Source of the DNA: Staphylococcus sp. IVB6240
GTDB taxonomy: Bacteria; Bacillota; Bacilli; Staphylococcales; Staphylococcaceae
Reading direction: 5' to 3'
DNA: 64,000 nucleotides
Assembly (NCBI RefSeq): GCF_025558425.1
Contig: NZ_CP094718.1
Location: forward strand, 1,674,001-1,738,000
The notes below the pieces were generated by a model. The model was given only the letters and a program-made list of their open reading frames with translations. It had not been told where the DNA came from and did not search any database. The number at the start of each line of letters is the position of its first letter. Position 1 is the first letter of the stretch. Below are positions 1 to 64,000 of the stretch, one piece after another. The position numbers and the translations under genes are program-made.

Positions 1-1786
1 CTGCAATCACATTTGTCACACCAAGTTCTCGTCCGATTGCACGCGCAGTCGTTTCACTATCACCACTTAACATGATTAATTCATAATTCGGTTTTAATGC
101 GGCTAATACGTCTTTCGCTTCTTGTTTCGGTTCGTCACGAATACCAAGAACCAATGCCACATGATCATCAACAGTCATTGCGATCACAGTCGCACCTGAA
201 TCTTGCAATGTTTCAACTTGTTGTTGTACTTCTTCTTTAATTTCAGCATATTGTGCAATGAAAGAAATGGCACCGACAACTATGTGATGGCCATCAATAT
301 GACCAGAAATACCACTACCTGTATGTGTTTTGTAATCTTCTACAGGCAACGTTGTTACATCTTCAAAATAATCAACAACGGCTTTTGATAACGGATGTTC
401 TGATTGTGCTTCTAAACTCTTAATATAGCGCCCTGCTTCTGAATCATTTGTGAGATAATGTTCTGCAATGACACGTGGGTGTCCAACTGTCAAAGTACCC
501 GTTTTATCAAATACAATCGTATTGATATGATGTGTTTGTTCTAATGATTCAGCTGTTTTAAATAAAACACCTGCTTCTGCAGCACGCCCAGATCCAACCA
601 TGATAGAGGTTGGTGTTGCAAGACCTAATGCACATGGACATGCGATTACGATAACCGCAATAAAGATTTCAAGAGATTGAGATAATTCAAATGGTGTCAC
701 AAAGAAGTACCAGATTAAAAATGCAACGAATGCAATCGCAATAACAGTCGGGACAAAAATGTTAGATACTTTATCAGCTAATCGTTGGATTTGGGGTTTA
801 TCACCTTGTGCTTCTTCAACAACTTGAATAATTTGATTTAAAACAAGATCTTCACCCGTATGTGTAACTCGAATTTTAATAAAGTTTTGTTGGTTTAATG
901 TACTACCAATGACGGTATCTCCAACATTTTTATCAATTGGAATACTTTCACCTGTTAACATAGATTCATCTACAGTTGACCAACCTTCTACAATTGTACC
1001 GTCTAACGGAATTTGTTCCCCACTACGGACACGTACAACATCACCAACTTGGATATCATCAATAGACATGCGTTGGATTTGTCCATCACGCTCGACTTCT
1101 GCACCCTTCACTTGTAATGCTGCTAACTTTTCAATCGCATCACTGGCATGGCCTTTTGCGCGTTTTTCAAAGTATTTACCTAAAAGAATGAGCGTAATTA
1201 AAACCGCACTTGTTTCAAAATAAAGCGGTACATGTCCTGATTCGTGCGTATGTGTAAACATTAAATAAATACTATAGAAATAGGCAGCTGATGTACCCAT
1301 CGCAACCAGTACATCCATATTGGCACTTTTATTCGTCAATGATTGATAGGCACCGACATAGAATTGCCACCCTAGAATAAATTGTACCGGTGTAGCCAGA
1401 ATCAATTGGAACCACGGATTCATAAATAAGTCTGGTACAGGTACAAAACTTAAAAATGAAAAGTGTGCAAACATCGTATATAGCAATGGTAATGATAAAA
1501 TAAGAGAAATAATAAATTTATTTTTTTGATGTTTCAATTCACGCTGCTTACGTTCACGCGTCTGTTGTTGTGTTTCAATTGGATGTGCTTGGAAACCAAT
1601 CTTTTCGATACGTTCAAATATATCTTTTTGACTAATTTGAGATGGATCATATTGGACAGCCCCTTTTTCCATCACAAGATTCACATTGGCTGATTCAATA
1701 CCCGCTTCACGATTGAGTGTGCGTTCAATTCGTGTTGCACAGGCCGCACAATCCATACCTGATATTTTAAATGTCTCTTTTGTCAT
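1..1786 (-). CDS. copA: Copper-exporting P1B-type ATPase CopA (C-terminus cut by window edge)
   Basis: This is a membrane pump that exports Cu(I) using ATP. Reading from the ATG at 1786, one N-terminal heavy-metal-associated domain carries GMDCAAC (C13, C16). Membrane helices follow, then the transport motif CPC (C383-P384-C385) and the phosphorylation motif DKTGT (D427). The 595 visible residues stop before the hinge region. I recall S. aureus CopA having two metal-binding domains; here there is only one, and translation upstream of 1786 gives no second. An SD GGAG precedes the ATG. It lies downstream of csoR-csoZ-copZ, separated by a hairpin and a CsoR-like site, so it may be transcribed separately. 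The family call is firm. Confidence 0.95.
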
Positions 1787-1798
1787 ATGTCCCACTCC

Positions 1799-1819
1799 AA
1801 TACCTATAAGGGGTATATT
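1799..1819 (-). promoter_or_regulatory. Putative CsoR operator before copA
   Basis: The pseudo-palindrome ATACCTATAAGGGGTAT lies 13 bases before the copA start and resembles the site in the csoR promoter at 2661-2677. A canonical -35/-10 pair is not obvious around it. Copper-responsive control by CsoR is inferred. Confidence 0.6.
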
Positions 1820-1824
1820 TTGAT

Positions 1825-1878
1825 TTTAAAGAAAGAGCGGGATAACCGTTAGCGATAACGGAATATTCGTCCCACTCT
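1825..1878 (-). terminator. Stem-loop between copZ and copA
   Basis: Outer arms AGAGTGGGAC and TCCCGCTCT enclose an inner pair CCGTTATCG/CTAACGG, followed on the minus strand by a T-rich stretch. It looks like a terminator ending the csoR-csoZ-copZ transcript. The arms resemble the GAGTGGGAC hairpins common between staphylococcal genes. Confidence 0.6.
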
Positions 1879-1886
1879 ATATGATA

Positions 1887-2090
1887 CTATTTAACGTCGT
1901 AACCTACATCATAGATTAATTGTTTTACTTGATCTAATGCAGCGTCATCTGATAATTCAACATCCACCTTATCTTCTGCTGGTGTTGCAACGACTGACAC
2001 AACATCTTTGTTTTCTTTTACTGCTGTTTCTACTGTTTTTTTGCAATGATCACAACTCATACCTTCTACTGCAATTGTATGTTTAGCCAT
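1887..2090 (-). CDS. copZ: Copper chaperone CopZ
   Basis: This 67-residue cytosolic protein is one heavy-metal-associated domain with the metal-binding motif GMSCDHC (C13, C16) near the N-terminus. CopZ proteins bind Cu(I) and hand it to CopA or to the repressor CsoR. The length matches the family. It follows csoZ with only a two-base gap, so it is co-transcribed with csoR-csoZ and should be derepressed by copper. The copA start lies 100 bases downstream beyond a hairpin. In S. aureus, as I recall, copZ sits with copA at a distant locus, so its joining to csoR here is a difference in arrangement. Confidence 0.93.
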   Translation of the reverse strand: MAKHTIAVEGMSCDHCKKTVETAVKENKDVVSVVATPAEDKVDVELSDDAALDQVKQLIYDVGYDVK

Positions 2091-2092
2091 AA

Positions 2093-2314
2093 TTAATCTT
2101 CTCCTTTATATGAATTAATAACAGTGTAACCTGCATCATAAATTTCTTTTTCTAATGTGTTTAGATTGGCTGGGGTTTCATACGTCAAAATCACAATTTG
2201 CTTGTCGATGTCGACCTCTGCCGTTTCAACACCAATCATATCTCTCAGGCGCGATTCAAGCTGTTGCTTTTGCTCCTCACTCGAGAGACCTGATAACCAT
2301 ACTTTGCTGTGCAC
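2093..2314 (-). CDS. csoZ: CsoZ-like HMA-fold protein without cysteines
   Basis: This 73-residue protein has the length and beta-alpha-beta pattern of a heavy-metal-associated domain (for example VETAEVDIDKQIVILTYE and IYDAGYTVIN), but contains no cysteine, so the usual CxxC copper site is absent. S. aureus has a small gene named csoZ directly after csoR that is copper-induced, and position and size here fit that gene. Its biochemical role is not clear. It lies 13 bases after csoR and two bases before copZ, which is a true CxxC chaperone. It could be a partner of CsoR or CopZ rather than a copper carrier. The name rests mainly on synteny. Confidence 0.7.
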   Translation of the reverse strand: MHSKVWLSGLSSEEQKQQLESRLRDMIGVETAEVDIDKQIVILTYETPANLNTLEKEIYDAGYTVINSYKGED

Positions 2315-2327
2315 GTACGTTCACCTC

Positions 2328-2615
2328 CTAATCTTTCATCAACTTTTGGAATGTCACAAGCAATTCATCCATTGCTTCTTGCTCATTCCCACCTTCAACT
2401 TTATGCAAAATACACCCTTTCATATGATGTTCTAACAATTTCGAAGCTACACTATTTAAAGCCGATCTCGTAGCACGAATTTGTGTTAAGACATCATCAC
2501 AATAAACATCTTCTTCAATCATACGATTAATTGCACGCACTTGACCTTCAATGCGATTTAAACGGGATTGCAAATTGCGTTTTGTCACTTCAGAATGATT
2601 CGCATGTTCTATCAT
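2328..2615 (-). CDS. csoR: Copper-sensing repressor CsoR
   Basis: This 95-residue DUF156-family all-helical repressor shows the Cu(I) ligand set of CsoR: C39 (in VYCDDV), H64 and C68 (in HHMKGC). That pattern separates it from the sulfide sensor CstR and the formaldehyde sensor FrmR. The core RLNRIEGQVRAINRMIEEDV is highly typical. It is the first gene of csoR-csoZ-copZ. CsoR leaves DNA when it binds copper. An operator-like palindrome lies in its own promoter, implying autoregulation, and a second lies before copA. Confidence 0.93.
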   Translation of the reverse strand: MIEHANHSEVTKRNLQSRLNRIEGQVRAINRMIEEDVYCDDVLTQIRATRSALNSVASKLLEHHMKGCILHKVEGGNEQEAMDELLVTFQKLMKD

Positions 2616-2655
2616 CGCGTCTCCCTCAATTCTTTGTGATTTATTTTACACTCTT

Positions 2656-2684
2656 ATAATATACCCTATATAGGTATATGTCAA
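2656..2684 (-). promoter_or_regulatory. csoR promoter with CsoR operator in the spacer
   Basis: On the minus strand a TTGACA -35 box (2679-2684) and TATTAT -10 box (2656-2661) are separated by exactly 17 bases. The spacer holds ATACCTATATAGGGTAT (2661-2677), a pseudo-palindrome of the CsoR type. Repressor binding there would block polymerase. Confidence 0.85.
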
Positions 2685-2758
2685 TGATATTGATTTTATT
2701 ATAAATTCACTCGGAAAAGTGCTACAATATGAAGAACATAATTTAAAAGGAGACAATC

Positions 2759-4249
2759 ATGAGCGACTTACTTTTATCATTATTTGCTGATGGCAATGCA
2801 GTTGTTAATATTATTTTGATTGGCTTGTTCTTTCTGAATTTAACATTTGTATTCACTATCATCTTTATGGAACGAAGAAGTGCGGAATCAATTTGGGCAT
2901 GGCTACTCGTATTAGGTCTCTTTCCAATCTTAGGGTTCGTTTTATACTTGCTCTTCGGTCGTCAAATACAACGTAAATCCCTATTTAAATTGGATGAAGA
3001 AGATAAAGTTGGCCTAGAACGTCTTGTCAATGAGCAGCTGGAGGAATTGAAAGCAGGTACTTTCGATCCAAACAATCCTCATATGAAGTATTACAGTCAT
3101 ATGATTCAAATGTTGCTATACAATAATGCGGCTTTCTATACAAATGACAATCAGATTAAACTATTCACTGATGGCCATGACAAGTTTGAACGATTAAAGG
3201 AAGATATTCGACAGGCGAAAAGTTATATTCATATCCAATATTATATTTTCCGGAAAGATCTACTCGGTCAAGAAATTTTATCTTTACTCGAAGAAAAGCT
3301 AGAACAAGGTTTAGAAGTTAAAATGCTTTACGATGACATTGGGTCACGAACTTTGAAACTACGCCACTTTAAAGAATTCCGTGAAAAAGGCGGACAAGTG
3401 GAAGCTTTCTTCCCTTCCAAGTTACCTTTAATTAACTTACGAATGAATAACCGTAACCATCGAAAAATCGTCGTGATTGACGGTACAATCGGTTATGTGG
3501 GTGGCTTCAATGTTGGGAAAGAATACCTGGGCCTCTCTAAAAAGTTTGGGTATTGGCGTGATACGCATTTACGTATAGAAGGTGAAGCTGTCAACGCCTT
3601 GCAGTTACGCTTTATCTTGGACTGGAACTCCCAATCTCATCGTCATAATATTGGCTATGATCCAAAATACTTTCCTGAAAATCATGTCAATGTGGAACAT
3701 AATACAGGTGTACAAATCGCATCGAGTGGTCCAGATGAATCATGGGAACAGATTAAGTATGGCTATTTAAAAATGATTTCAATGGCTCAGAAGTCTATTT
3801 ATATTCAAACACCCTATTTCATTCCAGATAATTCCTTTATGGATGCTTTAAAAATTGCAGCACTCGGTGGTGTCGATGTGCATGTAATGATTCCAAACAT
3901 GCCTGATCATCCATTCGTTTATTGGGCAACCTATAAAAACGTAGCGAGTCTTTTAGAAGCAGGTGCTCGCGTTTATCATTATGAAAATGGCTTTTTACAT
4001 GCGAAAACGATGACGATTGATGATGAAATCACAAGTGTAGGTACAACGAATATGGATAATCGTAGTTTTTCTTTAAATTTTGAAGTGAACGCTTTTATTT
4101 ATAATGAAGATATCGCAAAACAAGTACGAGAAAGTTTTGAAAAAGATTTAAAACTTTCTTCAGAACTGACAAAAGAAGCTTATAAAAATCGAGGTCTTTG
4201 GATTAAATTTAAAGAGGCAATTAGTCAACTTTTATCACGGATATTATAA
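2759..4249 (+). CDS. cls2: Cardiolipin synthase (Cls2 type)
   Basis: This membrane-bound phospholipase D-family enzyme joins two phosphatidylglycerols into cardiolipin. Two N-terminal hydrophobic segments (about residues 13-36 and 45-67) precede two catalytic HKD motifs: H234/K236/D241 in [12 protein letters not shown] and H414/K416/D421 in [11 protein letters not shown]. The 496-residue length matches staphylococcal Cls. The start at 2759 follows an AAGGAG site. In S. aureus the cls2 gene sits beside csoR and an HD-domain gene, as here, so I assign cls2 rather than cls1. The HD gene follows after 20 bases, probably in the same transcript. Confidence 0.92.
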
Positions 4250-4269
4250 TGCATGGAAGAGGTTAAAAT

Positions 4270-4920
4270 ATGCAAACACATATTAAAGCAGCAGTGAAAT
4301 ATATGAAAGATATTCATGCACAAGATACAACAGGTCACGATATAGCACATGTCAAACGTGTACATCATCTAGCACAAACAATTGCAAAATCTTATCCCAA
4401 TGCGAATCATTATGTGATTGAGATGGCGGCTTTATTGCACGACACGGTAGATGATAAACTGGTGGATCCTGACCTAGCCTATCAGATACTCAATACATTT
4501 CTAGACGACTTAAACGTCACAACTACACATCAAGAGGGCATCCGCTATATTATTCAGCATATGAGTTTTCGTCAAACAAAACAGGTCGGTAAGCTTCAAA
4601 CAATCGAAGCACAAATTGTACAAGATGCCGATCGTCTCGATGCACTTGGTGCTATTGGCATTGCACGTACCTTTCAATTCGCCGGCCACTTCAAAGAACC
4701 CATGTGGACTGGTGAAGCAACTAAAGAATCACTTAGTCATCATGCAGTTGATCTTGATCAGTTATCCCCTTCTGCTATCAAGCATTTTTATGAAAAATTG
4801 TTATTACTAAAAGATTTGATGAATACACCTGAAGCGAAAGAAATCGCTACACAACGCCATCAATTTCTTGAACAGTTTCTCGTACAATTCTTTGATGAAT
4901 GGGAAGTCTCTGACCTATAA
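4270..4920 (+). CDS. HD-domain phosphohydrolase (YedJ-like)
   Basis: This 216-residue protein carries a metal-dependent HD phosphohydrolase core: H23 in TGHDIAHVKRV, the H57-D58 doublet in ALLHDTVDD and D119/D121 in QDADRLDALGAIG. Related proteins such as E. coli YedJ are predicted nucleotide or phosphate-ester hydrolases; the substrate is unknown. There is no membrane segment. It follows cls2 by 20 bases and ends in a strong bidirectional terminator, so the two genes likely form one unit. Nothing links it directly to cardiolipin except that conserved neighbourhood. Confidence 0.85.
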   Translation: MQTHIKAAVKYMKDIHAQDTTGHDIAHVKRVHHLAQTIAKSYPNANHYVIEMAALLHDTVDDKLVDPDLAYQILNTFLDDLNVTTTHQEGIRYIIQHMSFRQTKQVGKLQTIEAQIVQDADRLDALGAIGIARTFQFAGHFKEPMWTGEATKESLSHHAVDLDQLSPSAIKHFYEKLLLLKDLMNTPEAKEIATQRHQFLEQFLVQFFDEWEVSDL

Positions 4921-4972
4921 AAAATACGCCCGTTACAATATGCATTGTTTGCATACCGTAACGGGCGTTTTA
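4921..4972. terminator. Bidirectional terminator between HD gene and yidC
   Basis: Arms ACGCCCGTTAC and GTAACGGGCGT with an inner ATGCA/TGCAT pair, A-rich on the left and T-rich on the right. It can end the plus-strand HD gene and the minus-strand yidC. Confidence 0.85.
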
Positions 4973-4982
4973 TGTGATGTCA

Positions 4983-5852
4983 TTATTTCTTTTTCTTCTT
5001 TTTAGATACGACTTTCGTATTTTTACCTGACTTGCTGTTTTGATTCTTCTCAGCTTCCATTTTTGCAATTAATGGTGCTACTTCTTCTTTTGCTTTTTTA
5101 CTATAAATCACATTCGCAAAGTATGTTTGAACAACAAGGAATGCCGCTGATACAGACCAGTATAAACCTAAAGCGGCTGCTGATGTGTATGAGATCCAGA
5201 TAATCATGATTGGTGACATGATCATCATCATATAACCCATTTGTCTTTGCTCTTGTGGCATGTTTGATAAAGATACATAAGCTTGTAAGAAATATAAAAT
5301 ACCGGCGATTAATGTAATCCAAATATCTGGCTTATCTAATTGGAACCACATGAAATCAGGGTACTTCGTAATACCGCCACCTGTTGGATATCTAAGGACG
5401 AAGTATAATCCCATAATAATCGGCATTTGGATAAGTAATGGTAAACAACCAATCATACTAGACATTGGGTTCATACCATATTTCTTGTAAACATCCATCA
5501 TTTCTTGGTTGGCTGCAAGTTTTTCTTCTTGTGTACGCGCACGCTTAACCTTTTCTTGTACTGCAGTAATGTCAGGTTTTGCAACCTTCATTTTTTCACG
5601 CATCATATGCATGTTTTTGTAGTTTGATAACATCAATGGTAACAATACAATACGTACGACTAATACGATAATAATAATCGCAAGACCGTAGTTATTATCT
5701 AATTGATGACCCAACCAATGAATTAAACGGTCCATTGGTTGTACAAATGTATTGTAAAAGAAACCATCACGATTTTCAGGTTTACTATAGTCACAACCAG
5801 CTAAGAATAGTGTGACACCTAAAAGCATGGCCAGTAACGCTTTGTTCTTCAT
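4983..5852 (-). CDS. yidC: Membrane protein insertase YidC (OxaA)
   Basis: This 289-residue YidC/Oxa1-family insertase places proteins such as Fo subunits into the cytoplasmic membrane, alone or with Sec. A lipoprotein signal ends in LAGC with C20 as the lipidation site, typical of Gram-positive YidC. Hydrophobic segments follow, including a region rich in Met around [13 protein letters not shown]. The C-terminal tail is strongly basic and ends in a lysine run, as expected for ribosome contact. An SD with GAGGTGG precedes the start. It is the only insertase gene in the window and is transcribed alone, convergent to the HD gene. Confidence 0.95.
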
Positions 5853-5853
5853 T

Positions 5854-5917
5854 TTTCCACCTCTATACTATTATTCACATAAGTGTCATTTTATCATATA
5901 ACGTATTGAGGTGGAAA
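5854..5917 (-). promoter_or_regulatory. Inverted repeat covering the yidC Shine-Dalgarno region
   Basis: The yidC SD region GAGGTGGAAA (5854-5863 on the minus strand) has a perfect 10-base complement TTTCCACCTC at 5908-5917, 44 bases upstream. If both are transcribed they would form a helix hiding the ribosome site. A possible -10 (GATAAAAT) lies between them, so the upstream arm may instead be promoter DNA. Confidence 0.4.
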
Positions 5918-5940
5918 CATTTCTCTGTTTTTAAGTCTAT

Positions 5941-6582
5941 TTATTTAAAATAATGCAAGTAGCGTGACACAGATCTTTCAATATTATCACTTTGTGTAAT
6001 TGAAGAAATCGTTGCAACCCCATCCGCACCATTATTAATAATAGAAGCCATATTTTCTTCAGTAATACCACCTATCGCAACAATTGGAATTTCCTCATCA
6101 TAGCGGCGCATACGACGAATCATTTCAATACCACCTGCTTGTTTGGCATCACTTTTTGATTGTGTTCTATAAACAGGACCAACACCGATATAATCTACAT
6201 GTGTTAGGTCCGATTGATCATATTCTTCAAAATTACTTACGCTCAAACCGATGATTTTATCCCCTGCTTGCGCATAAAAACTTTGAACTTCTGCATCATC
6301 TTGTCCTACATGAATACCATCTGCATCAATTTCCAATGCTAAATCAACATCATCATTGACAATAAATGGCACTTGATAGGCTTTACAAAGTTTTTGAAGT
6401 GCTAATGCTTTTTCCTTTTTAGCCTCTCCAGTCAGAGCTGAAGGCCCTTTTTCACGGAATTGAAACATCGTAATACCTGCTTTTAATGCTGATTCAAGGA
6501 TGTCATCTAAGTTTCCTTTTTTTACGTCTTGCGTCCCCGCAATAAAGTAAACACGTAATTGTTTACGATCAAATGTCATCAT
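5941..6582 (-). CDS. thiE: Thiamin phosphate synthase ThiE
   Basis: This 213-residue TIM-barrel enzyme couples hydroxymethylpyrimidine diphosphate with thiazole phosphate to form thiamin phosphate. Family motifs are visible: QFREKG near the N-terminus, VNDDVDLALEIDADGIHVGQDD in the middle, IGVGPVYRTQSK and AIGGITEEN near the phosphate-binding end. It is the last gene of thiD-thiM-thiE and overlaps the 3' end of thiM by 14 bases, indicating translational coupling. The operon lies under a TPP riboswitch. Two adjacent ATG codons are possible starts; the first is used here. Confidence 0.95.
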   Translation of the reverse strand: MMTFDRKQLRVYFIAGTQDVKKGNLDDILESALKAGITMFQFREKGPSALTGEAKKEKALALQKLCKAYQVPFIVNDDVDLALEIDADGIHVGQDDAEVQSFYAQAGDKIIGLSVSNFEEYDQSDLTHVDYIGVGPVYRTQSKSDAKQAGGIEMIRRMRRYDEEIPIVAIGGITEENMASIINNGADGVATISSITQSDNIERSVSRYLHYFK

Positions 6583-7375
6583 TCTTCACTTCTCTCTTTT
6601 TTATCTCTTGCTGAAAAGCTACCGTCGCCGTTTGATTCAATGCATCTAAAAAGGCAACGGAGAATGTACCCGGTAAGTCAGCACCCGCTCTCACTTCCGC
6701 ACGTTCGGCAGAAATCGTATAATATGATACCGCTTCTGATAATTTTTCTATTGAAGGATGTGTTTCTTTCATTAAAAAACTAGCAATCACAGCGCCTAAT
6801 AAACAACCCGTACCTGTCACTTTTACAAGTAACGGTGTGCCATTGTCTAAGGCGAAGACACGTCCATCTTGAACAATGATGTCTGTTTTTCCAGTCATTA
6901 CAATTGCTGCACCATATTTCAAATGTGCTTTTCGAGCTGCTTCAACAGGTACGTCCTCAATGGTACTATCTGTTCCCTTCATCGTTGCAGATGCATCCAC
7001 TAATGACAATATCTCTGAAGCATTTCCTTTAATGACCGTTACCTGTATTTCTTCTAAAAATTTGCGACAAAAATCTTTTCTAAACTGAGAGGCACCCACA
7101 GCAACAGGATCTAAAACAATCGGCACATTTTGTCGATTCGCTTCTTTCGCTATTTTTAACATATCTTCACCACTTTGTTGTGTCAAAGTGCCAATATTGA
7201 TAAGTAATGCTTGTGCTACTTTAAAAAAGTCTGCTGCTTCTTCAGGTGCCTCACTCATTGCAGGACTTGCGTCTAAACTGAGTAAACCATTTGCTGTGAA
7301 ATTTTTGACAACATCGTTTGTATAACAAATAACAAGTGGTTGTGCTTCACGTACGCTCGTTAGATAATCACTCAT
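6569..7375 (-). CDS. thiM: Hydroxyethylthiazole kinase ThiM
   Basis: This 268-residue ribokinase-fold kinase phosphorylates the thiazole alcohol salvaged from the medium. The catalytic GTGCLLGAV motif is near the C-terminus, and DPVAVGAS and KGNASEI are typical. I start at the ATG at 7375, which overlaps the thiD stop as TAATG and has AAAGGG eight bases upstream; a GTG nine bases earlier is less likely. With ThiD and ThiE it forms the salvage branch. No thiC, thiG or thiO is present here, so this locus supports precursor salvage rather than full synthesis. Confidence 0.95.
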   Translation of the reverse strand: MSDYLTSVREAQPLVICYTNDVVKNFTANGLLSLDASPAMSEAPEEAADFFKVAQALLINIGTLTQQSGEDMLKIAKEANRQNVPIVLDPVAVGASQFRKDFCRKFLEEIQVTVIKGNASEILSLVDASATMKGTDSTIEDVPVEAARKAHLKYGAAIVMTGKTDIIVQDGRVFALDNGTPLLVKVTGTGCLLGAVIASFLMKETHPSIEKLSEAVSYYTISAERAEVRAGADLPGTFSVAFLDALNQTATVAFQQEIKKREVKNDDI

Positions 7376-8184
7376 TAATCCCACCCTTTCTGTGCTTGAT
7401 ATGCAAAGTGATTCACCGGACCTCTGCCACGTCCAATTTCTGGCGTATACTTAATTGCTAAAGAAATAAACTCTTTCGCCTTAGCAACTGCTTCATAGAC
7501 AGAACGCCCTTTCGCTAATTCCGCCGTAATAACTGCTGAAAATGTACATCCTGTTCCATGTGTATGTTCGGTTGGATAACGTTCATCTTCAAATACATAA
7601 TGCCCTTCTCGTGTGAATAGATAGTCCGTCGCATCTCCTGCTAAATGACCACCTTTAATCACGACACCTTTTGCACCAATTTCATTAATGAAAAAGTTTC
7701 CTGCACGATGAATTTGATCCATTGTTTCTATCTTGAAACCTGTAATTTCTTCTGCTTCTGGAATATTAGGTGTTGCAACATCTGCATAAGGTAACAATGT
7801 CTCTTTCAGTTGATTTCGAACTTGTTCAGCCATAAGTGAGTCACCACTTTTAGCGACCATTACTGGGTCGATTACATATGGAATATCAATCTTTTTTAAA
7901 TACTGTTGAATAATCTGCATCATCTCAGGTGTCGGTATCATACCTGTCTTAAGTGCATGTGGTGGTTCATCTGTAAAAACACTTTCTAGCTGTTCTTCTA
8001 ACCAAGCAGGTTCAAGGTTATGAATATGTTGTACACCGAGTGAGTTTTGTGCCACGATGCTAGTGATTGCACTCATGCCATAAACACCACAAGCATGGAA
8101 TGCCTTTAAGTCTGCCATTGCACCTGCACCACCTGATGGATCTGTTCCTGCAATCGATAACGCAATCTTAGGTTTTTGAATCAT
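7375..8184 (-). CDS. thiD: Hydroxymethylpyrimidine (phosphate) kinase ThiD
   Basis: This 269-residue ribokinase-family enzyme phosphorylates HMP to HMP-P and HMP-PP for thiamin. N-terminal ALSIAGTDPSGGAG and C-terminal THGTGCTFSA are the substrate and catalytic motifs. The start at 8184 is fixed by CGGAGG nine bases upstream; an in-frame extension to 8238 would translate riboswitch sequence and is rejected. It is the first gene after the TPP riboswitch. In S. aureus tenA lies between riboswitch and thiD; here it is missing with no trace. The same SD is complementary to an upstream element, which is how the riboswitch probably controls it. Confidence 0.95.
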   Translation of the reverse strand: MIQKPKIALSIAGTDPSGGAGAMADLKAFHACGVYGMSAITSIVAQNSLGVQHIHNLEPAWLEEQLESVFTDEPPHALKTGMIPTPEMMQIIQQYLKKIDIPYVIDPVMVAKSGDSLMAEQVRNQLKETLLPYADVATPNIPEAEEITGFKIETMDQIHRAGNFFINEIGAKGVVIKGGHLAGDATDYLFTREGHYVFEDERYPTEHTHGTGCTFSAVITAELAKGRSVYEAVAKAKEFISLAIKYTPEIGRGRGPVNHFAYQAQKGWD

Positions 8185-8190
8185 TTGAAT

Positions 8191-8233
8191 ACCTCCGTGT
8201 TTTGTTTTTAATTCATATAGACTACACAGAGGT
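8191..8233 (-). promoter_or_regulatory. Expression platform: anti-SD helix of the thiD leader
   Basis: RNA ACCUCUGUG (8233 to 8225) can pair along nine positions, one of them G-U, with the thiD SD CACGGAGGU (8199 to 8191). Next to it GUAGUCU (8225 to 8219) perfectly complements AGACUAC at the aptamer 5' edge (8356 to 8350). The two pairings compete, as expected for a translational switch. No terminator was found here. Confidence 0.65.
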
Positions 8234-8270
8234 ACCAAGGACGGTTCATTTTGTCTTGATACATTATTGT

Positions 8271-8358
8271 CTACTTCCCTACGTTGGTATCATCCAAATC
8301 AGGTTCAAAGGGTTTGAAATTTCATTCATCTCAGCCAGTGGCGCCCCTAGTAGTCTTC
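8271..8358 (-). ncRNA. TPP riboswitch (THI element)
   Basis: On the minus strand the conserved blocks occur in order: ACTAGGGGCGCC, CTGAGATGA, CCCTTTGAACCTGATTTGG and TACCAACGTAGGGA. Together they define a thiamin pyrophosphate aptamer. P1 pairs CUACU with AGUAG. It lies 87 bases upstream of thiD and should lower thiD-thiM-thiE expression when TPP is plentiful. Confidence 0.97.
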
Positions 8359-8426
8359 AATGATTAATTTACTTAAATTTAGCAAACTCACTCTGTTTTT
8401 TCAAATTAATACAAATACAAACAAAA

Positions 8427-8681
8427 TTATTTCTTATCTCGCTTTTGCCCAATCCTCCCTATTAAAAATCTAATCATAAATAACAACAAGACAGATACGC
8501 TATTAATTAACTGATGGCCTATATCATTTGATTGGGACTTTTCGACAGAATTAAGAACACTATTTCGTTTCGTTGTAGTACCTCTTTGATATGTGACAAG
8601 CCAATAAGGTGTCGTCTCATATCAATCACTTACTCTTCGCGATTCAACAAAATATGGGAATCTATTAAAATCACTATTAAT
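8427..8681 (-). pseudogene. Possible decayed gene remnant with a membrane segment
   Basis: A minus-strand frame stays readable for about 85 codons with a single in-frame TGA (8622-8624) and no plausible start. It reads through PYFVESRRVSD, stop, YETTPYWLVTYQRGTTTKR and a hydrophobic stretch SVSVLLLFMIRFLIGRI, ending QKRDKK. The composition looks protein-like, with an apparent C-terminal membrane helix and basic tail, but I cannot name the family. The whole 8359-8863 gap holds no intact gene. Chance openness in AT-rich DNA is the alternative. Confidence 0.3.
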
Positions 8682-8711
8682 TCAGCCTTCTGCATGATGT
8701 GATATGTATAA

Positions 8712-8746
8712 GACGGGTCCACGCCTTACGCATTGTGCAACCCGCC
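8712..8746. terminator. GC-rich stem-loop downstream of ssb
   Basis: GACGGGT-CAC pairs with GTG-ACCCGCC across a short loop. It lies about 120 bases after the ssb stop. The flanking T tracts are weak, so a terminator role is tentative. Confidence 0.35.
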
Positions 8747-8863
8747 TTTAATAATACGGAAACGTTCAATTAAAAAAACAAATAAAAGAGATTAAGGAAT
8801 TATTTAGAGAGTGGTCCATAAATAATGAATAAGTGGTGGATACAAATATTTAGGGAATGGATG

Positions 8864-9223
8864 TTAAAACGAGACAAGAGTGGTGTCGCTGGCGTTAATA
8901 CGGGGTGGGACTTCAAGTTTTTCAACAGATTCAACGACAACTTCAGTTGAAAAACGTTTTTCGTCATTAAATTGATAACGACGTGTCGTGAGATAACCTT
9001 CAATAGAGAGCGTGTCTCCTTGACTAACTTCTTGATCAATTTGTATTGCAATAGGGACAAATGCTTTACAATTCAAGTAGTCATAGATAGGCGCCTTTCC
9101 TTTTTCTTTATATTTGCGTTCAACCGCAAGAAAAAAGGTTACAAAATAACTGCCTGGCTTCTCATAATACTTTGGTGCTTTAGAGACAGTGCCAATTGCT
9201 TTAATTTGATTAATTATTTTCAC
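8864..9223 (-). CDS. Single-stranded DNA-binding protein (SsbB-like, short)
   Basis: This 119-residue protein is one OB fold of the SSB family (MKIINQIKAIGTVSK, FFLAVERKYKEKG, YDYLNCKAF, DTLSIEGYLTTRRY). It lacks the acidic C-terminal tip of replication SSB and ends TTLVSF instead. Size and position beside ywpF and fabZ match B. subtilis SsbB (YwpH), which works in transformation. AGGAGG precedes the ATG. It is transcribed divergently from ywpF, and a 12-base inverted repeat lies between the two. A role in DNA uptake is inferred from the family; a general repair role is also possible. Confidence 0.88.
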   Translation of the reverse strand: MKIINQIKAIGTVSKAPKYYEKPGSYFVTFFLAVERKYKEKGKAPIYDYLNCKAFVPIAIQIDQEVSQGDTLSIEGYLTTRRYQFNDEKRFSTEVVVESVEKLEVPPRINASDTTLVSF

Positions 9224-9260
9224 CTCCTGAAAGTATGATAGTATAGAAGTAAATAAAAAG

Positions 9261-9349
9261 GCAAATTGTCATCTTTTAATTTATCATGCTTAATTCATGA
9301 TATTAATTGAACAATTATCGTTTTAAGCACTAATAGTATGACAATTTGC
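9261..9349. promoter_or_regulatory. Paired 12-base inverted repeat between ssb and ywpF
   Basis: GCAAATTGTCAT (9261-9272) and ATGACAATTTGC (9338-9349) are perfect inverted copies 65 bases apart in the divergent promoter region. The right copy sits just before TATAAT (9352-9357, plus strand); the left faces TATACT on the minus strand. They look like two copies of one site serving both promoters. Confidence 0.6.
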
Positions 9350-9413
9350 GTTATAATAAGAATGATTAATTAAAAAAATGTAAAATTTAAAAACTTTAGG
9401 GGATGATGGCGAC

Positions 9414-9848
9414 ATGAAGACTTTTAAAGCCGTACGATTTCAAATTGTATCCGATAATAGTAGTGTCACTGAATATGAATTAATCGATGGCGTCATTATA
9501 AACAAAGAGGATCGGGGAACAGGTTGGTTGCTTGAAATTGTTATTTCAGATATCCATAAAGAGCAAATGACCGCTTACATGGACAATAACGAATTACTCA
9601 ATATCCGGGTTGTCATTACACGTCCATCTAATGATCCAGCATTATTTGATGCAACGATTAAACATATTACACAGCTTAAAGATAAGATTTCAGTTATCTT
9701 TGAATGCCATATTTATACGCTACGCCAAGTATATGCAGAAAGCTTATTAGAACAACTTGTTGACGAAGGTTTAGAAGGCGATGACTTGATTAAAACCTTC
9801 AGTCGTAAAATGCAATCGAAACCTCGACTTAAAGATGAACGCCAGTAA
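9414..9848 (+). CDS. ywpF: YwpF-like protein
   Basis: This 144-residue soluble protein starts MKTFKAVRFQIVSD and matches the YwpF-like family found beside ssbB and fabZ in Bacillus and Staphylococcus. It has no membrane segment, no signal peptide and no catalytic motif that I recognise; the C-terminus is basic. No biochemical function is established to my knowledge. It has its own promoter (TATAAT at 9352-9357) and ends in a strong hairpin, so it is monocistronic and may be controlled together with the divergent ssb through the inverted repeat. Confidence 0.8.
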   Translation: MKTFKAVRFQIVSDNSSVTEYELIDGVIINKEDRGTGWLLEIVISDIHKEQMTAYMDNNELLNIRVVITRPSNDPALFDATIKHITQLKDKISVIFECHIYTLRQVYAESLLEQLVDEGLEGDDLIKTFSRKMQSKPRLKDERQ

Positions 9849-9876
9849 GTATAAACATACTTCTGGCGTTTTCTCT
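9838..9876. terminator. Terminator after ywpF
   Basis: AACGCCAG-AAGTAT and ATACTT-CTGGCGTT pair around a short loop, followed by TTTCTC. The left arm overlaps the last codons of ywpF. It may also serve the convergent fabZ. Confidence 0.85.
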
Positions 9877-9889
9877 TGCTTTTATCATT

Positions 9890-10330
9890 TTATTCTGGTG
9901 ATTGAAGTGCAAATGTTAGTTCGCAGCTACATGCAAGTTGTCCATCAACAGTTGCTTTAGCTGTTCCTTTACCAATTGGCCCTTTTATCTTTGTAATTTC
10001 AACTTCTAGTGTTAATGTATCTCCAGGAACGACTTGTCTTTTAAATCGACATTTATCAATTCCTGCAAATAAGGCTATTTTGCCTTTATTTTCTTCACTG
10101 TTCAGCATTGCGACTGCGCCTGTTTGTGCCAATGCTTCTGTAATCAGCACACCTGGCATCACGGCATATTCAGGAAAATGACCTTGGAAAAATGACTCAT
10201 TACCTGATACTTGCTTAATTCCTACACAGCGCTTGCCTTCTTCATATTCAACAATTTTATCAATCAACAAAAATGGCTGACGATGTGGAATAATTTTTTT
10301 AATCTCATTATAGTCAAAAATAGTTTCCAT
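9890..10330 (-). CDS. fabZ: 3-hydroxyacyl-ACP dehydratase FabZ
   Basis: This 146-residue hot-dog-fold enzyme removes water from 3-hydroxyacyl-ACP in fatty acid elongation. The catalytic pair is visible: H51 in [13 protein letters not shown] and E65 in [12 protein letters not shown]-terminal [11 protein letters not shown] is typical. Length is normal. It follows murA on the same strand with a 57-base gap and its own GGGGG-type SD, so both may share a transcript, as in other staphylococci. That arrangement ties membrane lipid and wall precursor synthesis together. Confidence 0.95.
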
Positions 10331-10387
10331 CTTTTATGAACCCCCTAATGATTTGAACAGGTATCTAAAAAATTTAGGCTTTATTCG

Positions 10388-11653
10388 TTAATTATTAACA
10401 CGTTCAATGTCTGCACCGAGTGCTTTTAATTTTCCGTGGAAGTCAACATATCCACGATCAAGATGTTTTAGCTCTGTAACGGTTGTTTCACCTTCAGCCA
10501 CAAGACCAGCTAAAATAAGTGCCGCTGCTGCACGTAAGTCTGTTGCTTTTACTTGTGCACCTTGTAATGCGCTTTTGCCTTGAATTTTAGCATTACGTCC
10601 TTCAACAGAAATGTTAGCATTCATACGTTTAAATTCTGCAACGTGCATAAAGCGATTTTCAAAAACAGTTTCCGTTACAACTTTATGACCTTCTGCTGTT
10701 AAGAGGAGTGCCATCATTTGTGACTGCATATCTGTTGGGAACCCAGGATGTGGTAATGTTTTAACATCTACTGGTTTTAGTTGTTCTGGTGCCGTTACAC
10801 GGATACCATCTTCACGATATTCTAGTTTTACCCCCATTTCTTCAAGCTTATATACAAGACTTGTCATATGTTCTTTAGTGGCACCTTTAACAAATACATC
10901 TCCTCTTGTAATCGCAGCTGCAATCATGAGCGTTCCTGCTACGATACGGTCTGGAATAATCGCATGTGATGTACCATATAGCTTTTCAACACCATGAATC
11001 ACGATTGTATCTGTTCCAGCACCTTTTACATCGCCACCCATTTCATTAATGTAATTAGCTAAGTCTACAATTTCAGGTTCACGTGCAACATTTTCAATAA
11101 CTGTACGTCCTTTTGCTAATGAAGCTGCCATAATAATATTTTGAGTTGCACCTACACTTGGGAAGTCTAAGTGAATATCACATCCTACAAGACCATTCGG
11201 CGCCGTTGCATGGATAAATCCTGCTTCTTGATGAATTTCAGCACCTAATGCTTCAAAACCTTTAAGATGTTGCTCAATCGGACGAGAACCAATTGCACAT
11301 CCTCCAGGTAAAGCCACTTTTGCAACGCCAAGACGCGCCAATAAAGGCCCCATCACTAGAATACTCGCACGCATTTTACTAACATATTCATATGGTGCTT
11401 CTTCATTTAATTGTTTTGTCGCATCTACTGTGACAACTTGTGTTGCTTCATCATATGCAACGTCTGCATTCAAAACACTCAATACATTATTGATTGTTTC
11501 CACGTCACTTAATGGCGGTACATTTCGTAATTCACTTTTACCGTCACTCGCTAATAGAGCTGCTGTAATGATCGGTAAAACTGCATTTTTTGCCCCTTCA
11601 ACAGTTACGTTTCCTTTTAATGTTTGTCCGCCTCGTACAATAATTTTATCCAT
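10388..11653 (-). CDS. murA: UDP-N-acetylglucosamine 1-carboxyvinyltransferase MurA
   Basis: This 421-residue enzyme transfers enolpyruvate to UDP-GlcNAc, the first committed step of peptidoglycan synthesis and the fosfomycin target. Catalytic C119 lies in [11 protein letters not shown]-terminal [11 protein letters not shown] and C-terminal [13 protein letters not shown] are typical. I choose the ATG at 11653, ten bases after GGAGG; a TTG six bases earlier is too close. It is the paralogue beside fabZ and the atp operon (MurA proper), distinct from murZ at 32832. Cys in place of Asp means it is fosfomycin-sensitive in principle. Confidence 0.96.
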
Positions 11654-11727
11654 CTTCAAAAATCCTCCACTATCTCTCTATACACTTTCATCATTACTAA
11701 AAATAAATTTCATCGTATTCTTGATTG

Positions 11728-11961
11728 TTAAAATAAATATTTCAGTTGTGTTGAAAACTTAAGCAAGTCCATCACAAAGTTACTAACACCTGTTCCAATT
11801 GTAATTGCCAAAAAAATCATGACAACTTGTACTTGAACTGGGTATCCTTTTTTAAAAAATTGATCTAATCTAATTGCATTTAGTGCCCAGTAGGCAACAC
11901 AAATACAGAGTACATGCATCACGATATGCGCGACTGCAAACTGTCCTAAATATTCCATCAT
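11728..11961 (-). CDS. DUF1146 small membrane protein
   Basis: This 77-residue protein has two membrane segments (about residues 7-30 and 42-62) and matches the DUF1146 family, which in Firmicutes commonly sits between the atp operon and murA. Its function is unknown. It follows atpC after about 200 bases that contain two hairpins, so it is probably transcribed separately and leads into murA after about 75 bases. The sequence is ordinary for the family. Confidence 0.8.
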   Translation of the reverse strand: MMEYLGQFAVAHIVMHVLCICVAYWALNAIRLDQFFKKGYPVQVQVVMIFLAITIGTGVSNFVMDLLKFSTQLKYLF

Positions 11962-12077
11962 GTTGCTCCTTTACACATAAATCTATTATGATTTTACATG
12001 ATTTTACTGCCAATTCATACTATTAGTACTTAAATAGGAAAGAATACTTTTAAAATATGTGCTGTTTACAACCACAT

Positions 12078-12156
12078 CTATGAAATAGAGAAAGATTCTC
12101 TTTCATAGAATACCAAAAGAAGGTTTAGCCTATATTTAAGCTAAACCTTCTTTTAT
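12078..12156 (-). terminator. Two stem-loops ending the atp operon
   Basis: The proximal hairpin pairs AAAAGAAGGTTTAGC (12115-12129) with its full complement (12140-12154), giving a T-rich tail on the minus strand. A second stem pairs CTATGAAA (12078-12085) with TTTCATAG (12101-12108). The first is a strong terminator for atpC. Confidence 0.85.
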
Positions 12157-12162
12157 GAATGA

Positions 12163-12567
12163 TTATTTGAATTTGGCTACTTCGATACGGTTTTCTGCGC
12201 GCTTCAATGCACGTTCTGCACGCTTCATGTCAGTATCTTCTTTGTCGCCTTCAAGATAAAATGTTGCACGCTGTTTTGCTGACTTCGCACGTTCTAAGTC
12301 AATATCTTCTGCTGATTCAGCGGATTGAACAAGAATATTGATTTTTTCGCGACGAATTTCAGCAAATCCTTCAGTCACAGCTATATAGTCGGACTTACCG
12401 TCTCGTGTTACTTTGATATGACCAATTTTTAATGGCGCAACCGTCGGAATGTGACCATGCATCACACCCATCTCGCCTGCTGTTGTTTGTAAGACAACGA
12501 TTTCTACATTGTCTTCGTTATAAACAGAACCATTAGGAGTGACGATATCTAAGGTTAATGTATTCAT
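12163..12567 (-). CDS. atpC: ATP synthase epsilon subunit
   Basis: This 134-residue F1 central-stalk subunit has an N-terminal beta sandwich (TLDIVTPNGSVYNEDNVEIVVL, with GEMGVMHGHIPTVAPL) and a C-terminal helical hairpin (ERAKSAKQRATFYL and beyond). It couples rotation to catalysis and can inhibit ATP hydrolysis. It is the last of the nine atp genes, 22 bases after atpD, and is followed by strong hairpins. Length and motifs are standard. Confidence 0.97.
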   Translation of the reverse strand: MNTLTLDIVTPNGSVYNEDNVEIVVLQTTAGEMGVMHGHIPTVAPLKIGHIKVTRDGKSDYIAVTEGFAEIRREKINILVQSAESAEDIDLERAKSAKQRATFYLEGDKEDTDMKRAERALKRAENRIEVAKFK

Positions 12568-12589
12568 TATCCATGCCTCCTAATTTGAA

Positions 12590-14014
<1,425 letters not shown>

Positions 14015-14025
14015 TTATAATCAAA

Positions 14026-14892
14026 TTATTCCAATGCTGCTGAACCACCAACAATTTCCGTAATTTGTTGCGTGATGGCTGCTTGACGCGCACGGTTGAA
14101 TTCTAAAGATAAATCATCAATCATTTCAGTTGCATTATCAGACGCATTCTTCATTGCGTTCATACGTGATGCGTGTTCACTTGCTTTCGCATCTAAAATT
14201 GTACCGTAAATCAAACTCTCAATATATTGTGGTAACAATACTTCTAAAATTGATTCTTTATCCGGTTCAAATTCGTATGATGCCATGTTTCCACGGCCTT
14301 CACTTGCGCTCTCAGAAGATAATGGTAACAACTGTCTGCTTGTCGGTTTGTTTTCAATAACACTAATATAATGGCTGTAATATACATGCAATTCGTCAAT
14401 TTCTTCGCCAACATATAAGTCAACGGCACGTTTCGCAATCGCTTGTACTGCCTTAAATGATGGTTGGTCTGGAATGTCTGTTAGGGCATTCGCTACTTGA
14501 TAACCACGGTTTTGTAAGAATGATACACCAATTTGCCCAAGGACAATGATGCTGTATTCTTCAGGACTTTGATGACGTGATTCAATATCACGTATCATTG
14601 TCTTTAATACGTTCGCGTTATAAGCACCTGCTAAACCACGATCACTTGTTAAGACCATATAACCTACGCGTTTCACAGGTCTTTTGACAAGCATTGGATG
14701 TGAAGATGACGTATTGGTACCTGCAATCGCAGTCACTGCATCTTGCATTTTATCCATGTAAGGTCTAAATGTTTTCGCATTTTTCTCAGCCTTACGTAGT
14801 TTGGAGTTCGATACCATGTTCATTGCACTCGTAATTTGTTTCATCTTTTTGGTTGATTTTATACGAGAATCTATTTCTTTTAAAGAAGCCAC
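14026..14892 (-). CDS. atpG: ATP synthase gamma subunit
   Basis: This 288-residue rotor-shaft subunit has long terminal helices ([27 protein letters not shown] at the start and the [19 protein letters not shown] end) that form the coiled coil turning inside alpha3beta3, and a central Rossmann-like part with [11 protein letters not shown]. Length matches the family. It follows atpA by 31 bases and precedes atpD by 23. Confidence 0.97.
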
Positions 14893-14923
14893 TATCTCAC
14901 CACCTTCATCAATTAAATATCAA

Positions 14924-16435
<1,512 letters not shown>

Positions 16436-16462
16436 CTATGTCACTCCTCTTTTATATCGTAA

Positions 16463-17002
16463 TTAATTAACTCTGCTAAACTGTTTCACAAGTTGATTTA
16501 AATCGTTTTGGATTGAGCCATCATAGACTTTTGTTCCAATCTTCACACGTACGCCACCAATCAAGTCTGGGTTAACTGTTGTGTGTAAATTTAAATCTTT
16601 TAAACCTGTACGATCAAGTAAAGCATGTTTCACTTGTTCTAACTCTTCTTCAGAAAGTGATGCTGCTGTTTCAACGTAAGCATCAGCAAGCCCATGAAAT
16701 GCATAATAACTCTCTTCAAATGCACGATAAATGTCAGGTAAAAGACGGAAATTGCGTTGTGTCGCAATGACTTTTAATGTATTTAATAAGTATGGGTGTA
16801 CACCTTTAAATACGTCATCTACCAATTGACGACGTTCATTTGCTGTAATTTTTGGTTCATAATCCATTGTTGCTAAATCACGTTTTTGATTTTGAATCGC
16901 AGTATGGATTTCAGTGAGTTCACCATAAACTTGCGTTAACACTTCTGCTTTCAAAGCAACATCGAAAAGTGCTTGGGCATATTTTTGAGCTACATTAGCC
17001 AT
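16463..17002 (-). CDS. atpH: ATP synthase delta subunit
   Basis: This 179-residue peripheral-stalk subunit (OSCP) sits on top of F1 and joins it to subunit b. The N-terminal helical bundle begins [19 protein letters not shown], and the C-terminal part holds the conserved LIGGVRVKIGTKVYDGSIQNDL. Its start overlaps the atpF stop as TAATG, implying translational coupling between the two stalk subunits. Confidence 0.96.
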   Translation of the reverse strand: MANVAQKYAQALFDVALKAEVLTQVYGELTEIHTAIQNQKRDLATMDYEPKITANERRQLVDDVFKGVHPYLLNTLKVIATQRNFRLLPDIYRAFEESYYAFHGLADAYVETAASLSEEELEQVKHALLDRTGLKDLNLHTTVNPDLIGGVRVKIGTKVYDGSIQNDLNQLVKQFSRVN

Positions 17003-17517
17003 TATTTATCCCCTACCTCTTTAATGTACTTTTCAACGAGTGCTTTCTGATCTTGCTCAGAAATTTCTTTGCGTAAAACTTTTGATGCAATTAATACTGA
17101 AAGCTCTGATACTTGGTTATTAATTTCAGCTAACGCACGTTCTTTCTCGCTGTTAATCTCACTTTGTGCTGTTTCAATCATACCATTCGCACGTTTATTG
17201 GCTTCGTGGATGATTTCTTCTTGTTGACGACGTGCTTGTAACTTCGCATCTTCAATAATTTTATGAACTTCATCTTGTGTTTCTTTCAAGATTTTTTGAT
17301 TTTCTTCTTCAAGACGTTGCGCATTTAATTTCGCTTGTTCCGCATCATCAATATCTTTATTGATAGAACGTTCACGATCGTCCATCACTTGTTTTAATGG
17401 TCCCCATGCATATTTTTTCAGTAGCACTAATAAAATCGTGAATGTTACCAAAGTTACGGCAATATCACCGATGTTAACGCCACTTCCAGCTGCAAAGGTA
17501 AATAAGTTGGCAGTCAC
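17002..17517 (-). CDS. atpF: ATP synthase subunit b
   Basis: This 171-residue subunit has one N-terminal membrane helix ([21 protein letters not shown]) and a long charged coiled coil, rich in Glu, Lys, Gln and Ala, that forms the peripheral stalk. I choose the GTG at 17517, preceded by AAAGGAG 11 bases upstream, because the resulting N-terminus (VTANLF) fits other staphylococcal AtpF; an in-frame TTG at 17538 lies before that SD. A gap of about 160 bases with a hairpin separates it from atpE. It overlaps atpH by one base. Confidence 0.95.
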
Positions 17518-17564
17518 TATGCTGTACACTCCTTTCAATCATTTCATTCATTACATAAAACGAA

Positions 17565-17596
17565 TGGCGAAGGCCTATCATGAGTTAGACTTCGCC
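17565..17596 (-). other. Intercistronic hairpin between atpE and atpF
   Basis: RNA GGCGAAG (17596 to 17590) pairs with CUUCGCC (17571 to 17565) around a 17-base loop, just after atpE and before the atpF SD. It lacks a U tract, so an mRNA-processing or stability element is likelier than a terminator. The c subunit is needed in excess, which would suit 3' protection of atpE. Confidence 0.5.
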
Positions 17597-17675
17597 GCAG
17601 ACAATTACACTTGTTCGATACAAGGCATTATCTCGATATCGTCATGGCTTTTGTTACCAATACTCGTGTGTTTGA

Positions 17676-17915
<240 letters not shown>

Positions 17916-17930
17916 TTATATTATTTTTAT

Positions 17931-18659
<729 letters not shown>

Positions 18660-18687
18660 TCACCTCTTTTCAGTTTTAAAATAACCC

Positions 18688-19038
18688 CTATCCCCTTTTA
18701 AATAAGGGACGAAAAATAATCAATGCGTATGAAATCATTAGCCCAATGAGTACACCTACAATATGTATTGCAGATTGGTTAAAAAACCAGATGGTACAGG
18801 CGACTATCGCGACTAAATATCGCCAGCCATTCCCCGTTGAAACTGGAGCTGAAGGACGATGTTGAGCACGCCAAAGATAATACTCAAATATGGTTGTATT
18901 CACCATAGATGCAAGCGTCCCGATAAGCACACCAACCACAAATGTGTGATGATACAACAAGTTTAACACGACAAGTATCACAATCACACTCATGTAAATG
19001 GTTAAAAATGGCTGTGATTTAATATAGAAACGTTTCAT
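18688..19038 (-). CDS. atpI: ATP synthase protein I
   Basis: This 116-residue protein has four hydrophobic segments and is first in the atp operon, the place of AtpI, a non-essential accessory protein thought to aid c-ring assembly or ion supply. Sequence similarity in this family is weak, so position carries most of the weight. The atp promoter lies about 60 bases upstream. The start follows a GGGG-type SD. Confidence 0.85.
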   Translation of the reverse strand: MKRFYIKSQPFLTIYMSVIVILVVLNLLYHHTFVVGVLIGTLASMVNTTIFEYYLWRAQHRPSAPVSTGNGWRYLVAIVACTIWFFNQSAIHIVGVLIGLMISYALIIFRPLFKRG

Positions 19039-19100
19039 TTTTGGTCCCCTTTTCTGCCTTAAGACACAAATAAGAAAGCCGTTTCACACATACAACTTTC

Positions 19101-19129
19101 ATGATAATATAGGGCCAAAAGTGTGTCAA
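19101..19129 (-). promoter_or_regulatory. atp operon promoter
   Basis: Minus-strand TTGACA (19124-19129) and TATCAT (19101-19106) are separated by 17 bases, and sit between mnaA and atpI. This supplies the nine-gene atp operon with its own SigA-type start. Confidence 0.8.
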
Positions 19130-19195
19130 TTGTGCAATGAAAAGGGCTTTCATTCTTAAATAAAATTGTCACAAATTAGACACATTTAGGCCTAT

Positions 19196-20335
19196 TTACT
19201 TTGTTACTTTAAATGGCAATGGTTTTTCATCAATTAAGTCAAAATAATATTTGATGTGTTCACAAATACGCTCTGACGCATAACCATCTCCATAAGGATT
19301 TTTAGCATGACTCATTGCATCATACTCTGTTGTGTCTGTTAGCAGCTTCATCAAATTCTGGTAAACAGATGCTTCATCAGTACCTACCAATTTCAAAGTG
19401 CCCGCTTCAACACCCTCTGGTCTTTCCGTTGTATCTCGTAAAACAAGTACAGGTTTACCAAGAGAAGGCGCCTCTTCTTGAACACCTCCAGAGTCAGTCA
19501 TAATTAAAAAGGCATTGTGCGCAAAGTTATGAAAATCCACAACATCTAATGGTTCAATGAGCTCAATACGTGAATGACCCTCTAAATATTGATGTGCAAT
19601 GTCACGTACTTTAGGATTTTTATGCATTGGATACACGAGTACCACATCTTCAACTTCTTCCACAACTTGTCTAGCTGCCTTAAAGATTTCTGCCATTGGC
19701 TGTCCAATATTTTCACGTCGATGTGCAGTTAATAAGACAATACGTTTACCTTCATGTTTTGCCAAAATATCTGACTCATACGCTCCATGAATCGTTGTAC
19801 GCATTGCATCAATTGCTGTATTACCTGTTACAACCACAGAGTGTTCTGACTTATTCTCATTTAAGAGATTTTGTCGCGCCTGAACAGTCGGGGCAAAATG
19901 TAAATCCGCCATATTCCCCGTCATTTGACGATTCAATTCTTCTGGGAAAGGTGAATACTTGTTATATGTGCGTAATCCCGCTTCAACATGACCAATACGA
20001 ACTTCATTGTAAAATGCCGCTAAACTACCCGCGAATGTTGTTGTTGTATCACCATGAACTAAAATCATGTCTGGTTTTTCCTCTTGTATAATATGCTCCA
20101 AACCAGTCAAGACACGTGATGTAACTTCCGATAAAGTTTGCCCTGGTGTCATAACGTTCAAATCATAGTCTGGTTCGATTCCAAATGTATCCAATACTGT
20201 ATCAAGCATTTCACGATGTTGTGCTGTTACAACCACAACTGGTTGTAACAGCGGATCTTTTTGCAATTGTAAGACGAGTGGTGCCATCTTAATTGCTTCA
20301 GGTCTCGTACCAAAAATAGTCATAATTTTTTTCAT
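19196..20335 (-). CDS. mnaA: UDP-N-acetylglucosamine 2-epimerase
   Basis: This 379-residue GT-B-fold enzyme interconverts UDP-GlcNAc and UDP-ManNAc, supplying ManNAc for the wall teichoic acid linkage unit. Motifs include IFGTRPEAIKMAPL, LVHGDTTTTFAGSLAAFY, GHVEAGLRTYNKYSPFPEE, LTAHRRENIG and the UDP-contacting TDSGGVQEEAPSLGKPVLVLRDTTERPE. It follows upp by 23 bases and precedes the atp promoter, the same place as mnaA in S. aureus. Confidence 0.95.
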   Translation of the reverse strand: MKKIMTIFGTRPEAIKMAPLVLQLQKDPLLQPVVVVTAQHREMLDTVLDTFGIEPDYDLNVMTPGQTLSEVTSRVLTGLEHIIQEEKPDMILVHGDTTTTFAGSLAAFYNEVRIGHVEAGLRTYNKYSPFPEELNRQMTGNMADLHFAPTVQARQNLLNENKSEHSVVVTGNTAIDAMRTTIHGAYESDILAKHEGKRIVLLTAHRRENIGQPMAEIFKAARQVVEEVEDVVLVYPMHKNPKVRDIAHQYLEGHSRIELIEPLDVVDFHNFAHNAFLIMTDSGGVQEEAPSLGKPVLVLRDTTERPEGVEAGTLKLVGTDEASVYQNLMKLLTDTTEYDAMSHAKNPYGDGYASERICEHIKYYFDLIDEKPLPFKVTK

Positions 20336-20358
20336 TAATATTTTTCTCCTTATAGAGA

Positions 20359-20988
20359 CTATTTTGTACCGAATAAACGGTCTCCAGCATCACCTAAACC
20401 TGGAATAATATAAGCATTCTCATCTAACTTTTCATCTAATGCAGCGATAAAAATATCTACATCTTCGTGTGCTGCTTGTAACTTTTCAACACCCTCTGGC
20501 GCTGCAATTAAACACATGAAACGAATATTTTTTGCACCACGTTTTTTCAATGATGTGATGGCTTCGATCGCTGATGCACCTGTTGCTAACATAGGGTCTA
20601 CAACAATAATTTCACGTTCTTCGATATCTTGTGGTAACTTCACAAAATACTCAACTGCTTCAAGTGTTTCTGGATCACGATATAAACCGACATGTCCAAT
20701 ACGTGCAGCTGGAACAAGGTTTAAAATACCTGTTGTCATACCTAAACCAGCACGTAGAATTGGAATAAATGCTAATTTTTTACCTGATAAGCGTTTCACT
20801 GTCGCTTTTGTTACAGGTGTTTCAATTTCTACATCTTCTAGTTCTAAATTTCGTGTTACCTCATAAGCCATTAACATACCGACTTCATCGACAAGTTCAC
20901 GGAATGCTTTTGTTCCTGTATTAACGTCACGAATAAAACTTAATTTGTGTTGAATTAAAGGATGATCTAGTACTTGTACGTTTCCCAT
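20359..20988 (-). CDS. upp: Uracil phosphoribosyltransferase
   Basis: This 209-residue salvage enzyme makes UMP from uracil and PRPP. The PRPP loop appears as [14 protein letters not shown], and the C-terminal uracil-binding end as [16 protein letters not shown]. Length is standard. It lies 18 bases after glyA, likely co-transcribed. It also determines sensitivity to fluorouracil in bacteria generally. Confidence 0.97.
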
Positions 20989-21006
20989 TGCTATGCCTCC
21001 AATGAA

Positions 21007-22248
21007 TTATTTATTATATAAAGGGAATTTTTCTGTTAATGTTTTAACACGTTGTTTTGCTTCTTCAAGCACTTTCGTGTCTTCATGGTTCTTAAGTACG
21101 TCACTCATAATGTGTGCGACTTCTTCAAATGCTTTTTCGTCAAATCCACGTGTTGTTGCAGCTGGTGTACCAAGACGAATACCACTTGTTACAAATGGTT
21201 TTTCTTGATCGAATGGAATTGTGTTTTTATTACATGTAATGCCCACTTCATCAAGAACTTTTTCTGCTACTTTACCAGTAATGCCTACAGAACCTTTCAC
21301 ATCTACTGCAACTAAATGGTTGTCTGTACCACCAGATACGATGCGGAATCCGTTATCTTTAAGTGTTTTTGCAAGTGTTTTCGCATTTTTAATTACTTGT
21401 GTTTGATATGCTTTAAATTCAGGTTCAAGTGCTTCACCAAATGCAACTGCTTTTGCAGCAATCACATGTTCAAGTGGACCACCTTGAATACCAGGGAAAA
21501 TTGTTTTATCAATCTCTTTTTGGTATTCAGCCTTACATAAAATCATACCACCACGAGGACCACGTAATGTTTTATGTGTCGTTGTTGTAACAAAGTCCGC
21601 ATACTCTACTGGGTTTTGATGTAAACCTGTTGCAACTAAACCAGCGATGTGTGCCATGTCTACCATTAACTTGGCACCAACTTCATCTGCAATTTCTTTA
21701 AATTTCTTAAAGTCAATTTCACGTGAATAGGCAGATGCGCCTGCTACAATCAATTTCGGCTGATGCTTTTTCGCTAATTTTCGAACTTCTTCATAATCAA
21801 TACGCTCATCTTCTTTAGTCACACCATATTCAACAAAGTTGTATGTTTTACCACTAAAGTTGACAGGTGATCCATGGGTCAAATGGCCACCATGACTCAA
21901 ATTCATACCTAAAACTGTGTCACCATGTTCCAGTGCAACAAGGTATACTGCCATATTTGCTTGAGATCCTGAATGAGGTTGTACATTTACATGTTCTGCA
22001 TTAAAAAGTTTTTTTGCACGTTCAATGGCAAGTGATTCTGTTACATCAACGAAATCACAACCACCATAGTATCGGCGACCTGGATAACCTTCAGCATACT
22101 TATTTGTCATTACTGACCCTTGTGCTTCCATTACTGCTTCAGAGACAAAGTTTTCAGAAGCAATCAATTCAATATTGTTGTTCTGACGATTAAATTCCTT
22201 TTGAATCGCGTCAAAGACAGCCTTATCTTGTTTCGCAATAAATGACAT
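21007..22248 (-). CDS. glyA: Serine hydroxymethyltransferase
   Basis: This 413-residue PLP enzyme converts serine and tetrahydrofolate into glycine and methylene-tetrahydrofolate. The PLP lysine lies in [15 protein letters not shown], and [12 protein letters not shown] and [15 protein letters not shown] are family hallmarks. It follows the DUF436 gene by 17 bases and precedes upp by 18, forming a conserved cluster that links one-carbon and pyrimidine metabolism. Confidence 0.97.
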
Positions 22249-22265
22249 AGACCATTCCCTCTTTC

Positions 22266-22799
22266 CTAATCAAGTTGATATTTTGCACGTTCGCCACCAA
22301 TCTTCTTCGGACGGCTTGTTGCAACAGTTACAATTGCATCACCTATTTGTTTGACCATACAACGAACAGGTACCGCTACGTGTTTGAGATGCATACCGAT
22401 TAAAGTTTGACCAATATCGATGCCTTTATCTGCTCGAATAAATTCCACAACAACAGGATCTTTCATATGGCGATAAGCATATGTTGCTAACGAACCTCCT
22501 GCATGGGTATCCGGCACAACTGAAACGAGTTCCATGGTATATGGATCATACGCTTCTCGTTCAATTGTTAAGGCACGATTGATATGCTCACATCCTTGGA
22601 ACGCAAAAGATACACCCGTTTCCTTTTGAACATCAACCAATGCGTCATAAAGTTCTTGCGCAATGTCTAATGAACCTGCTGTCCCAATTCGATCACCTTG
22701 CACCTCTGAAGTAGAACATCCAATCACACAAAGTTCTCCTTCCACGAAAAAAGATTTTGACTTGAGTTCTTGCAATAACTGCTTGAAGTCTTTCATCAT
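22266..22799 (-). CDS. YwlG-like protein (DUF436/TIGR01440)
   Basis: This 177-residue cytosolic protein belongs to the DUF436 family found beside glyA and ywlE in Firmicutes. [18 protein letters not shown] and [28 protein letters not shown] are recognisable; function unknown. I choose the ATG at 22799, five bases after AGGAGG; an upstream in-frame extension to 22844 lacks a ribosome site. The conserved Cys-Glu-His in GCEH might be functional, which is a guess. Confidence 0.82.
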
Positions 22800-22900
22800 A
22801 ACAACCTCCTTAAGAATATGTATGACTGAAACGATACAGACCATTCTTAGAACCCTAAACGTGCTGTATGTTTACTATTATAACTTATTTTTTATATGAC

Positions 22901-23332
22901 TCATACTAATTCTGTATCAAGTTTTTTCTGCAGTTGTTGAATGAGAAATGTTAATTGCTCAAAAGTTTCAATATATGTTTCATAGGAACCACCAAACGGA
23001 TCTGGTACTTCTCCTGTCTCACCAACATATTCACTTAATGTCATTACTGATAATGATTCACCATATAACATTCTGATATGATGCGCATGTGAAGAGGTCA
23101 TCGTCAAAATGAGATCTGCGTCAGTATCATCATTAGAAAATGGCGTAGCGCCTTCAGGAATTGGATGGTCGTGTTGTTCTAATAGCTTTTGTGTATGTGT
23201 CGCAATCGGGGCGCCCTCTTGTGCCATAATACCTCTCGAAAAGATTTCATGCCCTTGTAAATAACTGCGTGCAATTCCTTCTGCCATTGGACTACGGCAT
23301 GTGTTACCTGTACATACGAAGATAACCTTCAT
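22901..23332 (-). CDS. ptpB: Low-molecular-weight protein phosphatase, arginine-phosphatase type
   Basis: This 143-residue phosphatase has the P-loop CTGNTCRS (C7 to R13) and the general-acid DPFGG. Thr within CTGNTCRS is the hallmark of YwlE/PtpB, which remove phosphate from phosphoarginine set by McsB rather than from tyrosine. The ATG at 23332 overlaps the tsaC stop (TGATG) and lies seven bases after AGGAGG, so an ATG six bases earlier is rejected. Position in the tsaC-ptpB-DUF436-glyA cluster fits B. subtilis ywlC-ywlE-ywlG-glyA. Confidence 0.9.
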   Translation of the reverse strand: MKVIFVCTGNTCRSPMAEGIARSYLQGHEIFSRGIMAQEGAPIATHTQKLLEQHDHPIPEGATPFSNDDTDADLILTMTSSHAHHIRMLYGESLSVMTLSEYVGETGEVPDPFGGSYETYIETFEQLTFLIQQLQKKLDTELV

Positions 23333-24381
23333 CACCATTCCTCCTTAACATAAATATGATTCGCAGCCTTCTCCATACGGTTATGCAAAGCTTCTGCCTC
23401 TTCCATATTCGGATAGCCATATATAAAAGCTTGTTCAATATCCTCTAGTTGATCTAATTCATGTAAAGCTGCGTACAAATTGTGATTGGCTTGTTGAATA
23501 TCAGTTTCAGACGTACTCAAAACAATAGTTTGTGCCTGTTTCGGAATAAAAGGCAAAAGACTTGCTGGTAAAAGAAATGCTATCTTAGACCAATCTTTCT
23601 CATCAGTTGTTTCAATAGGACCTTCTAGTCTTTCAAATATTTTCAAAGGTGTTTCGGGTGCATAGTGCTTATATTTCATGCCTGGCGCAATTGGCTTGTC
23701 CGTTGAAGTTTCAACTAATGCATCGATACCATTAGGGAGAATCTCATTCAACATACTTCGCGTAATCGTTCCAGGTCTTGCAATGCGAAATGGGAACGAC
23801 GTACAATCTAAAACGGTACTTTCTAAGCCGGCATCACTTTGTGTAGATTGGATGATACCATCAATACGTCCATCTAAATCATGAAACACATGTTCAAAAG
23901 TAGTAGGTGACGGTCTGCCACTTAAGTTTGCACTTGGTGCAGCAATCGGCAAATCTACTTCTTTAAGTAACGCACGCGCAACGGGGTGACTTGGCATTCT
24001 GACTGCCACAGAGTTAAGCCCACCTGTCACACGATCACAAAGAACACCTTCTTTTAAAGGTAAAATAAATGTAATAGGCCCTGGCCAAAATGCTTCCATG
24101 AGTCTTTCTGTTGCTTCAGAAATAGACTCAACAAAATCCTCCAGCTGTTTCGTATCATAAATATGAACAATAAGAGGGTTGTCCGATGGTCGTCCCTTCG
24201 CTTCATAAATGCGTTTTACAGCATCATCATTCGTTGCATCAGCCCCTAAGCCGTACACTGTTTCGGTGGGCAAAGCAACCAATCCACCTTGTTTGTATGT
24301 TTCAATAATATCCGATAAATATGGGTACTCTATCAGGTTAGACGTAAAGTCGCGTACATCCCATATTGTAGTTTTCGCCAA
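23332..24381 (-). CDS. tsaC: Threonylcarbamoyl-AMP synthase (Sua5/YwlC)
   Basis: This 349-residue enzyme makes threonylcarbamoyl-AMP for the t6A modification of tRNAs reading ANN codons. The N-terminal YrdC domain holds GGLVALPTETVYGLGADA and KGRPSDNPLIVHI; the C-terminal Sua5 domain begins around APGMKYKHYAPETPL. The start is a TTG at 24381, eight bases after GAGAGG; an in-frame GTG at 24390 falls within that SD. Its stop overlaps ptpB. Confidence 0.93.
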   Translation of the reverse strand: MAKTTIWDVRDFTSNLIEYPYLSDIIETYKQGGLVALPTETVYGLGADATNDDAVKRIYEAKGRPSDNPLIVHIYDTKQLEDFVESISEATERLMEAFWPGPITFILPLKEGVLCDRVTGGLNSVAVRMPSHPVARALLKEVDLPIAAPSANLSGRPSPTTFEHVFHDLDGRIDGIIQSTQSDAGLESTVLDCTSFPFRIARPGTITRSMLNEILPNGIDALVETSTDKPIAPGMKYKHYAPETPLKIFERLEGPIETTDEKDWSKIAFLLPASLLPFIPKQAQTIVLSTSETDIQQANHNLYAALHELDQLEDIEQAFIYGYPNMEEAEALHNRMEKAANHIYVKEEW

Positions 24382-24421
24382 GTTAAACACCTCTCTTCTC
24401 TTCTATTTTACTGCAAAACAA

Positions 24422-24463
24422 AAGGTTATGCACAGTCGAATCATCAACTATGTCATAACCTTA
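24422..24463. terminator. Inverted repeat between prmC and tsaC
   Basis: AAGGTTATG and CATAACCTT are perfect arms with T-rich sequence on both sides. It may end the tdk-prfA-prmC transcript. Confidence 0.6.
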
Positions 24464-24467
24464 TTTT

Positions 24468-25316
24468 TTATGATGGTATTTTCCACTGCATATAAAAGAT
24501 ACGTGGATTACCGTTAATGTCTGATATCACTTTCGGCTCTAAATGTGGATAATATTGTTTTGCCATATCACATAACTTTGCGCCTTGCTGATAGCCAATT
24601 TCAAATACAATAGGCGCATCATCATTCATCACTTTTGGTAGCGCACTTAATAATGCATCATAAATAGCATAGCCATCATCTTCAGCAAATAATGCAAGAT
24701 GTGGCTCATGTGCAACGACACTTTGTCCCATTTGAGCGATTTCATCTCTACCTATATACGGTGGATTACTAATTAAGCCGTCTAACCGTATGCCCTTTTC
24801 AATAAATGGATTCAAGACACTACCTTCAAGTAGTTGAATCGATACATGATGTCGTTCTGCATTTTGACGGGTAACTGCTAAGGCATCTGGTGATATATCA
24901 GAGGCCCATACTTCTAAATGTGGACATTCTTGCTGAAGTGTTAAGGCGATAATACCTGACCCTGTGCCAATATCAGCGATACAGCCTGACTTAGGACATT
25001 GCTCAATAAATGTCGCAAACACTTCTTCTGTCTCTGGTCGAGGAATCAGCACACGTGAATCCACATGGTACGTACGACCATAAAATGTTGCTTCCCCAGT
25101 AATATATTGTACAGGTTCTCCTGATAAAAGCCGTTCTAATCCGCTATTCAACAGTACTTTATCAGTCTCTGACATCATTGTATCTCCATCAATAAGAAGA
25201 TTGACGCGCGTCCACTTCAATAAATCAAGCAACAGCCATTCTACAGCAGTTGTTTCTACATCCGCATGACTTGCCTCCGCCTTAGCTTGAGAGAGCCACT
25301 GTTTATAGCTCACCAC
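24468..25316 (-). CDS. prmC: Release factor glutamine methyltransferase
   Basis: This 282-residue SAM-dependent methyltransferase modifies the Gln of the GGQ motif in release factors. The substrate motif NPPY appears in [13 protein letters not shown], and SAM contacts lie in [15 protein letters not shown]. An N-terminal helical domain is present. It begins at GTG and overlaps the prfA 3' end by 14 bases, so enzyme and substrate gene are translationally coupled, as is common. Confidence 0.95.
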
Positions 25317-26379
25317 TATTAAGCTCTTTCAACTTTTCAGTTTGTTCGTGCATTGTCAATGCATCAATCACTTCATCCAACTTACCTTCCATAATTTGGT
25401 CTAATTTTTGTAATGTTAAACCAATACGGTGGTCTGTCACACGACTTTGTGGATAGTTATAAGTACGAATACGTTCTGAACGGTCACCCGTACCTACTGC
25501 TGATTTACGTTGTGCCGCATACTTTTGTTGTTCTTCTTGTAGCTTCATATCATATAGACGTGCTTTCAATACTTTCATCGCTTTTTCACGGTTTTGAATT
25601 TGTGACTTTTCAGATGATGTCGCAATTACACCTGTTGGGATGTGGGTAATACGCACAGCTGAGTCTGTTGTATTGACGTGCTGACCACCCGCACCACTTG
25701 AACGGTACGTATCAATTTGCAAGTCTTCTTTACGGATTTCGATTTCAACATCTTCAACTTCAGGTAAGACTGCTACTGTTGCTGTTGATGTATGAATACG
25801 TCCACCTGACTCTGTTTCAGGAACACGTTGTACACGGTGTGCACCATTTTCAAATTTTAATTTACTGTAGGCATCTTGTCCTGTTACAGAGAAACTAATT
25901 TCTTTGTAACCACCGTGATCACTTTCAGTTGCTTCCACGACTTCTGTTTTTAAACTTTGTGATTCCGCAAATTTTGAATACATACGGAATAAATCCCCAG
26001 CAAAGATAGCCGCTTCATCTCCACCTGCTGCCGCACGAATCTCAACGATAACGTCTTTTTCATCGTTCGGGTCTTTTGGAATTAATAAAATTTTGAGTCG
26101 TTCTTCTAACTCTGGTATTTGTGCTTTTAATTCATTGGCATCTTGTTTTAACATATCAATTTCATCTTGATCGTCTGTTTCAGCCATCATTAATTCAATT
26201 TCTTCACTATCTTCTTTTACTTGTTTATATTGACGATATACATCGACTGTCTTTTGTAGATCTGATTGTTCTTTTGAATATTGACGCAACTTATTCGCAT
26301 CACTTACAACATCTGGATCACTTAATAATTCGTTTAATTGTTCATATCTTTCTTCTACAATATCTAATTGATCAAACAT
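25303..26379 (-). CDS. prfA: Peptide chain release factor 1
   Basis: This 358-residue release factor ends translation at UAA and UAG. The catalytic loop is [18 protein letters not shown], with GGQ as the site methylated by PrmC, and the N-terminal coiled-coil domain is intact. The start overlaps the tdk stop by one base (TAATG). Order tdk-prfA-prmC is conserved in staphylococci. Confidence 0.97.
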
Positions 26380-26981
26380 TATTTATTGTCCTCCTCTACT
26401 TTGTCACTCGGCAACACAACATGATGCGCACGACAACGTGGTTCATAGCTTTCATTGGCCCCAACTAAAATAATCGGGTCATCTACTTTCGCTGGCTTGC
26501 CATCAATCAGACGTTGTGTTCGACTTGATGATGCCCCACACACTGCACATACGGCTTGCAACTTCGTAATATGCTCACTCACTGCCAACATCTCTGGTAC
26601 AGGATCAAAAGGTTCTCCTTTGAAGTCCATATCTAAGCCTGCTGTTATGACACGATACCCTTTTTCAGCAAGTGATGTTGCGACATCTACAATTTCGCGG
26701 TCGAAAAATTGTATCTCATCTATCCCTACAATATCGACGCCTTTTAAATCATACTGCATGATCTCATCAGCAGAAGAAATATTTACTGCTTCGATTGCAT
26801 TCCCATTATGTGATACGACTTTTTCTTTATGATAACGATCATCGATTAGCGGCTTGAATACGACTACTTTTTGCTTTGCGTAGACACCGCGGCGTAATCG
26901 ACGAATTAATTCTTCTGACTTACCACTAAACATACTGCCAGTAATACATTCTATCCATCCCGAATGATACGCTTCATACAT
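26379..26981 (-). CDS. tdk: Thymidine kinase
   Basis: This 200-residue type II thymidine kinase phosphorylates deoxythymidine in salvage. The P-loop is [12 protein letters not shown], the catalytic Glu lies in [10 protein letters not shown], and a zinc site includes CAVCG (about residues 142-146). It is the first gene of the tdk-prfA-prmC unit. Length is normal. Confidence 0.96.
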
Positions 26982-27062
26982 GACTTTTTTCCACCTTTTT
27001 AAAACAAATCACTTTATTATATCACAAACTTTTGCTCATTATAATTTATCTTTTATTTGCAT

Positions 27063-27098
27063 TAAAAAAAGCATCCTCAAGTAAGTTGAGAATGCTTG
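27063..27098 (-). terminator. Terminator after rpmE2
   Basis: Minus-strand arms AAGCAT-CTCAA and TTGAG-ATGCTT are followed by seven T residues. Confidence 0.88.
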
Positions 27099-27106
27099 AA
27101 CATACA

Positions 27107-27361
27107 TTAGTTGTTTGATTTGAGACCAAATTTTTTGTTGAAACGTTCCACACGACCGTCTGCAGCAGCAAACTTTTGACGTCCTGTGTAGAATGGATGT
27201 GAATCAGAAGAGATATCTAAACGGATAACTGGGTATTCGTTACCATCTTCCCATTCCATTGTTTCACTAGTTGATTTAGTTGATCCACTTAAAAACTTAA
27301 AGTTAGTCGTTGTATCTAAAAAGATAACTTTACGATATTCTGGATGAATTCCTGGTTTCAT
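27107..27361 (-). CDS. rpmE2: Ribosomal protein L31 type B
   Basis: This 84-residue large-subunit protein begins [17 protein letters not shown] and has the conserved [13 protein letters not shown] block. It has no CxxC zinc motifs, which marks the zinc-free C-minus form (type B), often favoured in zinc limitation when a zinc form also exists. The start follows GGAG. It is flanked by a leader hairpin upstream and a strong terminator downstream; rho lies upstream on the same strand. Confidence 0.95.
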
Positions 27362-27482
27362 TCTTTTCAGCTCCTTTGCCCTGAACCATCTGGAACAGAG
27401 TTATTTGTGAGTTTTTACCCAATACTTAATCATTATAAAGGGTCGTTATTTAAAAAGCAACCCTATACACGATAATTTCATA

Positions 27483-28808
27483 TTAAATGATAGGACGTCC
27501 TGTTTTTGTACTTTCGGCCGCACTCTTTTGCAGTTCTTCAAAAAATTCTTCGTTTGTTTTTGTCTTTTTTAACTTTCTCATAAAACGCTCTGTAAAATCT
27601 GGTGCGTTTGAGAACATATTACGCAACTGCCATAAGCTTTCTAATTCATCTTTTGGAATCAATAATTCCTCTTTACGTGTTGAACTGCGCACAATATCAA
27701 TCGCAGGGAAAACACGGCGTTCTGAAAGTCGACGGTCTAAGTGTAATTCCATATTGCCCGTTCCTTTGAACTCTTCGTAAATCATATCATCCATGCGTGA
27801 ACCCGTATCTACAAGTGCCGTTGCTAATATCGTTAAGCTTCCACCCGCTTCAATGTTACGAGCTGCACCAAAAAATGCCTTAGGTCCATGCAATGAAGCT
27901 GGATCTAACCCCCCTGATAATGTTCGACCACTTGGTGGTACAACTAAGTTATAAGCACGTGCAAGTCGTGTAATAGAATCCATTAGAATAATGACATCTT
28001 CACCAATTTCCACAAGACGCTTGGCACGTTCTAATAGTAATTCTGCTACCTTTACATGATGTTTCGGATGCTCATCAAAAGTTGAATGTACCACTTCTGC
28101 TTCATCAACTGAGCGTTCTAAATCTGTTACCTCTTCTGGACGTTCACCCACCAAAAGAATAAATAATTTAGCACTCGGTTTATTCGCAACAATCGCATTC
28201 GCAATTTCTTTTAATAGTGAAGTTTTACCTGCTTTAGGTGGCGCAACAATTAAACCACGTTGTCCAAGACCAATCGGTGTAACTAAATCCATAACACGTG
28301 TTGAATAGTTGTGAGGGGCTGTTTCTAACTTGATTCGTTCTTCTGGATAAAGGGGTGTTAAAGCTTGAAAGTGAGGTCTTTTCTTAACTTCCTCGGCATT
28401 ATGATCATTAACAAAATCCACTTGTAATAAACCATAATATTTTTCATTCTCTTTTGGTTTACGTACTTTCCCAGTTACTTTATCGCCTCGTTTAATTTCA
28501 AAGCGACGTATCTGACTTGCAGAGATATAAATATCTTTTTCGCCTTTAGAGAAGTTAACCGTTCTTAAAAAACCGTAACCATCTGGTTGGATATCATCTA
28601 GGACACCTTCCATATAATAATTGCCGTCTTTTTCCATTTGTGCTTCCATAATCGCTAGAACAAGTTCTTTTTTGTTCAACTTGCTATAGTTGACTAACTT
28701 CAATGCCTTGGCTTTTTCCGTCAGGGCTTTTGTCGTATTGTTCTTGTATAACTCATGGAATGATTCATACTGTGGTGAAGTTCTCTCCCTAGTATCCCTT
28801 GTAGACAT
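27483..28808 (-). CDS. rho: Transcription termination factor Rho
   Basis: This 441-residue hexameric RNA helicase ends transcription. The N-terminal part holds ELVLAIMEAQ, and the RNA-binding cold-shock-like domain contains DGYGFLRTVNF. The Walker A appears as APPKAGKTSLL and Walker B as DVIILMDSITRLARAYN. I place the start at the ATG at 28808; a GTG nine bases upstream is also possible and no strong SD favours either. About 470 bases upstream carry no other gene. Confidence 0.95.
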   Translation of the reverse strand: MSTRDTRERTSPQYESFHELYKNNTTKALTEKAKALKLVNYSKLNKKELVLAIMEAQMEKDGNYYMEGVLDDIQPDGYGFLRTVNFSKGEKDIYISASQIRRFEIKRGDKVTGKVRKPKENEKYYGLLQVDFVNDHNAEEVKKRPHFQALTPLYPEERIKLETAPHNYSTRVMDLVTPIGLGQRGLIVAPPKAGKTSLLKEIANAIVANKPSAKLFILLVGERPEEVTDLERSVDEAEVVHSTFDEHPKHHVKVAELLLERAKRLVEIGEDVIILMDSITRLARAYNLVVPPSGRTLSGGLDPASLHGPKAFFGAARNIEAGGSLTILATALVDTGSRMDDMIYEEFKGTGNMELHLDRRLSERRVFPAIDIVRSSTRKEELLIPKDELESLWQLRNMFSNAPDFTERFMRKLKKTKTNEEFFEELQKSAAESTKTGRPII

Positions 28809-29186
28809 GTAACACACTCATTTCGTTTTAATTTTTAATCGGCTATGTAATTTAACATACAATAGCCCATGAAATATGGCAAACAAAATTTTGGAATTCT
28901 TCTACATATTTTCATCAAATATGTCATTTTAAATACTTTATAAAATAAGGCTTGAAAAGTCATAAACTGTGTGCAAGATTGTAAAAGTAGTTTTAGATTT
29001 ATGGCAAAGTCGTACAATACAGATATTCAATTTTCTAACCGCTTTTATACTTTAGATATCTATTGCCATCAACAAATTTCTAGATCCATTTTAGGTATTC
29101 TGTGGTGATATATCAGTGTATTAGACGAACGATTCTGAATACCTCATAAAACCCATTTCAAATATATTTTGCAATCAAAACTAAAT
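28809..29186. other. Non-coding gap upstream of rho
   Basis: No convincing gene is seen. A short minus-strand frame (28835-29017) has Cys/Phe-rich nonsense composition and no SD. AGGTATTC (29091-29098) and GAATACCT (29136-29143) form an 8-base inverted repeat around a 37-base loop. The rho promoter must lie here but I could not settle its boxes. Confidence 0.5.
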
Positions 29187-29234
29187 AAGTAGGGTGCATT
29201 TGCTTTCAACAGCAGTTCTTAGCACCCTACTTTT
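29187..29234 (-). terminator. Terminator after first aldehyde dehydrogenase gene
   Basis: AAGTAGGGTGC and GCACCCTACTT pair across a 24-base loop with T-rich flanks. It lies about 45 bases downstream of the stop at 29279. Confidence 0.75.
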
Positions 29235-29278
29235 CCATTTATTACCTAGGAAATAATCAATCTATTCAAATTTAGTAC

Positions 29279-30709
29279 CTATTCTTTATAAAATCCTGCA
29301 ATGGCTTTTACTTCTAAAAATTCTTCAATACCATAATCGCCCCATTCACGGCCGATACCTGATTGTTTGTAACCACCAAATGGTAAATCACGCGTACGTG
29401 GCGCTTCATTAATGACAACTAAACCAGCCTCGATTTTTCCGGCAAGATTTCTCAACGTTTCTTGGTCCTTACCAAATAGATAACCTGCTAAACCATATTT
29501 TGTATCATTTGCAATTCGAACAGCATCATCAAGGTCTTTATAGGTGATGACTGACATCACAGGTCCAAAAATTTCTTCTTGTGCAATTGTCATTTGATTA
29601 TCCACATCTGCAAAAATCGTTGGTTTTACAAAATAACCTGTTTCTAATCCTTCTGGTTTTCCTAAACCACCAGCAACGACTGTTGCACCTTCGTCAATCC
29701 CTTTTTGAATATAACCTTGAACTTGACGAAATTGTTTTTCACTAACGATAGGGCCCACTTCTACTTCAGGTGATTGAGGGTCTCCTACTTTAACGCGTGC
29801 AATTTCAGCTGCTGCTTTTTCTAAAAATGCATCTTTTAAGTGTTCAGGTACTAACGTACGTGTCCCTGCAGAACATGCTTGTCCGGTATTGTTTACAACA
29901 GCACCAATCGCTGCTTTTACCGCTTCATCTAAGTCAGCATCATCAAGAATAATAAATGGTGATTTACCACCTAACTCCAATGACACTTTTTTGAAGTCTT
30001 TTGTCGCTTGTTCCATAATTTTAGCACCTGTAGGACCTGAACCAGTAAATGACATCATACGGACATCTGGATGTTGACTTAATGGTGCACCCACACCTTC
30101 ACCGTCACCATTCACAAGGTTAAATACACCTTTTGGCACACCCGCTTCTTCAAAGATTTCAGCAAGAATCACTGCTGCAAATGGTGTTAATTCTGATGGT
30201 TTAAGAACGACTGGAGACCCTGCCGCAAATGCTGCTGCTATTTTTAATGAGGTTTGGTTTGTTGGGAAGTTCCATGGCGTTACGAGACCTGCAACACCAA
30301 TAGCTTCTTTAACGATTAAGTTGTCACCGCGACGTTCTTCAAATTCAAACGTCTCTAATGCTTCATATGCTGCTTCAAAGTGCATAAGTCCTCTTGCATA
30401 TTGTACTGTTTCAGATTTTGTCACTGGAGATCCTAATTCTAAAGTCATCACATCGATTAAGTCTTGTTTGCGTGCTTTATATCCTTCAACGATACGACCT
30501 AACATCGCACGGCGTTCTTCAACCGGTGTGTGTCGGAACGTGACATACACATCTTTTGCTGCTTGTACCGCTTTATCTACATCTGCCTTGTTCCCTTTTG
30601 CAACACGTCCAAATACTTCTTCAGTTGCTGGGTTGATGACGTCAATCGTTTCGCCACTGTCACTTTCAACCCAAGCACCGTTAATATATTGTTTGGTTCT
30701 CTCTAACAT
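29279..30709 (-). CDS. Aldehyde dehydrogenase (tandem copy 1)
   Basis: This 476-residue NAD(P)-dependent aldehyde dehydrogenase oxidises aldehydes to acids. The catalytic Cys lies in [11 protein letters not shown] and the general-base Glu in [16 protein letters not shown] and FTGSGPTG bind cofactor. I start at the ATG at 30709, rejecting an in-frame TTG 18 bases earlier. It is a close paralogue of the next gene, and S. aureus has, to my memory, only one gene at this site. Each copy has its own terminator. The substrate is unknown; a quinone/aldehyde stress role is suggested by the nearby QsrR-like gene. Confidence 0.93.
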
Positions 30710-30810
30710 GTATAAGCACCCTTTCAAATCGTTTTTTAAATCATAGTTATATTATAACCTTTTTTTATTTAGAAAAAACGCATACTGCTTTCAAAAGATT
30801 TATATTTAAT

Positions 30811-30845
30811 CAAAAGAAGCCAGAGACCTGTAGCAGATCCCTGAC
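30811..30845 (-). terminator. Terminator after second aldehyde dehydrogenase gene
   Basis: GTCAGGGATCT and AGGTCTCTGGC pair fully when G-U pairs are allowed, followed by TTCTTTTG on the minus strand. Confidence 0.7.
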
Positions 30846-30863
30846 CTATATTTCCCATCTTTA

Positions 30864-32291
30864 TTATTTATAAAAGCCTGCAATCGCTTTTACTTCTAAA
30901 AATTCTTCAATACCATGGTCGCCCCATTCACGACCAATACCTGATTGTTTATAACCACCAAATGGTAAGTCTGGTGTACGTGGTGCCTTATTGATAATCA
31001 CCGTACCTGCTTCAATACGGCGTGCAAGGTTTTTCAATGTTTCTTGATCTTTACCAAATACATAACCTGCTAAACCGTATTTTGTATCGTTTGCGATTTG
31101 AATTGCTTCATCAAGATCTTTATATGTGATGACTGACATGACAGGTCCAAAGATTTCTTCTTGTGCAATTGTCATTTGATTATCCACATCTGCAAAAATC
31201 GTTGGTTTTACAAAATAACCTTTTTCTAGGCCATCTGGTTTTCCGAGACCACCTTGTACTAGTGTGGCACCTTCATCAATTCCTTTTTGAATATATTCTT
31301 GAACTTGGTTATATTGTTTCTCACTCACAATGGGTCCTACTTCAGTCTCAGGTGATTGTGGATCTCCTACTTTCACTTGCGCTATTTCAGCTGCTGCTTT
31401 CTCTAAAAAGGCATCTTTTAGGTGTTCTGGTACAAGTGTACGTGTTCCCGCTGTACACACTTGCCCCGTATTATTTACCACTTTTGCGACAGCTGCTTGT
31501 ACTGCCTCATCTAAGTCAGCATCTTCTAAAAGAATAAATGGTGACTTACCACCTAACTCAAGCGATACTTTTTTAAAGTCTTTGCTGGCTTCTGCCATAA
31601 TTTTTGAACCTGTGCCACCCGAACCAGTGAATGACATCATGCGGACATCTGGATGTTGACTTAATGGTGTACCAACGCCCTCACCATCACCATTCACAAG
31701 ATTGAATACACCTTTTGGTACGCCTGCTTCATCAAAAATTTCAGCAAGAATCACTGCCGCAAATGGTGTCATTTCAGAAGGTTTCAACACAACAGGAGAA
31801 CCCGCTGCAAATGCGGCTGCCAATTTTAGTGATGTTTGGTTCGTAGGAAAGTTCCATGGTGTCACTAATCCTGTCACACCAATTGCCTCTTTAACAATCA
31901 AGTTGTCACCGCGACGTTCTTCAAATTCAAACGTATCCAATGCGTCATAAGCTGCTTTAAAATGCTTAAGTCCTGTTTCATAATGAACCTGATCTGACTT
32001 CGTTACTGGTGATCCTAATTCTAATGTCATCACATCGATTAAGTCTTGTTTGCGTGCTTTATATCCTTCAACAATTCGACCTAGCATCTCTTGACGTTCT
32101 TTGACAGGCGTATGACGAAACGATACGTAAACATCTTTTGCTGCTTGTACCGCTTTATCGACATCGGCTTGATTCCCTTTTGCGATTCTGCCAAATACTT
32201 CTTCAGTTGCTGGATTAATGACATCGATTGTTTCGCCACTTTCACTCTCAATCCATTCTCCATTAATATATTGCTTAGTATCATTTCTCAT
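30864..32291 (-). CDS. Aldehyde dehydrogenase (tandem copy 2)
   Basis: This 475-residue paralogue of the preceding gene is near-identical over long blocks. The catalytic Cys is in [11 protein letters not shown] and the Glu in [10 protein letters not shown]. Differences cluster near the catalytic loop (SAG to TAG) and around residues 100-115, which might shift substrate range. The ATG at 32291 follows GAGGTG by nine bases. It has its own upstream region and a terminator, so the two copies can be expressed independently. The quinone sensor gene lies directly upstream. Confidence 0.93.
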
Positions 32292-32397
32292 AATATATAA
32301 CACCTCTTCATCATTTATCATAGTCACTGTATAACCCTTTTAACGCAAATTAAAACGTTTCTATCTTTAAATACAATTTCCACATTATTTATGGATT

Positions 32398-32433
32398 AAA
32401 AAAAGCCAGACATCTTTATTTAAAGATATCTGA
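32398..32433 (-). terminator. Terminator after the HxlR-family regulator gene
   Basis: CAGA-ATCTTTA and TAAAGAT-TCTG pair, followed by GGC and a run of T on the minus strand. Confidence 0.8.
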
Positions 32434-32455
32434 CCACTCTATATTCATCAGCAGT

Positions 32456-32785
32456 TTACTGCACTTCTTGTTTAAGTTCCATATGTTTATGCGCCCAATC
32501 TTCTAAAGGAACTAAGGCTTCTGCCAAAGCTTTGCCTTTCTCTGTTAATTGATAACGTACAGATGGCGGATTTTCTGAAATCACATCTTTCACAAGCAAT
32601 TGTGCCTCTGCCAACTCAGTTAGTTTTAAAGATAACGCACGATTCGTAATAGGCTTTAAATCTCGTTTCATGTCCGAAAAATGTGCAGATTGATCAGGAC
32701 ATTTGTCTAAATAATGTAAAATTAACCCATTCCAACTGCGTCCTAAAATCTTAAACGTTTCTTCTATATATGGACAAACTTCCAT
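32456..32785 (-). CDS. qsrR: HxlR/DUF24-family quinone-sensing repressor (QsrR-like)
   Basis: This 109-residue winged-helix protein begins MEVCPYIEETFKILGRSWNGLI. The conserved C4 is the thiol that senses quinones in YodB/QsrR proteins; C29 is also present, while a further Cys I recall in S. aureus QsrR is Gln here (Q32). Sequence and place between murZ and an aldehyde dehydrogenase gene fit QsrR. The ATG at 32785 follows GAGG; an extension to 32821 is rejected. QsrR-type proteins repress quinone-detoxifying genes until alkylated. Regulation of the adjacent dehydrogenases is inferred from position. Confidence 0.78.
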   Translation of the reverse strand: MEVCPYIEETFKILGRSWNGLILHYLDKCPDQSAHFSDMKRDLKPITNRALSLKLTELAEAQLLVKDVISENPPSVRYQLTEKGKALAEALVPLEDWAHKHMELKQEVQ

Positions 32786-32831
32786 GATTATCGCCTCACT
32801 TAATGAACTCACATTGCACAATTAAAATTGC

Positions 32832-34094
32832 TTATGCTTGTTGTTCTGTCCAAATATCAGCACCCAATGATTTCAATGTTTCTACGATATTTGAATAGCC
32901 GCGATAAATATGACGAACGTTATAAATGGTTGTCACACCTTCTGCAAGTAAACCAGCAATAATGAGACATGCACCTGCGCGCAAATCACTCGCATAAACA
33001 TCTGCCCCTACAAGTTGAGATGGTTTAATGGTTGCTGTTCCTTGATCAACAGTAATTGCCGCATTCATATTCTGTAGTTCTGGTACATGTTTGAAACGTT
33101 CTGGATAAATGGTATCCGTGACAAAACTTGGACCATCAGCTAAGAATAATAACGGTGTAATTGGTTGTTGTAGGTCCGTTGCAAATCCCGGATAAACAAG
33201 TGTTTTAATATCAACATTTTTATATGGTGCCGTTGCTTTAACGATCATATAATCATCGCCAGATTCAATATTAACACCTAACTCTTTTAACTTTACAGTT
33301 AACGGCTCAACATGTTCAGGGATAATATTATCAATGACTATTTCTTCACCACATGCAGCTGCAATACACATATACGTTCCAGCTTCAATACGATCAGGAA
33401 TAATTGTATGTCTACTGCCAGACAAATATGGTACACCTGAAATCTTAATCGTACTTGTACCAGCACCTGAGATTTTTGCGCCAAGACTATTTAAAAAGTT
33501 TGCTACATCTACCACTTCAGGTTCTTTCGCAGCATTTTCAATAATTGTTTGGCCTTCCGCACGCGTCGCAGCTAACATAATATTAATCGTTGCACCTACA
33601 CTGACGATATCTAAATAAATATTTGCACCTACAAGACGTTCCGCTTCAAGTTTCATAGATGTATCGTCTGACTCATCGATTTTTGTACCCAGTGCCTTAA
33701 ATCCTTTAATATGTTGGTCAATCGGTCTTGGCCCTAATGGACATCCACCTGGAAGCCCAATTACACATTTATTAAAACGGCCAAGCATTGCCCCCATCAT
33801 ATAATAAGAAGCACGTAATGACTCAACTTTATTATTAGGAAGTGGGGCATTTTCTATTTCTGAAGGATCGATTTTTAATGTTCCCTCAGATAAATTTGTT
33901 TTTATATTTAAATCTTCAAGCAAGCTCACTAATGTTTCAACATCTGATATTTCTGGTAGTCCGTCTAATGTCACTGGTCCTTCAGCCATTAATGCAGCTG
34001 GTATAATCGCAACCGAACTATTTTTGGCACCACTGATTTCAACCTTACCTTTTAACTTTTGGCCACCTCTAATTTTAATTACATCTTGTGCCAT
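32832..34094 (-). CDS. murZ: UDP-N-acetylglucosamine 1-carboxyvinyltransferase MurZ
   Basis: This 420-residue second MurA-type enzyme has catalytic C118 in [11 protein letters not shown] and the typical [16 protein letters not shown] start. Low-GC Gram-positives carry two such enzymes; this is the one beside fba, called MurZ (MurA2). It performs the same reaction as murA at 10388. Its Cys predicts fosfomycin sensitivity. It follows fba on the same strand, with a terminator between them. Confidence 0.95.
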
Positions 34095-34284
34095 TCTTCA
34101 GAACTCCTTTTCAGTCTCTTATAACCCTAGAATACCATATTTAAGGGCAATTATAATGTAAAAATTTTCAAATTGCAAAATGTATTATTTCTAGAAGAAT
34201 GATTGGCGTAACCATTGTATTCATTCTTTTGATGGCTTTTTCTCGAATACTTTTCAATACTTATATCTCATCATATATCCAAAT

Positions 34285-34333
34285 AAAAAAGACCTAAGAA
34301 ACAATATCCAAAAGATACGTTCCCCAGGTCTTA
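34285..34333 (-). terminator. Terminator after fba
   Basis: A long interrupted stem with outer arms AAGACCT and AGGTCTT and inner ATC/GAT and AAC/GTT pairs, followed by TTTTTT on the minus strand. Confidence 0.88.
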
Positions 34334-34369
34334 TATGTTTAAACTTATATGATTAAATTAATAAGTTAA

Positions 34370-35242
34370 TTAAGCTTTGAAGTTGTCTGCTTTGTTAGAT
34401 GTACCGAATTCACGGATTTTACCAACAACAGTTTCTTTAATTGCTTCACGAGCTGGTCCTAAGTATTTACGTGGATCGTATACTTCAGTGTCAGCAGCTA
34501 ATACTTCGCGAACACGTTTAGCTGAAGCAATTTGGTTTTCAGTGTTTACGTTGATTTTAGCAGTACCTAATGAGATAGATTTTTTGATATCGTGAGTTGG
34601 GATACCAGTACCACCATGTAATACTAATGGTAAACCAGTTGATAAACCAATTTCTTCCATTTCTTTGAAGCCTAAGTTTGGTTCACCTTTGTATGGTCCG
34701 TGTACTGAACCTAAAGCAGGTGCTAATGTGTCAATACCAGTTTCTTTAACTAAGTTTTGACATTCAATTGGATCTGCATAGATTACGCCATCTGCTACTA
34801 CGTCATCTTCTTGTCCACCAACAGTTCCTAATTCTGCTTCTACAGAAACACCGCGTTCGTGTGCATATTCAACAACTTTTTTCGTAATTTTAACGTTATC
34901 TTCATATGGTTCGTGTGATGCATCGATCATAACTGATGTGAAACCAGCATCGATTGCTTCTTTACATTTTTCGAAACTTGAACCGTGGTCTAAGTGGATT
35001 GCAACTGGGATTGTAATTTCATAGTCGTGCATTAATCCTTCAACCATTTTTACAACTGTGTAGAAACCACCCATGTAACGCCCAGCACCTTCAGAAACAC
35101 CTAAGATAACTGGTGCATTTTCTTCTTGTGATGCTTGTAAAATAGCTTGCGTGAATTCTAAGTTGTTTAAGTTATATTGACCTACTGCATAGCCATTTTC
35201 TTTTGCGTCGATTAACATTTCTTTCATTGAAACTAAAGGCAT
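34370..35242 (-). CDS. fba: Fructose-bisphosphate aldolase class II
   Basis: This 290-residue zinc-dependent aldolase splits fructose 1,6-bisphosphate in glycolysis. Metal and phosphate sites are visible in [26 protein letters not shown] and [10 protein letters not shown]. The ATG at 35242 lies seven bases after AAGGAGG; an open extension to 35326 is rejected. High codon bias fits strong expression. Upstream lie a palindrome over the promoter and a longer inverted repeat. Confidence 0.96.
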
Positions 35243-35288
35243 GTAAGTTCCTCCTTGAGTGCTTATTGCACTTATTTTTATAAATACA

Positions 35289-35304
35289 GTATAGCAAACT
35301 ATAC
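35289..35304. promoter_or_regulatory. Palindrome over the fba promoter
   Basis: GTATAGCAAACTATAC is a perfect 16-base palindrome with a four-base centre. Its minus-strand copy contains TATACT, a good -10 candidate for fba about 50 bases before the start. It could be an operator; no regulator is assigned. Confidence 0.5.
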
Positions 35305-35336
35305 CCCGTCTTGCATAAGAAATCACCTTGAAATGA

Positions 35337-35380
35337 GGCGTTTTTGTGAAAAAAATCTCAAATCCTAAAATGAAAACGCC
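35337..35380. repeat. Inverted repeat upstream of fba
   Basis: GGCGTTTT (35337-35344) and AAAACGCC (35373-35380) are perfect arms in the divergent fba/DUF2529 region. Purpose unknown; it may be a regulatory site or an old terminator. Confidence 0.4.
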
Positions 35381-35473
35381 ACCATTTTTTGTCGTTGCTT
35401 AAAGTTGTTAATTTCTATAGAATAAACGCATGAAATATTCAATGAGAACATTAATTTATAGGAGCTGAATCTC

Positions 35474-35995
35474 GTGTCAAAAATGCTAACGACTCAACTG
35501 ACGGGTGTATTTAATCGATTAGATGCACAGTCACTTGATATACAAATGGCAGCACAAAGTTTAATTCAAGCAATTGGCGGCGAAGGTCATATTTATGTAC
35601 GAGGATATGGCGATATCAAATCATTTGAATCTTATGTCTTAACTAGTGAAGAGAAATTAGAAGCAAGTCGCCCTCTTGACTCATTAGATACATTATCTGC
35701 GCTTGATTCAACTGATCGTGTATTGTTATTTGGTGAACATTATACAGATGAAATGGCAAAAGACTTATCACAACTTATTGATGATCATCGAGACGTTTTC
35801 GTCATTACAAACAAACCGACTTCATCAGAAATTCCTGATCATCTTGTACATTTCATTGATCTTTCTACACCACGTCCTCTTGTTTTCACAGAGGATTACG
35901 ATAAGGTTGTCGTGCCACACTTAATGGCATTGAACTATATCTATTATGAAATTTATACACAAATGATCGAAATGATTCGTGACCTCGGTCTATAG
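35474..35995 (+). CDS. DUF2529 family protein
   Basis: This 173-residue cytosolic protein belongs to DUF2529, conserved between fba and pyrG in Bacillus (ywjG) and Staphylococcus. The fold looks like a sugar-isomerase-type nucleotide or phosphosugar binding domain (GEGHIYVRGYGD, RVLLFGEHYTDE, VFVITNKP), which is an inference. It starts at GTG after AGGAG and ends at a perfect terminator. It is transcribed opposite to its neighbours. Confidence 0.8.
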   Translation: MSKMLTTQLTGVFNRLDAQSLDIQMAAQSLIQAIGGEGHIYVRGYGDIKSFESYVLTSEEKLEASRPLDSLDTLSALDSTDRVLLFGEHYTDEMAKDLSQLIDDHRDVFVITNKPTSSEIPDHLVHFIDLSTPRPLVFTEDYDKVVVPHLMALNYIYYEIYTQMIEMIRDLGL

Positions 35996-35996
35996 T

Positions 35997-36043
35997 AAAA
36001 AACAGCACTTCATGCATAAAATGTACATGAAGTGCTGTTTTTT
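35997..36043. terminator. Bidirectional terminator between DUF2529 and glpT
   Basis: The 18-base arms AAAAAACAGCACTTCATG and CATGAAGTGCTGTTTTTT are exact complements around an 11-base loop. Confidence 0.95.
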
Positions 36044-36090
36044 ATATAAAATTAGATTATGAAAGATCATCGCCCTTTCACAACCTCTTT

Positions 36091-37449
36091 CTAGTGAACG
36101 ACTTCTTGTCCTCGTTTGTTCCATGTAAAGATAAAGCTCACTGTTGCTAATACACTTACAATGATAAGCAAGATGAATCCTGCATCCCATCCTAAGTTAT
36201 CAACAACGATACCCATGATGATATTCGCCATCACGGCACCACCTAAGTATCCGAATAAGCCTGTTAATCCAGCAGCTGTTCCTGCCGCTTTTTTCGGTAC
36301 ATAGTCAAGTGCTTGTAAACCAATTAGCATAACTGGACCATAAATTAAGAAACCAATTGTGACTAAAGCAAGATTATCAACAATTGGGTTCCCTGCTGGG
36401 TTTAACCAGTACACAGCAACGGCAATTGTTACACCAATCATGAAGATAAATCCTGCTGGTCCACGACGACCTTTGAACACTTTGTCTGATAACCAACCAC
36501 ATAAGAGTGTTCCTGGAATACCTGCCCACTCATAAAGGAAGTATGCCCAACTTGAACCTTCAACATCAAAATGTTTTACATCACTTAGGTACAATGGTGC
36601 CCAGTCTAATACACCGTATCGTACAAAGTAAACAAAGATGTTAGCAACAGCAATAATCCATACCCATTTATTATTCAATACATATTTAAATAAAATCTCT
36701 TTTGTTGTAAGCTCTGTTTCAAAAGTCGTTTTATCTTTTGTTGGGTAGTCGTTACGATATGCTTCAATCGGAGGTAACCCAACTGATTGTGGTGTATCTC
36801 TGATTAAGAAATATGACACAATTGCAACAATCATAGCGATAATTGCTGGAAAGATGAAGATCCCTTCATATCCTTTCATATAGTCAAAACCAAGTACAGA
36901 CATTAAGTACACACCAAAAATTGCAAATGGTGCCATTAAGCCGCCACCGACGTTATGTGCAACGTTCCAAATGGCTGTCTTACTACCACGCTCACTCACG
37001 CTAAACCAATGAACTAGCACACGGCCAGATGGTGGCCATCCCATTCCTTGGAACCAACCATTAAGGAAGAGCATGATAAACATAATCGTAATACCTGATG
37101 TAAATGCAGGAACAAATCCCATTAATAAGTTAACAATTGCTGTTAACACTAAACCCAACACCAAAAATGTTCGGGCATTACTTCGGTCGCTGACTGTCCC
37201 CATTACAAACTTACTAATACCATATGCAATAGATACAGCAGATAATGCAAAACCTAATCCAGTTGTTGAAAACCCTTGATCCGCCAAGTACGGCATGGCA
37301 ATCGAAAAGTTTTTACGCAATAGATAATAACCTGCATAACCAAGGAAGATCCCCATAAAAACTTGAAAACGTAATTTTTTATACGTTTCATCCACATGTT
37401 GATCTGCCACTGATTGTGCAGGTTTTGGTGGTTTTAAAAAGTTAAACAT
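36091..37449 (-). CDS. glpT: Glycerol-3-phosphate transporter GlpT
   Basis: This 452-residue organophosphate:phosphate antiporter of the major facilitator superfamily imports glycerol-3-phosphate and also fosfomycin. About 12 hydrophobic segments are visible, with [19 protein letters not shown] near the start and [13 protein letters not shown] in helix five; [20 protein letters not shown] matches GlpT. The ATG at 37449 lies eight bases after GAGGGG. A good cre site lies about 100 bases upstream. It sits between DUF2529 and pyrG, a place where I do not recall it in S. aureus. Confidence 0.92.
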
Positions 37450-37547
37450 GAACAAAACCCCTCTATTCTCTTTTTATATTATAAAAAAATAAGTCATTCT
37501 GATTTTAAAGAGAGTTTAAGTAATTGTCAATGACATCCATAACATTT

Positions 37548-37562
37548 TTGTAAACGATTACA
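37548..37562. promoter_or_regulatory. Catabolite-responsive element upstream of glpT
   Basis: TTGTAAACGATTACA matches every constrained position of the CcpA consensus WTGNAANCGNWNNCW. It lies about 100 bases before glpT. Glucose repression of glpT is expected. Confidence 0.82.
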
Positions 37563-37600
37563 CATTTTTATTTTTTTAATTTACAAATCTTACCAATATT

Positions 37601-37640
37601 AAAGGCTGGTCCCCTCTTTCAAGAAGGTCCAGCCTTTATT
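37601..37640 (-). terminator. Terminator after pyrG
   Basis: AAAGGCTGG and CCAGCCTTT pair around a loop with a further CC/GG pair, then TAATATT on the minus strand. Confidence 0.8.
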
Positions 37641-37651
37641 AAATATCACTA

Positions 37652-39283
<1,632 letters not shown>

Positions 39284-39324
39284 TCAATAATGTGATCGCC
39301 CTACCAACATGATGGGTGCATTTA

Positions 39325-39374
39325 AAAAATAAAAAAGCTCCCTCTCACAATGCGTCGTTTGCAAGGGGGAACTT
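39325..39374 (-). terminator. pyrG leader attenuator
   Basis: The RNA hairpin starts AAGUUCCCCCUUGCAA and returns through UUGUGAGAGGGAGCUU, with 15 of 16 positions pairing (G-U allowed), then UUUUAUUUUUU. The left arm is C/U-rich, so a 5' poly-G run could pair with it and prevent termination. It ends about 65 bases before the pyrG start. Confidence 0.88.
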
Positions 39375-39472
39375 TTACGTCTACTATGTCTTTACACAGC
39401 TTTATTTATTGTCGAAGTGAATTAATTCATCTTCTGACGTATCAGTTTATTCAATCGTCCTAATTAAAGGAG

Positions 39473-39510
39473 CCCGACTAAAATTTTATCACTTTGAACC
39501 AAAAAGTCAA
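39473..39510 (-). promoter_or_regulatory. pyrG promoter with GGGC start
   Basis: Minus-strand TTGACT (39505-39510), 16-base spacer, TAAAAT (39483-39488), then after seven bases GGGCTCC beginning at 39475. This is the arrangement known from B. subtilis pyrG, where low CTP makes polymerase repeat G at the start. Confidence 0.85.
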
Positions 39511-39657
39511 TAAACTTCCAATACGAATTATGATTTTTTATCATACTGTAAAAAAGCTTAATTGTTCATGGATGATTCATCTAATCATCTGCTAAACAAT
39601 ATTTCATGCTTCCATGATGACGACTTTTAAAAGGATAACAATCTTTTTAAACGATAA

Positions 39658-40206
39658 TTATAGTTCTTCTTCGTCCTCTAACTCGTCATCATCTTCCAAT
39701 TCATCATCGTCATACGTTTCATCGATTTCTTCATCATCTTCTTCTACAACAAGGTCTGACTCTTCAATCTCATCTTCAACGTGTTCATCTTCTGGATCAT
39801 TTAATTCTTCTTGATCATCTGTACGATTTGGAATGTTCACATCACCTTCAGAATCATCTTCTCCAAGTAATGTTAAGTTTTGATCTTCTTCATCATCTTC
39901 ATCCAAGATTTCAAATTTTTGAATCGTTGGCGCGATTTTCTCTTCAATATCATCTACTGAATACCAGTCACGAAGACCCCATACGTTGTCCCCAACGCTT
40001 AAGAAGCGACCATCTGTGTTTAAATCTGTGTAGAATTGAACAACACGGTTTTCAATTTGTGCATCTTCATAATGACCAATACGTTTGAATGAATCAATAA
40101 TATCGTACAGGTTCATTGTATCGTTTTGTTCGCTGAGCAATGTATAAGCCATATCGATAAATGACTTTTCGTCCATCATTTCTTGTGTGTAATCTTGTAA
40201 TTTCAT
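39658..40206 (-). CDS. rpoE: RNA polymerase delta subunit
   Basis: This 182-residue polymerase accessory subunit has a folded N-terminal HARE-HTH domain (about residues 1-90, containing [14 protein letters not shown] [13 protein letters not shown]) and a long Asp/Glu tail from about residue 100. The tail displaces nucleic acid and speeds recycling. The ATG at 40206 follows AGGAAG by eight bases. The antisense Ser-rich frame is a by-product of the acidic tail. It is monocistronic beside pyrG, as in other Firmicutes. Confidence 0.95.
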
Positions 40207-40423
40207 CAGCATATCTTCCTTTCAAAGATTCGCGTTTATTTCGTGTATCTATTTTGTAACTTAGGTTGCGGCTATAGCTTTAGAAACTCTAACAATAGCC
40301 TCTCAACCTTTCCTATAATTAACTATAACAAAAATAGATTATAAATGACTGTAGCGCTTTTCGCAATGTTTTACAAAGTTCTTTTTATTTTTCTTTTTTA
40401 GTCATTCATTTACTTCTCGAATG

Positions 40424-40530
40424 TACGAGGTTGTGAGAGAAGTGCTTAAAATTGGAACAGGACTCGAACAGTGATCAAAATCGATTCCCCATTATGACAA
40501 AACGCCTACTTCTTAAATATTGACATTCGA
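40424..40530 (+). repeat. Interspersed palindromic repeat, copy A (degenerate)
   Basis: Begins ACGAGGTTGTGAGAGAAG and ends near TATTGACATTCG. It shares start and end blocks with the copies at 44.7 and 48.1 kb, but the middle has decayed. It fills most of the 400-base gap between rpoE and tarF, where no gene is seen. Confidence 0.7.
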
Positions 40531-40605
40531 TTTCCTAGCGCTCAATTTTATGATATCTTAGCACTCACTCTCATCAAAGTGACACTTCTCAAAAACCTCA
40601 TATTC

Positions 40606-41775
40606 CTACATCATGATTCTATCAATCACTTTTTTCGAAGCATCTCCAGTTTCAAGAGAACAATATGTTTCATAGAATTGTTCTAATGGTTCCATATAGT
40701 TCTTCTTAAGATCCTCGCCACTCTTCAATAAGTGAATTAAATCTTCTTCATTTTGAATAATTGGACCCGGCAAATTGTTTTGATAGTCCATATAGAAGCC
40801 TCGCAATCGGCTATCATAATCTTCCAAATCATAAGCATAAAATATTTGAGGTCTTTTTAACACACCAAAGTCAAACATGACTGACGAATAATCAGTTATC
40901 AATATGTCACTGATCAAATATAATTCAGCGATATCTTTATAGTCTGAAACATCAATGACAAAACTATCATTTTCTTCAACTCTTGTAACAACCAAGTAGT
41001 GCATTCTTAATAAAATAACATATTCATCACTCAAATGTTGTCTCAACTTCTCAATATCAAAATTTAAATTTAATTCATATGATCCTTGTTTTATAAATTT
41101 ATCATCTCGCCATGTCGGTGCATACATAATGACTTTTTTATCAGCAGGTATATTCAACTCATCTTTAATACGCTGAATATATGAAGTGTTATGCTGTTCA
41201 TTAACCAATTTATCATTTCTTGGATATCCGGTTTCAATAATCTTAGAACGATCTACTTGAAAAGCACGTTCAAAGTTTTCAGTTGAGTATCTGTTAGGAG
41301 AAATCAAATAATCCCAACGTTTACTCTCATTAACAATATTTTGCTTATATTTCATTGTATTGGTACCTGGCATTTGTACCTCTTCAATATCTAAGCCCAA
41401 ACGTTTCAATGGTGTACCGTGCCAAGTTTGTAAATATGTTGTTTTTGAAGATTTATAGAACCATTGCGGTAATCTTGTATTAATCATCCAATACTTGGCG
41501 CGTGGCATTGTTAAAAACCACTTTATTGAAAAACGCGTCACATATGGTACCCCATGTTGCTTAAATACTGATTCATAGCCTTTTTTCACACCCCAAATAA
41601 GCTTATAATCTGTATTTTGTTTTAAATATTCATACAATGCTCTCGGATTATCACTATATTGTTTGCCATGAAAGCTTTCAAAATACACTAATTTCTTATT
41701 TTGCTTTAAAGAAACAACTTGAAAAATAAGTTTAATGCATGATTTTTTCAATCTATCTATAACACCTTTTAACAT
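40606..41775 (-). CDS. tarF: Teichoic acid glycerophosphotransferase TarF-like
   Basis: This 389-residue CDP-glycerol:poly(glycerophosphate) transferase-family enzyme adds glycerol phosphate units in wall teichoic acid synthesis at the inner membrane face. Motifs include YFESFHGKQYSDNPRALYEYL, TTYLQTWHGTPLKRLG, ETGYPRND, KVIMYAPTWRDD and LITDYSSVMFDFGVLKRP. Length and sequence match S. aureus TarF rather than the longer TarL. It stands alone here, away from other tar genes, flanked by a repeat copy and AT-rich spacers. Confidence 0.88.
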   Translation of the reverse strand: MLKGVIDRLKKSCIKLIFQVVSLKQNKKLVYFESFHGKQYSDNPRALYEYLKQNTDYKLIWGVKKGYESVFKQHGVPYVTRFSIKWFLTMPRAKYWMINTRLPQWFYKSSKTTYLQTWHGTPLKRLGLDIEEVQMPGTNTMKYKQNIVNESKRWDYLISPNRYSTENFERAFQVDRSKIIETGYPRNDKLVNEQHNTSYIQRIKDELNIPADKKVIMYAPTWRDDKFIKQGSYELNLNFDIEKLRQHLSDEYVILLRMHYLVVTRVEENDSFVIDVSDYKDIAELYLISDILITDYSSVMFDFGVLKRPQIFYAYDLEDYDSRLRGFYMDYQNNLPGPIIQNEEDLIHLLKSGEDLKKNYMEPLEQFYETYCSLETGDASKKVIDRIMM

Positions 41776-41969
41776 TTCAAATCTCCTTAATAGTCGAATT
41801 TAATTAATATATGAGTAGTTCTCAGCATAATAAAATCTATCAAAAATCAGATTCACATTAAATACAACTATATCAAAAATTTTATTAAAAAACTGGATTT
41901 TATCATTGTGTAGATAAAACATACCATTTCATTGATAAATACTCGTTTAAATATCATTCATCCTATTTT

Positions 41970-42830
41970 TTAGTAATTAATATACTTCTCAAATGTGCGG
42001 TAATCATCCGCTACCAATGTCTCAACAAAGTTACTCTTCTCAAATAATGGTTTTAATTGATGATTTGGACCAAATAATGTCACTTCTATTACCTTAATAT
42101 CTTCAAAGTTTTTTCTAACATACGTTGCCAACTGTCGCAGTGCATTTTGTGCAACACCTGTAGATTGGTGTGATTCATTAACATAGACAGAACGAATAAT
42201 TAAGCGGTGTTCAAATTGTTCTAGCGCAATAAATCCAACTTTGGTTCCATTCAACATCAGATCTACCACATCAATAGGACTTTCTAGGTCACTCTCATGA
42301 TATTGTAGCTTAAGCGAAGATACGTATTTCGCATCTAAATCTAAATAATATAAGCGTTCTTTTCCAATAGGTCCTTCCTCTTTTGTTGCAGCATGCATAA
42401 ACCCTGCACGTTCATATAAGTTCCATGCTGCTGCATTTTCAGCATCAACAACGAGATAAAGATGATTAAACTTAGGAAAGACTTCCTGTACATATTGCGG
42501 CAATATCATCATCATTTTTGTACCATACCCATGTCCTTGATAGCGTTCATTAATTGAAAGCGAACGTACATAGACGACCTCTTCCGGTGTATCATAACCT
42601 TCATGTTGGTAATGCTTATGTAGCACAAAGAAACCAATCACTTCTTGCTGTGTGTTCAAAACAACATTCGCAACACGATTTTCATCGTTAAGTGCTTCAT
42701 CGAGAACTTCTAAGGGTAAAGATGAATAGATGCGTTGCCTTTCGCTTAGTTCAAAGTTCTCTAACGCATCACGGTATTGCTTGTCATAAGATTGTATAGT
42801 AATATCATCAAAGCGCTTACTTTTTGTCAT
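41970..42830 (-). CDS. Tandem GNAT acetyltransferase
   Basis: This 286-residue protein holds two GNAT-like halves. The N-terminal half has the acetyl-CoA loop in YQGHGYGTKMM and ends NLYERAGFMHA; the C-terminal half has YVNESHQSTGVAQNALRQLATYV and KPLFEKSNFVET, where the loop (QSTGVA) is weaker. The substrate is unknown. The ATG at 42830 is chosen because AAAGG lies upstream at good distance; an ATG 12 bases earlier abuts it. A similar gene sits near rpoE in S. aureus, as I recall. Confidence 0.82.
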   Translation of the reverse strand: MTKSKRFDDITIQSYDKQYRDALENFELSERQRIYSSLPLEVLDEALNDENRVANVVLNTQQEVIGFFVLHKHYQHEGYDTPEEVVYVRSLSINERYQGHGYGTKMMMILPQYVQEVFPKFNHLYLVVDAENAAAWNLYERAGFMHAATKEEGPIGKERLYYLDLDAKYVSSLKLQYHESDLESPIDVVDLMLNGTKVGFIALEQFEHRLIIRSVYVNESHQSTGVAQNALRQLATYVRKNFEDIKVIEVTLFGPNHQLKPLFEKSNFVETLVADDYRTFEKYINY

Positions 42831-43127
42831 AAAAATACCCATCCTTTTTAAGGTTATACTTTATTGATATCATACACTATTTTGGTATCATTAAAACGCA
42901 AAATGGTATTTTTTCACACCTATAATAAGTAAACGCACATTGGGGTTGGACAAATTATTTAAAATTTCAACATACTGCATGATATATCATAAATCATTTT
43001 ACAATTTACTCATATTGTGCCAGTTATGTCAGAAATCATACTTTTGGTACATCATTTTTAAAATGCCTAAAGTATCAATAAACGATGTCTTATCTCTATG
43101 ATTTTTTTAAATTTGAAAGGGGAAACT

Positions 43128-44720
43128 ATGAAACAATCATTATCAAAAAAGAAAAAGCATCGTAATATTGTTTATACTGTCGCTTTCTCTATTATCTTAC
43201 TTATGACGCTCATAGCTGCCGTCTTCCCAAAAGGCTTTGGTAACTATGCGCAACATGTTTATGACTTTTTATCCATTAATTTTGGATGGCTTTTCCTCAT
43301 TATTGTATTTGTCTTAGATATCTTTTTAATTTTCCTTGCCGCTTCACGTTACGGCCGATTTAAATTAGGACCCGATGATGGAGAACCGGAATTCTCATTT
43401 ATTTCATGGATTGGCATGTTGTTCTCTGCAGGTCTTGGTGTTGGGATTGTGTTCTGGGGTGTTGCCGAACCATTAACACATTATTTACACTCTCCATTTC
43501 CAAATAGTGTCAAAGGAGAATCCGTTGAATCTGCTCGCTTAGCAATGGGATATACCTTCTTCCACTGGGGTATTTCACAATGGTCTATTTTTGCCATGAG
43601 TGGTTTAATTGTTGCGTACTTCCAATTCCGAAAACAGCGTGACGGTCTTATTTCTACCGCAATGGAACCCGTATTCGGGGAAACCTATCGCCGACCATAC
43701 CGAAATGTGATTGATATCCTTGCGATTATTGCTACAGTGATGGGGATTGCCACTTCTATCGGTTTAGGTATTTTACAAATTGCAGGTGGCTTAAATCATG
43801 TCTTTCATGTTCCGAACAACACCATTACACTCATTGTGATAACAGTACTTATGACAGGTATCTTTTTAAGTTCTGCATTAACCGGTATTGAACGTGGTGT
43901 AAAATGGTTGAGTAATTTAAATATCATTATCGGTGCAGCATTACTCATCTTTATCTTTATTTTTGGTGATTTACGTTTTATTGTTGAAACATTTACTGTA
44001 TCTATTGGAGATTATATTTCTCACTTTGTCACTTATAGTCTTCGTATTGATCCGTATACTGGCGATAACAGTTGGATTCAACAGTGGACAGTCTTCTATT
44101 GGGCTTGGGTTATCTCTTGGTCGCCATTCATTGGTGGTTTCGTCGCACGTGTTTCTCGTGGTCGTACCATTCGTGAGTTTGTTGTGGGTGTACTTATTAT
44201 CCCACCATTAATCTCATTCACATGGATTGCAGGCTTTGGTGGAACAGCCATTAACTGGGCACTACACAAAAATTCAAATATCGCACAAGTTGTCGACAAA
44301 GATTATACAGTCGCACTGTTTGAATTATTACGTAACTTCCCTTTATATGAAGTAACAAGCGGCTTAGCGATTATCTTGATTTTCACATTTATCGTGACGA
44401 GCGCCGACTCTACAACACATATCGTTTCAGGTATGGCAACGGGCGGTGTGGAAAACCCTAAGCGTAAACACAAACTTGTATGGGGGCTTTTAATTGGTGG
44501 TATTTCACTAGCACTTACTGTTGCCGGTGGACTCACAAGTTTACAAACCGCGTCTGTAGTAACAGGATTACCTTTCTCAATTATTCTATTGCTAATGATT
44601 TTCTCTTTAATGCGTGCACTACATCGTGAACCGACGGAACATTTCCAAATGACACACATTGAAGATGAAAAAGACTTCTCTAAAACCATTGAAGAACGCG
44701 AAAAAAACAAAGAAATGTAG
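43128..44720 (+). CDS. BCCT-family betaine/choline/carnitine transporter
   Basis: This 530-residue transporter imports a trimethylammonium solute such as glycine betaine for osmoprotection. Twelve hydrophobic segments are visible, with the family blocks GMLFSAGLGVGIVFWGVAEP and WAWVISWSPFIGGFVARVSRGRTIREF, the Trp-rich part of the substrate box, and SADSTTHIVSGMATGG. The closest functional names are OpuD or CudT, which I cannot tell apart. The ATG at 43128 follows AAGGGG. The 300 bases upstream hold no gene. Repeat copies follow directly after the stop. Confidence 0.9.
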   Translation: MKQSLSKKKKHRNIVYTVAFSIILLMTLIAAVFPKGFGNYAQHVYDFLSINFGWLFLIIVFVLDIFLIFLAASRYGRFKLGPDDGEPEFSFISWIGMLFSAGLGVGIVFWGVAEPLTHYLHSPFPNSVKGESVESARLAMGYTFFHWGISQWSIFAMSGLIVAYFQFRKQRDGLISTAMEPVFGETYRRPYRNVIDILAIIATVMGIATSIGLGILQIAGGLNHVFHVPNNTITLIVITVLMTGIFLSSALTGIERGVKWLSNLNIIIGAALLIFIFIFGDLRFIVETFTVSIGDYISHFVTYSLRIDPYTGDNSWIQQWTVFYWAWVISWSPFIGGFVARVSRGRTIREFVVGVLIIPPLISFTWIAGFGGTAINWALHKNSNIAQVVDKDYTVALFELLRNFPLYEVTSGLAIILIFTFIVTSADSTTHIVSGMATGGVENPKRKHKLVWGLLIGGISLALTVAGGLTSLQTASVVTGLPFSIILLLMIFSLMRALHREPTEHFQMTHIEDEKDFSKTIEEREKNKEM

Positions 44721-44721
44721 T

Positions 44722-44842
44722 AACGAGGTTGTGAGAGAAGCGTTTAGAATTCGAACAGAACTAGAGCAGCGATCAAAATCTATTCACAGATTTTGAAGAG
44801 CTGTGAAGTTCTGTTGAGAATTCTGCTTCTTGAACACTGACA
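44722..44842 (+). repeat. Interspersed palindromic repeat, copy B
   Basis: Begins ACGAGGTTGTGAGAGAAG and ends TTGAACACTGACAT. Nested complements AGAATTC/GAATTCT, ACAGAACT/AGTTCTGT and AAAATCT/AGATTTT make it one long imperfect hairpin. Copy D is nearly identical. Confidence 0.85.
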
Positions 44843-44843
44843 T

Positions 44844-44970
44844 TACGAGGTTGTGAGAGAAAAGCTTAGAATTCGAACAGAATCGGAGCAATAAGAAAAA
44901 TTGTTTTTTGATTTTATCGAATTGCGTGTAGAAGTTGATTGATAAATGCCTACACCTTATTATTGTTCGC
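44844..44970 (+). repeat. Interspersed palindromic repeat, copy C
   Basis: Directly follows copy B in the same orientation, beginning ACGAGGTTGTGAGAGAAAAG with TTAGAATTCGAACAGAAT. The right half diverges (GATTTTATCGAATTG) and matches copy E. Confidence 0.75.
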
Positions 44971-45050
44971 CACATATCTAATTACCCTCATAGGAGCACT
45001 ACAACAGAACTGTTCAACATTTTCTAATTCTATTTGACAGAGAACCATAA

Positions 45051-45098
45051 AAATACACCTCAAAATTAGATTAATAAATCTAATTTTGAGGTGTATTT
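45051..45098. terminator. Perfect 22-base palindrome
   Basis: The 22-base arms at 45051-45072 and 45077-45098 are exact complements (AATACACCTCAAAATTAG and onward) around a four-base loop, with AT-rich flanks. It can act as a bidirectional terminator between the repeat pair and the small-gene cassette. Confidence 0.75.
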
Positions 45099-45156
45099 AA
45101 ACATACTCAATTTCTACTAATTAAAATCTTTTGCTAATCAGAAAAAGGAGAAACAA

Positions 45157-45222
45157 AAGAGGTTGGGACACCGTTTATTGGTTCCCCAGAGTACAATTTA
45201 TTATGTCTCAACCCCTTTTGTT
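45157..45222 (-). terminator. Terminator after the small membrane gene
   Basis: AAAAGAGGTTGGGACA and TGTCTCAACCCCTTTT pair around a loop. Such GGTTGGGACA hairpins are common between staphylococcal genes. It lies just after the stop at 45228. Confidence 0.7.
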
Positions 45223-45227
45223 TTTTT

Positions 45228-45506
45228 TTATAAATCTTTGCTTTTCATTTTTGTAAGTTCTTTATTCATTTTCCTCTTGTTATTTTTTTGACCTTTATAC
45301 CATTGCTCTAATAAAAATATTAGACCTAATACCAAGAGAACTAATGATGTTATTATCCCTAACCTATCAGTAACCAACATAAATATAACAAATCCACTAA
45401 AAACAATAGGAATTATTAGACCTAGGTATTTATTAGTTGAAGACGAAAGATAATACTGTGTTGCTAACATAATAATAAGTATAACTATAGTTATTATTTC
45501 ATTCAT
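45228..45506 (-). CDS. Small membrane protein of the DUF2089 cassette
   Basis: This 92-residue protein has three hydrophobic segments (about residues 3-20, 27-46 and 49-67) and a basic tail rich in Lys and Met. I do not recognise the family. It is last in a three-gene minus-strand cassette, six bases after the DUF2089 regulator gene, with AT-rich codon use unlike the neighbouring core genes. Possible roles include envelope-stress or immunity functions, but nothing in the sequence decides this. Confidence 0.7.
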   Translation of the reverse strand: MNEIITIVILIIMLATQYYLSSSTNKYLGLIIPIVFSGFVIFMLVTDRLGIITSLVLLVLGLIFLLEQWYKGQKNNKRKMNKELTKMKSKDL

Positions 45507-45512
45507 TTAAAT

Positions 45513-45809
45513 TTAACCTTTCTTTTCAGTATTGTATAGATCAATGATTTTCTTAGCATCCGACAGAGATATTTTATCTTCAATAGCTAGATGTTTAATA
45601 TATTTAACAAAATCACTTTCATTTTGTCGATCCACAATATTTAATTTTTGAATTAAATTATTCAATCTTAAACGAACTGTAGGATAAGATACTCCATAAA
45701 ATTTTGCTATATCTTTTAATGAACCAGATGAAAGAATGAATTGTTTAATAAATTCTATGTCTTCATTTTCAAGAGACAATAACCATTCCGGTATTTTTTT
45801 ATCAGTCAT
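45513..45809 (-). CDS. DUF2089-type helix-turn-helix protein
   Basis: This 98-residue protein fits DUF2089: PEWLLSLENEDIEFIKQFILSSGSLKDIAKFYGVSYPTVRLRLNNLIQKL, a helix-turn-helix around residues 32-55. Such proteins are presumed transcription regulators, often beside small membrane proteins. I choose the ATG at 45809, ten bases after AAGGAG; a TTG three bases earlier is possible. It is the middle gene of the cassette and probably controls it. The zinc-ribbon N-terminus found in some DUF2089 proteins is absent. Confidence 0.75.
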   Translation of the reverse strand: MTDKKIPEWLLSLENEDIEFIKQFILSSGSLKDIAKFYGVSYPTVRLRLNNLIQKLNIVDRQNESDFVKYIKHLAIEDKISLSDAKKIIDLYNTEKKG

Positions 45810-45876
45810 CAATTATAATCTCCTTTAACTTTTACAATGACATGTTAACATATTTTTAACAAAGTTCAACATATCT

Positions 45877-46254
45877 TTAATTTTGTTTAAGAGTACCTAC
45901 CCCTAACATAAGAGTTTTTAGTACTTCTACTAATTGAATAACAAGTAAATCTATTGCTAAATTAACGATATCCACTAAGATAACCCATATTATCGATGAT
46001 TTTAGAGTTAATTTCGACACTATATATAAAACAACCCACACTAAATAAGGAAATAACAAATTAATAAGGTTAAATGCTGCTAGTTCTGGAATATTCCTAT
46101 TGAAAATATTTAGGCTAATAATACTATACATAGTTACAATGCCATTAAAAACCGTTAAACATAACATTATAAAAACAGAAGATGAAAATATTATAGCCAA
46201 TTTAGTCTCTGACTTCATCGTATTGATGCTCGCAAAATTTAGATATTGATACAT
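45877..46254 (-). CDS. Membrane protein of the DUF2089 cassette
   Basis: This 125-residue protein has about four hydrophobic segments (residues 18-45, 55-80 and two close ones in 88-118) with short loops. I do not recognise a family. It is first in the cassette, 67 bases before the DUF2089 gene, and divergent from coaW. The start at 46254 follows GGAAG; an internal Met at residue 13 is an alternative. AT-rich composition suggests acquisition from outside. Confidence 0.65.
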   Translation of the reverse strand: MYQYLNFASINTMKSETKLAIIFSSSVFIMLCLTVFNGIVTMYSIISLNIFNRNIPELAAFNLINLLFPYLVWVVLYIVSKLTLKSSIIWVILVDIVNLAIDLLVIQLVEVLKTLMLGVGTLKQN

Positions 46255-46362
46255 TTATTACTTCCATTGCAAAAGGTATAACATCAGAGTAATTGATACT
46301 ATCCATTTACAACAAATTCATTTAATATGTATATGTAAATATAAATAAAGAGGTGACGCTTA

Positions 46363-47160
46363 ATGCGAATCGGTATTGATGCGGGTGGGACATTGATCAA
46401 AATGGTCATTGAACAAGATGACCAGCGCAAGTACCAAACTTATCTGTCTACACAACTAGAAGAAGTTGCAGCATGGCTCAATGACCAACCATGCGAAGAT
46501 ATCCATATCACAGGTGGTAAGGCAAAAATGTTACATGACATGCTAAACTGTGATGCCAAAACCTATATCGAATTTGATGCTGCTGCAAAGGGCATACAAA
46601 TTTTACTAAAAGAACAAGGAACACAACTTGATCGCTATATTTTCACAAATGTAGGAACAGGCACATCTATTCACTTGTCTGATGCTTCAGGTCAACAACG
46701 TGTTGGTGGTATTGGTACAGGTGGTGGCATGATTCGTGGTTTAGGTTATCTCCTCACTGAAATTGATGACTATGAAACTTTAACAAATCTTGCTCAAGAT
46801 GGAGATCGAGATATTATTGATTTAAAAGTAAAACATATCTATAAAAATGATACGCCACCGATTTCAGGTGAATTAACTGCCGCAAACTTTGGACATGTCC
46901 TCCATAACTTGGATAAAACTTTTACAGATGCCGATAAGCTTGCCTCTGTAATGGGCGTTGTAGGTGAAAGTGTGACAACCGTTTCAATCCACGTTGCACG
47001 TGAACATGCAGCTGAAGATGTCGTATATATCGGGTCATCATTCCATAACAATCCATTACTTCAACAAGTTGTGACAGACTATACGATTTTACGTGGCTTC
47101 AAACCACACTATTTAGATAATGGTGCATTTTCAGGTGCACTCGGAACATTATATCTATAA
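46363..47160 (+). CDS. coaW: Type II pantothenate kinase CoaW
   Basis: This 265-residue ATPase-fold kinase phosphorylates pantothenate, the first step to coenzyme A. Staphylococci use this type II enzyme, which is not inhibited by CoA. N-terminal [16 protein letters not shown] is the phosphate-binding loop; [10 protein letters not shown] and [19 protein letters not shown] are typical. GAGGTG precedes the ATG and a strong hairpin follows the stop. Length matches S. aureus CoaW. Confidence 0.95.
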
Positions 47161-47208
47161 AAAAGTGGGAAAACATACCTTTTGATAAGGTCGTTTTCCC
47201 ACTTTTTA
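47160..47208. terminator. Terminator between coaW and the DUF2750 gene
   Basis: AAAAAGTGGGAAAAC and GTTTTCCCACTTTTT pair, with inner ACCTT/AGGT. Suitable for both convergent genes. Confidence 0.9.
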
Positions 47209-47212
47209 TTAT

Positions 47213-47968
47213 TTAAAACGTTAGTTCATTTGCTAATTTTTGAGCTGAAACAATTGTGCCGACAACACCTGGTTTCACATCAATGGCTACGTAACGATTG
47301 TCATCGCGTAACTCATCAAGCCACTCCGCAAACACTTCGCCTTCTACATCAATTAATTCAAATGATTCAAAGTCTTCTTCAGCGACTCTTTCAGCACGTT
47401 TACTCAAACTCCATACAGGCATGAAGTGTGATTGTTCAAAGTTGTCATTCTCATCATAAACAACCGCAAAATGCTTCATTCCTTTTTGTGTTAAACCATA
47501 AACAGTATCTGATTTTGCGACGTCTTGAACAAATTCACGAATACGAATATTATCCAAATCCGTCATAATATCATTGACAGCTTCTACGATTTTAATCTCA
47601 TGCCCAGCCGCCTTATCTGTTACATTTACTAAAGCTTCATCTTCTTGATCGAACATTTCATCTAACTCGTACGTTGCAAAACGATCGATATCCATTGTGA
47701 TAATTTTATCGTAAGCCACATCAAACTTCTCTAAGTACTCTGTTGCAAATGATTCACGTGTCCAAAAACAGAAGTACGGACGATCTCGATACGTATGCTT
47801 AATGATTTTTTTGTCTTTAACTGCGATAAAAAACTGTTCGTTCGTTAAGATGTCTTTATAAAAACGTTCGCTTTTATAAGTCATGCGATAGCCCTCCACT
47901 TGTAAATTCTCATCATCGACTATAAATGACACCGATGATTCCGTCAATGTGTCGAAGTCTTCTTTCAT
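47213..47968 (-). CDS. Tandem DUF2750-like protein
   Basis: This 251-residue acidic cytosolic protein seems to contain two related halves: FFIAVKDKKIIKHTYRDRPYFCFWTRESFATEYLEKF early, and YGLTQKGMKHFAVVYDENDNF with FMPVWSLSKRAERVAEEDFESFELIDVEGEVF late. Both resemble DUF2750, whose function is unknown. I use the ATG at 47968 (a GTG three bases earlier is alternative); the SD is poor. It converges on coaW. Confidence 0.72.
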   Translation of the reverse strand: MKEDFDTLTESSVSFIVDDENLQVEGYRMTYKSERFYKDILTNEQFFIAVKDKKIIKHTYRDRPYFCFWTRESFATEYLEKFDVAYDKIITMDIDRFATYELDEMFDQEDEALVNVTDKAAGHEIKIVEAVNDIMTDLDNIRIREFVQDVAKSDTVYGLTQKGMKHFAVVYDENDNFEQSHFMPVWSLSKRAERVAEEDFESFELIDVEGEVFAEWLDELRDDNRYVAIDVKPGVVGTIVSAQKLANELTF

Positions 47969-48065
47969 CACTCCAACGATGTAGCTATCTAAATAAAAAA
48001 ACGATAGCTTGATGACGTCCCTATTTAGTTAGACTATAACATACTTTATACAGATAACATAGGTG

Positions 48066-48187
48066 AACGAGGTTGTAAGAGAAGCGCTTAGAATTTGAAC
48101 AGAACTCAAGCAGCGATCAAAATCGTTTCTCAGATTTTGAAGAACTGTGAAGTTCTGCTGAGAATTCTGCTTATCGAACACTGACAG
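48066..48187 (+). repeat. Interspersed palindromic repeat, copy D
   Basis: Begins ACGAGGTTGTAAGAGAAG and ends ATCGAACACTGACAG, matching copy B over most of its length with the same nested complements. No gene lies in the 47969-48379 gap. Confidence 0.85.
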
Positions 48188-48188
48188 C

Positions 48189-48309
48189 ACGAGATTGTGA
48201 GAGGCGCACTTTGGGTTTGAGCAGTATCGAAACAACAAGGTAGAATCACTTTTGGATTTTATCGAATTGCAAAATTCTGCCGTAACCCCTGTTGCTCGAA
48301 CACTGACAG
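48189..48309 (+). repeat. Interspersed palindromic repeat, copy E
   Basis: Follows copy D head-to-tail, beginning ACGAGATTGTGAGAGGCG and ending CTCGAACACTGACAGG. It shares TTTTGGATTTTATCGAATTG with copy C, so the pairs B-C and D-E have the same composite layout. Confidence 0.8.
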
Positions 48310-48379
48310 GACGAAATGATGAAAAGTACATCCACAATTCAGCCGGCATTTCTATCTACTCAACATAATGACATACTCG

Positions 48380-49576
48380 TTAGTTCTTAAGTCCTGCTGC
48401 CTCCAGAAATTCCTGTTCATATTCTTCAATATCCGCTTCACTTTCTGCATGCCAAATACAACCAAAACGTGAATCTACATGTTGATCTGTATACCAGTCA
48501 CCATCATAGTATGATAATGGGAAAAGAACACCTTTTTTAATGAATGTTTTAATTGCTTCATGAAAACGCTCATTATCTCCATTTGCGACATAGCTGTAAA
48601 ACTTATGATAGTCACCTTCTAAACAATCAGCCAATAACAACATACTTGTAGAGCCATTTTGTCGATAGTTTAAATCAATCGCATATACTTCACCATCTGC
48701 GTCTTCCAACAAATCAAATCCTGCCACACCGATAAAGCCTTCTTCAACTGCTCTTTCCATCAATGCACGTCCTGCATCAATGACCGTTTGTGGTACATGT
48801 TGTGCGTTGATATTTCCTTGATAAAAACCATACGCATTCGTCAATTGTTTTGCCGCTCCAAGATAAAGAATACCTTTGTCTGGATGTTTGGCAAACTGCA
48901 CGCAATAATTATCCACCACATCAATGCACTGTTCAATAATCAATGTGTCCGTAGCTGCTTCAGCCTTTTTCACACGTTCAATTGCCTTTTCAAGTTCTTC
49001 TTGCGTATAGCAAATCATGACACCATATCCACCGGCTGTCGGTAGATCATCACCCGGCTTAATGACAACGGGTAGTTCCCATTCACGTACCGCATCTTCA
49101 AACGCTTTAAATGGCACGACTTCACGCTTTGGTAAATACTTACCATTAGTCCATTCTGGTATTTTGGATTTATTGTTCAAATCAATAAACGTTTGCTTAT
49201 TCATCGCATACTTATCTGCTGGTACAATATCTTCACCATGCACATATTGGAAATAAATTTTTCGGTCTTCTTCTAAGGTTAAACGTTGTAATAGTGACTC
49301 ATATGAAGATTGGTCTTTAAAATAATATAAATTATCTGGAATACTGCGATGAACCAATTCAAATAATTGTGCTAACTTATCTGTCACACTTGCTTCGTGT
49401 ACGATGACTGGCATGTTAGCGATGAGCAGTTCTCTCGCTGACAAGAAGTTTGATTGGTGTTCATCTGGTTCTAACCATGGATTAGAAATATATGAAGGTC
49501 GAGATGAGTATACGACATCATTAGAATACAACTCAGCCATTGTTAAATATGAATGACTATTTTTTACATTGGTCAT
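48380..49576 (-). CDS. ATP-grasp ligase-like protein
   Basis: This 398-residue protein has an ATP-grasp core: ELPVVIKPGDDLPTAGGYGV (nucleotide-binding strand and glycine loop), TLIIEQCID and GFDLLEDADGEVYAIDLNYRQNGSTSM (metal-binding Asp/Asn). ATP-grasp enzymes join a carboxylate to an amine or thiol; the substrate here is unknown. Its ATG overlaps the stop of the M20 gene (ATGA), so the two are translationally coupled and controlled by the upstream SAM-I riboswitch. That points to sulfur amino acid or S-adenosylmethionine-linked metabolism. Confidence 0.85.
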   Translation of the reverse strand: MTNVKNSHSYLTMAELYSNDVVYSSRPSYISNPWLEPDEHQSNFLSARELLIANMPVIVHEASVTDKLAQLFELVHRSIPDNLYYFKDQSSYESLLQRLTLEEDRKIYFQYVHGEDIVPADKYAMNKQTFIDLNNKSKIPEWTNGKYLPKREVVPFKAFEDAVREWELPVVIKPGDDLPTAGGYGVMICYTQEELEKAIERVKKAEAATDTLIIEQCIDVVDNYCVQFAKHPDKGILYLGAAKQLTNAYGFYQGNINAQHVPQTVIDAGRALMERAVEEGFIGVAGFDLLEDADGEVYAIDLNYRQNGSTSMLLLADCLEGDYHKFYSYVANGDNERFHEAIKTFIKKGVLFPLSYYDGDWYTDQHVDSRFGCIWHAESEADIEEYEQEFLEAAGLKN

Positions 49577-50757
49577 AATAAATGCTCCCTTAACAATTGA
49601 TGTTCTTGTTGTATTTTCTCGAGTTGCGCTGGATCTTGAATTAACTTCGCGCCCATCAACGCAATAATTTTTGCCCCTTTAATTAACGCCTTGTCGCCCA
49701 TTGGACTTGCTGCTGCTTCTCTAAAACGATGTGTGTGTCCCACTAAACTACGAGGTCCTATTTTTACATGAGGATGAATCGTAGGCACGACATGACTCAC
49801 GTTACCTGTATCTGTTGAACCAAATCCAAAGTCATCGTGACTGACTTCTTCTCCAAGTTCTGTGGCATACTTTTCGAATAATTTATCTAATAATGGAGAT
49901 TTAATAAACTCATTTACACCATTTTGAATTGGACCAAATTCGTAATTACAGCCTGTTTGTAATGCCGCCCCTTTAGCAATGTCATGCACACGCTCCGTTA
50001 AGATGTCCAAGGACTTACGCGTTGTCCCCCTTGTATAGAAACGCGCATGAGTAAAGTCAGGAATAATATTCGCAGCCTTACCACCATCTAATATCACGCC
50101 ATGAACACGTTCAGAAGGTTGAATATGTTGACGTAATTGTGCCACACCATTAAAGAAACTGAGCATTGCATCTAGCGCATTGCGTGCTTCATATGCATTT
50201 TCTGAAGCATGTGCACTACGTCCGAAGAATTTTATATCTAATACATCAACGGCTAATGTATGAATCGTTGGATAGGTTTCATTACCCGGATGAATCATTA
50301 ATGCCACATCAACATCAATGAGTCCTTCTTTCACATAAGATGCTTTTGCAGAGCCATTTTCGCCACCTTCTTCTGCTGGACAACCATACACTACGACTGT
50401 ACCACCAATCTCATCGACCACTTGTTTTAAAGCGATACCCGCTAACACACTCGCTGTCCCAATAATATTGTGACCACAAGCGTGACCAAGACCTGGTAAT
50501 GCATCATACTCAGCTAAAAAGCCAATTCTTGGGCCTGGTTTCTCAGATTGGTAAGTTGCGATAAAGCCTGTCGCATGACCAGCGATATCTCGTGTTACTT
50601 CAAAATCATGTTGCTTTAAATGATCAATTAATAATCGTGAAGCAAATAATTCTTCATTGCCTAATTCTGGGCGTTCATGTATTTGATGACTCATGTCCAA
50701 ATAATTCAGCCTATGGTTATCTATATAGTCTAGGATCTGTTGTTTTACTGTAATCAA
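49573..50757 (-). CDS. M20-family metallo-amidohydrolase
   Basis: This 394-residue M20 peptidase/amidohydrolase of the aminoacylase/AbgB type has metal ligands in GLGHACGHNIIGTA and the acidic pair in GCPAEEGGENGSA; a dimerisation domain is inserted around residues 180-300. Such enzymes cut N-acyl amino acids or dipeptides. A related S. aureus gene near luxS may be the one called hmrA, but I am not sure. It is first after a SAM-I riboswitch and precedes the ATP-grasp gene, so a hydrolase/ligase pair for a sulfur-containing amide is my inference. Confidence 0.87.
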   Translation of the reverse strand: MITVKQQILDYIDNHRLNYLDMSHQIHERPELGNEELFASRLLIDHLKQHDFEVTRDIAGHATGFIATYQSEKPGPRIGFLAEYDALPGLGHACGHNIIGTASVLAGIALKQVVDEIGGTVVVYGCPAEEGGENGSAKASYVKEGLIDVDVALMIHPGNETYPTIHTLAVDVLDIKFFGRSAHASENAYEARNALDAMLSFFNGVAQLRQHIQPSERVHGVILDGGKAANIIPDFTHARFYTRGTTRKSLDILTERVHDIAKGAALQTGCNYEFGPIQNGVNEFIKSPLLDKLFEKYATELGEEVSHDDFGFGSTDTGNVSHVVPTIHPHVKIGPRSLVGHTHRFREAAASPMGDKALIKGAKIIALMGAKLIQDPAQLEKIQQEHQLLREHLL

Positions 50758-50774
50758 TGAAAAAAGCTCCTTTC

Positions 50775-50836
50775 AAAAAAATATCAACTTTGTAATAACG
50801 CTCTATTTATCAAGTGCGATATGTACAAAGTTGATA
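50775..50836 (-). terminator. Terminator of the SAM-I riboswitch
   Basis: TATCAACTTTGTA (50824-50836, minus strand) and TACAAAGTTGATA (50782-50794) are exact complements, followed by TTTTTTT. It ends about 18 bases before the M20 start. With the aptamer it forms a transcriptional off-switch. Confidence 0.93.
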
Positions 50837-50852
50837 ATATCTTGTCCACGTC

Positions 50853-50955
50853 ATTTATCTGTCAGCCATGTTGCTGTTGGATTTAGCACCTTTATCGTCT
50901 CCGATGAGGTTGCAGGGTTTCACTGGGCCAATTCCCTCCACCACTCTTGATAAAT
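50853..50955 (-). ncRNA. SAM-I riboswitch (S box)
   Basis: Minus strand shows ATCAAGAG, GGTGGAGGGAATTGGCCC, GTGAAACCCTGCAACC, CGGAGACG, GGTGCTAAATCCAACAG and CTGACAGAT in S-box order. P1 pairs AUUUAUC with GAUAAAU exactly. It controls the M20/ATP-grasp operon: high S-adenosylmethionine favours termination. Confidence 0.95.
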
Positions 50956-51167
50956 TATATTTAATTATTACTCATTCTATCGGATTTGTTACCATTTGTC
51001 ATGCTATTTTTTCAATATTTTCTAAAATCTTTACAAAATTAATAATACCCGCTACTCTCAACCTTTAAACAAAGGAGGTACAGGTAAATGGTTAGATTAT
51101 TCAATTCACACCCCTGTCACTTTTTAATGAATATGATAAAATAACCATAAACTAAAAAGGAGGCGTT

Positions 51168-51641
51168 ATGACGATGCCAAAAATGAATGTTGAAAGTTTT
51201 AACTTAGATCATACAAAAGTGGTTGCTCCTTATATCCGCCTAGCCGGTAAAATGACAGGTAACAACGGGGATGAAATTCATAAATATGATATTCGCTTTA
51301 AGCAACCAAACAAAGAGCACATGGAGATGCCTGGGCTCCACTCATTAGAACATTTGATGGCCGAAAATATTCGTAACCATTCAGACAAAGTGGTAGATTT
51401 AAGCCCTATGGGATGCCAAACTGGTTTTTATGTATCATTCATCAACCATGACGATTATGAAGATGTGTTAAACATTATTGAAAAGACAGTTCAAGATGTC
51501 CTTAATGCCACAGAAGTACCCGCATGCAACGAAGTACAATGTGGTTGGGCAGCTTCTCACTCATTAGAAGGCGCAAAAGAAATTGCTCAAGCCTTTTTAG
51601 ATAAACGTGATCAATGGCACGATGTCTTTGGTGAGGGATAG
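51168..51641 (+). CDS. luxS: S-ribosylhomocysteine lyase LuxS
   Basis: This 157-residue enzyme splits S-ribosylhomocysteine into homocysteine and the AI-2 precursor, closing the activated methyl cycle. Metal-binding HSLEH (H-x-x-E-H) and [10 protein letters not shown] are present, and the catalytic Cys lies in [18 protein letters not shown] precedes the start; an ATG six bases in (MPKMNVESF) fits the spacing too. It is divergent from the SAM-riboswitch operon, which strengthens a shared sulfur theme. Confidence 0.97.
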
Positions 51642-51654
51642 GTTAAAAATCATA

Positions 51655-51688
51655 AAAAAACACGGGTGCATGTGCATCCGTGTTTTTT
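51655..51688. terminator. Bidirectional terminator after luxS
   Basis: AAAAAACACGG-TGCA and TGCA-CCGTGTTTTTT pair around a two-base loop, serving luxS and the convergent DoxX gene. Confidence 0.93.
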
Positions 51689-51694
51689 ATATCA

Positions 51695-52048
51695 TTATAG
51701 TTTTCGTATCCATGTCATTAAGACAAATTGTAATGGGAGTCGACCATATAAAACAGATTGAGGTAATTCTTTATCACCCAATGGTAGTTTATGACGTGCC
51801 ATATAAATATTTGCTGGAAGTACCGCCCATAAAAATGCAATGATTGCATGTTTAAACCAGTAGCCAGGTTTTCTTATAGCTAAGCCAATACCAAAGATCA
51901 ATTCCATCACACCTGTTATCCAAACAATCTCTTTTTTGAACGGTAAATAGTGCGGTACAATATTTCTGAAATTACGTTCTCTCTTAAAGTGTAAATATCC
52001 CGCTCCCGTAAATAAGATTGCTAACAGTTGTCGACTTATCCATTTCAT
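51695..52048 (-). CDS. DoxX-like membrane protein
   Basis: This 117-residue protein has four hydrophobic segments and an N-terminal LLAILFTGAGYLHFKRERNFRNIVPHYLPF block that fits the DoxX/DUF4870-like family of small membrane proteins near redox enzymes. The function is unknown. The ATG at 52048 lies nine bases after AAAGGA; a TTG nine bases earlier is rejected. It follows pdp by 13 bases and may be co-transcribed with it. Confidence 0.75.
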   Translation of the reverse strand: MKWISRQLLAILFTGAGYLHFKRERNFRNIVPHYLPFKKEIVWITGVMELIFGIGLAIRKPGYWFKHAIIAFLWAVLPANIYMARHKLPLGDKELPQSVLYGRLPLQFVLMTWIRKL

Positions 52049-52061
52049 GATACTCAATCCT

Positions 52062-53363
52062 TTATTTCGTAATAATCTCGTGAATCAATGTAGGTGTTTC
52101 TCCATGATCACTAATTGTGATATTATCATATAATTTTTCTTTCACTTGTTCAACATCTTCTTGGTTCGCATAAATGGTTAAGAGTGACTCGCCCTCTTCA
52201 ACTTTGTCACCGACTTTTTTGTTTAATACAAGACCAACAGCTAAGTCAATCGTATCTTCTTTTGTTTGACGACCTGCACCTAACATCATAGACGCAATAC
52301 CAATTTCATTTGCGATCATTTCAGATACAACACCAGATTGTTTTGCTGGTAATTCAAATGTGTATTGTGCTGTTGGTAACTTAGATGGATCATCCACTAC
52401 AGATGCATCGCCACCTTGATTGCTTAAGAACACTTTGAATTTCTCAAGTGCTTTACCATTATTGATCACGCCTTTTAACATTTCGCGTGCTTCATCTAAA
52501 GTCTCAGCTTTTTCAGCTAATACGACCATTTGTGAACCAAGTGTTAAGACTAATTCTGTTAAGTCTTCTGGTCCTTCACCTTTTAATGTGTCAATCGCTT
52601 CTTTTAATTCAAGTGCATTACCAATGGCACGACCAAGTGGTTGACTCATGTCAGAAATAATCGCCATTGTGTTACGGCCAACTTGGTTACCAATTTTTAC
52701 CATAGCATTTGCTAACTGTTCTGCATCTTCAACTGTTTTCATGAATGCACCGTTACCTGTTTTAACATCTAATACAATCGCATCTGCACCGGCAGCAATC
52801 TTCTTACTCATAATAGAAGATGCAATTAACGGAATTGAGTTAACCGTACCTGTTACATCACGTAGCGCATAAATTTTCTTATCCGCAGGTGTTAAGTTAC
52901 CTGTTTGACCGATAACTGCTAGATGATCTTCGTTTACTAACTTAATAAACTCATCTTCAGAAATCTCAACGTGGAAGCCTTCAACTGCTTCTAATTTGTC
53001 AATCGTACCACCTGTGTGACCTAAGCCACGTCCACTCATCTTAGCAACTGGAATATCTAATGCTGCTACTAAAGGTGCAAGTACAAGTGTTGTTGTATCA
53101 CCTACACCACCTGTTGAGTGCTTGTCTACTTTGATACCATTAATATCTGACAGATCAATTTGATCACCTGATTCAACCATTGCCATTGTTAAATCTGCAC
53201 GTTCCTCATCTGTCATATCTTGGAAGAAAATTGCCATTGCTAAACTTGACATTTGATAATCCGGAATATCACCATTCGTATATCCATTCACAAAAAACTT
53301 AATCTCTTCCGTTGTTAAAGCATGTCCGTCTCTTTTTTTTGCGATAATGTCTACCATTCTCAT
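52062..53363 (-). CDS. pdp: Pyrimidine-nucleoside phosphorylase
   Basis: This 433-residue enzyme splits thymidine and uridine with phosphate for salvage. [24 protein letters not shown] is the signature and [21 protein letters not shown] the phosphate/nucleoside part. The ATG at 53363 follows AGGAG by seven bases; an open extension to 53450 runs into repeat sequence and is rejected. In S. aureus deoC lies between pdp and deoD; here deoC is absent and deoD is divergent. Confidence 0.95.
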
Positions 53364-53402
53364 GATTATTCTCCTCTTCTCTCTTTTACATTTAAACAAG
53401 GT

Positions 53403-53590
53403 TAAGACAAATGTGCATCGTATTTGAACAGAACCATACGACAAACACAATCACATTTGGATTATGTTGGAATCGTGACAGGCCTGTTGAAAATATTACG
53501 CTTAGGAGTCTCATGTATCCAGATTATATAAAGAAGCATTTAGAATTCTGTTCCTTAAACACTGACAATCAGTTTCCTAGAATACAAAAT
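53403..53590 (+). repeat. Interspersed palindromic repeat, degenerate copy F
   Basis: TTTGAACAGAACC, later GCATTTAGAATTCTG and CTTAAACACTGACAATC recall the 44.7 and 48.1 kb copies, and CAGTTTCCTAGAATAC recalls the end of copy A. Another faint start (AAAGTTGTGAATATAGCTC) lies at about 53709. No gene is seen in 53364-53867. Confidence 0.45.
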
Positions 53591-53867
53591 GATTATGTCT
53601 TTTCCTTATTTATTTTGTAAGCCTTTTCTATTCTATTATATCTGATTATATTTCATTTGATAAATATTTCGAGTTGTAAATCGTAAATATTTTGATTAAG
53701 CACCTAACAAAGTTGTGAATATAGCTCTTAGCATTCAATCACATAACTGTCTATGTGTTTCATTCCTTGTTCAATAGACGAATAGTAACTCTAATCGACA
53801 TTTAGGGACAGGTCTGTTATCTTTAAGGTAATCCAATAAAATCAAATTATTCAAGGAGCTGTTTGTT

Positions 53868-54578
53868 ATGACACAAGGTACACCACATATTCAACCAAAC
53901 GGAACAAAAATTGCTAAAACGGTATTAATGCCAGGCGATCCATTACGTGCAAAATATATTGCGGATAACTTCTTAGAAAATGTAGAACAGTTCAATGACG
54001 TGCGTAATATGTTTGGCTACACAGGCACATACAAAGGGAAAGAAGTTTCAGTGATGGGTTCTGGTATGGGGATTCCAAGTATCGGTATCTATTCATATGA
54101 GTTATATAACTTTTTCGATGTAGACACAATTATCCGTATCGGTTCTTGTGGCGCAATGCAAGAAGACATTCAACTTTATGACATCATCATTGCTCAAGGC
54201 GCATCAACAAATTCAAACTTTGTAGATCAATACCAAATTCCAGGCAACTTCGCACCACTTGGTGATTTTGACTTAATCGTTAAAGCGAAAGAAAAAGCGG
54301 ATGCCATTGGTGCACGTACACATGTTGGGAATGTGTTATCTTCAGACACATTCTATAATGCAAATGCTGACTTCAACCAAAAATGGATTGATATGGGTAT
54401 CCTAGGTGTAGAAATGGAATCAGCAGGTCTTTACTTAAATGCGATCAAAGCTGGTAAAAAAGCGTTAGGAATCTTCACAGTTTCTGACCATTTATTACGC
54501 GACGAAGCAACAACACCTGAAGAACGTCAAAACTCATTTACACAAATGATGGAAGTTGCACTTGAAATTGCTGAATAA
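53868..54578 (+). CDS. deoD: Purine nucleoside phosphorylase
   Basis: This 236-residue hexameric phosphorylase splits purine (deoxy)nucleosides. MPGDPLRAKYIADNFLE begins the phosphate site; SVMGSGMGIPSIGIYSYEL is the family signature, and the catalytic Asp lies in FTVSDHLLRDE. AAGGAG precedes the ATG. It has its own promoter and a strong terminator, and is divergent from pdp. Confidence 0.96.
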   Translation: MTQGTPHIQPNGTKIAKTVLMPGDPLRAKYIADNFLENVEQFNDVRNMFGYTGTYKGKEVSVMGSGMGIPSIGIYSYELYNFFDVDTIIRIGSCGAMQEDIQLYDIIIAQGASTNSNFVDQYQIPGNFAPLGDFDLIVKAKEKADAIGARTHVGNVLSSDTFYNANADFNQKWIDMGILGVEMESAGLYLNAIKAGKKALGIFTVSDHLLRDEATTPEERQNSFTQMMEVALEIAE

Positions 54579-54600
54579 TTTATCTTTATAAAAAGCTTAT

Positions 54601-54643
54601 CCCCACAACAATGGTGATTCAACCATGATTGTGGGGAATTTTT
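54601..54643. terminator. Bidirectional terminator between deoD and rbsK
   Basis: CCCCACAA-ATGGT and ACCAT-TTGTGGGG pair, followed by AATTTTTATT. The left flank is A-rich, allowing use by rbsK too. Confidence 0.88.
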
Positions 54644-54644
54644 A

Positions 54645-55532
54645 TTATTTATTCAGTGCTTCATCAACCTCTTCACGTGTCGGAATACCACCTTGTGCAC
54701 CTAATGCTGTTACCGCAAAGCTAGATGCACTATTCGCAAACTGAATTGCTGTTTCAAGTGATTGTCCCTCACTTAGTGCCACCGCAAGCGCGCCATTAAA
54801 TGTATCACCGGCACCTGTCGTATCAACGACTTCACATGGGTAAGCAGGCACTGTTTGTCGTGTCTCATCAAAATACACTGCACCTTCTGCACCCAGTGTT
54901 ACGATAAGTTGATTCGGATGTTGCGCTAATGCATCGTCCATCGATTCATCAAACAGCTGTCGACATTCACTTTCATTGGGTGTTAAATATGCAACTTTAT
55001 CAAGTAACTTCTTATCCAATGGTCGATAAGGCGCCGGATTTAAAATAACTTTCAAACCAAGTAATGCCGCTTCTTCTATCACAGCTTCAACGGTCTCCTC
55101 TGGTATCTCTTGTTGCATCATGATAAAGTCACCTGGTTCAAATTGTTGTAATATCGGTAATACCACTTCAGGCAGAATCGTATTATTCGCCGCAGGTACA
55201 ACAATGATACGATTATCTTGCTCAAATAACGTAATATGAGCCGTTCCAGAATGTTCCCCTTCAACCGTTTGCATATATTGTGTATTGACGCAATGTTGCT
55301 GTAAGTTATCCAATATTTGTTTGCCAAAGGCGTCGTCTCCTACAGCTCCAATCATATAGACATCTTGATCACGCTTTAATCGGGCAGCAGATACTGCTTG
55401 ATTCGCGCCTTTTCCACCAGGCGCCATCAATAAATTTTCTCCTAATACAGTTTCTCCTTGTTCTGGTATCATTTGCGTTTGAACCGTTAAATCCATAGAC
55501 GCACTCCCAATGATAATAATCTTATGTGCCAT
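54645..55532 (-). CDS. rbsK: Ribokinase
   Basis: This 295-residue PfkB-family kinase phosphorylates ribose or deoxyribose-type sugars. N-terminal GSASMDLTVQT, sugar-binding APGGKGANQAVSAARL and catalytic DTTGAGDTFNGALAVAL are present, and NESE for metal. RbsK is preferred over other PfkB kinases on motif match. No rbs transport genes are adjacent. It follows the DCC gene by 15 bases. Confidence 0.88.
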   Translation of the reverse strand: MAHKIIIIGSASMDLTVQTQMIPEQGETVLGENLLMAPGGKGANQAVSAARLKRDQDVYMIGAVGDDAFGKQILDNLQQHCVNTQYMQTVEGEHSGTAHITLFEQDNRIIVVPAANNTILPEVVLPILQQFEPGDFIMMQQEIPEETVEAVIEEAALLGLKVILNPAPYRPLDKKLLDKVAYLTPNESECRQLFDESMDDALAQHPNQLIVTLGAEGAVYFDETRQTVPAYPCEVVDTTGAGDTFNGALAVALSEGQSLETAIQFANSASSFAVTALGAQGGIPTREEVDEALNK

Positions 55533-55547
55533 TCTGCTTCTTCCTCA

Positions 55548-55931
55548 CTATTCTATGAAAAATGTTTTTTCTTCTTCAGTTGGTGTTGCCCATGTCGTTG
55601 ACCATAACTTGTCTCGATTACTCGCAAAGGTACGATACCCTAAGTTACGAAGCGGTTTCGGGACACTCCATAATAAAAGTGCGAGCCATTTATAGCCACC
55701 TAATGCACGTAACATATGGACGATCGCTGTTGATTCAAAAGTGAGTTCTTCTCCACGTTGTAATACGACACTGTTTCTTGTCGTAACACCTACATGTTTC
55801 CCTTCTAATCCTTGACCAACATTACCTTTAAGCGGTGCAAATTGATAACTACGTGGTAATCCATGTCGAATAAGCCATATCGCATAGTTATAACAATAAA
55901 CACACTGATGATCATAATAAATAATTGGCAT
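55548..55931 (-). CDS. DCC-family thiol-disulfide protein (DUF393)
   Basis: This 127-residue protein has the N-terminal DxxCxxC motif of the family (DHQCVYC, C10 and C13) and the usual length. DCC proteins are predicted thiol-disulfide oxidoreductases; targets are unknown. The ATG at 55931 follows GAGGTG by six bases; an open extension to 56009 is rejected. It is upstream of rbsK, likely in one transcript. Confidence 0.85.
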   Translation of the reverse strand: MPIIYYDHQCVYCYNYAIWLIRHGLPRSYQFAPLKGNVGQGLEGKHVGVTTRNSVVLQRGEELTFESTAIVHMLRALGGYKWLALLLWSVPKPLRNLGYRTFASNRDKLWSTTWATPTEEEKTFFIE

Positions 55932-56000
55932 CTTTATCACCTCATCTTCATTGTAACGTTTCAGATACAGGATAGAAATTGATAGCACTTGAAAAGAAAA

Positions 56001-56090
56001 AGTAGACAAGGTTAAGTTAAAAATCCAACCCTAAGACCCCCTATTTGAGTTCCTAAAATACAGATTGAACATAACGCAACCTTATCTACT
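56001..56090 (-). terminator. Possible terminator after nhaC
   Basis: AGTAGATAAGGTT and AACCTTGTCTACT (minus strand) pair with one G-U across a loop of 64 bases, followed by TTTTTCTTTTC. The long loop makes this less certain. Confidence 0.5.
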
Positions 56091-56097
56091 TTATATG

Positions 56098-57525
56098 TTA
56101 TTCTACGGCTTGTTGCTGTTGGAAATAAGCCTTTTCTTCTTTTGTTAATTGAATAATCTTGAAGCCAATAAAGCCATAAATAATTGAAATGATAGGTACA
56201 ACATAATTTAAAATGGCAAATGGTGCATACTCTATCACATGAACATTTAATGTTGTTAAAATAAACACACCACATGTATTCCAAGGTACAAAGACAGATG
56301 TTAACGTTCCACCATCTTCAAGTGCACGAGATAAGTTTTTCGGATGTAATCCCTTGTCTATAAATGTTGAAACATACATACGTGATGGTACGATAATCGA
56401 AATATATTGCTCTGAACATGACAAGTTTGTTCCAAAACATGAAACAATAACAGAGGCAATCAATGTACCTGTATTCTTTGCAAACTTCAAAATAACAGCA
56501 ATCAATGCTTTTAACATACCTGAATATTCTAGAAGTCCACCGAATGTCATAGCAACGAGTGTCAATGATATTGTGTAGAACATAGACTCTAAACCACCAC
56601 GGTTGAATAACTCATCAATCGTATCGTTACCAGACTCTAAAACATAACCCGTTTGCAATGATTGTACTGCTGTTGCTAATGAATCACCTTGCACAAATAT
56701 TTGTGTAAAGAAGCCAAGAATGACACCTAATACGATAGCTGGAATCGCAGGTACTTTCATCGCAACTGCAATGATGACAATTAATGGTACAACTAATAAC
56801 CATGGTGTGATTAAAAATGAGTCATTAATCGCATTCATAATGGTATCAATACGCCCTTGATTTAAGTGATCACTGCCGTACATTTGTCCTAATATAAAAA
56901 AGGCAATTAAACTAATGACCAGTCCAGGAATCGTTGTATAAAACATATGCTTGATATGATCGAATAAATCGACATTGGTTAATCCGGAAGCTAAGTTCGT
57001 TGTATCAGACAACGGACTCATCTTATCACCGAAATATGACCCCGAAATAACAGCACCTGCTACCATACCTGGTGATAATCCCATACTGATACCAATCCCC
57101 ATCGAAGCAACCCCTACTGTTGCCATTGTTGACCATGAACTACCGATAGCTAATGCGACGATACCACAGATTACAACAACAACTGCTAAGAAATAGGTTG
57201 GCGAAATCAGCTTAAGACCGTAATAAATCATAGCAGCAACAATACCACTGCCTATCCAAGCACCAATAATTAAACCGACAAGCATGATGATGACCACGGC
57301 CGGCAAAGCGTGTTTGATTCCCTTATACATCATCTCTTCCACTTCATCCCATTCATAACCGTGACACATCGTAATAATGATCGCCACCATTGTTCCGATA
57401 AGTAATGGAATGTGTGGTGCCTGCTCTAGCTTAACGACTGTAAACAGCATGGCACCAATCATGATGCCGAGTGTTAATAATGCATACCAAACATTAATAT
57501 CTCTCTTAATGCGTTGTTTATTCAT
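56098..57525 (-). CDS. nhaC: NhaC-family Na+/H+ antiporter
   Basis: This 475-residue membrane antiporter of the NhaC family exchanges sodium for protons, or possibly malate/lactate as in related MleN. About 11 hydrophobic segments occur, with AIGSSWSTMATVGVASMGIG, SGSYFGDKMSPLSDTTNLASGL and LEDGGTLTSVFVPWNTCG as family blocks. I use the ATG at 57525; a TTG six bases earlier is spaced better from GAGAGG and could be the start. A cre site lies just upstream. Confidence 0.88.
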   Translation of the reverse strand: MNKQRIKRDINVWYALLTLGIMIGAMLFTVVKLEQAPHIPLLIGTMVAIIITMCHGYEWDEVEEMMYKGIKHALPAVVIIMLVGLIIGAWIGSGIVAAMIYYGLKLISPTYFLAVVVVICGIVALAIGSSWSTMATVGVASMGIGISMGLSPGMVAGAVISGSYFGDKMSPLSDTTNLASGLTNVDLFDHIKHMFYTTIPGLVISLIAFFILGQMYGSDHLNQGRIDTIMNAINDSFLITPWLLVVPLIVIIAVAMKVPAIPAIVLGVILGFFTQIFVQGDSLATAVQSLQTGYVLESGNDTIDELFNRGGLESMFYTISLTLVAMTFGGLLEYSGMLKALIAVILKFAKNTGTLIASVIVSCFGTNLSCSEQYISIIVPSRMYVSTFIDKGLHPKNLSRALEDGGTLTSVFVPWNTCGVFILTTLNVHVIEYAPFAILNYVVPIISIIYGFIGFKIIQLTKEEKAYFQQQQAVE

Positions 57526-57556
57526 ATTCAATTTTAACCTCTCCCCTTCACTTAAA

Positions 57557-57571
57557 ATGTAAGCGATTACA
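57557..57571. promoter_or_regulatory. Catabolite-responsive element before nhaC
   Basis: ATGTAAGCGATTACA matches the CcpA consensus at all constrained positions. It lies about 30 bases before the nhaC start, probably within the leader or promoter. Confidence 0.8.
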
Positions 57572-57636
57572 AATATCATACTATGACTCTAATTGACCCG
57601 CAAGAATTTTTTGAATATTTTTAATCAATGTATAAA

Positions 57637-57677
57637 AAAGAAGTGACGCTTGATCACTCAAAAAACGCCACTTCTAT
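57637..57677 (-). terminator. Terminator after the EVE-domain gene
   Basis: AGAAGTG-CG and CG-CACTTCT pair, followed by six T on the minus strand. Confidence 0.85.
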
Positions 57678-57687
57678 ATGTCTGCTA

Positions 57688-59052
57688 TTATTTTTTGGCT
57701 TGAATAATACGTGTGTATTTTAGCATTTGTGTCGAATATTTTTCTTTTACTTCTTGCGGTGTTAAATAAGTCACGCCCACGATATGCCAGTTTGGGTTGA
57801 AGCGGTAGAATGAATCTTTCTCACGACTCCATTTCACCATACTGCCATCTTTTTGATAACGTGGTAATGTCATTTCATAACCTTCTAATACATTGATGAA
57901 CGTCTGGAATATATCCGGATCAATACGTTCAAATTGATCAATCACCAAATATTGACGATCCGTCTTCGGCATCAATTCCGTAATAAATCCTTCACGATAA
58001 TAGAGTGCACCCGCTTCATTCGGTAAATATCTACCGTATAACATTTCTTCCATAAAGTCAGGATGTCCCACCGTCATGACAGGGGTCGCATTTGCTTTCT
58101 CAACAAGTGATGCTGCCGCTTTTAGTCCTTCAGCCTTGTCGTCAGCTAATAATAGAATAAACGGCTTTACATCTTCTTCCTTAGGCAATTCATAGTCTGA
58201 TTTCACTGCCTCAAATTGTCCTTTTAAGCCATCATTCTCACTCATTTCCATCATCGCATGATACTGCGTTGGTGTTAAGCTTGCAATGGCTTGCTTAGCA
58301 TTCTCTTGTAAGAAATACAGATTTTTAAGTTTTGGATGCTTATTCAATGTCATCAAACTGATTGGATGAATATCTTCTAAATAACGTATTTCAATAGCTG
58401 TACTATTTGTTCTACCCGCTTCAGGTGGACGCGTATGTATATGATGTGACACTTCTGCACGCCCTACAATAGATTGATTCATATACTTATTATAAATAAT
58501 GATTTGGTCACCAATCTCAAGTTGCGTATAGTGGTGGTATCCATTGCGTTTAATTCCATTACGTGTATGCGTATAAATGGTATATGTTGCTTCAGGTTCA
58601 AACGTATCCGTCTCAGCCATAAAGAAATATCGTGGAATCGTAACATCACCTGTGCCAAGTCCTTTAATGAGTTCGAACTCATCATATGATATTTTATTAA
58701 AAAGCGTTTCTTTCATATTATTCATGCGAAATTCTAACGCTTCACTACGTTTTAAATATTCTGTCGTGAGTGGTTTAAATGTCTCGTTAAACTTGAACTG
58801 TACATGAATCTTATTTTGCGCACCCGTTGTGACACTTGTGATTTCACCCCAACCAAGCAATCCAGCGTCTGTTTGTACTTGATAAAAAATCACTTTATCT
58901 CCTACTTGTGCTTGTTTAAACGCACGAAACCCTTGAGTCGGGTTAAATTGTGCCCCTGATTCAAAGACAGTCGTCTGTCCTACTAACGGTTCATTGTGAT
59001 TCCATCTGTTATAACCACAATTTAGCCAAAAGTAATTTGTTTCTGCAGCCAT
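57688..59052 (-). CDS. EVE-EVE protein with degenerate McrB-like AAA domain
   Basis: This 454-residue protein has three parts. Residues about 6-131 look like an EVE domain (NYFWLNCGYNRWNH, VGDKVIFYQVQTDAGLLGWGEI). Residues about 140-255 look like a second one (PRYFFMAETD, IGDQIIIYNKYMNQSIVGRAEV). Residues about 296-440 follow the McrB AAA pattern: HPDFMEEMLYGRYLP, GALYYREGFITEL, Walker-B-like YLVIDQFERIDPDIF and sensor-like WHIVGVTYLTPQEV. The Walker A place reads FILLLADDKAEGLK without GxxGxGKT, and the Walker B Glu is Gln. No McrC lies nearby. EVE domains bind modified bases; a sensor or scaffold role is inferred. Confidence 0.72.
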   Translation of the reverse strand: MAAETNYFWLNCGYNRWNHNEPLVGQTTVFESGAQFNPTQGFRAFKQAQVGDKVIFYQVQTDAGLLGWGEITSVTTGAQNKIHVQFKFNETFKPLTTEYLKRSEALEFRMNNMKETLFNKISYDEFELIKGLGTGDVTIPRYFFMAETDTFEPEATYTIYTHTRNGIKRNGYHHYTQLEIGDQIIIYNKYMNQSIVGRAEVSHHIHTRPPEAGRTNSTAIEIRYLEDIHPISLMTLNKHPKLKNLYFLQENAKQAIASLTPTQYHAMMEMSENDGLKGQFEAVKSDYELPKEEDVKPFILLLADDKAEGLKAAASLVEKANATPVMTVGHPDFMEEMLYGRYLPNEAGALYYREGFITELMPKTDRQYLVIDQFERIDPDIFQTFINVLEGYEMTLPRYQKDGSMVKWSREKDSFYRFNPNWHIVGVTYLTPQEVKEKYSTQMLKYTRIIQAKK

Positions 59053-59180
59053 GGCATATGATTCTCCTTCATCATATATTTATCTTGTTCATTATAAGTG
59101 TTTATTAATTAACAAACAACCGCTTTTCAAAAGGTACAAGACAGAAATCAATATCTTTTATGTCTATCCTTTGATCATAT

Positions 59181-59414
59181 TTATCCAAGAATTTGGATCA
59201 ATCCTGCAATTACTGGGAAAATATTAATTAATACACCGCCCAATTTCAGCATATGACTAATATCTGGGTTCGGTAATATCCATAAAGTGGCAATAATCCC
59301 TATCATCCCAATAATGACTGGAAAGACTAATGATGGAAATAATGCCACATTAAAAAAGATACATGCACCTGATAAAATACCACATACAAGCGCAATATAT
59401 AAGCCAATTTTCAA
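59181..59414 (-). CDS. Small membrane protein
   Basis: This 77-residue protein has three hydrophobic stretches (about residues 3-22, 26-46 and 57-76) with few charges. The family is not recognised. GGAGG precedes the ATG at 59414. It lies 36 bases after the GntR gene on the same strand, so it may share its transcript, and 128 bases before the EVE-domain gene. Confidence 0.65.
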   Translation of the reverse strand: MKIGLYIALVCGILSGACIFFNVALFPSLVFPVIIGMIGIIATLWILPNPDISHMLKLGGVLINIFPVIAGLIQILG

Positions 59415-59450
59415 AAAATGACCTCCCTTAAAACCTATCTATTCAATACT

Positions 59451-60149
59451 TTAATCTACTATATAATGTTCTATCAGTGTTTGACGAACTTCTGCAAGAT
59501 GAGAAGCCATATTTTCCATGGCGCTATCACCATCTTGATGCTCAATTGCTTCTAGAATAGCTGTGTGCTCTTGAAATAATCGCGTCATCGTCTTTTGTCG
59601 ACTATACAAGTAGATATGTCGAGTCCCCTTCATCGTTTGTTGGATTAAATCAGAAATATTATGCAATAACTCATACAACAATTGATTATCTGCTGCCTTA
59701 GCAACTAATAGATGAAAACGTAAGTCCGCTTCTTCACCTGATTCACCAGCATGTATCGCGTTTTTCATATCATCCAATGCCTGTTGCATCTCTTTCAACA
59801 TCACATCAGTACGTCGTTCAGCCGCACACTTTGCTGTAGACAACTCAACCACTTCGCGTAGCTCTAAAATTTCTTTAACCCTTTTAGGTGTCAATGATTG
59901 GTTAATAAAATCAAATAGCTGAGGTGTTTTCTGCTTAACAAACGTGCCATAACCGTGTTTCATCTCTATTAAACCAATAATTCGTAATGCATTTAAGGCC
60001 TCACGTACAGACGCATTACTCACACCAAAATCTTCTGCCAATTTTTGAATGGAAGGTAAACGTTCCCCTTCTTTTAACACACCACTCTCTATTTGTTCAA
60101 TCAATCTATTTGCAATTTCCTCATAAATTTTAGGGCGCGATATTTTCAT
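59451..60149 (-). CDS. GntR-family regulator (FadR/FCD type)
   Basis: This 232-residue repressor has a winged helix at the N-terminus (KLAEDFGVSNASVREALNALRIIGLIEMKHGYGTFV, residues about 31-67) and a helical FCD effector domain with the metal-binding pattern (RFHLLVAKAADN and EHTAILEAIEHQDGDSAMENMASHL). FCD regulators answer to carboxylates such as lactate or gluconate; the ligand here is unknown. The ATG at 60149 follows GGAGG. No catabolic operon adjoins it. Confidence 0.88.
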   Translation of the reverse strand: MKISRPKIYEEIANRLIEQIESGVLKEGERLPSIQKLAEDFGVSNASVREALNALRIIGLIEMKHGYGTFVKQKTPQLFDFINQSLTPKRVKEILELREVVELSTAKCAAERRTDVMLKEMQQALDDMKNAIHAGESGEEADLRFHLLVAKAADNQLLYELLHNISDLIQQTMKGTRHIYLYSRQKTMTRLFQEHTAILEAIEHQDGDSAMENMASHLAEVRQTLIEHYIVD

Positions 60150-60277
60150 CGTTATCCTCCTCATAACAATCTCTTTAAATGTAATGGATGAGAAAGTAGC
60201 ACAGCCATGTGACGACCTCTCAATTTAAAGTTATGTATCAAAATTAAAGTTATTTCTTATCCGTTGTTAAAAATTTT

Positions 60278-60297
60278 ATTTGTCATGGTACACAAAT
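60278..60297. promoter_or_regulatory. Inverted repeat upstream of the GntR gene
   Basis: ATTTGT and ACAAAT flank an eight-base centre, resembling in outline a GntR-family operator. It lies about 130 bases before the GntR start. The rest of 60150-60454 shows no gene. Confidence 0.35.
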
Positions 60298-60454
60298 AGA
60301 TTTCTTACTATTGTTATAACATAATTAGACTATCTGTGCGATAAAACCTCTTAGCCAAAAAATTTAATCATAACATATGATCATTTACCATATTGATTTG
60401 CAAATAGCTGCTTTTTTGATAAGGTGGAGTATATGTCGAAAGGAGTGCTCACTT

Positions 60455-61321
60455 TTGTTTAAGTTTTTAACTTTATTTTTAGAACATACAAAATCACAGC
60501 GCAAAAAATTATACAGCATGAATTTAATCAATTTCTTATTGATGTTACTACTATTAAGTGTATCAGCACTTCCATTGGGGCTCATTTTTAACTTATGGGC
60601 AGTATCCCTATTTACCGGACAAGGCAATATGACTAAGCTTATTTTAGTGACGCTTAGTGCACTCGTCTTAATCGTATTGATTTTCTTAATGATTACTTTC
60701 CCACTTTTCACAGGAAGTATTCGCTCAATCTATCGTGCGATCACTGAGCAAGCATCCCTTAAATGGTCAACATTATTTGAGACTTTCAAAGGGAAAGTGT
60801 GGCGTAAAAGCCTTTTAGTAGGATTAATGACATGTCTATTCTTAGTTGTGTTTGTTGTGATTGACTACTTCATCTCAATGGGATTACGTCAATTATTCGG
60901 GTCATTTGTATCCAATGATTTTTCTCAGATGATGGCATTATTCATTATTGCGATTATTTCTAGTATTTACACACTATTTATTGCAATATTTATGATTAAT
61001 TTTATTACCGCATTTATTAAAAATCCGGAAGCAAAAATCCGCGATAATATGAAAACAGCATGGCATGGCATTAAAAATGGACAAAAAACATTTTTACCAT
61101 TCTTAATCGGACTCTTCTTGCTAAACCTTATTCTACTTATTTTTGCAGGTCCGGTTTATTACGGTATTCAAATGAGCCAAGCACATATTTCTCAAAATGT
61201 TGCTGGTGTGATTACTGTTATTGTCAGTGTGATATTCTTCTTTATCCGTTATACGATCTACTTTATGATTTTTGGTACAATCGTGACGTATTTTCATCGC
61301 CAAGGTCGTAAAAACGGATAA
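60455..61321 (+). CDS. Multi-pass membrane protein (DUF975-like)
   Basis: This 288-residue protein has about six hydrophobic segments and loop patterns (FTGSIRSIYRAI, GKVWRKSLLVGL) like DUF975/YciC-type integral membrane proteins; the family call is loose. The start is a TTG at 60455, nine bases after AAAGGAG, because upstream in-frame codons have no ribosome site and the first ATG after the SD is out of frame. It ends at a terminator, opposite the Cof gene. Confidence 0.72.
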   Translation: MFKFLTLFLEHTKSQRKKLYSMNLINFLLMLLLLSVSALPLGLIFNLWAVSLFTGQGNMTKLILVTLSALVLIVLIFLMITFPLFTGSIRSIYRAITEQASLKWSTLFETFKGKVWRKSLLVGLMTCLFLVVFVVIDYFISMGLRQLFGSFVSNDFSQMMALFIIAIISSIYTLFIAIFMINFITAFIKNPEAKIRDNMKTAWHGIKNGQKTFLPFLIGLFLLNLILLIFAGPVYYGIQMSQAHISQNVAGVITVIVSVIFFFIRYTIYFMIFGTIVTYFHRQGRKNG

Positions 61322-61333
61322 GTTCATATAATT

Positions 61334-61374
61334 AAACGTAAGTGACGTTATTTTAAACGCACTTACGTTTTTTT
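61334..61374. terminator. Bidirectional terminator before the Cof gene
   Basis: AAACGTAAGTG and CACTTACGTTT pair around a 15-base loop, followed by TTTT. Confidence 0.88.
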
Positions 61375-61375
61375 G

Positions 61376-62233
61376 TTATTTATTCAATAGATTTTGTTCT
61401 AAGAAGTGTGCTGCACCATCTTCATTATTATCTAGATTGGTTTCATACATCGTTAATCCTTTAATGGCAGCACCTGCATTCTTCATTGCAACAGTTATGC
61501 CACCTACTGCAAACATCGTACGATCATTATCACTATCACCCATAACCAGCGTATTTGAAATATCGATATTGAAATGATTACACATTTCTTGAATGCCTGT
61601 TCCTTTATTGACTTGATAAGCCATTGTTTCAACATTATTCGGTGTAGATTGTGAAACCTCAATTTTTAATTTATCTAATTGTGACTTCATTGCTTGTCGG
61701 AATGCTGCAATCTTTTCTAAGTTTGGATGGAATAAATAAATTTTTGAGTAGTTCAATCCTTCTGGGAAGGTCTCACGCCATGTTAACTTACCTGCGATGG
61801 CTTCATGACGAGATAACCATTCGCTCGACCCAACTGAATCTGGTTTATCCCCTTCTAAAAGTTGCAACATCCATGCTTTATCTTCTTCAAAAGCAAAACG
61901 TGGTTGATTAAATGGAAAAACTTCATAATAAATCCCTGCATCTTGCGCCTGCTGAACAATTGCACGTACACCCTCATCTGATAAACCATGCTGAAATAAT
62001 ACGTTTTCTGCGATATGACCACTCGTTCCATTTGAGGAAATAATCCCATCAAAATGCATCGAATCAGGAATTAATAGTGATATTTCTTCTTTTGCACGTC
62101 CTGTTGCTAAGAAGACTTTATAACCTGCATTTCTTAATTTGGCAATGACCTCGGATGTGTATTCTGAAGAACGGTTATTTTCTCGTAGAATCGTTCCATC
62201 CATATCTAAAAATACTGCTTTTACTTGTTCCAT
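61376..62233 (-). CDS. Cof-type HAD phosphatase
   Basis: This 285-residue haloacid dehalogenase-family hydrolase has motif I FLDMDGTIL (D10, D12), motif II around SSNGT, the Lys motif and motif IV MGDSDNDRTMFAVGG, with a type IIB cap between. These enzymes remove phosphate from sugar phosphates, FMN or PLP; the substrate is not set by sequence. A similar gene near glmS occurs in S. aureus. Confidence 0.88.
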   Translation of the reverse strand: MEQVKAVFLDMDGTILRENNRSSEYTSEVIAKLRNAGYKVFLATGRAKEEISLLIPDSMHFDGIISSNGTSGHIAENVLFQHGLSDEGVRAIVQQAQDAGIYYEVFPFNQPRFAFEEDKAWMLQLLEGDKPDSVGSSEWLSRHEAIAGKLTWRETFPEGLNYSKIYLFHPNLEKIAAFRQAMKSQLDKLKIEVSQSTPNNVETMAYQVNKGTGIQEMCNHFNIDISNTLVMGDSDNDRTMFAVGGITVAMKNAGAAIKGLTMYETNLDNNEDGAAHFLEQNLLNK

Positions 62234-62309
62234 TTATAACTTTCCTTTCCAGATTGTTCTTTCATATAGAGTGTGTCATCTTCTTATGTTAAAAGCAATT
62301 AATACCCTT

Positions 62310-63088
62310 TTATCGTCGAATCAATTGATATCTTCCCTTTTGATATTGTAATTGTACTGGCATATTAAATAACGCTGTGAGCGCTTGGCTGGTCAATGTC
62401 TCATGAATCTCACCAACGCCCTGAACTTCTCCTTGCTTCAATAAAAGGGCATGGGTAAAATCTGCTGTCACTTCTTCAACGACATGCGTCACATAGATAA
62501 CAGCCATTTCGCTATCGTCATCTTGCAGATTCATAATCATATCCAATAACTGTTTTCACGTCCTACATAATCAAGTCCATTACATGGCTCATCTAAGAAT
62601 AATAAGCGTGGACGTGTCACCAGTGCACGTGCCAATAATACACGCTGTTGTTCTCCAGTTGACAGCTGTCCAAAATAACTTTCTTCAAAATGCATCATAT
62701 TAAAACGTTGAAGTATCTGATGCACACGTTCAATATCATTTTCTGTCGGTTTCTGATATACCCCTATTGACTTGTACAGACCACTTAAGACAACATCTCT
62801 AACCAACTCACCTTCCGCAAAACGATCACGTAAGCCACCAGAAATGTAGCCAATTTGTTCGCGTACATGATGGGCAGAATAGCCCTTATGTCCCGGTTTC
62901 ATATCAAATAAAGAAATATCTCCTGTCGTCGCAAAATCGTATGCATTGATGACATTCAATAAGGTACTCTTACCAGCACCATTTAAGCCATAAACTAACC
63001 ATTTTTCTCCCGGTTGAATCTTCCATGAAATATTACGGAGAAGTGTTCTGCCACCTTTAATCTTTGACATATGTTTCAATTCAATCAT
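62310..63088 (-). pseudogene. ABC transporter ATP-binding protein, frameshifted
   Basis: Two overlapping frames (62537-63088 and 62310-62546) together form one ABC ATPase of about 259 residues. The first holds Walker A YGLNGAGKSTLL, signature LSTGEQQRVLLARAL and Walker B LLFLDEPCNGLDYVGRE; the second holds the switch His in IYVTHVVEEV and the C-terminus. The frame breaks in the A4 run (T at 62553-62556 on the plus strand); five A would restore GREKQLLDMI. It resembles YlmA/ModF-type ATPases without a membrane partner here. Sequencing error or real inactivation cannot be told apart. Confidence 0.8.
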
Positions 63089-63105
63089 TTACCTCACCCT
63101 TTGTT

Positions 63106-63147
63106 AAAAAAACGACTGACTTCACAAAAGTGATGAAATCAGTCGTT
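63106..63147 (-). terminator. Terminator after glmS
   Basis: AACGACTGA-TTCA and TGAA-TCAGTCGTT pair, followed by seven T on the minus strand. Confidence 0.92.
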
Positions 63148-63184
63148 TGATGTTACTTTTCTTTTTATTTTATAAGACTGTAAC

Positions 63185-64000
63185 CTACTCTACTGTTACA
63201 GATTTTGCTAAGTTACGTGGTTTGTCTACGTCTAAGTCACGGTGAAGTGCTGCGTAGTATGAAATCAATTGTAATGTAACAACTGATACTAATGGTGTTA
63301 ATAATTCATGAACATGAGGAATCACATATGTGTCTCCTTCTTTTTCAAGACCTTCCATTGAGATGATGCATGGGTGTGCACCACGTGCAACGACTTCTTG
63401 AACATTACCACGAATTGATAAGTTCACGTGTTCTTGTGTTGCTAATGCAATCACTGGTGTACCGTCTTCAATTAATGCAATTGTACCGTGTTTTAATTCA
63501 CCACCAGCAAAACCTTCTGCTTGAATGTATGAAATCTCTTTTAATTTCAATGAACCTTCTAAGCTGACATGGTAGTCAAGTGTACGACCGATGAAGAACG
63601 CATTGCGTGTTGTTTCAAGATATGAAGCAGCGATTTCCTCCATTTTTGGTGCGTCATCAACAATTGTCTCAATTGCTGCAGTTACTTTTGCAAGTTCTGG
63701 TAATAAATCAACACCAGTTTCACGGCCACGTGCTTCTGCAACTACTTGCGCTAAAATAGATAATACCGCAATTTGCGCAGTATATGCTTTTGTTGAAGCA
63801 ACGGCAATTTCTGGACCAGCATGAAGTAATAATGTATGATCCGCTTCACGTGATAATGTAGATCCTGCAACGTTTGTAACTGTTAATGAACGGTGACCTA
63901 ATTTAGTTGTTTCTACAAGTACAGCACGGCTATCCGCTGTTTCACCTGATTGTGAAATATAGATAAATAATGGGTTCTCAGATAATAATGGCATATTGTA
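63185..64000 (-). CDS. glmS: Glucosamine-fructose-6-phosphate aminotransferase, C-terminal part
   Basis: This enzyme makes glucosamine-6-phosphate, feeding UDP-GlcNAc for wall synthesis through murA, murZ and mnaA. The 271 visible residues are the isomerase part: [74 protein letters not shown] and the C-terminal [15 protein letters not shown]. The frame is open to the window edge, so the glutaminase domain and the 5' leader, where a glmS ribozyme would lie, are outside. Confidence 0.97.

What the first reader, a model, noticed from the sequence alone, without database searches (positions are those of the whole stretch)
57688..59052. EVE-EVE protein with a McrB-like AAA domain that has lost its Walker A
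Two EVE-like domains (about residues 6-131 and 140-255) precede a region that keeps McrB landmarks: HPDFMEEMLYGRY, LVIDQFERID in the Walker B place and WHIVGVTYLTP in the sensor place. GxxGxGKT is missing and the Walker B Glu is Gln, so GTP/ATP hydrolysis is unlikely. No McrC or methylase is near. EVE domains are known readers of modified bases in restriction systems. A conserved, non-catalytic reader would be a novel kind of modified-DNA or modified-RNA sensor, perhaps an antiphage decoy or regulator of a distant McrBC. The domain assignment comes from my reading only.
Basis: partly seen in the sequence, partly recalled or inferred. Interest (0 to 1): 0.8.

Follow-up and report, generated by a model that had tools for sequence, protein, structure and literature searches.

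The report
PcdA, a staphylococcal cell-division protein
The gene is real and unusual, but already known: it is the staphylococcal version of PcdA, a protein derived from an antiphage-type enzyme that lost its motor motifs and helps round bacteria choose where to divide.

Summary
Window 57688-59052 (-) encodes 454 aa: two EVE domains, then a McrB-type AAA+ core with no Walker A, Gln in place of the Walker B Glu, and no lid. [quoted passage not shown]). All 11 residues named there match homolog P0010, and four of four primer pieces match exactly at the orthologous locus of genome G006. The gene is in 84 of 84 genus genomes and 108 of 108 family genomes, but in 0 of 49 from other families of the order. 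mcrC is in 15 of 84 and absent here. Purifying selection acts on all domains. One addition: in the Macrococcus-like group the AAA part keeps about 19% identity and the Arg finger is Lys in 30 of 30, while Tyr57 and Gln60 of EVE-1 never vary. This questions how far the proposed NTP switch is conserved. Already known; interest modest.

The parts
57688..59052 (-). pcdA ortholog, 454 aa, single-copy core gene
   Evidence: ORF; one match in the own genome; one match in each of 84 genus genomes; 108 of 108 family genomes; identity test
59063..59069 (-). ribosome-binding-site-like AAGGAGA
   Evidence: read directly in the sequence
58642..59040 (-). EVE-1 (residues 5-137), carrying the published FtsZ-facing residues Arg16, Glu31, Gln60
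58228..58641 (-). EVE-2 (residues 138-275)
58174..58227 (-). low-confidence linker (residues 276-293)
   Evidence: pLDDT under 50 at residues 279-292; least conserved part
57691..58173 (-). degenerate McrB-type AAA+ core without a lid (residues 294-454)
58120..58146 (-). place of the lost Walker A (residues 303-311, ADDKAEGLK); Lys311 corresponds to S. aureus Lys313
57934..57948 (-). degenerate Walker B LVIDQ (residues 369-373)
57766..57789 (-). sensor region WHIVGVTY (residues 422-429); Thr428 corresponds to S. aureus Thr430
57709..57711 (-). Arg448, putative Arg finger (S. aureus Arg450)

Best explanation
This is the ortholog of S. aureus PcdA, a cell-division placement protein descended from a McrB-type restriction NTPase with EVE reader domains. 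Working model: DivIVA at the future division site recruits PcdA, which multimerises through the degenerate AAA+ core and, through the EVE-1 face, recruits unpolymerised FtsZ so that the next Z-ring forms at about a right angle to the last. Shown here: orthology, architecture, loss of catalytic motifs, purifying selection, co-presence of DivIVA. Shown by others in S. aureus (preprint read): FtsZ and DivIVA interaction, ring localisation, deletion phenotype, slow NTPase. Inferred: that the protein of this species does the same.
For: All 11 residues named in PMC10602043 fall on the right letters in homolog P0010, and four of four SAUSA300_2094 primer pieces match exactly at the ortholog in genome G006. 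The window protein is 73% identical to P0010 over its whole length and keeps every named residue. One copy in 84 of 84 genus genomes; 108 of 108 in the family and 0 of 49 outside it in the order, in line with the published distribution. A sequence 99.3% identical to the primer-matching locus (L144) has the same neighbours as the window: a deoD-like phosphorylase and a DCC1 gene on one side, the 77-aa ORF on the other; so does the 72%-identical same-genus locus L116. DivIVA in 108 of 108 family genomes. Purifying selection, dN/dS 0.01-0.03 in EVE-1, EVE-2 and the AAA part, in three species pairs (dS near saturation).
Against: No experiment exists for this species in what I read. Identity is 73%, not near 100%. 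The 2024 journal version was not held, so the functional claims rest on the preprint and on passages of two reviews. Some residues reported as needed in S. aureus vary elsewhere in the family (Lys114 is Thr and Tyr187 is Leu or Ile in 4 of 4 Mammaliicoccus-like members; Lys253 is Asn in 30 of 30 Macrococcus-like), though not in the window. DivIVA is also in most genomes of the order that lack PcdA (154 of 157 in all), so its co-presence is weak evidence.
Confidence: 0.96

Rival explanations
1. A non-catalytic reader of modified DNA or RNA that serves antiphage defence, as a decoy or regulator of a distant McrBC.
Against: Core gene in 108 of 108 genomes, unlike the patchy mcrC (15 of 84); no McrC in the own genome; no good PADLOC match. 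Of the two unannotated phage-collection records that match, the one fetched is evidently staphylococcal chromosome; the other was not examined. Published localisation is independent of the nucleoid (PMC10602043).
Confidence: 0.03
2. A decaying pseudogene or remnant of a lost McrBC system.
For: Loss of Walker A, of the Walker B Glu and of the lid.
Against: No inner stop in any of the 84 genus genomes; dN/dS 0.01-0.03; conserved place in Staphylococcus.
Confidence: 0.005
3. Same division role, but the AAA part acts as a folded assembly module and the nucleotide switch is not needed, or is confined to Staphylococcus and Mammaliicoccus. (A variant of the best explanation, so its odds overlap with it.)
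For: In the Macrococcus-like group the Arg-finger position is Lys in 30 of 30, the Walker A remnant Lys is kept in 2 of 30 (poorly aligned there), and the AAA part is about 19% identical to the window against 48% for EVE-1. The sensor Thr is Cys in 4 of 4 Mammaliicoccus-like sequences.
Against: An acid is kept at the Walker B position in 146 of 146 (Asp 119, Glu 27) and Thr at the sensor in 140 of 146; the preprint reports that mutating these two abolishes self-interaction and that FtsZ binding without GTP needs ATP.
Confidence: 0.3

Closest known systems
PcdA (SAUSA300_2094) of Staphylococcus aureus, PMC10602043
   Same: Same EVE-EVE-degenerate McrB AAA+ layout, full-length 73% identity to P0010, every residue named in the paper kept, same neighbours, single copy
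   Different: Other species; residue after the Walker B Asp is Gln here and Asn in P0010; no functional test here
EVE-McrB proteins of McrBC type IV restriction systems (described in PMC7641849, passages read)
   Same: EVE specificity domain plus McrB-type AAA+ core; C-terminal part aligns to two intact Bacilli McrBs and McrB structures
   Different: No Walker A, no Walker B Glu, no lid, no McrC partner; core gene of one family
THYN1 and bacterial EVE proteins (5j3e, 2eve, 1zce, 2gbs)
   Same: EVE fold in both N-terminal domains
   Different: Those chains are stand-alone EVE domains; ligand binding by this protein is untested
CTTNBP2 (animal McrB-derived, tubulin-associated), as described in PMC10602043
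   Same: Parallel loss of AAA+ motifs and move to a tubulin-type cytoskeleton (the paper's statement)
   Different: Not compared here; animal lineage

Membership tests
PcdA | EVE-EVE-degenerate McrB AAA+ architecture without the C-terminal helical bundle | tested here: met
   in the model the last element is strand 447-451
PcdA | One-to-one orthology with SAUSA300_2094 | tested here: met
   primer pieces 4 of 4 and residues 11 of 11 identify the reference; single match in each of 84 genus genomes; shared neighbours
PcdA | Residues reported as needed in vivo (Y57, K114, Y187, K253, K313, D374, T430, R450) and the FtsZ face (R16, E31, Q60) | tested here: met
   all 11 kept in the window protein
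PcdA | Binds FtsZ and DivIVA, marks the next division plane | not testable with these tools
   published for S. aureus
McrB restriction GTPase | McrB-type AAA+ fold | tested here: met
McrB restriction GTPase | Walker A P-loop | tested here: not met
   0 of 146 full-length members
McrB restriction GTPase | Walker B Asp-Glu | tested here: not met
   Asp-Gln in the window; Glu at the second position in 2 of 146 members
McrB restriction GTPase | McrC partner | tested here: not met
   no McrC match in the own genome; 15 of 84 in the genus
EVE domain | EVE fold in both N-terminal domains | tested here: met
EVE domain | Binding of modified bases | not testable with these tools
   no assay; EVE-2 Lys253 is Asn in 30 of 30 Macrococcus-like members

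The most novel reading that the evidence does not exclude
PcdA's conserved core across Staphylococcaceae is the EVE-1/FtsZ adaptor face. The AAA+ remnant works as an assembly module whose nucleotide chemistry has been rewired or lost in the Macrococcus-like branch, so a hydrolysing NTP switch is not a general requirement for PcdA-type division placement.
Probability: 0.35. Interest if true: 0.5.

Novelty: already known. Interest (0 to 1): 0.25.

Why it matters
It closes the lead: a seeming orphan modified-base sensor is the known division protein PcdA, a case of a restriction-type NTPase recruited to the cytoskeleton. The residue survey adds an evolutionary check on the published NTP-switch model: the two AAA+ positions reported as vital for self-interaction (Asp374, Thr430) are mostly kept (Asp or Glu in 146 of 146; Thr in 140 of 146), while the two reported as dispensable for it (Lys313, Arg450) are not kept in the Macrococcus-like branch (2 of 30 and 0 of 30).

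Tried and rejected
Antiphage role: no good PADLOC match. Two phage-collection records match. The one fetched (OR845009, host written as S. aureus) is evidently chromosome: 99.3% identical over 4365 bases to the G006 locus, and with the usual chromosomal neighbours of pcdA. The second (1962 bases) was not fetched. The one plasmid record with a match was not examined further.

Deeper relatives with an intact P-loop and the same two EVE domains: none found. The single-sequence search gave 157 proteins at E 0.001 and the A2 profile search 164, 120 listed in each. All named rows are Staphylococcus, Mammaliicoccus, Macrococcus or Macrococcoides; one search also has one row named Pseudomonas aeruginosa (P0116, see noticed). 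The EVE-EVE part of P0144 gave 55 proteins at E 10, each at least 43% identical to the query, so of the same family. These searches reach only relatives sharing short exact words and of similar length. In 398 class genomes the non-family matches were four weak ones to the C-terminal part. Two are intact McrB-type proteins: L138 (Pfam shows AAA_5 and no EVE) and L139 (not scanned). One (L140) lies in an ORF that I read as SecA-like (no search made) and is taken as chance. L141 was not inspected as an ORF.

In one search, 7 of 153 proteins were dropped as under 445 aa; P0154 (352 aa), found later, is not included. The groups Staph, Mamm and Macro there are by identity to the window (over 62%, over 50%, the rest), not by taxonomy.

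Full report

Is the loss universal? In what was seen, yes. GxxxxGK[ST] occurs in 0 of 146 full-length homologs (7 of 153 shorter ones dropped).

How widespread is it? It is present once in each of 84 genus genomes, in 108 of 108 family genomes of five genera, and in 0 of the 49 genomes from other families of the order. mcrC is in 15 of 84 genus genomes and not in this one. In Staphylococcus the gene neighbourhood is stable: a DCC1-type gene lies near it in 36 of 52 loci examined and a 77-aa membrane-type ORF in 35 of 52. The 16 loci lacking both are those of genera g2, g3 and g5 (some are cut short by contig ends); in 4 of those 16 the Na+/H+ antiporter gene is still nearby. Comparisons with three close species give dN/dS of 0.01-0.03 in EVE-1, EVE-2 and AAA alike, with dS near saturation. 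This is a maintained core gene, not decay.

What it is. Literature searches for EVE domain with McrB or Staphylococcus led to PMC10602043, of which I read the abstract, Results, Discussion and Methods passages. It describes PcdA (SAUSA300_2094): two EVE domains, a McrB AAA+ with eroded Walker A, no Walker B Glu and no helical bundle, found only in Staphylococcus and close genera. It reports that PcdA localises to the future division plane, binds FtsZ and DivIVA, is needed for orthogonal division planes, and turns over ATP and GTP slowly. I tested identity: all 11 residues named there match homolog P0010 by number, and four pieces of the authors' primers match exactly around the ortholog in genome G006. 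The window protein is 73% identical to P0010 and keeps all of these residues. A record 99.3% identical to that G006 locus has the same neighbours as the window. Two 2025 reviews (PMC12203958, PMC12272431), read in passages, repeat the role and cite the 2024 journal version, which is not held here.

Mechanism. As published: DivIVA marks the site, PcdA is recruited and multimerises through the AAA+ remnant, and EVE-1 recruits FtsZ. For this species that is inference from orthology. DivIVA is present in this genome and in 108 of 108 family genomes, but also in nearly all genomes of the order (154 of 157), so this is only a necessary condition.

What the family adds. By domain, mean identity of the 30 Macrococcus-like sequences to the window is 0.48 (EVE-1), 0.40 (EVE-2) and 0.19 (AAA part); for the 111 other Staphylococcus-like sequences it is 0.78, 0.68 and 0.72. 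Published functional positions behave differently. Tyr57 and Gln60 are kept in 146 of 146; Arg16 in 143 of 143 with 3 gaps; Glu31 becomes Asp in 30 of 30 Macrococcus-like. The Walker B acid is Asp in 119 and Glu in 27. The sensor Thr is kept in 140 of 146 (Cys in 4 of 4 Mammaliicoccus-like). Arg450 is Lys in 30 of 30 Macrococcus-like; Lys313 is kept in 104 of 112, 4 of 4 and 2 of 30 (alignment poor there). The EVE positions mutated in the preprint are not all fixed either: Lys114 is Arg in 10 of 112 Staphylococcus-like and Thr in 4 of 4 Mammaliicoccus-like; Tyr187 is Leu or Ile in 4 of 4 Mammaliicoccus-like; Lys253 is Asn in 30 of 30 Macrococcus-like. In the preprint, mutation of Asp374 or Thr430 abolishes self-interaction while mutation of Lys313 or Arg450 does not. 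The survey agrees with that split, and suggests that assembly and the FtsZ face matter more widely than hydrolysis. This is a suggestion from sequence, not a test. A paper search for PcdA with Macrococcus gave three papers; I read the first in large part and the second in passages, and in these saw no such analysis; the third I did not open, and the 2024 journal paper I could not.

Verdict. Observation confirmed; the antiphage-reader idea is not supported; the thing is already known as PcdA.

Noticed in passing
window 59181-59414 (-): A 77-aa ORF, membrane-type by my reading and with no Pfam match, lies upstream of pcdA and is found near it in 35 of 52 loci examined.
   Followed up: partly
L144 (OR845009.1 1-12348): A record filed as 'Staphylococcus phage SA 1306 Kay' is, in the stretch fetched, evidently S. 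aureus chromosome: 99.3% identical over 4365 bases to the G006 locus and with pcdA's usual neighbours.
   Followed up: yes
P0116: A protein filed under a Pseudomonas aeruginosa metagenome bin is a 65% identical PcdA on a 1.6 kb contig, so probably a misbinned staphylococcal contig.
   Followed up: no
NZ_CP077935.1 19899-21263: pcdA is found on a 256 kb S. aureus record filed as a plasmid; perhaps a piece of chromosome.
   Followed up: no
G003:C10:224018-224887: One of the 15 mcrC matches in the genus holds an in-frame TAG.
   Followed up: no
L138 3509-6978 and L139 3722-6791: Two Bacilli McrB-type genes, each followed by a roughly 425-aa gene overlapping it by a few bases (the one scanned has no Pfam match at E 0.001); they are the nearest intact relatives found for the PcdA AAA part.
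   Followed up: partly
window 56098-57579 (-): A Na+/H+ antiporter gene lies next to pcdA here and nearby in 13 of 52 loci, including 4 of 16 from the most distant genera but only 7 of 34 Staphylococcus loci.
   Followed up: partly
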